A stretch of 47,815 nucleotides of DNA from contig CANHVK010000010.1 of the NCBI GenBank assembly GCA_947464135.1, positions 1-47,815 on the forward strand. The letters are read 5' to 3'. The notes beneath the pieces are model-generated. The model made no database searches. It had not been told where the DNA came from and saw only the letters and a list, made by a program, of their open reading frames with translations. The stretch is from Flavobacteriia bacterium. GTDB taxonomy: Bacteria; Bacteroidota; Bacteroidia; Flavobacteriales_D; Crocinitomicaceae. Shown one piece after another: positions 1 to 47,815 of the stretch. The translations under genes were made by a program, and so were the position numbers. Every line of letters starts with the position of its first letter. Position 1 is the first letter of the stretch.

Positions 1-2
1 AA

Positions 3-353
3 GATGGTGTTCTTACATATTATTACGATGATGGAACGCTTTTAAAATCTGAAAGTTGGAGTAATGATATTAAAAATGGATCATTTATTACATATTATTA
101 TCAAGGTTTTATTCAAATATCGGAAAATTATAAAAAAGGGATTAAAGAAGGTTGGTTTGAAGAGTACCACACCAATAAAAAACTTAAATTAAGATCATTA
201 TACAAAAAAGGAGTTTTAATTGAAGAGCATGAATTCAATGAAAAAGGTAAAGAAATAAAAACCTACCCTGAAGTTGTTGTAGAAAAAGATGTTGAAGATG
301 ATGATATTGATCAAGAAATTAAAGAGAAAAAAAAGAAGAGAAAAAAAGAATAA
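3..353 (+). CDS. MORN-repeat (YwqK-like) protein, 3' end only
   Basis: Open from the left edge to a TAA stop; the true start lies outside the window. The visible 116 residues contain repeated units of the MORN_2 kind: DGVLTYYYDDGTL, NGSFITYYYQG, KEGWFEEYHTNKKLK and KKGVLIEEHEF, each an aromatic/glycine beta-hairpin unit about 22-24 residues long. The protein ends in a highly charged tail rich in Asp/Glu then Lys/Arg. Such proteins are common in Bacteroidota and are often named 'YwqK family antitoxin' after a Bacillus homologue, but no toxin partner is visible and I do not infer one. It converges on the next minus-strand gene with one base between the stop codons and no terminator hairpin. The MORN-type call is fairly secure; the role is unknown. 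Confidence 0.75.
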   Translation, partial: DGVLTYYYDDGTLLKSESWSNDIKNGSFITYYYQGFIQISENYKKGIKEGWFEEYHTNKKLKLRSLYKKGVLIEEHEFNEKGKEIKTYPEVVVEKDVEDDDIDQEIKEKKKKRKKE

Positions 354-354
354 T

Positions 355-987
355 TTACTTAATTTTTAGTTTACCTGATTTCCATGCATCAATGAATTGA
401 CTCCATGCAACTGGATTAAAAAGATTATTAACAGGACTTTGTCCAATTGTATATAATCTAGTATATTGTTGATTCTTCTGCCATGCAAAAACACTTGTTG
501 CGTCATTTTCAATAGTAGTTGCCAAATATGCTAAGTTAGAACCTGACAACATCTTTTGAGCTCTGCGTAAAGCATCATCATATGTCTCCATTTCAACGAA
601 TGCTCGTGAGAAATCTTCTTTGGAAGGCCACGGATAGATTGTAATCACTGGAGGATTTATTGAGTCACAACGTAGAATATGAATTATTGAATATCGGTCA
701 TCAGTTAAAGTATCAGGAACAATGTATGATGACTTAAAATATCCAAATCTGTTGAAAATGAGAGTATCTCCAGGTAAAACGACAGTAGAAAAATATCCAT
801 AAGCATCTGAAAGCGTCCCTCTTTTAACTGTTTTGTTATAAATTGAAGAATAAGCAATTGATTTTAAACTATCTGATGATACTACAACACCTGAAAGCTG
901 AATTAATTTATGATTAGTTTTTTCTGATTTTTGAGAATATCCAACGATTATAAAAAACAGAGTAAAAACAATGGTAAGTTTATACAT
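355..987 (-). CDS. Exported carboxypeptidase-regulatory-like domain protein
   Basis: 210 residues. The N-terminus MYKLTIVFTLFFIIVGYSQ is a standard signal peptide of the Bacteroidota kind, ending in Ser-Gln. Residues about 30-85 (LSGVVVSSDSLKSIAYSSI, then GTLSDAYGYFSTVVLPGD) have the pattern of a CarboxypepD_reg-like beta-sandwich: G-V-V, a variable loop, then 'T.sD.yGyFs..v..GD.l.f...Gy'. These domains occur at the N-terminus of TonB-dependent transporters and in stand-alone envelope proteins; here there is no barrel after it. The C-terminal half (residues 110-210) has an Asp/Tyr-rich helical stretch and an NNLFNPVAW motif that I cannot assign. The protein is probably periplasmic or at the outer membrane. 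The gene is divergent from guaB across 111 bases. The domain call is moderate; function is unknown. Confidence 0.65.
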   Translation of the reverse strand: MYKLTIVFTLFFIIVGYSQKSEKTNHKLIQLSGVVVSSDSLKSIAYSSIYNKTVKRGTLSDAYGYFSTVVLPGDTLIFNRFGYFKSSYIVPDTLTDDRYSIIHILRCDSINPPVITIYPWPSKEDFSRAFVEMETYDDALRRAQKMLSGSNLAYLATTIENDATSVFAWQKNQQYTRLYTIGQSPVNNLFNPVAWSQFIDAWKSGKLKIK

Positions 988-1041
988 TTTAATAAATTAA
1001 ATTTAATAAAAATAATACATTTTAATTATTGTTAAAATTAA

Positions 1042-2571
<1,530 letters not shown>

Positions 2572-2605
2572 TATTTAAATCAGTTATACTTTTTAAATTT
2601 TGTTT

Positions 2606-4567
2606 ATGAAAAAAATCATCTTTTTTACTGTTTTATCATTTTATTCGTCCCTATTTTTTTCTCAAAGTAATAAATTTCAAGATAATATTGTTTTAGAAAT
2701 AAATGGAAAACCAGTTTATAAATCAGATTTTCTTCAGATTTATTTAAAAAATAATAATAACCCTAAGTTTGATAAAAAATCAATTGATGAATATCTTGAA
2801 TTATATAAAAAATTCAAACTTAAAGTTAATGAGGCTGAAGCTCTTGGATATGATACTATTGTTAAACTAAAAAAAGAATTAGAAGGTTATAGAAAAACAC
2901 TTGCGAACTCATATTTGATTGATAAAGAAGAAAATACTAAGTTAGTTGAAGAGGCTTACTCCAGACTAAAAACCGAAATACGAGCTTCTCATATTCTTAT
3001 AAAACCAAAAACTTCAAATCCTGATGATACAGTCAAAGCATATGAATTTATTAAAGAAATCCGAAAAAAAGCATTAGATGGTGAAGATTTTGGTTTACTT
3101 GCAAGGCAGTATTCAGAGGACCCATCTGTTACATTAAATAATGGTGATTTAGGATTTTTCACAGCTTTTCAAATGGTATATCCTTTTGAAGAAGCAGCTT
3201 ATAACCTAAAAATAAATGAAGTTTCAAATATAATTAAAACGCGATTCGGTTATCATTTAGTTAAATTAACTGATGAAAGACCAGCAAGAGGAATTATTAA
3301 GGCTGCACACATAATGATTGCTGTCAAAAAAGATGCAAAATATGAAGAAGTAGAATCAGCTAGAAAAAAAATAGATGAAATCTATCAAAAATTAGTAAGT
3401 GGTGAAAAATTTGAAGATTTAGCAAATAACTACTCTGATGATCCTGGTTCTAGTGATAAAGGGGGGAAATTACCAGAATTTGGAAGTGGAACATCAACGA
3501 GAATGGTTTCTGAGTTTGAAGACCAGGCATTCAAATTAACTCAAAATGGTGAAATTACATCACCTTTTCAAACTGATTTTGGTTTTCATATTGTTAAAAG
3601 AATTAATTATACACCTCTCGCATCATTTGAAGCACTTAAAAAGGAATTACAGAATAAAGTAAACAAAGATGAAAGAAGTAAAAAAACTCAACATTCATTT
3701 ATTAACAAATTAAAACAAGAATACAATTACTCTTTTAATGACAAAAAAGCGATTAAATGGTTTGTAAAAAATATTGATTCCAATTATTATTTCGGAAAAT
3801 GGAATGATAATAAGTTAACTACAAATAAGGTTATTTTTTATTTTGATAACAAACCGTTCACTCAAAAAATGTTTAGTGACTTTTTGAAAAATAATTTTAG
3901 ACAAGTTGGTAAAACATCAAATATTGATTTGATAAATAAACAATTTAATAACTGGGTAAATGCTGAAATTTTGAAATATGAAGAAAGTAGATTAGAGTCG
4001 AAATATCCTGAATTTAAATCATTGATGCAAGAATATCACGATGGAGTTTTACTTTATGAAATTATGACTGATAAGGTTTGGAATAAAGCAAGTTTAGATA
4101 CAATTGGATTACAGAATTTTTATTCTAGCAATACTTCAAAATATCAATGGAAAACAAGAATAGATGCTACTATTTACGAATGTCAAACAAATGATATAGC
4201 ACTTAGGGTTATTAAAATGTTAAAATCAAATGATACAATTAATTCAAAACATATTATAGAGAAAATAAATTTGACATCAGAATTAAATTTAAAAGTGAAG
4301 ATGAATAAATATGAAGTAGAAGATCTTCCATATTTAACAAATGTAAATTTAAAGAAGGGAATTACAAGTGTAATACCATATAATGGTAAGTTTTATGTTT
4401 TGAAAATATCTGAAATAATACAACCTACACCCAAATCGTTAAAGGAAGCAAAGGGTTTAATAGTAAGTGATTACCAAAACTTTCTTGAAAAGAATTGGTT
4501 GGATGAGCTAAATAAAAAGTATGCTTTTCGAATTAATGAAGAAATAATTTACAATCTTAATAAATAA
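2606..4567 (+). CDS. Periplasmic parvulin-type peptidyl-prolyl isomerase, two rotamase domains
   Basis: 653 residues from the ATG at 2606; a TTG two codons upstream is less likely as start. The signal peptide is MKKIIFFTVLSFYSSLFFSQ. Two PpiC/parvulin domains follow at about residues 125-222 (start IRASHILIKP; ending RFGYHLVKLTDERP) and 229-335 (AAHIMIAVKK to DFGFHIVKR). Each has the family's 'F..LA..YS.DP.s...GG.l..f' core, although the first has NNGDLGFF in place of GG. The C-terminal 300 residues are Asn/Lys-rich and have no recognised domain. Parvulins of this layout (SurA/PpiD-like) act as chaperones or prolyl isomerases for outer-membrane proteins. It shares a TAATG stop/start overlap with the next parvulin gene, implying translational coupling. 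Family call strong; client proteins unknown. Confidence 0.9.
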   Translation: MKKIIFFTVLSFYSSLFFSQSNKFQDNIVLEINGKPVYKSDFLQIYLKNNNNPKFDKKSIDEYLELYKKFKLKVNEAEALGYDTIVKLKKELEGYRKTLANSYLIDKEENTKLVEEAYSRLKTEIRASHILIKPKTSNPDDTVKAYEFIKEIRKKALDGEDFGLLARQYSEDPSVTLNNGDLGFFTAFQMVYPFEEAAYNLKINEVSNIIKTRFGYHLVKLTDERPARGIIKAAHIMIAVKKDAKYEEVESARKKIDEIYQKLVSGEKFEDLANNYSDDPGSSDKGGKLPEFGSGTSTRMVSEFEDQAFKLTQNGEITSPFQTDFGFHIVKRINYTPLASFEALKKELQNKVNKDERSKKTQHSFINKLKQEYNYSFNDKKAIKWFVKNIDSNYYFGKWNDNKLTTNKVIFYFDNKPFTQKMFSDFLKNNFRQVGKTSNIDLINKQFNNWVNAEILKYEESRLESKYPEFKSLMQEYHDGVLLYEIMTDKVWNKASLDTIGLQNFYSSNTSKYQWKTRIDATIYECQTNDIALRVIKMLKSNDTINSKHIIEKINLTSELNLKVKMNKYEVEDLPYLTNVNLKKGITSVIPYNGKFYVLKISEIIQPTPKSLKEAKGLIVSDYQNFLEKNWLDELNKKYAFRINEEIIYNLNK

Positions 4568-5916
4568 TGAAACATAAATATTTTTTGACTTTAAGCATTG
4601 TATTTGTTTTATTTAATAATCTATTTTCTCAAACAACTAAGTCTATAGATAAAATAGTTGCATACATTGGCGATCAGATAATTCTTAAGTCTGATATTGA
4701 AAATACTAAGTTACAAGCCATACAAGAAAGTTCTCCGAATATGTCTAATTGTGAAGTTTTAGATTTATTAATAATGCAAAAATTATTATTAAATCAGGCT
4801 GAATTAGATAGTATTAAAATAAGTGATGCTCAGGTTGATGGAGAAATGGAAAACAGATTAAGAATAATAGAAAATCAAATAGGTAGTAGACAAAAACTGG
4901 AAGAGTTTTATGGAAAGTCATCCACTCAAATTAAAATAGAGATGAAAGATGCCATAAAGAAAAAGCTTTTAACTGAAGAAATGCAAAGACAAATAACATC
5001 TTCTATTCAGATTACACCAAAAGAAATAGAGGAGTATTTTTATCAATTACCAAAAGATAGTATCCCTTACATAAATACAAAACTTTCTTTTCAACAAATT
5101 GTAATTTTCCCTAAGATCACCAAAGAAGATAAAGAAAATACATATAAAAAATTAGGAGACGTAAGAGAATCTATTTTAAAAGGTAAAAGTTTTGAAAGTC
5201 AAGCCAGATTATATTCTCAAGATCCTGGATCAGCATCACAAGGAGGTACAATTTCAGCATCTCGAGGAATGATGGTTCCGCAGTTCGAAGCGACAGTTTT
5301 TAGTTTAAAACCAGGAGAGATTAGTCGAATTATAGAAACTGATTATGGCTATCATATAATTCAATTGGTTGAAAGAAAAGGTGATGATTATACTTGTAAG
5401 CATATTTTAATGATTCCAGAGTTTAGTAGAGAAAGTTTAAATGAAGCATCTATTAAAATAGAAGAATGTTATGGCAAGTTAAAAGAAAATCAAATTACAT
5501 GGAATGAAGCAATTAAAATATACTCAAATGATAATAATACAAAGAATAATTATGGAATAATTACAAATCCTATAACTGGAGAACAAAGCTGGAGTTCGGA
5601 AGATTTAAATCAAATTGACCAACAAATATATTTATTGACTAGTTCCCTAAATAAAGGTGATTTAACAAAACCTACATTGTACTTTGATTTTTATGAAAGA
5701 AAACAAGGAATAAGAATAGTAAGATTAATGGATAGGCTACCACAACACCTAGCTAACCTTAAAGATGATTATGTTTTAATACAAAAAGCTACAGAGAATA
5801 AGAAAAAACAAGAAGTTATAAAAAAATGGGTTTCATCAAAAATTTCAATTAATTACATAAATATAGATTCTGAATTTTTGAATTGTTCTTTTATGTTTCC
5901 ATGGAAAAAATCTTAA
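4567..5916 (+). CDS. SurA-like periplasmic peptidyl-prolyl isomerase/chaperone
   Basis: 449 residues with a signal peptide ending in LFSQ. The N-terminal SurA-type helical region starts IDKIVAYIGDQIILKSDIE and includes the typical LLDLLIMQKLLLNQAE-like helix pair (here VLDLLIMQKLLLNQAE). The first parvulin domain spans about residues 172-275 (LSFQQIVIFPK, SQDPGSASQGG, DYGYHIIQLVER). A second, degenerate parvulin-like region follows at about 277-385 (CKHILMIPEF, but no GG motif). The ending 'NCSFMFPWKKS' is typical of Bacteroidota SurA homologues as I recall them. The expected role is guiding unfolded outer-membrane proteins through the periplasm. The start ATG overlaps the upstream stop by one base, and moxR follows after three bases, so this is one operon. 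The gene symbol surA is plausible, but orthology cannot be proven by eye. Confidence 0.9.
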   Translation: MKHKYFLTLSIVFVLFNNLFSQTTKSIDKIVAYIGDQIILKSDIENTKLQAIQESSPNMSNCEVLDLLIMQKLLLNQAELDSIKISDAQVDGEMENRLRIIENQIGSRQKLEEFYGKSSTQIKIEMKDAIKKKLLTEEMQRQITSSIQITPKEIEEYFYQLPKDSIPYINTKLSFQQIVIFPKITKEDKENTYKKLGDVRESILKGKSFESQARLYSQDPGSASQGGTISASRGMMVPQFEATVFSLKPGEISRIIETDYGYHIIQLVERKGDDYTCKHILMIPEFSRESLNEASIKIEECYGKLKENQITWNEAIKIYSNDNNTKNNYGIITNPITGEQSWSSEDLNQIDQQIYLLTSSLNKGDLTKPTLYFDFYERKQGIRIVRLMDRLPQHLANLKDDYVLIQKATENKKKQEVIKKWVSSKISINYINIDSEFLNCSFMFPWKKS

Positions 5917-5919
5917 ATT

Positions 5920-6873
5920 ATGAATGATTTAATTACTGCAGATAATTTTAAAAAGGATTTTGCAAGCCTTAAAAATGAAATACACAAAGTAATTGTAGGG
6001 CAAGATGAAATTGTAAATCAGTTAATGATTGCAATTTTTTCAGGAGGTCATGCTTTATTAATAGGTGTCCCTGGATTGGCTAAAACTTTACTTGTGAATA
6101 CAATTTCTAAGACTCTAGGTCTTTCTTTTAATAGAATCCAATTTACACCTGATCTTATGCCTTCAGATATAGTTGGGACTGAAATTTTAGATGAAATGAA
6201 ACAATTTAAATTTGTTAAAGGGCCTATTTTCCACCATTTATTATTAGCTGATGAAATTAATAGAACGCCCCCAAAAACTCAGGCAGCATTACTTGAAGCT
6301 ATGCAAGAAAAATCAGTTACAGCTGCTGGGAAAACATATAATCTTCCAAAACCATTTTTTGTACTGGCAACTCAAAACCCTATTGAGCAAGAAGGTACTT
6401 ATCCTTTACCTGAAGCTCAATTAGATCGTTTTATGTTTAATATCTGGGTTGACTATCCAAGTTTTATTGAAGAGTTAGCGATTGTAAAATCTACTACTTA
6501 TAATACAAAAATTGAAATCTCTCAGGTTTTAAATGAATCAAAAATATCTGAATATCAAGAATTAGTAAGAAATATTCCTGTTACAGATAATGTTTTGGAA
6601 TATGCTGTTAAATTGGTAAATAAGACTAGAAAAAACAGTGAATTTGCTACAGATATTTCTAATAATTACATATCTTGGGGTGCTGGACCAAGAGCTTCAC
6701 AAAATCTTATACTTGCTGCTAAATGTCACGCTCTAATCAATGGTAAATTATCACCTGATATTGAAGATGTAAAGTCAGTCGCTAAACCTGTTTTAAGACA
6801 TAGAATTGTTATAAACTACAGAGCAGAAGCAGAAGGATACAATGTAGATAAAATCATTGATAATTTACTATAA
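5920..6873 (+). CDS. MoxR-family AAA+ ATPase
   Basis: 317 residues, normal for the family. Walker A is GVPGLAKT (about residues 49-56) and Walker B with sensor context is LLLADEINRTPPKTQAALLEAMQE-like, read here as LLADEINR at about 109-116 followed by PPKTQAALLEAM. Sensor 1 is FVLATQNPIEQEGTYPLPEA and the C-terminal lid includes GAGPRASQNLI and the RHRI arginine. MoxR ATPases act as chaperones that assemble or activate protein complexes, usually with DUF58/VWA partners encoded directly downstream. Here the next gene is a SirB1-like protein with its own apparent promoter, and no DUF58 or VWA gene is in the window. The gene is last in the guaB-parvulin-parvulin-moxR run. Confidence 0.95.
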   Translation: MNDLITADNFKKDFASLKNEIHKVIVGQDEIVNQLMIAIFSGGHALLIGVPGLAKTLLVNTISKTLGLSFNRIQFTPDLMPSDIVGTEILDEMKQFKFVKGPIFHHLLLADEINRTPPKTQAALLEAMQEKSVTAAGKTYNLPKPFFVLATQNPIEQEGTYPLPEAQLDRFMFNIWVDYPSFIEELAIVKSTTYNTKIEISQVLNESKISEYQELVRNIPVTDNVLEYAVKLVNKTRKNSEFATDISNNYISWGAGPRASQNLILAAKCHALINGKLSPDIEDVKSVAKPVLRHRIVINYRAEAEGYNVDKIIDNLL

Positions 6874-6933
6874 TTAACATTTATAACTTTATAAGTTCAT
6901 ATTTTTATGATGTAATCATATCGGTACTAATTC

Positions 6934-6941
6934 TATTTTTG
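6934..6941 (+). promoter_or_regulatory. Candidate -7 element giving a leaderless mRNA for the SirB1-like gene
   Basis: TATTTTTG fits TAnnTTTG, and its last base is only six bases before the ATG at 6948. If used, transcription would start at or within a base or two of the start codon. No clear TTG stands at -33, so confidence is limited. Confidence 0.45.
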
Positions 6942-6947
6942 CAATAG

Positions 6948-7826
6948 ATGGAAGAACAAAAAGCCATAATTGCATTAATACAATTATTAGAAGATCCAGA
7001 TGATAATATTTTTCATCATGTTTATGGACAACTTCTTAGATATGGTAAAAAAGTAATACCTATACTAGAATCTTCTTGGGAGTTAGATGTTAAAACTAAT
7101 GAACATCGCGATCGAATAGAAAATCTAATTCACGAAATACAATTTAATGAGATTGTTACAAATCTAAAGGTTTGGAAAAAAACTGAAAATAAAGATTTAA
7201 TTGATGCCTGGTTAATAATTTCAACTTGGAAATATCCAGGTCTTAACACTGAAGTGATTAAAGATAAGATAAACAGTATAAAACAAGATGTTTGGCTTGA
7301 AATAAATGAACATCAAACAGCTTATGAAAAGGTTAAAATTTTAAATAAGATATTCTTTCAAATAAATAAATTCAAAGGCAATAATCAAAACTATCATTCT
7401 CCATTAAATTCATATATAAATACGGTTTTGGAAACAAAGCAAGGTAATCCTTTAAGTTTAAGTATTATATATAGTTATGTTGCTCAAAAGCTGAATATAC
7501 CAATTTATGGAGTTAATTTGCCTAATCATTTTATACTTGCTTATATTGACGAAAATAAAGTAAATCCTTTACTTGGAAAGGATACAAAATCTGGAGTGTT
7601 ATTTTATATAAATGCTTTTTCTAATGGATCTATTCTTTACGAAGAAGATATAAAATCATTTTTAAATCAATTAAAAATACAAGAGCATTTATCCCATTTT
7701 GAACCATGTGGGAATACATTAATTATTCAAAGAATTTTAATTAATTTAATTTCATCTTATCAATCAATTGGAAAAATTGAACAGGTGAATGAACTTATTC
7801 AATTAAAACAAATTTTAATCAATTAA
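6948..7826 (+). CDS. SirB1/transglutaminase-like family protein
   Basis: 292 residues, no signal peptide, so cytosolic. The recognisable core is at about residues 155-200: QGNPLSLSIIYSYVAQKLN followed by PIYGVNLPNHFILAY, the signature of the SirB1 (Transglut_core2) family. The family keeps the transglutaminase-like fold. The His of the NHF motif is present, but no Cys sits at the equivalent catalytic position (GNPLSLS), which I recall as the normal state in this family. The N-terminal 100 residues are helical, and the last 60 residues look like a short TPR hairpin (TLIIQRILINLISSYQSIGK). The E. coli homologue (SirB1/YchA) has no firmly established biochemical role. The gene follows moxR after 74 bases holding a promoter-like element and converges on purL. 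Confidence 0.8.
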   Translation: MEEQKAIIALIQLLEDPDDNIFHHVYGQLLRYGKKVIPILESSWELDVKTNEHRDRIENLIHEIQFNEIVTNLKVWKKTENKDLIDAWLIISTWKYPGLNTEVIKDKINSIKQDVWLEINEHQTAYEKVKILNKIFFQINKFKGNNQNYHSPLNSYINTVLETKQGNPLSLSIIYSYVAQKLNIPIYGVNLPNHFILAYIDENKVNPLLGKDTKSGVLFYINAFSNGSILYEEDIKSFLNQLKIQEHLSHFEPCGNTLIIQRILINLISSYQSIGKIEQVNELIQLKQILIN

Positions 7827-7844
7827 ATTTGGCTTTGACAAAAT

Positions 7845-7876
7845 AAAAAAGACGTCACATATTGGACGTCTTTTTT
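7845..7876. terminator. Bidirectional rho-independent terminator
   Basis: Perfect 12-bp inverted repeat AAAAAAGACGTC / GACGTCTTTTTT with the 8-base loop ACATATTG, giving a T-run on both strands. It sits between the convergent SirB1-like gene and purL and can end both transcripts. Confidence 0.9.
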
Positions 7877-7899
7877 TAAAAATTTATACGATTAAAGAA

Positions 7900-10137
7900 T
7901 TAATTCTCAAGTTTTTTTCCTAAAGAATTTTCATAAATATCTTTAATTTCATTACAGAATCCATAATGATCTTCATCTACCACAAATTTTCCTTTTGTTA
8001 CATGTCCTAACAGAGTAAAATTGACACCGGTTGACACCATAAATTCTATAAAGTCTTCTTCTTTGTCTTCTGGTAAAGTAACAATAACTCTGCCCTGTGA
8101 TTCACCAAATAAGAATGCATCTTCTCTAACTTCAGAATCTGAAACTATATCGAAACCTAATCCTCTAGGAAAAGACATTTCAGAAAGAGTAACAAACAAA
8201 CCACCATCAGAACAATCGTGTGCTGCATTAATTAATTTTCCATTAATTAAACCTTTCACTGCTTGATGCAATTCGAATTCTTTTTCTAAATCAAAGTATG
8301 GAGCAGGTGAAGCTTGAATTTTATGATAAGATGATAAATATTCAGAAGAAGCAATATCTTCAACGATTTCACCTAATAAAAAAATTAAATCTCCTTTTTG
8401 TTTAAAATCTAGAGTCATTAAATCTTCTTTGTTTTCAATAACACCAATCATTCCGATTGTAGGTGTAGGGAAAACAGGTATCTCTTTTCCAGCAATTACA
8501 GATTGATTATAGAAAGAAACATTTCCACCAGTAACAGGAGTTTCAAATTTTAAACATGCTGCTGACATTCCTTTAATTGCGCCAACAAATTGCCAATAGG
8601 ATTCTGGGTTATAAGGATTACCAAAATTCAAACAATTTGTAATTGCACTTGGATTTCCACCAGCACAAGTAATGTTTCTCGCTGCTTCAGAAACAGCTAT
8701 CATTGTTCCAACTTCTGGATCAGCATTAACATAACGTGAATTACAATCAACAGTCATAGCTAATGCTTTATTAGTTCCTTTTATGTTTACAACCCCTGCA
8801 TCTGAAGGTCTATTTGTTACCATATTTTTTGTTCCAACCATTGAATCATATTGCTCATAAACCCATCGTTTAGAAGCAATATTAGGATGTTGCATTAAAA
8901 ACATTGCAACTTCTTTTAAATCTTCAGGTTGTGGTACTGAATTAATATCAAATTTTTTATATTCTTGATAATAAGCAGGTTCTTGATATTCACGTTGATA
9001 TTGAGGAGCTCCACCACCTAGAACCAATGATTCAGCAGGTACATCACCTACTAATTCACCATTCATATAATATCTGATACGACCAGTATCAGTAACAACA
9101 CCAATTTCTTCAGCGTGTAAATCCCATTTGTCAAAAATTCGTTTTACTACATCTTCTTTCCCTTTCTGAACTACTACAAGCATCCTTTCTTGAGATTCAG
9201 ACAATAAAATTTCGTATGGTAACATATTTTGTTGACGAGTAGGAACTCTATCCAAATGAATTTCCATTCCTACACCACCACCAGCACTCATTTCACATGT
9301 TGAACAAGTGATCCCAGCGGCACCCATATCTTGCATCCCAACGATAGCATCTGTTTCAGCTAATTCCATTGTAGCTTCTAACAATAGTTTTTCTTGGAAA
9401 GGGTCTCCTACTTGAACGGATGGTAAATCTTGTGCAGATTCTTCAGTGATATCTTTTGATGCAAAAGCAGCACCTGCAATTCCATCCTTACCTGTTGCAG
9501 AACCAACTATGTATACAGGATTACCTGGGCCTTTAGCTTTAGCAGAAATAATTTTTTTTGTATCAATTAATCCAGCAGAGAAAGCATTAACTAATGGGTT
9601 TTGATTATATGAGCTATCAAAAAACACTTCACCCCCTACGATTGGAATACCAAATGAATTTCCATAATCACCAATACCTTTAACAACACCTTTAACCAAC
9701 CATTTAGTTCTTTCAGAATCAATATCACCAAAACGTAATGAATTTAACTGAGCAATAGGTCTTGCTCCCATTGTAAAAATATCACGATTGATTCCACCAA
9801 CACCTGTTGCAGCACCTTGATATGGTTCCAATGCACTTGGGTGATTATGAGATTCAATTTTAAATGCACATCCAATACCATCACCTAAATCAACTAACCC
9901 AGCATTTTCTTCACCTGCTTTTACAAGCATATGAGGTCCATCTTTTGGTAATTGTTTTAACCAATATATAGAATTTTTATATGAACAATGTTCAGACCAC
10001 ATTACGGAATAAACACTTGTTTCTGTGAAATTTGGAGTTCTACCCAAAATCTCTTTAATCATTTCAAATTCATCAGCACGTAAACCAAGTTCTATTGCTT
10101 GTTCAACAGTTGCTTCTTGTTGTAAGGTACTTTCCAT
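7900..10137 (-). CDS. purL: Phosphoribosylformylglycinamidine synthase, small PurL
   Basis: 745 residues from the ATG at 10137, starting [19 protein letters not shown]. The frame extends 25 codons further upstream, but that extension runs through the promoter-like sequence and is rejected as coding. The enzyme converts FGAR to FGAM with ATP and ammonia in de novo purine synthesis; the small form works with separate PurQ and PurS, neither of which is in this window. Diagnostic motifs: [12 protein letters not shown] near the N-terminus, [20 protein letters not shown] with the catalytic His, then GVGGINRDI, the ATP-binding [20 protein letters not shown], and in the second half [15 protein letters not shown] and HDCSDGGLF. 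Length fits the 730-745-residue small type, not the 1,300-residue fused type. It is transcribed alone from a promoter that contains a palindrome. Confidence 0.97.
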
Positions 10138-10158
10138 ATGATAATTGTAAATCGAATG

Positions 10159-10166
10159 CAAAAATA
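10159..10166 (-). promoter_or_regulatory. Candidate -7 element of purL
   Basis: On the minus strand the sequence reads TATTTTTG, a match to TAnnTTTG, 21 bases before the purL ATG at 10137. This gives a plausible short leader and supports the downstream start over the longer frame. Confidence 0.55.
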
Positions 10167-10170
10167 CACA

Positions 10171-10183
10171 TTCACAATGTGAA
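10171..10183. promoter_or_regulatory. Palindrome in the purL promoter, candidate operator
   Basis: TTCACAATGTGAA is a perfect 6-bp inverted repeat around one central base. It lies four bases upstream of the purL -7 element, between the expected -33 and -7 positions, where a bound dimeric repressor would block RNA polymerase. The regulator is unknown. Confidence 0.45.
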
Positions 10184-10242
10184 AAAATGAAATTAAAATT
10201 GAATTTTATCAACTATTTAGTCATAAAAAGTAACCCTAAAAG

Positions 10243-10250
10243 TATCTTTG
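10243..10250 (+). promoter_or_regulatory. Candidate -7 element for the membrane-protein block
   Basis: TATCTTTG matches TAnnTTTG, 13 bases before the ATG at 10264, divergent from the purL promoter. No convincing TTG is found 19-21 bases upstream. The predicted leader is only a few bases long. Confidence 0.45.
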
Positions 10251-10263
10251 AAAAACAATAGAA

Positions 10264-11559
10264 ATGAATTTAATGTCCAACTACCAAACAATCATCATTA
10301 CACTTGTAATAATCTGCTTATTGTCATATAATTGGGGTGGAATTTCTGTTTATTCTAAAAAAGCCACGAAAATTCTATTTTGCTCCAAAATCTTAATTAG
10401 CTTTTCCATTTTTTATTACTTTTCGACATATCTGAATCTTGATAAAAAAAATGATTTATATGTTTATTATAATCAGGCACTCAAATTATATGATACATTA
10501 AACGGAAATGCAAAGTCAGTCTTTTCAATATTAATAGGAAATACTCAAGAATATAAATCAATATTAAATCAACTGACATCTTGGAAAAGGGATTTTGATT
10601 ATGGTATCCCAAATGACAATCAAACAATGATTCGAATTCATTTGAGTTTGATTTTGATATTTGGTAAATCAATTTTAAATCATCTATTGTTATTTCATTT
10701 AGTATCCTTTACAGCAATATTGTTACTAATCAAATTCCTTGTTAAACAATCAAATATTCGAAATGAACTCTTATTAATTTTATTCATCTTACCATCCATT
10801 ACAATTTGGTCTAATACTACATTTAAAGAAAGTATAGCACTTAGCATTCATACACTTATGATTTTTACTCTATTGAAAATCAATCAAAATTGGAGTTTAA
10901 AATATTTAATCACACTTGTTGTAGTATGCTTAATCCACATTGTAATCAAGCCCATTTATTTAATTGCCATTTTACCCTATTTTCTAAGTTTTTTAATCTA
11001 TAAAAGAACAAAAATTAAATATTGGTTAAATAGAATCATCATCGTTGTAATTATTGTCACATCCGTAATTATTTCTTTATCGTTTAACCACTCGGATATT
11101 GAAAAAGATGAATATAAATATGGTAATAAATTCAACTTATTCAAAATGATAGAATACAAACAAGACGACTTTTTTTATGAAGCGTATTTGAGAAAAGCCG
11201 AAACATTATTAAAATTAACACCACTAAAAATTGAAAATTTATCATTTTTGACAACACTTAAAGAGTCGATACTAAACGTATTTTTTACTCCATCCTTTTT
11301 CTTTCCTTCAAAATTAATTGGTATCCCTTTTTTAATAGAAAATATTATTTTGTATCTATTAATTTTCATAGGTATCAAAAATAGAAAGTTTCAAAATATT
11401 GAGCCTATCGATAAATTAATCTTCCTATCAGGGATTACGATTTGTATTTTTGCAGGAATAATCACACCTGTATTGGGAATCGTGTTAAAATTTAAATCAA
11501 TAGGTTACCTTTATCTACTTATTGGTTTATTAAAAATTAACTTTCAAAAGGAAAAATGA
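10264..11559 (+). CDS. Multi-spanning membrane protein, paralogue 1 of 3
   Basis: 431 residues with about ten hydrophobic segments, an inner-membrane protein of unknown function. It aligns by eye with the next two genes: a first outer loop with NDLYVYYN, then the NDNQTMIR motif (about residues 117-124), a membrane segment ending IWSNTTFKES (about 179-188), a basic loop, an extracytoplasmic loop after about residue 270, and a last membrane pair beginning ITPVLGIVL. It is the most divergent copy: paralogues 2 and 3 carry VRYR after the TPVLG/VPVLG motif, while this one has LKFK, and the FINxxFRP loop motif reads FFTPSFFFPS. The general shape (many helices, acidic first loop, conserved Arg/Lys) resembles GT-C glycosyltransferases or polysaccharide polymerases, but I cannot assign it. 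An in-frame ATG at 10273 is an alternative start. Its stop overlaps the next start as ATGA. Confidence 0.8.
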   Translation: MNLMSNYQTIIITLVIICLLSYNWGGISVYSKKATKILFCSKILISFSIFYYFSTYLNLDKKNDLYVYYNQALKLYDTLNGNAKSVFSILIGNTQEYKSILNQLTSWKRDFDYGIPNDNQTMIRIHLSLILIFGKSILNHLLLFHLVSFTAILLLIKFLVKQSNIRNELLLILFILPSITIWSNTTFKESIALSIHTLMIFTLLKINQNWSLKYLITLVVVCLIHIVIKPIYLIAILPYFLSFLIYKRTKIKYWLNRIIIVVIIVTSVIISLSFNHSDIEKDEYKYGNKFNLFKMIEYKQDDFFYEAYLRKAETLLKLTPLKIENLSFLTTLKESILNVFFTPSFFFPSKLIGIPFLIENIILYLLIFIGIKNRKFQNIEPIDKLIFLSGITICIFAGIITPVLGIVLKFKSIGYLYLLIGLLKINFQKEK

Positions 11560-12941
11560 ACTATTTAATCTTGTTTTCTTTATTTCTATTATTTGGATTT
11601 TACCTTTTGAAGCTTGATACAAATTCATTAAAAAAATCAAATCTAATAATAGCCTTAATCATAAAATTTTTTGCTACAATTTCTGTTTGGTTTATTTATA
11701 CTTACTATTTCTCAAATACATCATTAAATGACATTTATAAATATTTCAATGATGGTAAGATATTAAACGAATCATTTATTAAATCGCCAATTGAAACGCT
11801 ACAATTTATATTTGAAGGGAAAAACAATTATAACATAAGAAACATTACTGATCAATTAATTTATTGGACAAAACCAAATCAATATGGTTTATTAAATGAC
11901 AATCAAACCATTATATTATTAAACTTTTTACTTTGTTTTATTTCAGATAATAATATTCTAATTCAAAGTCTTATTATTTCGAGCATTGCTTTTTATGCAA
12001 CATTCTCATTGTATAAAACTTTAAACTCTTGTTTTTCTATTCCACATAGAATCTTATTTTTTTTAATGTTTTTTAATCCATCCTATTTGATTTGGACATC
12101 TGGAAATTTCAAAGAAACTTTTATTTATATCGGTTTAATGTTTTTGTTTTCGAACTTAATTAAGTTACTTAATGACAAGAAATCAATCAAAATAAACATC
12201 TTCGTCTTTTTGAACCTGATTTTTATCTTATTCTGCAAAAATTACTTTTTTATATTTTTATTACCAGGAATCATTGCTTTTTATTCAATACTATATTTTT
12301 GGAAAAATAATAAGACTTATGCAGTTTCAATTTCTTATTTTTCATTTTTGATATTAATAATTTTTGCAGGACTTTTTTATAATCCAGTGAATTTTGATAA
12401 CACTATTAAAGACCATCAAAAACGAAAATTGTATATTAAAAAAGTGAATAGCGATTCTTATGAAAAAAATGCATTAGGTGAAAACCGAAATATATTCGAA
12501 GTGTTACGTTTCAAACAACGAGACCAACAATTTGAAGCCAAAACTCAACACGCACACACAGTAGTTTACGCTCCAACCCTAGATGGAAATCCTGTTACTT
12601 TTTTCAAATGTATACCATTTGCATTCATCAATACATTGTTTAGACCGAACGTAATAGATTTTAGAAAACCTCTTTTTATTCCTGATATAATGACCAATTT
12701 TATTATATGGTTACTATTATTTTTTTCATTTAAATACAAAAAACCAACTATTTTGAAAGACGAAAAAATAGTTCAATCTATATTACTTTACTTTACACTT
12801 ATTTCACTTGTTATCATTGGAATTTTAGTTCCTGTTTTAGGAAATATTGTAAGGTATAGAGCACCTATTTTACCTCTCTTAATTATTTCATTATTATTAA
12901 ACATAGACTTTAAAAAAATTCCGTTGTTTAATAAATTGTAA
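11556..12941 (+). CDS. Multi-spanning membrane protein, paralogue 2 of 3
   Basis: 461 residues, about ten to eleven membrane segments. Motifs shared with its neighbours: NDIYKYFNDGKIL in the first outer loop (about residues 58-70), YWTKP and then LNDNQTIILLN, LIWTSGNFKET at about 180-190, the loop FKQRDQQFEAKTQHAHT, AFINTLFRP near 365, and LVPVLGNIVRYRAPILP near the C-terminus. These spaced polar motifs inside an otherwise hydrophobic protein suggest an active or binding site facing the periplasm rather than a plain structural role; that is inference. The start ATG overlaps the stop of the upstream gene (ATGA), so translation is likely coupled. Function unknown. Possible relations are GT-C-type glycosyltransferases or EpsG/Wzy-like polymerases. 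Confidence 0.8.
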   Translation: MNYLILFSLFLLFGFYLLKLDTNSLKKSNLIIALIIKFFATISVWFIYTYYFSNTSLNDIYKYFNDGKILNESFIKSPIETLQFIFEGKNNYNIRNITDQLIYWTKPNQYGLLNDNQTIILLNFLLCFISDNNILIQSLIISSIAFYATFSLYKTLNSCFSIPHRILFFLMFFNPSYLIWTSGNFKETFIYIGLMFLFSNLIKLLNDKKSIKINIFVFLNLIFILFCKNYFFIFLLPGIIAFYSILYFWKNNKTYAVSISYFSFLILIIFAGLFYNPVNFDNTIKDHQKRKLYIKKVNSDSYEKNALGENRNIFEVLRFKQRDQQFEAKTQHAHTVVYAPTLDGNPVTFFKCIPFAFINTLFRPNVIDFRKPLFIPDIMTNFIIWLLLFFSFKYKKPTILKDEKIVQSILLYFTLISLVIIGILVPVLGNIVRYRAPILPLLIISLLLNIDFKKIPLFNKL

Positions 12942-12956
12942 TTTTGATACTAAAAA

Positions 12957-14279
12957 GTGGAATATATACTTTCTTTTCTTTACCTTTTTTTGATATTGAT
13001 TTTCATCAATAAGAGTAGATTTTTCACAAATACAAACCTAAAAAACACTACTTTATTTGGACTTTTTTTTATAAAATTAGTAGCGGCATATTGTTTGTTT
13101 TTAGTTTATTCAAAATATTATACAGATAGGTCAACTGCAGATATTTTTAAATATTTTGATGACTCAACATGGCTATATAAAAACGTGTTCTCTAAATCGC
13201 CTATTAATTACTTTAAAATTATTTTAGGGATACATACCGACCAACCATATATCCATTATGAACTAAAACAAACACAATATTGGTTCAAACCACATGAAAC
13301 AAATGTTTTTAATGATAACCGAACCGTAATCCGTTTTAATCTAATAATATACCTAATATCATTGGGATATTATCATATTCATACATTGATTCTTTGTTTT
13401 CTTGCATTTATAGGTCTTACAGGTATTTACAAAACATTCATCAAATTATTTCCTGAAAAAACTTTAATACTTATTCTAGCGATCTACTTTTTACCATCGG
13501 TTCTTTTTTGGGGTTCCGGTATTTTAAAAGAAAGTCTTTTATTGTTTTCCATTGGATTGTTTATATATGGTTTAGCAGAATTGACCCTGCATAAACAAAA
13601 ATCTCTATCAAATTTCATCATGATTACTATTTCATTTTTATTGCTTACAATAACAAAACCTTATGTTATTCTTACATTAGCGCCAAGTGTTTTAGCATTA
13701 ATAACGTATCCTAGATTCAAAAAAATTAACGCAATTTATTACTTTACACTAATTCATATTTTTAGTATAATCAGCGCATTGATTGTAAATTATTTAAATA
13801 CTAATCTTGATATATTAGGGAATATTGTCTACAAACAACATGATTTTTTAAATGTAGCAAGAGATACACATGCACAAAGCACAATTTATGTAGAGAAATT
13901 ATCAAATAACCTATATTCATTTATTCATTTTTCTCCATTAGCATTTATCAATGGGTTTTTTAGACCAACTATTTTTGAAATAAATTCCATAATTTATTTA
14001 TCTGCAGTGTTCGAATCAACCCTATTAATTTTAGGAGTAGTATTTTTTCTTTTTAAAAGAAATACAGATCTCAATGGTAATCAAAAAATGATCGTTTATT
14101 TTTCATTGTTTTTTTCTATTTTTCTTGCTATTCTGATTGGTTTAGCCACTCCAGTTTTAGGTGCAATTGTTAGATATCGAGTTCCTTATCTTCCTTTTTT
14201 ATATAGTGCTATTTTTATTTCTATTAGAATTCCAAATTCTTCAATTTTTAATAAAATAGAAACTAAACTTTGCAAATGA
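12957..14279 (+). CDS. Multi-spanning membrane protein, paralogue 3 of 3 (GTG start)
   Basis: 440 residues from a GTG at 12957. An in-frame TAA just upstream at 12951 rules out a longer start, and no ATG is near, so GTG is the best choice, 15 bases after the stop of paralogue 2. Conserved motifs: ADIFKYFDDSTWL in the first outer loop, YWFKPHETNVFNDNRTVIR, LFWGSGILKES, ITKPYV, the loop VYKQHDFLNVARDTHAQS, SPLAFINGFFRP and ATPVLGAIVRYRVPYLP. The Asp pair in the first loop and the RYR near the end are the strongest candidates for functional residues. It is the fullest version of the family among the three copies. The last codons overlap the next gene's ATG as ATGA. Function unknown; see paralogues 1 and 2. 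Confidence 0.8.
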   Translation: MEYILSFLYLFLILIFINKSRFFTNTNLKNTTLFGLFFIKLVAAYCLFLVYSKYYTDRSTADIFKYFDDSTWLYKNVFSKSPINYFKIILGIHTDQPYIHYELKQTQYWFKPHETNVFNDNRTVIRFNLIIYLISLGYYHIHTLILCFLAFIGLTGIYKTFIKLFPEKTLILILAIYFLPSVLFWGSGILKESLLLFSIGLFIYGLAELTLHKQKSLSNFIMITISFLLLTITKPYVILTLAPSVLALITYPRFKKINAIYYFTLIHIFSIISALIVNYLNTNLDILGNIVYKQHDFLNVARDTHAQSTIYVEKLSNNLYSFIHFSPLAFINGFFRPTIFEINSIIYLSAVFESTLLILGVVFFLFKRNTDLNGNQKMIVYFSLFFSIFLAILIGLATPVLGAIVRYRVPYLPFLYSAIFISIRIPNSSIFNKIETKLCK

Positions 14280-15559
14280 AACCTATCAGATTTATAATTT
14301 CACTGTTATTTTTAACAAGTTGTATTAAAGGAAAAAAAGTTGATTTTGTATTTCATAATACCATTGTAAACAGTTGCGATGAAAATAATCATACTTATGA
14401 AGCAATGTCTATAAAAGATGGTAAGATTATCGAACTCGGTCCTGAAAGACAAATATTAAATAAATATCGTTCAGAAGAAAGTGAAGATTTAGGTGGTAAA
14501 TATATTTATCCGACATTAATTGATGCGAATTTTAAACTTTTCGATATTCTAATTGAAAGGTTCTCTGTTCAAACAAGTCTTGCTGAAAATGAAAAGCATC
14601 TAATTTATTTGATAGAAAAAAAACTTGAAACAACTAAATCTCCGATTTTATCAATTAACTCCGTTAGATTTAGTAAAAAAAAGGTGATTGATTTAATCAT
14701 TCAAAATTTCCCTTCCAAAAGAATATATATTGTAAATAAAGACTCCCTATTTTACATTGACAATAAATCTATCAAAACGATAAACAACAATGAAAAAAGA
14801 ACTTTTAAAACCAATTTATTAAAGACTAATTTCATAGAATTTAAAGCATTATTTCTTGAAATTCAAAATGAATTAATTGAACATGGATTTAACGATATCA
14901 TCATTCATAATTGCAGTAAAGAAGAATTTGATTTTTTAACCAAATTAGAAAAAAACATCAACATTGAAATGTATTTGTATACGAATTACATTGAAAAACA
15001 TTTGGCCAAAAAACATATTTACGTAAATGGTTTTTACTTAGATGAATTTAATCATTTGGATTCAGAAAAGATTTCAAAAATGAATAAACCAATTAGCTTT
15101 ACAAGCTCTTTTTTTCAAGCAAACTCAAATCAACTATATAAATTCATTAGTTCAATAAACCAAGACCATCGATGGGTATGTATTATAAATTCAAAGCTTT
15201 CAAATGTAGAATCAGAGAAGTTAAATCAATTAAATATTTATCCCGTTGTTAATTCAACATCTAGCGAATTAGAAAAAACCAACTTTTTAAGCAGTTTTGG
15301 CTCAGGGAATACAAATCCATTTGAAATGGAACTCGAAATTATTAAGGATAATAAAATAGCTAAAAATCAAAAAAACAAATTACTTTTTTCAAATGGTCAT
15401 AAACTTACATTTAATGAAAATCGCATGGGAAGCCTTGAAAAAAAGAAAAATACAAATTTCATCACGTTTAAATTCCATTACGACAAAATAAATTCAACAG
15501 ATAAATTATACATTGATAGAATGTATATTAAAAATAAACTAATGTATCAGGTCGATTAA
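14276..15559 (+). CDS. Lipoprotein resembling a YtcJ-type amidohydrolase with all metal motifs lost
   Basis: 427 residues from the ATG at 14276 (a TTG two codons upstream is rejected). A lipobox LTSC places the lipidated Cys at residue 16. Residues 22-85 follow the start of amidohydrolase family 3 closely: VDFVFHNTIVNSCDENN, EAMSIKDGKIIELG, then DLGGKYIYPTLIDA. Where the family has the metal-binding HxH after 'GlIDaH', this protein has DANFK (83-87). Further on, IINSK (about 303-307) stands where the family has IEHAQ, NSTSS where it has QPTH, and FGSGNT (about 341-346) where it has FGSDFP. The HAIGD region is absent, and the total is about 100 residues shorter than usual. The catalytic centre is therefore gone, but the frame is intact. 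It is translationally coupled to paralogue 3. Probably a membrane-anchored binding or structural protein rather than an enzyme. Confidence 0.75.
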   Translation: MKPIRFIISLLFLTSCIKGKKVDFVFHNTIVNSCDENNHTYEAMSIKDGKIIELGPERQILNKYRSEESEDLGGKYIYPTLIDANFKLFDILIERFSVQTSLAENEKHLIYLIEKKLETTKSPILSINSVRFSKKKVIDLIIQNFPSKRIYIVNKDSLFYIDNKSIKTINNNEKRTFKTNLLKTNFIEFKALFLEIQNELIEHGFNDIIIHNCSKEEFDFLTKLEKNINIEMYLYTNYIEKHLAKKHIYVNGFYLDEFNHLDSEKISKMNKPISFTSSFFQANSNQLYKFISSINQDHRWVCIINSKLSNVESEKLNQLNIYPVVNSTSSELEKTNFLSSFGSGNTNPFEMELEIIKDNKIAKNQKNKLLFSNGHKLTFNENRMGSLEKKKNTNFITFKFHYDKINSTDKLYIDRMYIKNKLMYQVD

Positions 15560-15613
15560 TCAATTTTTCAATTATTATTAATATATTTAAATACAAATGT
15601 TAATCATTGTATT

Positions 15614-17365
15614 ATGAGATTATTTGACATACCCTTTCATCAATTACACCATTTCCCTAATGAAAAAATGTTTACAACTAAAACAGATGGTGTATGGAAA
15701 TCTATTTCAACACAAGAATTTTTGGATTTAGTTGAAAAGACATCATTAGGCTTAATAGAACTTGGTATCAATGAAGGAGATAAAATTGGAATTATTTCTT
15801 CAAATAGGTATGAATGGAATGTTTTAGATATCGCTACTTTACAAATTGGAGCTATTGTAGTTCCAATTTATCCGAATATCTCAAAAGATGACTACACCTA
15901 TATTTTAAATGATTCAGAAATTAAATTATGTGTTGTAGGAGATCAAGATTTATATGAAAAAATTTCTGAAATAAGAACTAAAACACCTCGTTTAAACTTA
16001 TTATATACGTTCAATAAGTATAATGAAATTCCACATTGGACAGAAATACATAATGTTGGCAAAATTGAACATCAATCAATTATAGAAGAAAGAAAATCTA
16101 AAATTGATAAATTTGATTTAGCTACAATAATTTATACATCTGGAACAACTGGAAATCCGAAAGGAGTAATGCTTTCACATAATAATATTGTTTCAAATGC
16201 ATTAGCCTGTGTGGATAGAATGCCGTGTAACGAGCATTCAAGGGTATTAACGTTTTTGCCTGTATGTCACGTATATGAAAGAATGTTACATTACCTATAC
16301 ATGTATATGGGGTGTGCCATTTATTTTGCTGAATCATTAGATACAATCGGTGATAACATTAGAGAAGTAAAGCCACATATGTTTACTGCTGTTCCAAGAT
16401 TGATAGAAAAAGTATACGATAAAATCATTCAAAAAGGAGAAGAGTTAACGGGTATTAAGAAAAAATTATTTTTTTGGGCAGTATCTGTTGCAGAACAATA
16501 TGAAGTAGGAAAATCTGACTTTTGGTATACTTTCAAGTTAAAAATTGCAAGAAAACTAATTTTCTCAAAATGGAAAGAAGCTTTAGGTGGTGAAGTTAAA
16601 GCAATTGCTTCAGGTAGTGCCGCGCTTCAACCTAGATTGGCTAGAATTTTTTTAGCTGCTGATATTACTGTTTTAGAAGGATATGGTTTAACGGAAACAT
16701 CACCCGTTATTTCTGTTAATTGTTTAAAAAATGGAATTAAAATTGGTAGCGTAGGCACATTGATTCCTGATGTTGAAGTGAAAATTGCAGAAGATGGTGA
16801 GATTTTAGTAAAAGGACCAAATGTTATGATGGGTTATTACAAACAACCTGAAAAAACAGCTGAAGCAATCGTTGATGGTTGGTTCCACACTGGAGATATC
16901 GGAACTTTTGTTGATGGAAAATTTCTAAAGATAACGGACAGAAAAAAGGAAATATTTAAGACTTCCGGTGGTAAATACATCATTCCCCAAGCGATGGAAA
17001 ATAAATTTAAAGAATCTAGATTTATTGAACAAATGATGGTGGTTGGCGAAGGTCAGAAATTCCCTGGTGCGTTAATTGTTCCTAGTTTTATCCATTTAAA
17101 GGATTGGTTAAATAAAAAAGGAGTGAATGCAAAAGAACTTTCAAATTTTGAAATAATAAATTTAAATTTAGTTAAAGAAAAACTTGAAAAAGAAGTGAAT
17201 CATTACAATCAATTTTATGGTGGATATGAACAAATCAAGAGATTTGAATTACTCGAAAATGAATTCACCATTGAAGGTAATGAGCTTACCCCTACATTAA
17301 AGCTTAAAAGAAAGATTATTCTTGAAAAATATGCTTTATTTATTGAGCGTATATACAATGTTTAA
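15614..17365 (+). CDS. Long-chain acyl-CoA synthetase (AMP-forming)
   Basis: 583 residues, ATG start after a 54-base gap. It activates fatty acids to acyl-CoA through an acyl-adenylate. The AMP-binding signature IIYTSGTTGNPKGVMLSHNN begins near residue 172, and GYGLTETSP is at about 356. The GWFHTGDIG motif and the hinge/Lys region ITDRKKEIFKTSGGKYIIP are present. The length and the N-terminal 'Ws.it..ef...v...a.GL...Gi..GDkigi' segment fit the FadD/LC-FACS group common in Bacteroidota, sometimes named FadD15-like. The protein is cytosolic or membrane-associated. It is followed by rsmG after three bases, so the two are probably co-transcribed although functionally unrelated. Chain-length preference cannot be read from the sequence. 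Confidence 0.93.
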   Translation: MRLFDIPFHQLHHFPNEKMFTTKTDGVWKSISTQEFLDLVEKTSLGLIELGINEGDKIGIISSNRYEWNVLDIATLQIGAIVVPIYPNISKDDYTYILNDSEIKLCVVGDQDLYEKISEIRTKTPRLNLLYTFNKYNEIPHWTEIHNVGKIEHQSIIEERKSKIDKFDLATIIYTSGTTGNPKGVMLSHNNIVSNALACVDRMPCNEHSRVLTFLPVCHVYERMLHYLYMYMGCAIYFAESLDTIGDNIREVKPHMFTAVPRLIEKVYDKIIQKGEELTGIKKKLFFWAVSVAEQYEVGKSDFWYTFKLKIARKLIFSKWKEALGGEVKAIASGSAALQPRLARIFLAADITVLEGYGLTETSPVISVNCLKNGIKIGSVGTLIPDVEVKIAEDGEILVKGPNVMMGYYKQPEKTAEAIVDGWFHTGDIGTFVDGKFLKITDRKKEIFKTSGGKYIIPQAMENKFKESRFIEQMMVVGEGQKFPGALIVPSFIHLKDWLNKKGVNAKELSNFEIINLNLVKEKLEKEVNHYNQFYGGYEQIKRFELLENEFTIEGNELTPTLKLKRKIILEKYALFIERIYNV

Positions 17366-17368
17366 AAT

Positions 17369-18007
17369 ATGAACGATAATATAGACCTTATTTTAAAATA
17401 CTTTCCAAATTTAAAGGAAGAACAAATAGAAAAATTTAAAAAACTATTTCCTATATACGAAAGTTGGAACGAGCAAATAAATGTAATTTCAAGAAAGGAC
17501 TTAGATTCTTTTAACGAAAGGCATTTGTTACACTCTCTTGGTATTGCTAAAGTAATTGATTTTGTTCCTCAAACTAAAATATTAGATATTGGAACAGGTG
17601 GTGGTTTTCCAGGTATACCATTAGCGATATTTTTCCCTGAAGTACATTTTACGCTAGTAGATTCAATTGGAAAAAAAATAAAAGTAGTAAATGAAGTTGC
17701 AAAAGCATTAGATCTTGACAATGTTGTGGGAATTCACGAAAGAGCAGAAAAGATAAAAGAAAAATATGATTTTGTAGTTAGTAGAGCAGTAACAGCTATG
17801 CCACAATTTTTACCTTGGGTAAATGGAAAGTTTTTAAAAGAAAATAAAAATAGTCTTAAAAATGGAATACTTTATTTAAAGGGGGGAGATTTAGCTGAAG
17901 AAATGAAACCTGTTAAACAGCCTATTAAATATTATGAATTGCAAAGATACTTTGAAGAAGACTTTTTTGAAACCAAAAAAGTGGTCTATCTAAAAATGAA
18001 TAATTAA
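17369..18007 (+). CDS. rsmG: 16S rRNA (guanine-527-N7)-methyltransferase
   Basis: 212 residues, normal for RsmG (GidB). It methylates N7 of G527 in 16S rRNA in the 530 loop using SAM. The N-terminal segment YESWNEQINVISRKDLDSF with HLLHSLGIAK is diagnostic. The Rossmann SAM-binding motif is ILDIGTGGGFPGIPLAIFFP at about residues 70-89, followed by FTLVDSIGKK and the VVSRAV motif. The C-terminus ends in the usual beta strands with LKGGDL. It sits three bases after the acyl-CoA synthetase and overlaps the convergent hypothetical gene by four bases at the stop codons, so there is no room for a conventional terminator. Confidence 0.96.
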   Translation: MNDNIDLILKYFPNLKEEQIEKFKKLFPIYESWNEQINVISRKDLDSFNERHLLHSLGIAKVIDFVPQTKILDIGTGGGFPGIPLAIFFPEVHFTLVDSIGKKIKVVNEVAKALDLDNVVGIHERAEKIKEKYDFVVSRAVTAMPQFLPWVNGKFLKENKNSLKNGILYLKGGDLAEEMKPVKQPIKYYELQRYFEEDFFETKKVVYLKMNN

Positions 18008-18540
18008 ATTTTATATTTCTTTTCAACTGCTTCCCAATTCCAAATGAAATTTGTAACAATTTCATCCATACGCTTTAAAAATAAAGGATTGGGAGCCTGC
18101 ATATTTCTGAAATATTCTTCCTGAAAATCATTTAAAGCATATTTATGAAAAATAGCTTTAGACATTCCATAAAGTATATTTTTGGAAGGATAGTTAACTC
18201 TTGAAATAAAAGATTTGTAATCAGAAATTAATTCACCAAATTGAGATTCTGTCAATCCAAAAATAACAGATAATTTTTTAATTATAAGACTTTCAACAGA
18301 AAGAGCTTGGTTGTAATCAAAGTGAGTTTCTAGTTGAACAAGATTTCCAACAATTATTATCATTGTAAATTCATCAACTTCTGAAGGAGCGATATCAGGT
18401 GAATACTCAAATGCAGGATCTTCGTTAATCATAGATGCAACTTCTTTAAAACCATTATCAATAACATCTAGCAAACCATTCACAAAAATGTTTGCTAATT
18501 GATTATCAGATAGTCGCTTTTTAAGAAAAGATCTAATCAT
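18004..18540 (-). CDS. Conserved hypothetical helical protein
   Basis: 178 residues from the ATG at 18540 (MIRSFLKKRLSDNQLANIF). An upstream in-frame ATG at 18570 would add ten residues, but the shorter start is favoured. No signal peptide or membrane segment, so cytosolic. The sequence is mostly amphipathic helix with acidic loops: FVNGLLDVIDNGFKEVASMI, PDIAPSEVDEFTM, HFDYNQALSVESLIIKKL and a C-terminal aromatic cluster FIWNWEAVEKKYKI. I recognise it only as the kind of short unnamed protein found in Flavobacteriales and can assign no function. Its stop overlaps that of rsmG by four bases in convergent orientation, and it is divergent from the PorP/SprF-like gene across 117 bases. Confidence 0.65.
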   Translation of the reverse strand: MIRSFLKKRLSDNQLANIFVNGLLDVIDNGFKEVASMINEDPAFEYSPDIAPSEVDEFTMIIIVGNLVQLETHFDYNQALSVESLIIKKLSVIFGLTESQFGELISDYKSFISRVNYPSKNILYGMSKAIFHKYALNDFQEEYFRNMQAPNPLFLKRMDEIVTNFIWNWEAVEKKYKI

Positions 18541-18657
18541 AGATTCTAAATTAATTAGGCAAAAATACAATTTTAAAACTTCTAAATTGAATTCTAGTTT
18601 TAGATAAAATTCAACAAGTTATTAACACAATTACAAAAAAAATGTATTTTTACAACT

Positions 18658-19650
18658 ATGAGAAGTCGTAAGGTAAAACTTATTTTTTTATTGTTGTTTA
18701 ACTTTATTCGTTCTTTTTCTCAAGACATACATTGGTCTCAAATGAATCAACTTCAGTCTTTTCAAAATCCTAGTAGAGCTGGAGAATACTCAGAAGATAT
18801 TAAATTTACTTTTGCTATAAAAGATCAATGGAGAAGTGTTACTAAGCCTTATCAAACTTTTTTAGCTTCGGTAGATACCAAACTCAGAAAATATGATAAT
18901 TTTAGTTTAGCTACTAATTTTCTGTCTGATGTAGTTGGTGATGGAAGTTTTAGAACTAATCAACTAGGTGTAATCTGTAGCTATGATAAAAAACTTAATC
19001 AAAGATTTAATTTTTCTTTTGGTTTTGATTTAGGACTTGTTAATAAAGTATTAGATTTTTCGAATTTTAAATTTGATAGTCAATACGATGGGTATTTTTT
19101 TAATAATATTTTATCAAGTAATGAGAATTACGCAAATACTTCATTTACAAATTTTAATATTGGTTTAGGTATTTTTGTCGTTGTAAAATTGAATAAAATG
19201 AATAAATTATCACTTGGTTTATCTAGTTATAATTTGAATAAACCAAAAGAAACATTTTATCAATTGCAAGTAAATCGGCCCATTAGAAATAATTTAAATT
19301 TAAACCATATTTTAATTTTTAAAAGACATACTTTTAATAGTTCTCTCTATTTTGTTAAACAAAATACATATCATGAGTTTTTGATAGGTTTTTTAGATGA
19401 TTTTAAAACAAAAAGTTTAAAATATGGACATATTTATTCTGGTGTAAATTACAGATTCAAAGATGCATTCATTTTAAATTTAGGTTTATCAATAAACAAG
19501 TTGAGACTTATAGTATCCTATGATATAAATATTTCAAAACTTTATGTAGCAAGTAGAGGAAGAGGAAGTTTAGAGTTAGTTATACAATATCTATTGAAAA
19601 AACGTAAATTAACATTTCCAATAAAATATCAATGTATAGATTATTATTAA
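18658..19650 (+). CDS. PorP/SprF-family type IX secretion membrane protein
   Basis: 330 residues. A signal peptide ends at SFSQ, and then comes the family signature DIHWSQMNQLQSFQNPSRAG ('q.hfsq.....lNPa.aG' in other members). The rest alternates short hydrophobic strands and turns as in an outer-membrane beta-barrel (VKLNKMNKLSLGLSSYNLNK, GHIYSGVNYRFKDAFILNLG). PorP/SprF proteins are outer-membrane T9SS partners; F. johnsoniae SprF is needed for export of the adhesin SprB, and many bacteria have several copies paired with specific type B cargo. The downstream PorE-like gene starts inside this gene's last 19 bases, so the two are translated together. This suggests a PorP-PorE-type unit serving one of the type B CTD proteins in this window, but the pairing is inferred. 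Confidence 0.9.
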   Translation: MRSRKVKLIFLLLFNFIRSFSQDIHWSQMNQLQSFQNPSRAGEYSEDIKFTFAIKDQWRSVTKPYQTFLASVDTKLRKYDNFSLATNFLSDVVGDGSFRTNQLGVICSYDKKLNQRFNFSFGFDLGLVNKVLDFSNFKFDSQYDGYFFNNILSSNENYANTSFTNFNIGLGIFVVVKLNKMNKLSLGLSSYNLNKPKETFYQLQVNRPIRNNLNLNHILIFKRHTFNSSLYFVKQNTYHEFLIGFLDDFKTKSLKYGHIYSGVNYRFKDAFILNLGLSINKLRLIVSYDINISKLYVASRGRGSLELVIQYLLKKRKLTFPIKYQCIDYY

Positions 19651-21521
19651 CTATAGGTTTAATTACGTTTTTTTATAATAACATCCTTAGTCAAGATAGT
19701 TATAAATTAGAATATTTTAAAAAAAATAAAGCAATAAAAGATTTAAAAGATTACTATCAAAAGAAATATTTAAAAGATTCCAATAATATTTCTATTCTAG
19801 AGAGTTTTGCATATTATGAGTATTTAAATAAAGATTTTGAAAAAAGTATAGTTCATTATAATAGATTGTTTTCTTTGTCTAAAAAAAAATCACTCGAATC
19901 ACTTTTGAATTGTGGAAGAGCTTTAAAAGCTTTAGAAAATTATAAATCAGCTAAAGAAATTTTTAAACAAGGTTTAATTTTTTCGAAAGAAAAAAAAAAC
20001 AGATTGTTCATTAATTTTTTTAACAGAGAAATTGAGTCTGTAGATTGGGCTATTGAAAATAAAGATAAACTTAGTGATATTAAATTTCATGAAACTAATT
20101 TGTTTAGGTATGAGAATTCAAATGCAATTTATAATTCAAATTGGTTGGATTCTTTTCTTTTTCTTTCATATTCAAATTCAATTATTCTTGAAGATATTAA
20201 AAACATATTGTATAACCCTATAAATCGGGATTATGTAGAGTTGAAGAATCAATTAAATGGTACTAAATTTGGGAGTTTTTCAACTTCTACTATAAATAAC
20301 AGTAAAGTTTATTTTAGTTTAAGTAATTCACTAATTAATTCAAAAATTGCCTTTGGTTATATTAAAAATGATTCGATTATTAATATTTCAATTGTAAAAG
20401 GGTTAGATTATAATGACACAACAATCTACACAATGCCGAATATTTGTGAAATAAATAATAAAATATATCTTTTTTATTGTTCTAATAATTATAATTCAAA
20501 GGGAGGTTTAGATGTTTTTTTAGGTCAAATTAATGAAAATGATTCTGTTGTTAAACACATAAATATATCAAATCTAAATACTCCAACTGATGATGTGACA
20601 CCTTTTTATGATGAAAAAACTAAAATTATTTATTTTTCAAATTCTTGGATGAATGGATTTGGTGGTTTGGATGTTTTTAAAGCAAATTTTGATGATTTTA
20701 AAATCAATAAAATTCAAAATATTGGTAAGCCATTTAATTCGAGTTATAATGATTTGTATTTTAACATAAAAGATTCAATTTATACAATTACATCAAACCG
20801 GAATAAAACACACACTTGTTGCAACAATTATTATCATTTTTCAAAAAACAAAAAGCTAAATGAACTTTTTGTTAATGAACCATCTAATCAAATAGGGGGT
20901 AATAACTCTAACAAAAAGTCTTCTATTGAAAATTATCCAGATACAGTTGGTTATAATTTTGATATAAAACAAATTGAAAGACTTTTTCCAATAGTATTAT
21001 ATTTTCATAATGACATTCCAAATCCAAAATCAAAAGATACAACTACTAACATTGATTATAGCCATGCTTTTAATGATTATCTTAAATTGTACAATGAATA
21101 TCTTGTTAAGAATGACAAGATGAATACTAAAAATGAAATAGATCTTTTCTTTGAAAATGAAATACCCAAAGGTTTTAATGATCTGAATGAATTGTTAAAA
21201 TTGATATCTGAATATATATTAAAAGGAGCAAAATTTAAATTTATAGTTAAAGGTTTTGCTAGTCCGCTAGCTAGTAATACTTACAATTATAATCTAAGTA
21301 AAAGAAGAATTAGTTCAATTCTTAATTACTTAAAACTTTATAATAATGAACAATTGATTGAGTACGTTAATAAATCTATTGAAATAGAATATATACCATA
21401 TGGAGAAGAAAATTCTGATAGAAAAGTAAGTGATAATCCTAATAATAAAAAAAAATCTATATACTCAATTGATGCTGCTAGAGAAAGAAAAATAGAATTG
21501 GTTGGAATAATTTTAAAGTGA
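19632..21521 (+). CDS. PorE-like protein: TPR, beta-propeller, OmpA-like C-terminus
   Basis: 629 residues with a signal peptide ending ILSQ. Order of parts: TPR-type helices at about residues 30-140 (SILESFAYYEYLNKDFEKSI, LLNCGRALKALENYKSAKEI); a PD40/WD40-like propeller at about 150-400, with GGLDVF repeats (KGGLDVFLG and FGGLDVFKA) and DVTPFYDEKTKIIYFSNS blades; and an OmpA-like peptidoglycan-binding domain at about 530-629 (IVKGFASPLASNTYNYNLSK, then RRISSIL). This is the architecture of PorE, a T9SS component that links PorP-type proteins to peptidoglycan. It overlaps the PorP/SprF-like gene by 19 bases. No lipobox is seen, unlike the lipoprotein described for P. gingivalis PorE. The call PorE-like is by architecture; it may be one of several such proteins. 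Confidence 0.85.
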   Translation: MYRLLLTIGLITFFYNNILSQDSYKLEYFKKNKAIKDLKDYYQKKYLKDSNNISILESFAYYEYLNKDFEKSIVHYNRLFSLSKKKSLESLLNCGRALKALENYKSAKEIFKQGLIFSKEKKNRLFINFFNREIESVDWAIENKDKLSDIKFHETNLFRYENSNAIYNSNWLDSFLFLSYSNSIILEDIKNILYNPINRDYVELKNQLNGTKFGSFSTSTINNSKVYFSLSNSLINSKIAFGYIKNDSIINISIVKGLDYNDTTIYTMPNICEINNKIYLFYCSNNYNSKGGLDVFLGQINENDSVVKHINISNLNTPTDDVTPFYDEKTKIIYFSNSWMNGFGGLDVFKANFDDFKINKIQNIGKPFNSSYNDLYFNIKDSIYTITSNRNKTHTCCNNYYHFSKNKKLNELFVNEPSNQIGGNNSNKKSSIENYPDTVGYNFDIKQIERLFPIVLYFHNDIPNPKSKDTTTNIDYSHAFNDYLKLYNEYLVKNDKMNTKNEIDLFFENEIPKGFNDLNELLKLISEYILKGAKFKFIVKGFASPLASNTYNYNLSKRRISSILNYLKLYNNEQLIEYVNKSIEIEYIPYGEENSDRKVSDNPNNKKKSIYSIDAARERKIELVGIILK

Positions 21522-21627
21522 TAATTTTAATTGAATTCTTATCCCATTCTACAAAATTTGTTCGTTAAAAGTTAATAAATAGGTTTAAATATTAACTAAT
21601 TATAAAAAAAACATTTTTTCTGTTTTG

Positions 21628-21657
21628 TTGTTTTGTTTCAAAAAAAAATTAACTTTG
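21628..21657 (+). promoter_or_regulatory. Promoter of the OmpA-family gene
   Basis: TTG (21628-21630), a 19-base spacer, then TAACTTTG (21650-21657): a full match to the Bacteroidota TTG-N19-TAnnTTTG promoter. It lies 29 bases before the ATG at 21687, so this gene can be expressed apart from the PorP/PorE-like pair upstream. Confidence 0.7.
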
Positions 21658-21686
21658 TAACTAAATTTTAGATTATATTATATTTT

Positions 21687-22997
21687 ATGAAAAAAATTAT
21701 TCTGCCTGTAGCATTGTTTGTTTCTATTTTAACAAATGCTCAAGATTCTACTTACAATCAGAAATCGATTGATTTTGGAGTAGGTGTAGCAAATATTCTT
21801 ACTCCGGGTTCTTCAGTTGGCTTTAATGGTAAAAGATTAGATCCATTGTCACTTAATCTTGGTTATAGAAAAATGTTTAATAGAGAGATTGGTATTTCTG
21901 CTAATTTGGGTTACAACAACTTTAGTTCTGAAAACTCTATATTAAAAGTTAATACTAACTTCTTTTCTTTTACTTTGAATGCTGTATTAAATGTTAGAAG
22001 TATTTTGAATTTCAATGAGTTTTTAAATAATTATGGTTTATTGGCTCATTTTGGTGCTGGTGCAGTAGCAAATTTAGTATCATCAGATTTAACTATTGCA
22101 GGTCTTAAAAGAGATTTAGCTATCGTTGGAACTGCAGGAATTACTCCACAATATAGAATTAATGATAAGTTAGCATTGAATTTAGATCTTACTTTAAATG
22201 TTGTGAAATATCATCAATTAGCCTTAGATATGCAAACGTATCAAGCAGAAGGTTTAGGAAAATTGTTTGGTACTGCAACTATTGGTTTTAATTATTATTT
22301 AGGTGCTAACGGTAAAACTCATGCTGATTGGGCTCCTAGATTTGATAGAACGGCTGCGGAAATTGATGCTTTAAAAAATCGAGTTAAACAAGTTGAAAAT
22401 AAATTAACTGATTCTGATAAGGATGGTGTAGCTGATTATTTAGATTTAGAGCCAAATACTCCTGAAGGATCTGTTGTAAATACTCATGGTCAAAAAGTTT
22501 CTGACACGGATGGTGATGGAATTGAAGATAGTCAAGATTATTGTCCTACAGTAAAAGGTACTTCTGAATTCAAAGGGTGTCCTACTGCTGTTGGAAGTTC
22601 ATCTTCTACAAGCATATCAGAAGGTAAAGAAGTTGAAGGTCAAATTAAGTATGATATTGCTAAATATACAACTGATATTAACTTTCAAACTAAGAGTACT
22701 AACATTAAAAATAGTTCAAAAAAACAATTAGATGAGTTAGCTAAGATCTTATCTTCTAACCCTAACTTGTTTATCAACTTAACAGGTCACTGTGACAATA
22801 TTGGTGAAGATATTTTAAATAATCAATTATCACTAGATCGTGCAAACTCTGTAAAAGATTATCTAATCGGTAAAGGTGTTAGTTCATCTAAAGTCAATAC
22901 TAAAGGTTTAGGTACTACTAAACCTAAACAATCAAATGATACTGAAAAAGGTAGATCTGCAAATAGAAGAGTTGAATTTGAAGTTAAAACAAAATAA
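21687..22997 (+). CDS. OmpA-family outer-membrane protein with thrombospondin type 3 repeats
   Basis: 436 residues. Signal peptide MKKIILPVALFVSILTNAQ. Residues about 25-210 form a predicted 8-stranded OmpA-like barrel (FGVGVANILTPGSSVGF to TIGFNYYLG). A short coiled stretch AEIDALKNRVKQVENKL follows, then calcium-binding TSP3 repeats at about 245-295 (DSDKDGVADYLD, DTDGDGIEDSQDYCP, FKGCP). The C-terminal peptidoglycan-binding OmpA domain covers about 325-436 (INFQTKSTNIKNSSKKQLDE, LTGHCDNIGEDILNNQLSLD, ANRRVEFEV), with the Asp and Arg that contact diaminopimelate. It anchors the outer membrane to the cell wall; related proteins associate with PorE in P. gingivalis. It has its own promoter and a bidirectional terminator behind it, suggesting strong expression. 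Confidence 0.93.
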   Translation: MKKIILPVALFVSILTNAQDSTYNQKSIDFGVGVANILTPGSSVGFNGKRLDPLSLNLGYRKMFNREIGISANLGYNNFSSENSILKVNTNFFSFTLNAVLNVRSILNFNEFLNNYGLLAHFGAGAVANLVSSDLTIAGLKRDLAIVGTAGITPQYRINDKLALNLDLTLNVVKYHQLALDMQTYQAEGLGKLFGTATIGFNYYLGANGKTHADWAPRFDRTAAEIDALKNRVKQVENKLTDSDKDGVADYLDLEPNTPEGSVVNTHGQKVSDTDGDGIEDSQDYCPTVKGTSEFKGCPTAVGSSSSTSISEGKEVEGQIKYDIAKYTTDINFQTKSTNIKNSSKKQLDELAKILSSNPNLFINLTGHCDNIGEDILNNQLSLDRANSVKDYLIGKGVSSSKVNTKGLGTTKPKQSNDTEKGRSANRRVEFEVKTK

Positions 22998-23016
22998 ACT
23001 CTATCATCTAAAATTT

Positions 23017-23049
23017 AAAAAAGGTGTTCATTTTATGAGCACCTTTTTT
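23017..23049. terminator. Bidirectional terminator after the OmpA-family gene
   Basis: AAAAAAGGTGTTCAT / ATGAGCACCTTTTTT forms a 15-bp stem (one G-U type position) with a TTT loop and T-runs on both strands. It separates the OmpA-family gene from the convergent nuclease-family gene, whose stop codon lies at its edge. Confidence 0.88.
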
Positions 23050-23972
23050 TATTTACATTCTTTATTTTCACTAATATGAAATGTTAACATTCTGATTTTA
23101 TCTTGATTTAAATTTGGTTGACCTGCATCTACCCATGACGTGTACCAAATTGACCCTAAGTTTGAGATTGATTCTCTGATCTTTTCAGATACTAATCCTT
23201 TCATTTTTTTATTGTATTCGACTATAAATTCGTTACTATAAGAAATTTTTTCAAAATTTTTTTTAAATTGATATTTAGGGAAATTAATACTTTTTGTGAG
23301 TTCTGATTCACAGTTTAATACAACACTAATTTCACTGTTTGATTTATTAATTATTTTCCAAATAAATACAGAAAGGTCATCAATATATTTTGCTTTTTCA
23401 GTGAAATAATTAATGTCGTTTAAAATGATTTCTACAATTTTGGTTTCCCATAAGGCATGTATTCCATGTTGATTTGTATATTGCCCATTGTAATTTTTAG
23501 TAGTATGAAGGGGTACATGTGCATCTGCAACGTAATGACCTAATTCTGATGCATATTTAAGTATGTTTTTATAATTTTTTTCTTCGAACGCTTCTTGTAG
23601 TAAAAATTTATATTGTATAATTCTCCAAGGTAAAATTCCATGTTTATAAAGAGTATCTTCAGGTATTTGTTTATTAATTTTATTCCAAGATACTTTTTCT
23701 ATATTGCTTAAATCTCTGTAATATTCAAGATCTATATAGTGGCCAGCACCTTCTTTTTTGTTTGAATATCTTCGGCTATCAGGTCTTGTTGAGTTTTCAG
23801 TTATAAATTCAATATTATTTTTAAAGAAACCATAAACTTCATTAGGTAAAGTAAAGATAGCCATTCTATTGATTGTTTTATGCCCTTGAAATCCCCATTT
23901 ATAATTTGATTTTAATGAGAAATTTAAAAGTAATACTATAATAGAAATCTTTATAATTCTCTTATTCTTCAT
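23049..23972 (-). CDS. S1/P1-nuclease / zinc-dependent phospholipase C family protein
   Basis: 307 residues with a hydrophobic N-terminal segment (IIKISIIVLLLNFSLKS), so exported. The trinuclear zinc-site pattern is visible: WGFQGHKTINRMA (Trp26, His31), GHYIDLEYY (His78, Asp81), ELGHYVADAHVPLHTT (His146, Asp150, His156) and NQHGIHALWE (His169, His172, Glu176). WYTSWVDAGQPNL near the C-terminus is typical of the Bacteroidota branch as I recall it. In fungal S1/P1 enzymes the Trp is the mature N-terminus and binds zinc through its amine; here signal cleavage would have to fall right before Trp26 for that. Family members cut single-stranded nucleic acid or phospholipids; the substrate here cannot be told. 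Last gene of a six-gene operon, overlapping the ComB-like gene by 11 bases. Confidence 0.85.
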   Translation of the reverse strand: MKNKRIIKISIIVLLLNFSLKSNYKWGFQGHKTINRMAIFTLPNEVYGFFKNNIEFITENSTRPDSRRYSNKKEGAGHYIDLEYYRDLSNIEKVSWNKINKQIPEDTLYKHGILPWRIIQYKFLLQEAFEEKNYKNILKYASELGHYVADAHVPLHTTKNYNGQYTNQHGIHALWETKIVEIILNDINYFTEKAKYIDDLSVFIWKIINKSNSEISVVLNCESELTKSINFPKYQFKKNFEKISYSNEFIVEYNKKMKGLVSEKIRESISNLGSIWYTSWVDAGQPNLNQDKIRMLTFHISENKECK

Positions 23973-24684
23973 TGAGTAGAATTAGTTTTCCATCTTTTAA
24001 TATGGGCACAACTTTTAATTGGTTAGGTGTTAAACAATATCTTATATCTTTATTTAGGTTTAAATTTTTTAATCTTCTTCTATGAGAGCTTGCTTTCAAT
24101 AATCCAAAAGGATTTGTTTTAGCTTGTTGAAATAAGTACTTAGCAGAAATAGTTGAATCTTCATCAGAGTAAAACTTTCCTGATTTTATTAGTATATCAG
24201 CTATAGCTCCAGCACAAATTGAATCTTCTAAATTAAATTTATCTTGCCAACCCGAACAAAGACATAAGATATCTTTGTTTTGTTTCACTAACCAATTTGT
24301 TAATGCTTCTAAATTTACAATAGAACCAATTACGATTTGACCTGAATATTTACTAATTTCAATTGATTTTGTTCCGTTTGTTGTAGTTAATACTACTTCT
24401 TTATCAATGAATTTAGTATTCATAAAACTATATGGAGAATTTCCAAAGTCAAATCCTTCAACAATTTGGCCTTTTCTTTCTGCTCCTACTAAATACCCTT
24501 GCTCCTTGTAATCTAATGCTTTCTCAATAGAATCAACTGGTATTATAGCTTTAACTCCATTTGCAAGTCCTGCACAAATTGCTGTAGTAGCTCTTAAAAC
24601 ATCTATAACTACAATTATTTCAAAACCTTCTTTGTATAAATCAAAATCTCTAGGAGAAAAGCAAACTTCTATTCTATTTTTCAT
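23962..24684 (-). CDS. comB: ComB-like 2-phosphosulfolactate phosphatase
   Basis: 240 residues, full family length, cytosolic. Family motifs: VVIDVLRATTAICAGLANG (about residues 25-43), GAERKGQIVEGFDFGNSPY, VLTTTNGTKSI (about 97-107) and CSGWQDKFNLEDSICAGAIA. ComB hydrolyses 2-phospho-3-sulfolactate to sulfolactate in archaeal coenzyme M synthesis. Homologues occur in Bacillus and in many Bacteroidota, where no coenzyme M is made, so the product may serve another sulfonate pathway (see findings). No phosphosulfolactate synthase is in the window. The gene sits one base after the type B CTD protein gene and overlaps the S1/P1-nuclease-family gene by 11 bases, so all are in one transcript. Family call strong; physiological substrate uncertain. 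Confidence 0.88.
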   Translation of the reverse strand: MKNRIEVCFSPRDFDLYKEGFEIIVVIDVLRATTAICAGLANGVKAIIPVDSIEKALDYKEQGYLVGAERKGQIVEGFDFGNSPYSFMNTKFIDKEVVLTTTNGTKSIEISKYSGQIVIGSIVNLEALTNWLVKQNKDILCLCSGWQDKFNLEDSICAGAIADILIKSGKFYSDEDSTISAKYLFQQAKTNPFGLLKASSHRRRLKNLNLNKDIRYCLTPNQLKVVPILKDGKLILLNEE

Positions 24685-24685
24685 A

Positions 24686-26710
24686 TCATCTTATTAAATT
24701 GATTAATCCTCTTTTTATAATTTCTTTTTTAAATCCAGTATTAATTTGAATTTGATATATATATAGGCCATTTGGGGCATCTTGATTACCCATCTGACCA
24801 TTCCATCCATCTTCAATTTTCTTTGTGTTAAATACAGCTTGTCCCCATCGATTTATTATTGTTAATTCATAATTTTCAATATCAGCTATACTAATAATTG
24901 GTTTAAATATTGGATTAATTCCATTTGGTGTAAATGCATTTGGAATAAAAATTTTTGGATCGAAGTAAAAACATATTTGGTTTGAGTAACTTGCTGAAGT
25001 TGAATTATAAATGTTAGTGTTTTCAACACATTTTATTTTATAACATACTTTTCCTTCAAAAGATTCCAGATTGTCAATTTTATCATTATGAATCATTGAT
25101 GAATCTGAATAAATTGAATTTATACTTGTAAATGCTATATCATCAATAGATCTTTCAATTATATATCTGTTACTTCCACCTATATACCCTTGATAGTTAT
25201 TAAATAACATTGAAATAGCAAAAGAGTCTTCAATTTGATAGTTTGCTTTTAAAAGAATAGTTTGTTGAATTAAATTCTTTTTTGTGTAATTGTTACAACT
25301 ATCAACATGTTGTATATAATAATTGTATGAATTTTTATTAGTTTCTACTTCTAAATCTTTAAATATTATTTCATTTTGATTAGCATTTGCTTTTTGAATT
25401 TCAATAAATTCATTTTGTTCATTTCGTTTAAATAATGCTAATTGTTTAAGTCCTGGAGTAGGTTCAATAGTGTGTTTAATTTCAATATGATTATCTATAA
25501 CAGAAGAATAATTTGTGTAGCTTATTTTCGGTTCGCTTGGTGACTTAGAAAATACTAAATTATTATTGCTAAAAAATGAATTTCCATTTTTTGTTATTCC
25601 TTGTATTGCAATTGTATTGTTGGTAAATTTTTCTAAATTTAGTTTAAAGGTTTCTGAAGATGTAGAATCAACACACTGCCATTTATTGAATTTTTTGAGG
25701 AAAATCTTATATTTTATTACATCATCATTTGTAATTATTTTATTCCAATTTAAAACTACTTCTTTCGTACAAACGTCATATTTATTACTGAGTATTGTTG
25801 AATAAAAAGGTTGTGATTGAGCACTTGTTTGAAATTTAGGAGCAACTGAATAACAAAAGTCAAAAGCTGCTATTCTATAGTTACTTATAGTATTTATTGT
25901 AGGATTATAAATAGTATAAAAAGTATCAATCTTATTACCAGTTGATAATAATGTGTCAAGTGTACTGCTTAGTCCATTATTTTCTTGGTATATTATGTAA
26001 CCTTGAATATCATTTTCTTTTTGTTTATTCCAAGAGATAATTAAGTTTTGATTACTTGTGTCAAATCCTACTGAAGCTATTCTTGGAATTGTTGGATTAT
26101 AGCTATCTTTTAATGAATCTGATATTATTGTAGAATAGCTTACACATCCACTTTTTTTATTTCCAATTCTGTAATATAATTTATTGTTGTTACATATATC
26201 AACTGTATCTAAATATTGATTTTGATTTGTAATACTATCAATTTTTATCCATTGATTTTGGTTTTTTGCTCTCTCAATATAAATTAAATTTTTAGTATTC
26301 AAATTCTGCCAGTTTAATTGTTCAATTCCATCATCAATTTTTACCCCAGTTAGTTCTATTAAAGATGAGGTGTCTGTATATAATTTTTGAACACTATTAT
26401 TACATAATATACTTGTAATAAGGAAAAAATTGTTCTGACTAAAATTATTTGGTAAAGTGACACTTGTTTTTTGAATAGTCGAAATAGAAGTTAATGGAGT
26501 AAATGGTGATTCAGTTGAAAAAAGTTCATATTTTAAAAAAACACCTTCTGGATCAGAAGGTGTTTTCCATGAAATTGTAATATCTCCATTCATTTCTTCA
26601 TTCTCACAAACTGATAAAGGATAATCTATTCCACAACGTTTTATTTCTGATTGTCCATAAAATCTTGTGATGTAAAAAATAAAAAATATCAAATGGAATA
26701 AATTTTTCAT
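24686..26710 (-). CDS. Secreted FN3-like protein with gliding-motility type B C-terminal domain
   Basis: 674 residues. Signal peptide ends near RFYGQ. The body is a chain of fibronectin type III-like beta-sandwiches: 'ITISWKTPSDPEGVFLKYEL', 'NQNLIISWNKQKENDIQGYI', 'EVVLNWNKIITNDDVIKYKI' are clear starts of separate modules. The last ~90 residues (from about 585) form the gliding-motility-associated CTD used as a type B T9SS signal: FIPNAFTPNGINPIFKP, YELTIINRWGQAVFNTK, DGWNGQMG, PNGLYIYQIQI. Such proteins cross the outer membrane through T9SS and depend on PorP/SprF-like partners. It lies three bases downstream of the non-catalytic M16 peptidase gene and one base before the ComB-like gene, in the same operon. 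Possible roles are adhesion or surface structure. No enzymatic domain seen. Confidence 0.9.
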   Translation of the reverse strand: MKNLFHLIFFIFYITRFYGQSEIKRCGIDYPLSVCENEEMNGDITISWKTPSDPEGVFLKYELFSTESPFTPLTSISTIQKTSVTLPNNFSQNNFFLITSILCNNSVQKLYTDTSSLIELTGVKIDDGIEQLNWQNLNTKNLIYIERAKNQNQWIKIDSITNQNQYLDTVDICNNNKLYYRIGNKKSGCVSYSTIISDSLKDSYNPTIPRIASVGFDTSNQNLIISWNKQKENDIQGYIIYQENNGLSSTLDTLLSTGNKIDTFYTIYNPTINTISNYRIAAFDFCYSVAPKFQTSAQSQPFYSTILSNKYDVCTKEVVLNWNKIITNDDVIKYKIFLKKFNKWQCVDSTSSETFKLNLEKFTNNTIAIQGITKNGNSFFSNNNLVFSKSPSEPKISYTNYSSVIDNHIEIKHTIEPTPGLKQLALFKRNEQNEFIEIQKANANQNEIIFKDLEVETNKNSYNYYIQHVDSCNNYTKKNLIQQTILLKANYQIEDSFAISMLFNNYQGYIGGSNRYIIERSIDDIAFTSINSIYSDSSMIHNDKIDNLESFEGKVCYKIKCVENTNIYNSTSASYSNQICFYFDPKIFIPNAFTPNGINPIFKPIISIADIENYELTIINRWGQAVFNTKKIEDGWNGQMGNQDAPNGLYIYQIQINTGFKKEIIKRGLINLIR

Positions 26711-26713
26711 TCT

Positions 26714-27979
26714 TTATTTTTTTCCTGCTGTAACAATTGTTAAATTTCCCCAAATTAAATATTTGGAAGCCAAAGTTTTTAATTCTTCAGATGTAATTGT
26801 ATTTATTCTATGAATTACTTCATTGTAGTATTCTAAAGAAAGATGATGCATATCTACTCCCAAGTATAAATCCATTAATGAATTAGCACCATCCGCACTT
26901 TTTAATAATTGACCTAACAAATAGTTTTTGACCAAATTCAACTCTTCTTCTGGAATTAATTCTATTGATAAACGATCAATTTCTTTTTTTATTTCATCTA
27001 GTGTAGGTTTAACGAATTCACAACCAACTTCAGTTGCGATAATAAAAGAACCTGCAAGATATGATTCCAAAATAGCTGAACCGATACCATAGGTGTATCC
27101 TTTATCTTCTCTAATATTAGACATTAAACGACTTCCAAAATAATCACCTAAAATTGTTTGTAATATTTGAAAATCAATAAATTCACTATTAGATTTATTG
27201 AAGAGTGGCATACCAATTCGTATAGCAGTTTGTACTGCTTCTTTTTTCTCTATATGGAAATGTCCTTTTTCATTTATGAATTTATTTTCATAATTTTTTT
27301 CAGTTGTATTACACCATGTTGATGTATTATTTATTATTTGAGTTATTTGATTTTCGTCTATATTTCCTACAACTACAATTCTTGTTAAACCATTTAAATA
27401 ATGATTTGAATGAAATGATATAATTTGATCTCTTGTAATATTATCATATTCATTTATTTCTAGTTGTCTAGAATATCTTTCAGAATTTGAGTACATTTTT
27501 TTCTGAAATTCTTTTCGTGCTAGAAAACTTACTTTTTCTGATGATATTAAAAATTGTTGTTTCCTTTCTCTTATTGCATCATCAATTTCTTCTTGTGGAA
27601 AATTACAATTTTGTATAGCATTACAAATTAATTGAACTGCCTGAATAACATTTTCTTTCAAACAATAAAAAGCTACAACTGCAGACTCCTGATTTGATTC
27701 AAAATCTGTAAATACTCCTAATTCATTTATTTCTTCATTTATCTGTATACTGTTCTTTTTTTCTGTACCAGATAATAAAAGTCCGTTTGTAATTGAAGCA
27801 ACTTTATTAATTGAATGTATTGTGCCAGCATTGAAATGAAGTTCAACTCGAACCGTTTCATCTAACACATCTTTCATCCATATTAATTCCGTTTCATTAT
27901 TCAGTTTTTTTACTTCAGGGTATACGAAATTAATTTTATTAATTTCATTTAATTTAGGTGCTAGTGTTCTATTTAACAT
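26714..27979 (-). CDS. M16 peptidase, non-catalytic partner
   Basis: 421 residues from the ATG at 27979, which overlaps the stop of the catalytic partner (TGATG). A longer frame upstream lies inside the partner gene and is rejected. It has the two-domain M16 fold (residues 1-210 and 211-421) but lacks HxxEH; the equivalent segment reads INKVASITNGLLLSGTEKKN. The YTYGIGSAI motif typical of M16B C-terminal domains is present (KGYTYGIGSAILESYLAGSF). In M16B heterodimers one subunit carries zinc and the other closes the chamber and contributes substrate-binding residues. No signal peptide, so cytosolic. Together with its partner it probably degrades or trims peptides; a substrate is not evident. 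Confidence 0.9.
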   Translation of the reverse strand: MLNRTLAPKLNEINKINFVYPEVKKLNNETELIWMKDVLDETVRVELHFNAGTIHSINKVASITNGLLLSGTEKKNSIQINEEINELGVFTDFESNQESAVVAFYCLKENVIQAVQLICNAIQNCNFPQEEIDDAIRERKQQFLISSEKVSFLARKEFQKKMYSNSERYSRQLEINEYDNITRDQIISFHSNHYLNGLTRIVVVGNIDENQITQIINNTSTWCNTTEKNYENKFINEKGHFHIEKKEAVQTAIRIGMPLFNKSNSEFIDFQILQTILGDYFGSRLMSNIREDKGYTYGIGSAILESYLAGSFIIATEVGCEFVKPTLDEIKKEIDRLSIELIPEEELNLVKNYLLGQLLKSADGANSLMDLYLGVDMHHLSLEYYNEVIHRINTITSEELKTLASKYLIWGNLTIVTAGKK

Positions 27980-29214
27980 CAGATTGCTTTTACTTTTAAA
28001 ATGGAACAATTGTTAGAGTTTAACAGTTGGTTTGCAATTGTATGAATATGGTTTTCGTTGATTTTTTCGATGATTTTTAGTTCTTCGTTTACACCATTAG
28101 CATCACCAAGCAATTCGAAAAAAGCTAAATTCATTGCACGATTGAGTATGCCTTGTTCTTGAAATGCTTTTGCAGTTTTGATTTTATTTTTTAAACGCTT
28201 TAACTCTTTGAGAGAGATTTTTTCATTTTTGATTTCATCAAGTACATTCCAAATAGCTTCTTCTACTTGTAAAAAGGTTACTCCATCTGCTAATTTTGCT
28301 TCAATTACTAGTAGACCTTCATCAATAGATCCAGTTATATATGCAAAAATATCTGTTACAAATTTTAGTTCTTTTTGAATTTTAATATATAATCTCGATG
28401 ATTTGTCTCTTCCAATTGCGTCAGATAATAAATCACTAATATAGTACTCAAAAGATTTTCTTTCAGGCATTTTAAAAGCTAAATAAATCGCATCAGAAGG
28501 AATTTTTCTTTCTATTATTTTTTCTTTTAATATTTCTTGTTTAGGTTCTAATGGGAGTAAACGTGCAGGTTTTATACCCGATGGAATATCTCCAAACCAT
28601 TTTTGAACCAATTCCTTAATTTTTTTTAATTTAAAATTCCCTGCAATACAAAGAATAGCATTTGAAGGATTATAAAATTTTGAGAAGAAGGTTTTAACAT
28701 CATCCATTGTTGCTTCTTCAATATGTTTTAATTCTTTTCCAATAGTAGCCCATTGATACGGATGTTTTTCATAAGCTAATGGTCTTAATTCCAGCCAAAC
28801 ATCGCCATATGGTTGATTTAAATATCTTTGTTTAAATTCTTCCATAACAACATTACGTTGTGTTTCTAAGCTTTTGGGAGTAAAGGCGAGTGATAACATT
28901 CTATCTGATTCGAGCCAAAGTGCAGTTTCTATGTTTACTGCAGGAATTATATCATAATAATTTGTAATATCATTCGATGTGAATGCATTGCTTTCACCAC
29001 CTGCTAATTGCAAAGGCATATCAAAGTCTGGAATATTTACAGAGCCTCCAAACATTAAATGTTCAAATAAATGGGCAAAACCTGTTTTATCTGGGTGCTC
29101 ATCGCGTGCTCCTACGTCGTATAATGTATTTACAACTGCAAGCGGTGTTGTTGGGTCATGATGAAATATTACTCTTAGACCATTTGGTAAAGTAAATCGC
29201 TCGAATTTTATCAT
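27979..29214 (-). CDS. M16 zinc peptidase, catalytic partner
   Basis: 411 residues, pitrilysin family (M16B-like). The inverted zinc motif HLFEH is at residues 48-52 within KTGFAHLFEHLMFGG; a third ligand is available at Glu125/126 (NVVMEEFKQ). The N-terminal TLPNGLRVIFHHD strand is typical. No signal peptide. The last base of its stop overlaps the start of the non-catalytic partner, which fits an obligate heterodimer made in equal amounts. The start ATG overlaps the stop of the upstream flavin oxidoreductase by one base. The link to the downstream secreted protein is positional only, since M16B heterodimers of this kind are usually cytosolic or periplasmic. Confidence 0.93.
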   Translation of the reverse strand: MIKFERFTLPNGLRVIFHHDPTTPLAVVNTLYDVGARDEHPDKTGFAHLFEHLMFGGSVNIPDFDMPLQLAGGESNAFTSNDITNYYDIIPAVNIETALWLESDRMLSLAFTPKSLETQRNVVMEEFKQRYLNQPYGDVWLELRPLAYEKHPYQWATIGKELKHIEEATMDDVKTFFSKFYNPSNAILCIAGNFKLKKIKELVQKWFGDIPSGIKPARLLPLEPKQEILKEKIIERKIPSDAIYLAFKMPERKSFEYYISDLLSDAIGRDKSSRLYIKIQKELKFVTDIFAYITGSIDEGLLVIEAKLADGVTFLQVEEAIWNVLDEIKNEKISLKELKRLKNKIKTAKAFQEQGILNRAMNLAFFELLGDANGVNEELKIIEKINENHIHTIANQLLNSNNCSILKVKAI

Positions 29215-30167
29215 TAAAAATTAAATTTTTCAGTGTTTTGTTCCTTAATTGCCTCCTTATATTCGGCGATAATTTCATTTATAATTTCAGATGCTGGTTT
29301 TATTTCTTTTATTAAACTGGCAACTTGTCCTACTTCTAATTCTCCTTCTTCTAAATCTCCTTCAAACATCCCTTTTTTTGCTCTACCTTTTCCTAAAATG
29401 CTATTTAACTCTTCAGTTGAAGCATCTTTTTCATATGCAAGTTCTAATTTTTTGTAAAATCCATTTTTAATTAAACGTACAGGTGTAAGTTCTTTCAGAG
29501 TCAACATAGTACCACCTTCTTCTGTGTTTAAAATGGAATGTTTAAATGAATTATGAGCACTGGATTCATTGGATGCTATAAATCTACTTCCAATTTGTAC
29601 ACCATCTGCACCTAAATTCATTACTGCTAACATTGCTCTTCCTGTAGCAATACCACCTGCTGCAATAAGAGGTATTTGAATTTCTCCTGAAATTTTAGGG
29701 ATTAAACACAAAGTAGTTGTTTCATCTTTTCCATTATGTCCACCTGCTTCAAATCCTTCTGCAATAACAGCATCTACACCTGCTTCTTGTGCTTTTATAG
29801 CAAATTTTAAACTTGAAACTACATGTAAAACAATAATCCCTTCCGATTTAAGTTTTGAAGTCCAAATTTTTGGATTCCCTGCTGAAGTAATGACAACAGG
29901 CACTTTATGTTTTATAATCGTTTCAATATGTTTTTCAATATCTGGATATAAAAGAGGAAGATTTACACCAAAAGGTTTATTAGTTGCTTTTTTACATTTT
30001 TCAATTTGATTGTCTAATATTTCAGGATACATCGATCCTGCTCCAATAATTCCGAGACCTCCAGAATTTGATACAGATGATGCTAATTCCCATCCTGAAC
30101 ACCAAATCATTCCTGCTTGAATAATAGGGTATTGTATTCCTATAAGTGCTGTTAATTTGTTTTCCAT
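29214..30167 (-). CDS. Nitronate monooxygenase / FabK-like FMN oxidoreductase
   Basis: 317 residues, TIM-barrel FMN enzyme of the nitronate monooxygenase/2-nitropropane dioxygenase and FabK superfamily. Signature segments: YPIIQAGMIWCSGWELASSV at the N-terminus, GGLGIIGAG, KPFGVNLPL, the AEGFEAGGHNG loop with the His used by nitronate monooxygenases, then PLIAAGGIATG and GADGVQIGSRFIAS, which bind the FMN phosphate. The C-terminus has a charged helical extension (EEGELEVGQVASLIKEIKPA). The reaction could be nitronate oxidation or an NAD(P)H-dependent reduction; sequence alone does not separate these. First gene of the six-gene minus-strand operon, divergent from menA across 93 bases. Confidence 0.88.
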   Translation of the reverse strand: MENKLTALIGIQYPIIQAGMIWCSGWELASSVSNSGGLGIIGAGSMYPEILDNQIEKCKKATNKPFGVNLPLLYPDIEKHIETIIKHKVPVVITSAGNPKIWTSKLKSEGIIVLHVVSSLKFAIKAQEAGVDAVIAEGFEAGGHNGKDETTTLCLIPKISGEIQIPLIAAGGIATGRAMLAVMNLGADGVQIGSRFIASNESSAHNSFKHSILNTEEGGTMLTLKELTPVRLIKNGFYKKLELAYEKDASTEELNSILGKGRAKKGMFEGDLEEGELEVGQVASLIKEIKPASEIINEIIAEYKEAIKEQNTEKFNF

Positions 30168-30260
30168 CGAGAAACTTTACTTCAAAACGACTAAAATACA
30201 AAAGTCTTTTCGATTTAATGGTTAATTTCGTTTGTTAAATGCCATTTAAAATTATTACAA

Positions 30261-31154
30261 ATGAAGGTTAAAAGTTGGCTTGAAGCTTTCCGTTTAAGAA
30301 CATTACCACTTTCTGTATCAGGTATTATCATGGGCTCTTTTATTGCAAAATCAAAAGGTTATTGGGATTCTTCAATTTTTATTTTTGCATTGCTAACAAC
30401 CATTTTATTTCAGATTGTATCTAATCTTGCTAATGATTTGGGAGACTCATTAAAAGGCACTGATAATGAACATAGAATTGGCCCTGCAAGAACTGTACAA
30501 AAAGGAGAAATTTCAGTTAATCAAATGAAAATAGCAGTTTTTCTCTTTAGTTTATTTTCTTTGATTTCTGCTGGTTATTTGATTTTTATAAGTTCTAATG
30601 GAATGTCTCAAGATACCATTTATTTCTATACTGCTTTAGCAATTGCTTCTGTAGTCGCAGCCATTACTTACACCGTTGGGAAAAAAGCATATGGATACTA
30701 TGGTTTTGGAGATGTATTTGTTTTTTTATTTTTTGGTTTAGTCAGTGTGATGGGGAGTTATACTTTGTATACAAAAGTGTTCGATTGGATAACTATATTT
30801 CCTGCTATTACAATAGGCTTGTTAAGTACTGCAGTACTTAATTTGAATAATATGAGGGATCAGGTCAATGATAAATTTTCATATAAAAATACTTTAGTTG
30901 TAAAATTAGGCTTTAATCGCGCAAAATTTTATCATGTTGGTTTAATTATGATCGCACTAACTTCCTTTTTAGCTTTTTTTAATTTTGAATTGAAAGGATT
31001 AATTTTTGCTTTACCATTCATTCTATTGTTGATTCATTTAAAAAAAGTTGTTCAGGTTTTAGACCCTAAAGATTTTGATCCTGAACTTAAAAAAGTAGCG
31101 TTGTCAACATTTTTATTGAGTGTTTTTTTTGCTATTGTTTCAATGATTTATTGA
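30261..31154 (+). CDS. menA: 1,4-dihydroxy-2-naphthoate polyprenyltransferase
   Basis: 297 residues, UbiA-superfamily integral membrane enzyme with eight or nine predicted helices. It attaches the isoprenoid side chain to 1,4-dihydroxy-2-naphthoate with loss of CO2, giving demethylmenaquinone. The first Asp-rich motif is NLANDLGDSLKGTDN (about residues 56-70) and the second NLNNMRDQVNDKFSYKNTLV at about 195-214; both bind Mg-diphosphate. The segment IGPARTVQKGEIS after the first motif is diagnostic of MenA as opposed to UbiA. menC follows after one base, so the two menaquinone genes are co-transcribed. Upstream of the ATG no strong promoter was found. Confidence 0.93.
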   Translation: MKVKSWLEAFRLRTLPLSVSGIIMGSFIAKSKGYWDSSIFIFALLTTILFQIVSNLANDLGDSLKGTDNEHRIGPARTVQKGEISVNQMKIAVFLFSLFSLISAGYLIFISSNGMSQDTIYFYTALAIASVVAAITYTVGKKAYGYYGFGDVFVFLFFGLVSVMGSYTLYTKVFDWITIFPAITIGLLSTAVLNLNNMRDQVNDKFSYKNTLVVKLGFNRAKFYHVGLIMIALTSFLAFFNFELKGLIFALPFILLLIHLKKVVQVLDPKDFDPELKKVALSTFLLSVFFAIVSMIY

Positions 31155-31155
31155 T

Positions 31156-32178
31156 ATGAATAATTACGTTGCAACTTTTGAAAAGAAAACCTATGTTTTC
31201 AAGCAACCAAGCGGAACAAGTAGGGGAGTGTTAACTGAAAAACACGCATGGTTTATTTACCTTTCTTCAGGAAGTTTAAAAGATAAAATAGGTATAGGAG
31301 AATGTAGTATCATTCCTGGATTATCTCCTGATTTTGTTGACTTTGAGCAATATGAAGATAAGATTCAAAAAGTTTGTTCGAATATAAATTTCTATATTGA
31401 AAATCAAACTGAATTACAATATTTTCCATCGATATTATTCGGTTTAGAAACAGCATTGTTGGATTTAAATTCAAAGAATGGTGTTTTTTTTGATACTTAT
31501 TTTACGCGCCGTGAAAAAGGTATTCCTATAAATGGGTTAATTTGGATGGGTACACCTGAGTTTATGCTCCAACAAATGGAAGATAAATTAAAGGAAGGGT
31601 TTACTTGTTTAAAAATGAAAGTAGGTGCAATTGATTTTGAACAAGAATTAACTATTTTAAAAGGAATTAGAAAACGTTTTTCTTCTTCTGAAATTGAATT
31701 GAGGGTTGATGCAAATGGAGCTTTTAATTACAACGACGCACTTTTAAAATTAGATAAATTAGCAAAATTTGATTTACATTCTATTGAACAGCCAATTAAG
31801 CAAGGCCAAATTATTCAAATGGCTGAATTGTGTAAAAACACACCATTACCTATTGCTCTTGATGAAGAATTGATTGGTGTATATGGTTGCGAAAATAAAA
31901 ACAGTTTATTATCTCAAATTATGCCCCAATTTATAATATTAAAACCAAGTTTACATGGAGGTATAAGTGGAAGTAAAGAATGGATTGAAATTGCTGAAAA
32001 AAAATCAATTCCATGGTGGATGACTTCTGCTTTGGAGTCGAATGTAGGTCTAAATGCTATTGCACAATTTACTTCAACTTACCAAAATTTACCTCCGCAA
32101 GGTTTGGGTACTGGAGCACTTTATGTTGAAAATGAAGAAACGCTTATGCAGGTAAAAGCCGGAAAGCTATATTTTTAA
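31156..32178 (+). CDS. menC: o-Succinylbenzoate synthase
   Basis: 340 residues, enolase superfamily. It dehydrates SHCHC to o-succinylbenzoate in menaquinone synthesis. The KxK base motif is CLKMKVGAID (about residues 151-160). Metal ligands are in RVDANGAFN (Asp about 178), SIEQP (Glu about 204) and LDEEL (Asp/Glu about 231-232). The opposite catalytic Lys lies in ILKPSLHGG. The N-terminal capping domain with GIGECSIIPGLS is present. It is preceded by menA with one base between, a functional pairing. The other men genes are not in the window. OSBS enzymes diverge strongly, but the menA context makes this call secure. Confidence 0.93.
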   Translation: MNNYVATFEKKTYVFKQPSGTSRGVLTEKHAWFIYLSSGSLKDKIGIGECSIIPGLSPDFVDFEQYEDKIQKVCSNINFYIENQTELQYFPSILFGLETALLDLNSKNGVFFDTYFTRREKGIPINGLIWMGTPEFMLQQMEDKLKEGFTCLKMKVGAIDFEQELTILKGIRKRFSSSEIELRVDANGAFNYNDALLKLDKLAKFDLHSIEQPIKQGQIIQMAELCKNTPLPIALDEELIGVYGCENKNSLLSQIMPQFIILKPSLHGGISGSKEWIEIAEKKSIPWWMTSALESNVGLNAIAQFTSTYQNLPPQGLGTGALYVENEETLMQVKAGKLYF

Positions 32179-32205
32179 TCTTTTTTTGGTACATTTGGGC
32201 AACTT

Positions 32206-32220
32206 TTAAACTAAGTTTAA
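32206..32220. repeat. Inverted repeat upstream of the giant surface protein gene
   Basis: TTAAAC-TAA-GTTTAA, 6-bp arms around three bases. It stands 10 bases before TACTTTTTG (32231-32239), a near match to the -7 consensus, and 36 bases before the ATG. Possible operator; short and AT-rich, so chance is a real alternative. Confidence 0.3.
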
Positions 32221-32255
32221 GTCTTTATTATACTTTTTGTATTAATATTTTTATT

Positions 32256-35200
32256 ATGAGGTATTTTTTTCTTTTTTTAATTATTTTCTTTAATCATATA
32301 TCTTTTTCTCAAATAGGAGATTGTAATAATGGAGGAGCTAAAATTGGTGGGCCATTTACTCATCAGGTTGATCTTATTTCTAAAATGGTTGATGTGGCTA
32401 CTAAAAAACTTACTACGGTCGGCCAAGAAGATTTTGGATCTGGAATAACAAATACTTCAAAAGATTTATATTACAAAATTTCTGGAGGTACCAAAGGGGC
32501 TATTTCTTTTATGTTGTATTCAGCATCTTTACCTGATAATTGTTTAACATACAAAGCTGAATTATATGATGTTGGAAATTGTACTGCTGTAGTTGCTACA
32601 AGTGACATTGGAATTTATCATTCAAACAATGCTAAAAATTTTGTTTTTAATAATATTTCGAATAAAGATTATATTTTGAAATTAACTCTGACTGTTTCTT
32701 CAGCTTGTAATTTACAAAGTATTAATTTAGGGTATTTTCCTATTAATCCTCCAGTTTCTTGCATCGCCTGTGCTAATTCATGCAGTGAGACATTATCTTA
32801 CACTTCTCAAAATTCAGATTTAACCACAGCTTTTAATGATTTAGAAACTAAAATATCCAGCAATATTGGAAGTTTTTACAATATTCCTATCAAAAAAGGT
32901 GAAACTAAAACAACATGCGTTAATGTAAAAATACCTCAAAACACAAAAACGATTGGTTTTAGACAAAATTTTACCAGTTTAGATGGAAACTCTTGTGGGA
33001 CTCCAAAATTCACTTATAAATTGTATGATAAAAATTGTTCTAATACTACTTTAACACCAGCTAGAACAAATGCTAATAATTTTGGAAGTGGTTTTAATCC
33101 TGAATATGATAACCCTCCTGCAGGAGAATATAGAATGTGTTTAACCATAGAAAATAATACTGCAAGTTGTGAAGTTGTTGGTTTAAACTATATTGGTATT
33201 TATATGGAAGCTCCAACAGCATGTAATGCATCGGTTGGCACCCTAGAAACCACAAAGTTGACAGGGTCAAATAATGAATATACAGTAAAAGCTGGCGATA
33301 CATGGTCTCTATCTCATAAAGACTTTATTTTACCTCCAGCAGGAAATGGAGGTAGTTTTATGGGGTATTTAGTTTATACTTGCAAACCACCTACAACTAT
33401 AGATGTAGAAAATCCTTCTAATGGTGTTCCAGCTGGTTGTTTTAAGGGTGTATCTCATACAGCAACTGATCAAAATGTAGCAGGTGTATCAAAAGTATTT
33501 GCAGGTATTACAGAAATATGGGTTGTACCAGTAACACTTGATACAGATGAAAGTTTAGCTGATGATGATGGTGATGGTGTTGCAGATAAAAAAGATAGAA
33601 TAGATGAAAATAAAGATGGGTGTTATGCAATTGCAGATGCGATACATATAATTTATGCCCCAGCACTTCCTTGTGGAACTTGTGCAACTCCTGATTGTCC
33701 AATAGGAAGAATACCAAGATATTTGGATCGTTTTCCAGCTGGTCCAGGATGTATACCAAGCGTAAATACTAATTGTCCAGGCCAAGGAGCCCAAGATTGT
33801 ACATCGGGAATTCTTATTAAAGGCCCTGAAACCTCTTATCATACAGTAACTGCAGATGCTTTTGGTAATCTTGGAGCTTTTGTCCAGTTAGTAAGCTCAT
33901 TAAATTCACAACCTTTTACAATCAGTTCAGAATTATACGAAATGAATGATTGTAATGGAACCCCCAAGGTTAAAGGGAAATTTAGTACAGATGGACTTGC
34001 TACGGGTTCGTCTTCTAATGTTCATAATAGAGGGACTGGTAATGGTAGTTGGAATCCAGAATGGAAGGGATTAGTTCCAGGTAAAAGTTATATTCTTAAA
34101 ACCATATTTACTCCTGGATCAGGAGATGAAATTACAGGTTACTGTATGGATTATTATGGATCAACATCTTGTGCAGCTAAAATAGGATCAACAGCAGTTA
34201 AAATAAATGGTTCTACTCCTGCTAGCTCAAAAAACCCATCTACAGATTATTATTTATTGTGTAAAAATGATGTAATAGAGTTTAATACTACTGGTTATAC
34301 TTTACCTCCTAAGGGTGCAGGTGGACAGTCAGGTATTGGATATACGCCATATACTTGTGTTCCAACTTCAGGAACTGAACCCAAAAATGATGCCTGCTGG
34401 GGTAACGTATATGATATAAATAATCCATCAACTGATATCAATGATGGTTCTATTATTGCTCAATTACCATCAGCTTCTAATCAAACATATTATTTTGTTC
34501 CTGTTACTATGGATGAAGCATTGTCTAATTCAATGGATTATGATCAAAATGGTGATAAATGTTATCAAATGGGCACACCTATTAAAGTAACTTATCTAAA
34601 TGATATAACTTTTACCAATATAGATGATTGTACCAACTCTAGAGTTGAAATAACTTTAAATGGTGGTAAGCCAGAATTTGTTTCAGGTTCAAGTTATACT
34701 ATAACTAATAATACTACTAAAGGTATTTTAAGTGCGTCAACATTGAGTACATCCGGAGGTAAAATATATTTAACTGGATTAACAAAAAATGATGCGTATG
34801 ATTTAACTGTTGATGATGGAACAGGTTGTACAAAAAGAATTACAGGTACATATAATTGTACTTCTTGTACTCCTCCTATAGTTACTGGTCTAACTACCAT
34901 CTGTCAAGGTACAACTGTTGAGTGGACAAGTACAGCACCTTTAACTTCAAGTGATAATACTAACTATTTTGCTACTATTACACCTAGTGGAACAGTGAAT
35001 AAATATAATGTAACTGCTTCAAATCCTACAACTACGCCGACAAGTTTGAAGTTTACGGCAACATTAGCTGGTTGTTCGGTAGAAAAAGAAATAACGATTA
35101 TTAAAAAACCAGATATCACAGGTATAAAATCTTTTTGTGAAGAAGGGAATACTACTTTGGCTTGTTTAAACCCACCAGCTACTGCTACCGCAGCGTGGTC

Positions 35201-38200
35201 CTTAACTACTGCATCTTCCATTGCTACAGTTGACAATACTGGAAAAGTTACTGGTTTAGCAGGTCAAAGTGGAAATGTTGATATAACATATACAGATGAC
35301 AAGGGATGTACTAATAGTGTTACAGTTACTGTCAATCCAAATCTTGTACCTACTATTACTTGTGGAACATCAACTGCAACTTCAGTAACATTTACTTGGG
35401 GTTCGGTATCTGGTGCAACAAGTTATGATTTGGTTTACAATAAAGATAATACAGGTAATCAAACAGTTAGTGGACATACAACTACTTCATATCCAGTTTC
35501 AAGTGTTCCTTCTGGTAAATCTGTGACATTAATTGTAACACCAAAAGGTACAGGTTGTTTTAAAGCTTCAGCTGTTAAATCATGTACTGCTGATAATTGC
35601 CCTTCACCAACTATTACTAAGGATCCAGACAATGTAGCAAAGTGTGCTGGTGCGAATACGAGTTTTTCTGTTACTGCTACATCAACAGCTACGTTAACAT
35701 ATCAATGGCAAATAAATAATGGTGCTAATCCGCCTACAAACCTTACAAATACAGGAGTTTACACGGGAACAACTGATCCAACATTAGTTATTAGTAATGT
35801 AACTGGATTAGACGGTGTAAAATATCAATGTCTAGTAACAGAGACATCTTCTGGAACAGGTTGTAATAAAACATCTTTACCAGCAACTTTAACAGTAAAT
35901 CCTATCCCAGCGTTTACTCCTACTGTTAGTGATATTTGCGAAGGAAGTGATCCATCTATTGCTTATACTGGTTTAACAGGTAATCCAGACAGAATCGTTT
36001 TTGATCCAGGTCTACCTTTAATCACTCCTTTTAATTTATCAATATCACCATCACCAATAACGGTAACTGGTCTACCAATCAAATTACCAGTAAATACCTA
36101 CAGTGGTGTTAAGGTTAGAGTTGAAAATACAACAACTGGTTGTAAATCTGCTGATATAACCATAACACCCTTTAAAGTTCAAGCTACACAAAAACCATCT
36201 ATAAGTTCGAAAAGTACTACTGTAAATTCTGTCACTTTTCAATGGTCTAATTTGACAGGGTTGAATACTCAAACCGGTGGTGAAGATAAATTTACAGTTA
36301 AGGAATTTATATGTAGTGGATGTGCAACAGCTGGTACATATGTGAATGCAACAGGTAATCTAACATACAATGCAACTTCATCAAAATGGGAATATGAAAA
36401 AACTGGTCTTTCTTCAGGTGACAAAGTATATATTGAAGTTACACCTTTTGATAATACACCTTTAGCAACACCAAGCTGTTATGGAACATCTTCCTTTGAA
36501 CTACTTGCGATACCTTGTGTTTCTCCAATTATAACACAAGATATAATTGATGTTTCTTTATGTGAAGGAACAACAACAACACCGGTGTCTTCATCGTTTG
36601 AACTAAAGTACAATACAGCAGCTTCAACTTCTCCAGCTACCTGGGAAATGTTAAGTCCTGGTGGTTCTTGGACAACATTGAATGCTTCGGGAGTATATTC
36701 AATTACTGGTTCGGATAATGTTGATACTAAACTTACAATAAGTGATATAAAAGGGTTAGATGGTACAAAATATAGAGTAAACTTAAAAACTGCTACAACA
36801 TCGGGTTCTTGTAATACTATTTCACATGAGTCTATATTGACAGTTAAACCTTTACCTTTAATGAATTCAATTTCTGATAAGTCTTTTTGTCCTGGAACAT
36901 TAGTAAATGATCCTTCAAAACCACTAGATTTTGAATTCAAAGTATCTCAAGCTGGAACTCCAACATTTACCTGGAATAGTGATGTACAAACTACTGGTGT
37001 ATCAACAGGAGGGACAGATGTAACTTCTTTTGCTTCTTTTACTACTTTAAGTCCTTTAAACGACGAAGTTTCTAAAATAACAGTTACACCTAAATTAAAT
37101 TTGTGTGTTGGTCAACCAATCACTTTTAATATTACTGTTAAACCAACTGTTAAACCTGTTTTTACAAATTCAGTAATTGATTTCAAAAGTGTTCAGTTTA
37201 ATTGGGCATCTTCATCAGTAGCTCCAGACTTTTGGGTCATTGATACTTTGATAACAAGCTCAACAGCTGCAACACCTTCGTTAACTAATTATAAATCTGG
37301 AGGGCAACAATTAGGGACTGTTAATACATATTCAATTGGTGGAATTAATTCTACTAAAAAAGCTTATATTTCTATAACACCAAAACAAGATCCTTCAAAA
37401 ACCACATTGTTTTGTCCTGTTGTTGATGGCTTAAATGAGATACCAACACCTTGTGTAAAACCAACAAAACCTGCAAATCCTACAGTCAATCCATTGTGTG
37501 AAGGTGCAGCATTAACTGTAAATGGTGTCCTTCCTGATGCAACAGCAAATTTTCAATGGAAAATAAGTAGTGATGCTGGAATAACTTGGAATAACGTTTC
37601 ATTTTCAGATTTTGGTAATACTGGTACAACTAATATTTTATCTACGCAGTTAACAAAAGCTTATATGAATAATGCCTTGGTTAAAGTTGTATTAACAGAT
37701 AAAATTACAGGGTTGTGTACTGAAGAATCTAATACAGCTACTATCATTATAAATGAATTACCAAATGTAAAATTAATACAACCTACAAGTACAAGTTTGT
37801 GCGTGGATGATAATGATGTTTCTGCTTTTGTACAACTTGTATCAGGTAAATCACCATTAAAAATTGATTATACATTGAATGGAGTTCAATCAAAAGATCA
37901 GGATATTGCTAATTTAGAAATAAAATTTACCACAAAAAATGAGATGAATTATTCATTAACATTAGATAAAGTTACAGATGCAAATGGTTGTATATTTCCT
38001 TTAACAGGATTATCATCACAAGTTTCGATTCATAAGAATCCTTCTCCCAAATTTGTAGTCTCTGATACGATTGGTTGTTATCCTTTATTAATAAATTTCA
38101 CTGATATTTCAGGAGAGAAATATAAAGAGGTAACTTGGGATTTTGGTACAGGAATAAATTCTAGCAAAGAATTGGGAACCACACAATTTACTTATCCAAA

Positions 38201-38843
38201 AGAAGGAGATTATACTGTAACTTATTCAGTTTTAAATGAATTTGGTTGTTCAGGACAAATTATTAAACCTGATCAAATTCACGTTAAAAGTACACCAAAA
38301 GCTGCAATTACTACTGATAGAAATATTTTGAGTGTATATGAAAACGTCGTGAAATTTGATAGCAAGTTATCTAAAAATGTATCGTTTTATCTTTGGGATT
38401 TTGGAGATAATTCTCCAATTTCAAATGATCCAGTAGTAGAACATAAATATGATCCATCTGTACCAGGAAAATTTAAAATAAGTTTAATTGTAAGTAACTC
38501 TTCTACAAATATGACATGTAGTGATACAGCAGTTACATGGATTGATTTTCCTGAAGAAGTAGTGTTTTTTATACCTAACACATTTACACCAAATGGTGAT
38601 GAGTTTAATAACACTTTTCAACCAATTTTCACTTCTGGTTATGATCCCCAAAATTATTCATTCATAATCTTTGATAGATGGGGCCAAGTTGTTTTTGAAT
38701 CTAATAATCCACAAGTTGGCTGGGATGGTACACATGGTGATAAAATATTAGGAAATGATACATTTGTTTGGAAATTAGGTTTTAAAGAAAAATCATCCGA
38801 TAACGAACATCGCAGTACAGGACATGTTAATCTTGTAAAATAA
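32256..38843 (+). CDS. Giant multidomain T9SS cargo protein (adhesin-like)
   Basis: 2195 residues. Signal peptide MRYFFLFLIIFFNHISFSQ. Residues about 20-785 contain three copies of a Cys-rich beta-sandwich (endings INLGYFP, LNYIGIYME, YCMDYYGS), two copies of a module running from LPPxGxGG to VPVT and then a Cys, and a calcium-loop stretch DDDGDGVADKKDRIDENKDG near 435-455. Residues about 785-1925 are Ig-like/FN3-like modules, including a BIG2-like unit (VDNTGKVTGLAGQSGNVDIT) and several short CEG motifs marking module starts. Two PKD domains follow (about 1928-2010 with VTWDFGTG, and 2012-2100 with FYLWDFGDNS). The last ~92 residues are the type B CTD: FIPNTFTPNGDEFNN, FIIFDRWGQVVFES, GWDGTHG. 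Expected to be exported by T9SS with a PorP/SprF partner and displayed or released; adhesion is inferred from architecture. Confidence 0.9.
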   Translation: MRYFFLFLIIFFNHISFSQIGDCNNGGAKIGGPFTHQVDLISKMVDVATKKLTTVGQEDFGSGITNTSKDLYYKISGGTKGAISFMLYSASLPDNCLTYKAELYDVGNCTAVVATSDIGIYHSNNAKNFVFNNISNKDYILKLTLTVSSACNLQSINLGYFPINPPVSCIACANSCSETLSYTSQNSDLTTAFNDLETKISSNIGSFYNIPIKKGETKTTCVNVKIPQNTKTIGFRQNFTSLDGNSCGTPKFTYKLYDKNCSNTTLTPARTNANNFGSGFNPEYDNPPAGEYRMCLTIENNTASCEVVGLNYIGIYMEAPTACNASVGTLETTKLTGSNNEYTVKAGDTWSLSHKDFILPPAGNGGSFMGYLVYTCKPPTTIDVENPSNGVPAGCFKGVSHTATDQNVAGVSKVFAGITEIWVVPVTLDTDESLADDDGDGVADKKDRIDENKDGCYAIADAIHIIYAPALPCGTCATPDCPIGRIPRYLDRFPAGPGCIPSVNTNCPGQGAQDCTSGILIKGPETSYHTVTADAFGNLGAFVQLVSSLNSQPFTISSELYEMNDCNGTPKVKGKFSTDGLATGSSSNVHNRGTGNGSWNPEWKGLVPGKSYILKTIFTPGSGDEITGYCMDYYGSTSCAAKIGSTAVKINGSTPASSKNPSTDYYLLCKNDVIEFNTTGYTLPPKGAGGQSGIGYTPYTCVPTSGTEPKNDACWGNVYDINNPSTDINDGSIIAQLPSASNQTYYFVPVTMDEALSNSMDYDQNGDKCYQMGTPIKVTYLNDITFTNIDDCTNSRVEITLNGGKPEFVSGSSYTITNNTTKGILSASTLSTSGGKIYLTGLTKNDAYDLTVDDGTGCTKRITGTYNCTSCTPPIVTGLTTICQGTTVEWTSTAPLTSSDNTNYFATITPSGTVNKYNVTASNPTTTPTSLKFTATLAGCSVEKEITIIKKPDITGIKSFCEEGNTTLACLNPPATATAAWSLTTASSIATVDNTGKVTGLAGQSGNVDITYTDDKGCTNSVTVTVNPNLVPTITCGTSTATSVTFTWGSVSGATSYDLVYNKDNTGNQTVSGHTTTSYPVSSVPSGKSVTLIVTPKGTGCFKASAVKSCTADNCPSPTITKDPDNVAKCAGANTSFSVTATSTATLTYQWQINNGANPPTNLTNTGVYTGTTDPTLVISNVTGLDGVKYQCLVTETSSGTGCNKTSLPATLTVNPIPAFTPTVSDICEGSDPSIAYTGLTGNPDRIVFDPGLPLITPFNLSISPSPITVTGLPIKLPVNTYSGVKVRVENTTTGCKSADITITPFKVQATQKPSISSKSTTVNSVTFQWSNLTGLNTQTGGEDKFTVKEFICSGCATAGTYVNATGNLTYNATSSKWEYEKTGLSSGDKVYIEVTPFDNTPLATPSCYGTSSFELLAIPCVSPIITQDIIDVSLCEGTTTTPVSSSFELKYNTAASTSPATWEMLSPGGSWTTLNASGVYSITGSDNVDTKLTISDIKGLDGTKYRVNLKTATTSGSCNTISHESILTVKPLPLMNSISDKSFCPGTLVNDPSKPLDFEFKVSQAGTPTFTWNSDVQTTGVSTGGTDVTSFASFTTLSPLNDEVSKITVTPKLNLCVGQPITFNITVKPTVKPVFTNSVIDFKSVQFNWASSSVAPDFWVIDTLITSSTAATPSLTNYKSGGQQLGTVNTYSIGGINSTKKAYISITPKQDPSKTTLFCPVVDGLNEIPTPCVKPTKPANPTVNPLCEGAALTVNGVLPDATANFQWKISSDAGITWNNVSFSDFGNTGTTNILSTQLTKAYMNNALVKVVLTDKITGLCTEESNTATIIINELPNVKLIQPTSTSLCVDDNDVSAFVQLVSGKSPLKIDYTLNGVQSKDQDIANLEIKFTTKNEMNYSLTLDKVTDANGCIFPLTGLSSQVSIHKNPSPKFVVSDTIGCYPLLINFTDISGEKYKEVTWDFGTGINSSKELGTTQFTYPKEGDYTVTYSVLNEFGCSGQIIKPDQIHVKSTPKAAITTDRNILSVYENVVKFDSKLSKNVSFYLWDFGDNSPISNDPVVEHKYDPSVPGKFKISLIVSNSSTNMTCSDTAVTWIDFPEEVVFFIPNTFTPNGDEFNNTFQPIFTSGYDPQNYSFIIFDRWGQVVFESNNPQVGWDGTHGDKILGNDTFVWKLGFKEKSSDNEHRSTGHVNLVK

Positions 38844-38861
38844 ATAAATTAATTAATCAGT

Positions 38862-38891
38862 AAGCGGAGTTGTTATAACTCCGCTTTTTTT
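38862..38891 (+). terminator. Rho-independent terminator after the giant gene
   Basis: Perfect 9-bp GC-rich stem AGCGGAGTT / AACTCCGCT (38863-38871 and 38877-38885) with the loop GTTAT, followed by six or more T. It ends the giant gene's transcript before the helicase gene. Confidence 0.9.
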
Positions 38892-38919
38892 ATGTACTAT
38901 AATTAACAAAATTGTATAA

Positions 38920-41900
38920 ATGAGTTTAATAGTTTTAAATGCTTCTGCGGGTAGCGGAAAAACATACAATCTGGTACTAACTTATTTGAGATTGATACTT
39001 GATAACGCAAAAGATGAAAATGCATTTAGTGAAGTAATGGCAATGACTTTTACGAATAAAGCGGCCTTTGAAATGAAAGATCGTATTATTTCAGTCCTGC
39101 ATAATCTTTCTTCATTACCAAATTTAATAGGTGAAAAGCGTATTAAAACAGAAGATATTTGTAGTCAAATTGCGAATGATTTGAAATTAGAAAAGTCTTT
39201 GGTAATTTATCGTTCTAAAAAAGCATTAAAAGCAATATTACATCATTTTGAAGATTTTAATGTCGTTACAATTGATAAATTTAATTTAAGATTAATTCGG
39301 TCTTTCTCTAAAGAATTAAATATATCAGGTGATTTTAAAATTGTTTTAAATGAAGAAGAAGTTCTTGAAAATGTGGTAGAGAGTTTATTGGATAGTTTGG
39401 ATAATGAGGCTCAAGTGAAACTCACCAATTTAGTTTTAAATTATTCTAAAGAAAAATTAAACGAAGAGCAGTCTTGGAATTTTCAGAAAGATTTAAAGCA
39501 ATTTGCTATGATCTTGACGAATGAGAAATATTTTTCTCAAATAGATGAATTAATGAAACTCGATTTTTCAAAATCTGATTATGATAATTTAAAACAAAGA
39601 ATTTTATCTATAGAAAATAAAATTACTAGCCAAGCTAACGAACTATATAACAAATTAAAAGGGTTAGATTTTGATAGACTACCTGGGAAATCAAGGACTA
39701 AGTCTGCGATTGAAAAATTAAATTCTAAGTTAATTTTTGATCACATAAATGAAGATGGAAGTTTTTTTTCTTCATCAATGATAGAAACTTTTCAAAAGGA
39801 AAATCCCAAAGGGGATGTTTTTTCAGAGGAGATTATTAATGATGCTTTAAAGTTTAATAACGCGTTTATTAATGAAGCAGAGAATTACTTAGTATATAAA
39901 ACAGCATTAAAGCATTTTCATAATTTAGCTCTACTTCAATTTATTTCATCTGAATTAATAAATGTTAAAGAGAAAGAGCATATTATTCGAATTTCTGAGT
40001 TCAATACACTAATCTCAAATCTAATTCAAGATGAGTTTGCGCCATTTATCTATGAACGATTAGGAACAAGATACAAACATTTTTTATTAGATGAATTCCA
40101 AGATACTTCCCGTTTACAATGGATGAATTTAATTCCATTGGTATATGAATCATTATCAAATAATCTCGACAATTTAATTGTAGGAGATCCAAAACAGTCG
40201 ATTTATCGATTTAAAAATGGAGTTGCTGATCAATTTGTATCATTACCAGGTATTTATAATCCAGATGAGAATGTTGAAATTGAACGTAAGTCTAGCTTTT
40301 TTAAAGAACAAGGGATTGAACAAATTCTTGAAAATAACTTTAGATCAAGAAAAAACATTGTGAATTTTAACAATTTGTTCTACTCAAGTATAGTTAGATA
40401 TTTATCGAATAGTCAAAAGGAATTCTATAAAGATGTTTATCAAAATCCTAAAGGACAAGATGGAGGATATATCGAAGTAATTTCTAAAAAACTTAATTCT
40501 AAAGAAGAGATAGATATTATTCCCCAGTTATTTGAATGGGTGGATTCAATTATTACTGATGGTTACAATCCCGGAGATATTTGCATTTTAGGAAATACAA
40601 AAATTGAATGTAATTCATGGGCTATTTCTTTATCTGAAAAGTATAATGTCGTATCAGATGATAGTTTAACTGTTCAATCAGATGATTATGTTAAACTTTC
40701 AATAGCTTATTTGAATTGGTATATTGCACAAGAATCAGATCTGGAGGCTAAAAGATTTATTGAAGTTTATTTTACTTGTTTTGAAGAAAATGAGCAGTTG
40801 ACTTTTTCAAATTTATTCATTAAAAAAGAGACAATAAAAGGAGTAAAAGAAATTTTTGATTCATCAAAATTTATCAGCTTTTATTTTGATTCTTCAACCG
40901 AATTTTTTCCACGTTTTGAAAATCTTTATTCTTTAATTCAATCTTTTTATCGTTTAATAGGTATTGATGAAATTAATAATCCATACATACATCATTTTGT
41001 AGATTTGTTATATCAATTTGATTTAAATATAGGGTCCGATATTGCAGGTTTTTTAAGGGAATATGAAATGAAATCGAAAAGCAGTTCTATCCAAATTCCT
41101 GAGAATAAAGATTCAATTAAAATTATGACAGGACACAAGTCAAAAGGCTTAGAATTTCCAGTAGTCATTTTACCAAATATGAATTTTTCTTTAGAGTCTA
41201 AAAGAACTAAACTTTTAATTGAACAAAACGATCACTTTTTTTATGTTCCCATTTCTAAAAACAGTAAAATTAAAAATGTTAAAAACGCGTCTATTTATGA
41301 GCTTGAACAAGTCTTTTTAGATAAGTTGAATTTATGTTATGTGATGACAACAAGGCCAGTGGATAGAATGTATATTGGTAATTATTTTGTGGAAGAAACA
41401 AATTTTGGAGGTGTTTTTGATGAAACAATTAAATCTATTTCTTTAGATTTAGGGTTTGAATTTGTCGATGATAAATTTATGATAGGAAAAAAAGAACTCA
41501 TTAGTAAAGAATCTGATGATATTATAAATTTAAAACATTTTCAACCAATTGGATTAAATGATAGATTGTGGTTTCCAAAGATTTCTTTGACTAAAGAAAT
41601 AAATCATCAAGAGTTTGCATTATCGGAAGCTCAAAGGTACGGTAATCAGCTACATTTATTGTTGTCTTTAATAAATGAAAAAGCAGAAATTGAATCAGTA
41701 ATAAATCGATTTTCAAATGAATCTTTAATAGAACGAGAGTTTGAAACAAGATTAAGTGAAGATTTATATGCAATCTTTGAAATTAAACTCTATACTGATT
41801 TATTGCATAATGCGGATAAAATTTTTAGTGAACGGAAGATAATTGCATCTAATTTTGAAACTAAAATTCCTGATAAAATCATTTATAAAAAAGACGAAAT

Positions 41901-42051
41901 TATAGTGATTGATTTTAAATCAGGAATACCAAATCAAAAACATTACAAGCAAGTGAACGATTATGTGAGTTTGCTTTTTCAAATGGAAAATAAACCGGTA
42001 AAAGGTTTTGTATTTTACACAACAACTAGTGAGCTAATACAGGTTTCATAA
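38920..42051 (+). CDS. AddA/RecB-like UvrD-type helicase-nuclease
   Basis: 1043 residues. Superfamily 1A helicase: Walker A NASAGSGKTYNL near residue 8, motif Ia AMTFTNKAAFEMKDRI, motif II LLDEFQDTSRLQW (about 390), motif III VGDPKQSIYRFKNG (about 421), motif IV NFRSRKNIVNFN (about 473), motif V MTGHKSKGLEFPVVILP (about 736) and motif VI LCYVMTTRPVDRMYI (about 805). The C-terminus has a RecB-type PD-(D/E)XK nuclease: KIIYKKDEIIVIDFKSG near 985-1000, with Tyr in the YKQVNDYVSLL helix. Such enzymes process double-strand breaks for recombination, usually as a pair with an AddB-type subunit. No AddB is next to it on either side. The gene is flanked by a terminator upstream and a weak hairpin downstream, so it is probably monocistronic. 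Confidence 0.9.
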   Translation: MSLIVLNASAGSGKTYNLVLTYLRLILDNAKDENAFSEVMAMTFTNKAAFEMKDRIISVLHNLSSLPNLIGEKRIKTEDICSQIANDLKLEKSLVIYRSKKALKAILHHFEDFNVVTIDKFNLRLIRSFSKELNISGDFKIVLNEEEVLENVVESLLDSLDNEAQVKLTNLVLNYSKEKLNEEQSWNFQKDLKQFAMILTNEKYFSQIDELMKLDFSKSDYDNLKQRILSIENKITSQANELYNKLKGLDFDRLPGKSRTKSAIEKLNSKLIFDHINEDGSFFSSSMIETFQKENPKGDVFSEEIINDALKFNNAFINEAENYLVYKTALKHFHNLALLQFISSELINVKEKEHIIRISEFNTLISNLIQDEFAPFIYERLGTRYKHFLLDEFQDTSRLQWMNLIPLVYESLSNNLDNLIVGDPKQSIYRFKNGVADQFVSLPGIYNPDENVEIERKSSFFKEQGIEQILENNFRSRKNIVNFNNLFYSSIVRYLSNSQKEFYKDVYQNPKGQDGGYIEVISKKLNSKEEIDIIPQLFEWVDSIITDGYNPGDICILGNTKIECNSWAISLSEKYNVVSDDSLTVQSDDYVKLSIAYLNWYIAQESDLEAKRFIEVYFTCFEENEQLTFSNLFIKKETIKGVKEIFDSSKFISFYFDSSTEFFPRFENLYSLIQSFYRLIGIDEINNPYIHHFVDLLYQFDLNIGSDIAGFLREYEMKSKSSSIQIPENKDSIKIMTGHKSKGLEFPVVILPNMNFSLESKRTKLLIEQNDHFFYVPISKNSKIKNVKNASIYELEQVFLDKLNLCYVMTTRPVDRMYIGNYFVEETNFGGVFDETIKSISLDLGFEFVDDKFMIGKKELISKESDDIINLKHFQPIGLNDRLWFPKISLTKEINHQEFALSEAQRYGNQLHLLLSLINEKAEIESVINRFSNESLIEREFETRLSEDLYAIFEIKLYTDLLHNADKIFSERKIIASNFETKIPDKIIYKKDEIIVIDFKSGIPNQKHYKQVNDYVSLLFQMENKPVKGFVFYTTTSELIQVS

Positions 42052-42066
42052 CATTTTAAAAAATGT
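42051..42066 (+). terminator. Weak hairpin after the helicase-nuclease gene
   Basis: ACATTTT-AA-AAAATGT, 7-bp perfect arms with a two-base loop, followed by TTCTTT. It starts at the last base of the stop codon. Low GC makes it a weak terminator at best. Confidence 0.35.
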
Positions 42067-42096
42067 TTCTTTACAATTGATTTTTTCATACATTTG
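42066..42096 (+). promoter_or_regulatory. Candidate promoter of the unknown protein-WYL-paaGH operon
   Basis: TACATTTG (42089-42096) matches TAnnTTTG; TTTC at 42066-42069 lies 19 bases upstream as an imperfect -33 element. The ATG at 42115 follows 18 bases later. Confidence 0.5.
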
Positions 42097-42114
42097 TTTA
42101 TAAAGTCTATTTGT

Positions 42115-43539
42115 ATGAATAATATAGCGAGGTTAACAACCGAAGATAAAGCTCTTAAGATTAATCTTACTCAAGATATTTACGGTTGTTTTGCAGAAAT
42201 TGGTGCAGGTCAAGAAGTTGCAGCTAATTTCTTTAAAGCTGGAGGTAGTTCTGGAACTATTGCTTATACTCAATCCGCATATGATATGAAAGTATCAGAT
42301 TCGATGTATGGTCCTGCTTCTCGTTATGTTTGTGAAGAAAGACTAATGACTATGCTTGAAACTGAGTATGAAACTATGAAATATAGGCTTCCAGAAAAGT
42401 ATAAGTCAACTCGTTTTTTTGCATTTTGTAATACTGTCGAATCTTTGAATTACCACAGAACCAATCAAGGTCAGGGTTGGATAGGTATTCGATTTCAACG
42501 AAGTTTAGGAGAAGAACCAAGCGATGTTGTTTTACATGTAAACATGCATGATAATAATAACCGAAGTCAACAAATTGCTCTTGGAATTTTAGGGGTTAAT
42601 TTAATACATTCTGTTTTTTTCAATACAGAAGGTATGGATGATTTTCTATCGGGATTGACAAGTAGAGTGACAAGAGAAAGAATAGAAATTGATATGTTAC
42701 GAGTTTCAGGACCTGCATTTGAAGGTTGGGATAATCGTATTCTTTCTTTAAATTTGGTTAAGAGAGGATTAACTGACGCTACTATGTTTGATTTATGTGG
42801 TAAAGTTCTTCAACCAGCAACTGCTCTTTATAAGAAAAATATTTTGTTGATGCGTGGTCGTTTTAGACCTGTAACAAAGGTTCACATCGATATGATTGAG
42901 AAAGGTAGTTCTCAATTTATAAAAGAACAAGGTGTTACTGAAGATAATGTTGCTGTAGTTTTTGAATTGACATTGAAAGACTTAACAGCTGATGGGAAGA
43001 TTTCTGATAAAGATTTTATAGATAGGGCAGACTTATTAGGTTCACTAGGATATACAGTAATGATTTCAAATTATTTGAAACATTATAAAATGATAGATTA
43101 TCTTGCATCAATTTCTAAAGAAAAATTGATGGGGGTAATCTTAGGTGTATATAATATCCATTCTATTTTTGATGAAAGGTATTACGATAATTTAAAAGGA
43201 GGGATATTGGAAGCTTTTGGAAGAGGTTTTGGCCATAATGTTAAACTATTTGTGTATCCTGCAAATGATGTAGAAACAGGAGATTTATATACTTTAGAAA
43301 ACTTAGAAATTCCACAAAAATTTAGAGGTTTACTTCAATATTTAAAAGATGTAAATAAAATCGAGGAAATCAACAACTTCGATACTCGTTTACTACATAT
43401 ACTATCAGATGATGTTTTAGCTAAAATTAATGCTGGTTCTTCAAGTTGGGAAGAGGACGTTCCTGAAGAAGTGGTAAAAGCAATCAAATTTTTTGAATTA
43501 TTTGGATATTCAAAAAAAATAGAGTCGATTACTTGTTAG
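42115..43539 (+). CDS. Conserved protein of unknown function (often misnamed TonB-dependent receptor)
   Basis: 474 residues from the ATG at 42115; the frame extends seven codons upstream but crosses the promoter. No signal peptide and no beta-barrel pattern, so cytosolic. The N-terminus is highly characteristic: INLTQDIYGCFAEIGAGQEV, FFKAGGSSGTIAYTQSAYDM and VSDSMYGPASRYVCEERL. Later segments are GILGVNLIHSVF, LLMRGRFRPVTKVHIDMIEK and NLKGGILEAFGRGFGHNVKL. I recall close relatives in Bacteroidota and other phyla, some labelled TonB-dependent receptor or nicotinate-nucleotide adenylyltransferase; neither name fits the sequence seen here. It heads a tight operon with a WYL regulator (six-base gap) and PaaG/PaaH-like enzymes. 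Strong conservation suggests a real enzyme or regulator, but no catalytic motif is recognised. Confidence 0.85.
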   Translation: MNNIARLTTEDKALKINLTQDIYGCFAEIGAGQEVAANFFKAGGSSGTIAYTQSAYDMKVSDSMYGPASRYVCEERLMTMLETEYETMKYRLPEKYKSTRFFAFCNTVESLNYHRTNQGQGWIGIRFQRSLGEEPSDVVLHVNMHDNNNRSQQIALGILGVNLIHSVFFNTEGMDDFLSGLTSRVTRERIEIDMLRVSGPAFEGWDNRILSLNLVKRGLTDATMFDLCGKVLQPATALYKKNILLMRGRFRPVTKVHIDMIEKGSSQFIKEQGVTEDNVAVVFELTLKDLTADGKISDKDFIDRADLLGSLGYTVMISNYLKHYKMIDYLASISKEKLMGVILGVYNIHSIFDERYYDNLKGGILEAFGRGFGHNVKLFVYPANDVETGDLYTLENLEIPQKFRGLLQYLKDVNKIEEINNFDTRLLHILSDDVLAKINAGSSSWEEDVPEEVVKAIKFFELFGYSKKIESITC

Positions 43540-43545
43540 ATAAAT

Positions 43546-44556
43546 ATGGGACAGATTAAAAATGCTTTAATCAGGTACCGTGTTATTGATAAGTGCCTTC
43601 GTAATAAATACAAACCATTTCCTTCAAAAGAAGAATTAAGAACAGCGTGTGAAGACGCATTATTCGGATCTTCAGAAGGAGAAAGTATATGTGATTCAAC
43701 CATTGAAAAGGATTTATTCTTTTTAAGAATGGAGCACGATGCCCCTATAAAATACAGTAAAAAAAATAGAGGTTATTACTATGATTCTGAAACATTTTCT
43801 TTAGATGATATTCCCTTAACTGAAGACGATTTAATGGCTATTCGTTTTGCAGCAAGTACCTTATTGCAGTTTAAAGATGTTGATATGTTCAAACAATTTG
43901 GATTTGCTATTGATAAAATTGCAGATAGAGTAGCTTTAAATACACCTGAACTAGCGCATGATTCAACAAATTTTGTTCAATTTGAAACAGGTACATCTGT
44001 AAAAGGAAATGAATTTTTAACTCCTTTACTACAAGGGATTAGAACAAAAAAATATGTTTACTTTGAGTATACAAGTTTTCAATCAGAGAACAAGACTAAA
44101 TCAAGAAAGGTAATTCCATTTTTATTAAAAGAATACCGTAATCGTTGGTATTTAGTTTGTTTTGATACAGTCAAATTGAAAATAATTACCTATGCATTAG
44201 ATAGAATGTCTAATGTTGAACTTTCAGAAAATAATTTCACAGAGAATATTTCTTTTGATACACAACGATTTTTCCAACATGCTGTAGGCATTACTGTAAT
44301 GGAAGAAGCTCCTGAAAAAGTAATTTTTAAAGCAGAAAATATTGCTGCTAAATATATTGAATCCCAACCATTTCATCATTCGCAAATTGTTGTAAAAGAA
44401 GGGAAAAATAAAACAACATTTGAGTTATCAGTCATGATTTCTGAAGAATTGATTCGTGCTTTTTTAGGTTATGCAGGAGAAATAGAGGTAGTAGAACCAT
44501 TCACTCTAAAAAATCAACTGATCAAAAGAGCTAAAGAATTATTGTCAAAATATTAA
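43546..44556 (+). CDS. WYL-domain transcriptional regulator
   Basis: 336 residues. An N-terminal winged-helix region (about 1-75) includes NALIRYRVIDKCLRNKYKPF and a recognition-helix-like segment SICDSTIEKDLFFLRMEHDA, as in YafY/DeoR-like WYL proteins. The WYL domain covers about residues 155-235 (KYVYFEYTSFQSENKTKSRK, YRNRWYLVCFDTVKLKIITY, ALDRM), followed by the WCX C-terminal extension (EKVIFKAENIAAKYIESQPF, EELIRAFLGYAGEIEVVEPF). WYL domains bind small ligands or nucleic acid and control genes nearby, so autoregulation of this operon is a reasonable inference. Six bases separate it from the upstream gene and three from the enoyl-CoA isomerase gene. Confidence 0.9.
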   Translation: MGQIKNALIRYRVIDKCLRNKYKPFPSKEELRTACEDALFGSSEGESICDSTIEKDLFFLRMEHDAPIKYSKKNRGYYYDSETFSLDDIPLTEDDLMAIRFAASTLLQFKDVDMFKQFGFAIDKIADRVALNTPELAHDSTNFVQFETGTSVKGNEFLTPLLQGIRTKKYVYFEYTSFQSENKTKSRKVIPFLLKEYRNRWYLVCFDTVKLKIITYALDRMSNVELSENNFTENISFDTQRFFQHAVGITVMEEAPEKVIFKAENIAAKYIESQPFHHSQIVVKEGKNKTTFELSVMISEELIRAFLGYAGEIEVVEPFTLKNQLIKRAKELLSKY

Positions 44557-44559
44557 ACT

Positions 44560-45333
44560 ATGAGTATTTTAAAAAGTGTTGAAAGTGGTGTTTTAACCTT
44601 AAAGTTAAATCGACCATCTGTATTTAATTCATTTAATCGTGAAATGGCATTAGCTCTTCAGGAAGAGTTGAAATCTGCTAGTCAGAATGATGAAGTGAGA
44701 GCTATTATAATTATTGGAGAAGGAAAAGCATTTTGTGCTGGACAAGATTTAGCTGAAGCAACAGATCCAAATGGACCTGCTTTACAAACAATTGTAAAAG
44801 ATCATTATAACCCAATAATTGAATTAATAAGAAAAATCGAAAAACCAATTATTGCAGGGGTGAATGGAGTAGCTGCTGGTGCTGGAGCTAATATTGCGTT
44901 AGCATGTGATATTACGATTGCCAAAGAATCAGCTAGTTTTATTCAAGCCTTTTCTAAAATTGGTTTGATACCAGATTCAGGTGGAACATTTTTTTTACCG
45001 AGAATCATTGGGTCTCAAAAAGCACTCGCATTAATGATGACAGGTGACAAAGTATCAGCATCTGATGCAGAGAAAATGAATATGATTTATAAAGCAGTTG
45101 TAGACGAAGATTTCGAAAATGAGTTGTATAAGTTTGCTAATCAAATTGCTAAAATGCCAACAAGAGGGTTGGGGTTGACTAAAAAAGCAATCAATGCTAG
45201 TTTTTCGAATGATCTTACTTCACAATTAGCATTGGAGGAAGTATTACAAACTGAAGCAGGTCAAACCTATGATTTCAAAGAAGGTGTGAATGCCTTTTTA
45301 GAAAAAAGAGCACCTGAATTTAAAGGAAATTAG
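44560..45333 (+). CDS. paaG: PaaG-like enoyl-CoA hydratase/isomerase
   Basis: 257 residues, crotonase superfamily. PaaG converts ring-1,2-epoxyphenylacetyl-CoA to the oxepin form and also isomerises unsaturated acyl-CoAs. The oxyanion-hole segments are GEGKAFCAGQDLAEATDPNG (about 50-69) and GVNGVAAGAGANIALACD (about 107-124); FIQAFSKIGLIPDSGGTFFL (about 130-149) holds the catalytic Asp typical of PaaG. These segments are nearly those I know from E. coli PaaG, closer than to FadB/Ech types. The next gene is PaaH-like, as in paa operons, but no PaaA-E epoxidase or PaaK is in the window, so general beta-oxidation is an equally fair role. Confidence 0.88.
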   Translation: MSILKSVESGVLTLKLNRPSVFNSFNREMALALQEELKSASQNDEVRAIIIIGEGKAFCAGQDLAEATDPNGPALQTIVKDHYNPIIELIRKIEKPIIAGVNGVAAGAGANIALACDITIAKESASFIQAFSKIGLIPDSGGTFFLPRIIGSQKALALMMTGDKVSASDAEKMNMIYKAVVDEDFENELYKFANQIAKMPTRGLGLTKKAINASFSNDLTSQLALEEVLQTEAGQTYDFKEGVNAFLEKRAPEFKGN

Positions 45334-45334
45334 A

Positions 45335-46480
45335 ATGAAAGTTGTTGGTGTAATTGGTGCTGGAACTATGGGTATTGGTATTGCTCAAGTTGCTGTTCAA
45401 AATAATAAACAGGTAATTATAATTGAAGCTAATGAAGAAGTTCTGAATAAATCGAAAATTAATTTATTCAAAACTTTTGAAAAATTAGTTGAAAAACAGA
45501 AATTGTCCAAGGATCAAGTTGATTTTTATAGAGATACAATGATTTTTACTACAGATTATAGATCTCTTAAAGATGCAGACCTTGTAATTGAGGCCATTGT
45601 CGAAAAATTAGATGTAAAACATAGTGTATTTAAAAATTTAGAAGAAATTGTTTCTGAGAAATGTATACTTGCTTCAAATACATCTTCTTTATCTATTGCT
45701 TCTATTAGTTCTATTTTAAAAAATCCATCGCGTTTTTTGGGAATTCATTTTTTTAATCCAGCTCCATTAATGGCTTTGGTTGAAGTAATTCCTGGTGTAC
45801 AAACAAGTTTAGAAGTAACTGAATTAGCTAAAAATGAAATTCTTTCGTGGAATAAAAAAGCAGTTTTAGTAAAAGATACCCCAGGTTTCATTGTAAATCG
45901 TGTTGCAAGACCATTCTATGGTGAAGCATTACGTATTTATGAAGAAGGGATTGCCGATTTTGCAACAATTGATTGGGCAATGACCCATTTTGGTGGTTTT
46001 AGAATGGGTCCTTTTACATTAATGGATTACATCGGAAACGATATTAATTATACAGTGACAGAAACTGTTTTTGAATCGTTTTACTTCGACCCACGTTTTA
46101 AACCATCATTTACCCAAAAACGTCATAAAGAGGCTGGACTTTTAGGTAGAAAAACAGGAAAAGGGTACTATGATTATTCTGAAGGATCAATATTACCAAA
46201 GCCAAATGAAGATGTAGAAATAGGTAAATATATTTTTAATAGAATTCTAAGCATGTTAATTAATGAAGCCTTTGATGCTTTGTTTATGAAAGTTGCTTCT
46301 CGAGAGGATATTGATACAGCAATGAAATTTGGTGTCAACTATCCAAAAGGTTTGTTAGAATGGGCTGATGAAATTGGATTAGAAAAAGTGTTGCTGCAAC
46401 TAACTGATTTGTTTGAAGAGTATGGAGAGGATAGATATAGGCCAAATCCTTTGTTAAAAAGAATGGTTTATAAAAACTAG
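45335..46480 (+). CDS. 3-hydroxyacyl-CoA dehydrogenase (PaaH-like)
   Basis: 381 residues. It oxidises 3-hydroxyacyl-CoA to 3-oxoacyl-CoA with NAD+. The Rossmann motif GVIGAGTMGIGIAQVA starts at residue 5; the catalytic pair is His138 (FLGIHFFNPAPLM) and Glu150 (LVEVIPG); SNTSSLSI and DTPGFIVNRVARPF are standard. The C-terminal half has a first helical dimerisation domain plus part of a duplicate one (SMLINEAFDALFMKVASRED, GVNYPKGLLEWADEIG), the longer layout seen in PaaH/PaaC-type enzymes. It starts two bases after the stop of the PaaG-like gene. Last gene of the operon, closed by a strong terminator. The symbol paaH is possible but not certain. Confidence 0.9.
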   Translation: MKVVGVIGAGTMGIGIAQVAVQNNKQVIIIEANEEVLNKSKINLFKTFEKLVEKQKLSKDQVDFYRDTMIFTTDYRSLKDADLVIEAIVEKLDVKHSVFKNLEEIVSEKCILASNTSSLSIASISSILKNPSRFLGIHFFNPAPLMALVEVIPGVQTSLEVTELAKNEILSWNKKAVLVKDTPGFIVNRVARPFYGEALRIYEEGIADFATIDWAMTHFGGFRMGPFTLMDYIGNDINYTVTETVFESFYFDPRFKPSFTQKRHKEAGLLGRKTGKGYYDYSEGSILPKPNEDVEIGKYIFNRILSMLINEAFDALFMKVASREDIDTAMKFGVNYPKGLLEWADEIGLEKVLLQLTDLFEEYGEDRYRPNPLLKRMVYKN

Positions 46481-46484
46481 TTGT

Positions 46485-46513
46485 AAAAGAGCTTCATTTC
46501 GAAGCTCTTTTTT
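46485..46513 (+). terminator. Rho-independent terminator after the paaGH operon
   Basis: 11-bp perfect stem AAAAGAGCTTC / GAAGCTCTTTT with the loop ATTTC, followed by further T. It lies immediately after the dehydrogenase stop codon. Confidence 0.9.
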
Positions 46514-46544
46514 GTTATATTTAAATAATACTTAAAAAAATACA

Positions 46545-47519
46545 ATGAAGAAGATTGCTCTTTTAACTTCAGGTGGGGATAGTCCTGGTATGAATGCAGC
46601 TATTCGTGCAATTGTAAAAACTTGCTTATACTATAATATTATACCTATCGGGATTCGACATGGATATAAAGGAATGGTTCAGGCAGATATGTTTGAAATG
46701 AAATATTCCGATGTAGATAATATTATACACACTGGAGGTACTATATTAGGTTCATCCCGTTGTTTGGAATTTAAAAACAAAGAAACAAGATGTATAGCAA
46801 TTAAAAACCTTTTGGATAATTGTGTTGATGGTTTAGTTGTAATTGGAGGAGATGGTACATTTACTGGAGCATCTATATTAGCAAGCGAGATGGGAATTCC
46901 AGTGATAGGTTTACCAGGTACAATTGACAATGATATATATGGTACAGATCACACTATTGGATATGATACAGCTTTAAATACTGTAATTGAAGCAATTGAT
47001 AAGATAAGAGATACTGCATCAAGTCACCATCGTATTTTTTTTATTGAGGTTATGGGGCGTCATGCAGGTTTTATTGCTTTAAATGCTGCTGTTGCAAGTG
47101 GAGCAGAAAGTGTATTAATTCCTGAAGAAATTCCAGATTTGAATCAATTAGTTTTGCAAATACAAAATCAAAATAAAGGTAAGCGTAGTAGTATTATTAT
47201 AGTAGCTGAAGGCGAACAAGAAGGAGGTAGTATAGAATTAATAAATAAGGTTTCACCAATGTTAGAAGGTTATGATTTAAGACCAACGGTATTAGGACAT
47301 ATTCAAAGAGGCGGAAGTCCTTCTGCCTTTGATCGAATTCTCGCTACAAGGATGGGTTCCTTTGCAGTTGACTTACTTTTAGATGGTCAAAATGGTTTAA
47401 TGATAGGTTCAGAAGGAGATAAATTAATAACGACTTCTCTTGAAACAGCTGTCAAATTACACAACACACCAGATTTAGACCGGTTAAAATTGCTAAAGAA
47501 AATGTTGACTAGACATTAA
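46545..47519 (+). CDS. pfkA: ATP-dependent 6-phosphofructokinase
   Basis: 324 residues, the usual bacterial length. It phosphorylates fructose 6-phosphate to fructose 1,6-bisphosphate in glycolysis. The ATP-binding start is LLTSGGDSPGMNAAIRAIVK. VVIGGDGTFTGA carries Gly rather than Asp after GGD, which marks the ATP rather than the diphosphate-dependent type. The substrate/catalytic loop is GLPGTIDNDIYGTDHTIGYD with the catalytic Asp near residue 127. EVMGRHAGFIALNAAVASGA and LGHIQRGGSPSAFDRILATR complete the fructose 6-phosphate site. Transcription is separate from the paaGH operon because of the terminator 32 bases upstream. Confidence 0.96.
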   Translation: MKKIALLTSGGDSPGMNAAIRAIVKTCLYYNIIPIGIRHGYKGMVQADMFEMKYSDVDNIIHTGGTILGSSRCLEFKNKETRCIAIKNLLDNCVDGLVVIGGDGTFTGASILASEMGIPVIGLPGTIDNDIYGTDHTIGYDTALNTVIEAIDKIRDTASSHHRIFFIEVMGRHAGFIALNAAVASGAESVLIPEEIPDLNQLVLQIQNQNKGKRSSIIIVAEGEQEGGSIELINKVSPMLEGYDLRPTVLGHIQRGGSPSAFDRILATRMGSFAVDLLLDGQNGLMIGSEGDKLITTSLETAVKLHNTPDLDRLKLLKKMLTRH

Positions 47520-47627
47520 TTTCAGATATGTTTTAGTTAACTGTGGTTGTTTTAGTATTAAAAATGATTTAACAAATGATTAATAATCATATGTTTGAGA
47601 ATTAAATTAAAATTAAATACATAATAG

Positions 47628-47660
47628 TTTGTTAAAATAAAAAAAGAGTGATTATATTTG
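47628..47660 (+). promoter_or_regulatory. Upstream promoter at the right edge (P1)
   Basis: TTTG (47628-47631), a 21-base spacer, TATATTTG (47653-47660). Both elements match the Bacteroidota consensus. Confidence 0.7.
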
Positions 47661-47683
47661 CACTCCGCAATCGAGCGGTGAAT
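47650..47683 (+). repeat. Promoter/leader repeat, copy 1
   Basis: 34 bases matching copy 2 at 29 of 34 positions. It spans the -7 element and a short hairpin CCGC-AATCGA-GCGG (47665-47678) at or just after the expected transcription start. Confidence 0.8.
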
Positions 47684-47724
47684 GTCACTTGAAATTAGAA
47701 AAGAAAGTTTTTTTTTGAAAAGTG

Positions 47725-47754
47725 TTGTTTAAATAAAAACTTTGATTATCTTTG
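47725..47754 (+). promoter_or_regulatory. Downstream promoter at the right edge (P2)
   Basis: TTG (47725-47727), a 19-base spacer, TATCTTTG (47747-47754). Full consensus match. The TATCTTTGCAC form is one I associate with strongly expressed flavobacterial genes. Confidence 0.75.
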
Positions 47755-47777
47755 CACACCGCAAACGAGTGGTGATT
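47744..47777 (+). repeat. Promoter/leader repeat, copy 2
   Basis: Second copy, 94 bases after the first. The hairpin CACCGC-AAACGA-GTGGTG (47757-47774) keeps the stem: one arm changed so that a G-C pair became G-U, and the next position changed from a T-T mismatch to an A-T pair. Confidence 0.8.
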
Positions 47778-47815
47778 AAAATTTACGAGTGAATGAGATC
47801 ACGAAGTAGAACAAG

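Follow-up and report, generated by a model that had tools for sequence, protein, structure and literature searches.

A lipid-anchored YtcJ-type amidohydrolase relative without a metal site is maintained by purifying selection

The open reading frame at 14276–15559 (+) of the window, by which we mean the whole 47,815-nt stretch of DNA analysed, encodes a protein referred to here as the 427-aa lipoprotein. It is a YtcJ-type amidohydrolase (PF07969) by descent along its whole chain, it carries none of the six metal ligands of these enzymes, and its gene is under purifying selection. We consider it probable that this pseudoenzyme has been retained for a non-catalytic task of its anchored β-sandwich, the trimmed barrel being mainly a support. 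The initial annotation, made from the sequence alone, was correct in substance: its coordinates, the 427-codon open frame and the lipobox Cys16 were all confirmed, and its reading of the protein as a pseudoenzyme was supported. The features are listed in Table 1.

Table 1. Coordinates of the lipoprotein gene, its parts, its neighbours and a barrel-less relative (window positions unless a locus is named)
Feature	Position	Strand	Evidence or remark
Upstream membrane-protein-like gene, no Pfam match at E ≤ 1	12957..14279	+	
Pseudoenzyme lipoprotein CDS, 427 aa, degenerate YtcJ/Amidohydro_3 orthologue	14276..15559	+	sequence, profile alignment, model
Signal peptide, residues 1–15, up to lipobox LTS|C16	14276..14320	+	sequence, aligned Cys
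N block, Cys16 to β1 end (residues 16–87), kept; first half of composite β-sandwich	14321..14536	+	alignment
GPERQILNKY motif, residues 55–64	14438..14467	+	alignment
HxH site at β1, lost (N85-F86-K87)	14528..14536	+	alignment
Trimmed (β/α)8 barrel, residues 88–384	14537..15427	+	model, alignment
β4 Lys position, lost (Y254)	15035..15037	+	alignment; column approximate, adjoins deletion
DHRW, residues 297–300, ahead of β6 in the model	15164..15175	+	invariant in 13/13 genus members
EHAQ His at β6, lost (I304)	15185..15187	+	alignment
GTDFP Asp at β8, lost (G344)	15305..15307	+	alignment
C-terminal sandwich half (C block), residues 385–427	15428..15556	+	alignment
AMP-binding (FadD-like) gene	15614..17365	+	downstream in 13/13 genus members
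rsmG/gidB	17369..18007	+	next downstream in 13/13 genus members
168-aa form of G034	L155 955..1485 = L168 3955..4485		overlaps SDR stop

Homology and fold

When searched alone, the 427-aa lipoprotein matched nothing in Pfam at E ≤ 1, hit the TRZ/ATZ hydrolases weakly in NCBIfam (4.7e-4) and gave nothing significant with phmmer against the PDB (best E 0.27), so the alignment to the amidohydrolases put forward in the initial annotation needed proof. An hhalign comparison between a profile of the 13 members from the genus of the 427-aa lipoprotein and one of 10 intact relatives gave a probability of 100 and an E of 8.5e-62 over 426 columns, end to end. Five of the 13 genus members also matched PF07969 directly in a Pfam scan at E ≤ 0.01 (best 3.8e-5), and one of the 13 had in addition a chance-level match to a viral helicase (0.0074). 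For comparison, an intact relative matched Amidohydro_3 at 8.4e-73; among solved structures, 3igh and 3icj matched the intact profile best.

The AlphaFold2 model of the mature protein had a pLDDT of 91.4 and a pTM of 0.90, and Foldseek ranked 3igh first against it (E 5.7e-18, TMq 0.70); as 25 of the 37 rows in the underlying alignment were intact-type enzymes, this model is pulled towards the intact-enzyme fold. Modelling of the short form L094 from degenerate sequences alone gave a poor model (pLDDT 60), the best PDB matches of which were mostly amidohydrolases. Eight strand segments were found in order by alignment and model, although the model gives the eighth a length of just two residues. 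The amidohydrolase outline proposed initially is thus borne out by both the profile match and the structural match to the barrel of 3igh.

Loss of the metal site

Six ligand positions were followed: the two His of β1, the Lys of β4, the His of β5, the His of β6 and the Asp of β8, with column placement approximate beside the deletions (β4, β5 and β8). The 427-aa lipoprotein retained 0/6 of these ligands (HxH, Lys, His, His, Asp). Every metal motif had been said to be replaced, and the alignment showed the replacements to be real (HxH by N-F-K, EHAQ by IINS, QPTH by NSTS and GTDFP by G-S-G). The HAIGD strand, described as missing, has no His. The loss of the lysine strand (KVxGDG) had been overlooked. 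Across the genus, the six sites were kept in 0, 3, 0, 0, 0 and 0 of the 13 members respectively, each member having 0 or 1 of 6.

All six ligands were present in 24/24 other complete rows of the family, a contrast with the genus that goes beyond chance. These rows are a sample: outside the genus, 173 family genomes had a match, and 28 of them were read. Two of the 28, G080 and G068, run off the end of their contigs and do not enter the tree, the ligand and loop counts or the identity medians; two more are the degenerate G091/G069 pair described below. A motif count over 80 loci, reduced to 70 by leaving out 10 that were incomplete, found all six patterns in 56 of the 70 and none in the 10 genus loci. 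Among the 70, L078 had the HxH pattern only, and three loci missed the β4 pattern only; inspection showed the Lys to be kept in two of these, the third being L111. In BwBSH1, a YtcJ-family enzyme, alanine at each of the six predicted ligands abolished activity according to the available part of a preprint (PMC13081902). From its sequence we infer that the 427-aa lipoprotein has lost hydrolysis by the amidohydrolase mechanism.

Shortening of the catalytic face

The initial annotation held that length had been retained. This was wrong, as the catalytic-face loops have been lost and the framework kept. Protein length was 343–445 aa within the genus compared with mostly 538–559 aa in the 24 other complete family copies (frames outside the genus were mostly 540–600 aa among the matches listed). 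The 427-aa lipoprotein is shorter than the intact copies by about 115 aa, chiefly at β1–β2, β3–β4, β4–β5, β7–β8 and after β8. The β1–β2 segment had a median of 151 residues (range 138–167) in intact copies, 121 in the 427-aa lipoprotein and 25–31 in eight genus members. For β4–β5 the lengths were 50–52 in intact copies (median 52) and 23–26 in the genus, with 23 in the 427-aa lipoprotein; for β7–β8 they were 40–42 (median 41) and 15–19, with 18 in the 427-aa lipoprotein. The part after β8 had a median of 59 residues in intact copies against 31–44 in the genus, and β3–β4 had 21 in the 427-aa lipoprotein against 30. The lengths of β2–β3, β5–β6 and β6–β7 were hardly altered. Neither the long β1–β2 segment nor the normal-length active-site loops of a YtcJ enzyme are found in the 427-aa lipoprotein.

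Conservation of the N-terminal block

The predicted signal peptide and lipobox cysteine mark the 427-aa lipoprotein as a putative bacterial lipoprotein, and the cysteine was aligned in 13/13 genus members and in 24/24 other complete family rows. From this cysteine the protein reads C-I-K-G-K-K-V-D, without the acidic residues soon after Cys that typify LES. The LES motifs of Bacteroidetes surface lipoproteins, K-(D/E)2, SDDDD and SDDFE, were defined in other genera, as the available portion of PMC5080379 describes; with that limit, the lack of such a motif in the sequence hints that the protein may face the periplasm.

The distance from the lipobox cysteine to the second His position of β1 was 71 residues in 39/39 rows. 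In the N block, median identity was 57% between dead and active proteins and 64% between active proteins; the corresponding values were 17% and 54% in the barrel and 37% and 48% in the C block (21 of the 24 intact rows were used, three near-copies being dropped). The C block of the 427-aa lipoprotein itself was only 26% identical to active relatives, and median barrel identity inside the genus was 23%. Within the N block lies GPERQILNKY, 39–48 residues past the cysteine, each position of which was held in 12–13 of the 13 genus members and in 19–24 of the 24 other rows. We know of no catalytic role for this motif. Synonymous divergence of the N block was saturated in 4/7 pairs and 0.35–1.6 in the other three, so the constraint acts on the protein and not on the bases. 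The barrel columns invariant in 13/13 genus members were G204, G252, K271, D297–W300 and N320, all of which, with strands placed as in the model, lie before or inside strands and none at the catalytic-face end of a strand.

Selection and frame integrity

Orthologues interrupted by frameshifts were looked for and none was found; all 13 genus orthologues were free of internal stops. Nei-Gojobori dN/dS was 0.126–0.191 in 8/8 genus pairs, several dS values being above 1 and rough, and Fisher tests on 5/5 genus pairs gave p values of 9.8e-22 to 3.6e-41. This is purifying selection, as the initial annotation had expected of a pseudoenzyme that is not decaying. For comparison, a nearby PorP/SprF gene had a dN/dS of 0.12–0.28, fadD one of 0.05–0.11, below that of the lipoprotein, and the intact copies 0.05–0.11 in 4/6 pairs, with the other pairs saturated. 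Within the lipoprotein gene, the middle (barrel) region gave 0.16–0.23 in 6/7 pairs, the seventh being saturated, and the C block 0.13–0.37 by pair. Between close relatives the barrel is thus under constraint as well and cannot be regarded as mere ballast. The 427-aa lipoprotein thus combines descent from a catalytic ancestor, lost catalytic residues and maintenance by selection, as pseudoenzymes do; a non-catalytic function, their further mark, is putative here.

Repeated losses in related bacteria

In a tree of 39 rows the genus formed one clade (support 100/100); the tree program warned of long branches within it, so the branching inside the genus is unsure. Two genomes of another genus, G091 and G069, formed a second degenerate pair (100/100), nested among intact congeners (99/91, 99/95). 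This second pseudoenzyme lineage, at L037 (2946–4424) and L038 (4588–6078), has kept HxH and lost the other four ligands. Its loops are shortened at β4–β5 (28 and 27 residues) and at β7–β8 (29 and 29) and are near full length elsewhere, and dN/dS between the two members was 0.174. Its position in the sequence tree indicates that the pair lost its metal site separately from the genus of the 427-aa lipoprotein.

A further form was found in G034, a genome from another family of the order, at the orthologous locus. This 168-aa lipoprotein has no barrel and is built from an N and a C sandwich block, with GPERQIRNKY in the former and GTLEKGKKANF in the latter; from P79 to the Gly of GTLEKGK there are 49 residues, compared with 420 in the intact L042. 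Its C part matched Amidohydro_3 positions 411–468 in Pfam at E 4.5e-6, below the curated cut-off. Upstream are the same FGAM-synthase-like gene, membrane-protein gene and short-chain dehydrogenase-like (SDR) gene, and fadD is absent directly downstream. Among the best matches listed from 299 genomes of the order, which were ordered best first so that a barrel-less form would rank high, it was seen in G034 only. The G034 assembly has 260 contigs, is 93% complete and is the sole genome of its family sampled. Judging by its family code, its loss was presumably independent of the others. Other short frames were rejected as losses, those of G186, G095, G148, G249 and G303 being due to contig ends and that of G274 to a scaffold gap.

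Distribution and genomic neighbourhood

With the whole protein as the query, a match was found in 145/146 good-quality genomes of the family and in 186/200 overall; the N-terminal 73 residues matched in 93/100 sampled genomes of the order (91/97 good ones). Almost every genome sampled from the order therefore has the N block of the YtcJ-type lipoprotein, as a rule in a single copy. In the 13 genus genomes no further match to PF07969 of near full length was found, the longest covering about 187/472 positions, although this absence is weakened by the fact that 7/13 of these genomes are only 59–86% complete; nor was another found in G034, G091 or G069. A partnership with an active paralogue is accordingly unsupported in these genomes.

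The start codon of the lipoprotein overlaps the stop codon of the upstream gene (ATGA, 14276–14279). In 12 genus members the distance to the upstream frame was +2 to −59 bases, with start codons picked by us and the larger overlaps uncertain. A membrane-protein gene precedes the lipoprotein in all 12 genus members whose contig reaches it. In intact G045, G021 and G094 the membrane-protein gene is followed by a gene of about 255 aa, then by YtcJ and fadD. The gene of about 255 aa is an SDR gene, by a Pfam adh_short match for the copies of G005 and G034 and by eye for the others. It was missing in 11/12 readable cases in the genus and present in G005; a mere relocation is unsupported, the best matches in the genomes without it being ≤39% identical. 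Among loci flanked by 3 kb on each side, a membrane protein/SDR upstream or fadD downstream was found at 5/42 other loci compared with 9/9 genus loci. The arrangement is a minority in the wider set, and context says little about who the partner might be.

At 10264–14279 the window has a run of three membrane-protein-like genes that lack significant Pfam matches; one has a weak NCBIfam match to WsfD (glycan hexose transferase; 1.8e-5, below the cut-off). Some intact relatives have one membrane-protein-like gene and the SDR gene in place of this trio. Between G007 and G008, the homologues of 12957–14279 (L030/L031) had a dS of 0.32, compared with 0.97–1.87 in six other genes, a hint of recent recombination. 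The longest frame in the window is at 32256–38843 (2195 codons).

Interpretation and alternatives

The 427-aa lipoprotein is the positional descendant of a metal-dependent amidohydrolase lipoprotein of the YtcJ type. Probably no longer a hydrolase, it may serve for binding or docking at the membrane to which it is anchored, probably on the periplasmic side. Its working part would be the sandwich's anchored N-terminal half, which carries GPERQILNKY and is closed by the C-terminal half, with the trimmed barrel mainly as a support. The adjacent membrane proteins are partner candidates, by context only; we found no partner, ligand or phenotype for the 427-aa lipoprotein. Because conservation of the N block between dead and active proteins comes close to that between active ones, the active ancestor most likely already performed a non-catalytic task, which persisted after the enzyme was lost. 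This points to a retained sandwich task, already present in active ancestors, rather than a newly recruited one.

The most serious competitor, which we regard as unlikely, is a neofunctionalised barrel that binds a new ligand or performs metal-free catalysis, the sandwich being merely its anchor. The selection on the middle region in near pairs and the barrel fold still predicted for the 427-aa lipoprotein would fit this; against it, the model places no genus-invariant barrel column at the catalytic-face end of a strand, barrel identity is low even inside the genus, and one relative (G034) has dispensed with the barrel. It is less probable still that the N block is needed for the transport or folding of the lipoprotein and not for a partner. 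This would account for a block that starts at the lipobox, includes the charged CxKGKKVD stretch and is equally conserved in active enzymes, but GPERQILNKY lies beyond the few post-cysteine residues that the available text of PMC5080379 gives for Bacteroidetes export signals, and in our judgement folding alone would be unlikely to preserve these residues of the N block when barrel identity drops to 17%.

The remaining explanations are very improbable. A nucleotide-level element in the first 260 bases might be suspected because the N block sits at the gene's 5′ end, with fadD and rsmG downstream, yet its synonymous sites are saturated or diverged and it is the amino acids, not the bases, that are conserved. 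We count as refuted, with as little probability left to it, a decaying gene whose frame is open by chance: the barrel is highly divergent and deletions have recurred, but the open frames, the dN/dS values and the Fisher tests rule it out. Least credible of all, and also counted as refuted, is that the protein is not an amidohydrolase and that the likeness of its first 86 residues reflects a shuffled domain; the failure of the single sequence to find significant Pfam or PDB matches is outweighed by the full-length profile match, the eight strand segments in order and a gene neighbourhood common to some intact copies.

Beyond the retained sandwich task of the 427-aa lipoprotein, a broader reading can be put forward tentatively, and we would not yet favour it. 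Throughout the order, the lipid-anchored composite sandwich would be the core non-catalytic module and the TIM-barrel hydrolase a dispensable passenger, dropped at least three times and to varying extents: G091/G069 lost four ligands and two loops, the genus lost the ligands and more loops (lengths falling from 445 to 343 aa), and one genome, with its 168-aa form, lost the whole barrel. If this is true, the hydrolase annotation of this widespread gene misses its main role.

Comparison with known systems

No report of the YtcJ-type family as a pseudoenzyme was found in the open-access full-text literature, a scope outside which most subscription papers lie, and the available part of PMC12578637 has no mention of amidohydrolase, hydrolase, pseudoenzyme or catalytic. 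What is new here is the constant-length conserved anchor block, the second, separate loss and the 168-aa barrel-less form. Intact, site lost, loops lost and barrel lost make up a graded series at one locus in related bacteria, which allows a search for a non-catalytic function in proteins where enzyme activity would no longer hide it.

The 427-aa lipoprotein resembles the YtcJ-type amidohydrolases (3igh/3icj, BwBSH1) in fold, strand order, composite sandwich and C-terminal block, and differs from them in its 0/6 ligands, its shortened catalytic-face loops and its lack of a Pfam match at E ≤ 1. With the complete YtcJ lipoproteins of its own family (24 rows) it shares the lipobox, the N block, the C block and, in some genomes, the neighbours, whereas they have kept all six ligands and full loops. 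The G091/G069 lineage is like the genus in having lost ligands (four of six) and shortened β4–β5 and β7–β8, and unlike it in keeping HxH, in the near full length of its other loops and in its separate origin.

Dihydroorotase belongs to the amidohydrolase superfamily. The pseudo-dihydroorotase (pDHO) of the Pseudomonas aeruginosa ATCase is, in the available part of PMC7053772, an inactive homologue with a structural role that renders its partner enzyme active. Like pDHO, the 427-aa lipoprotein is an inactive homologue within this superfamily that would be kept for a non-catalytic role; unlike pDHO, it comes from another subfamily, is a lipoprotein, has shortened loops, has one relative without the barrel and has no partner found. 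It is the graded, repeated loss at one locus, together with the barrel-less form, that sets this system apart from pDHO.
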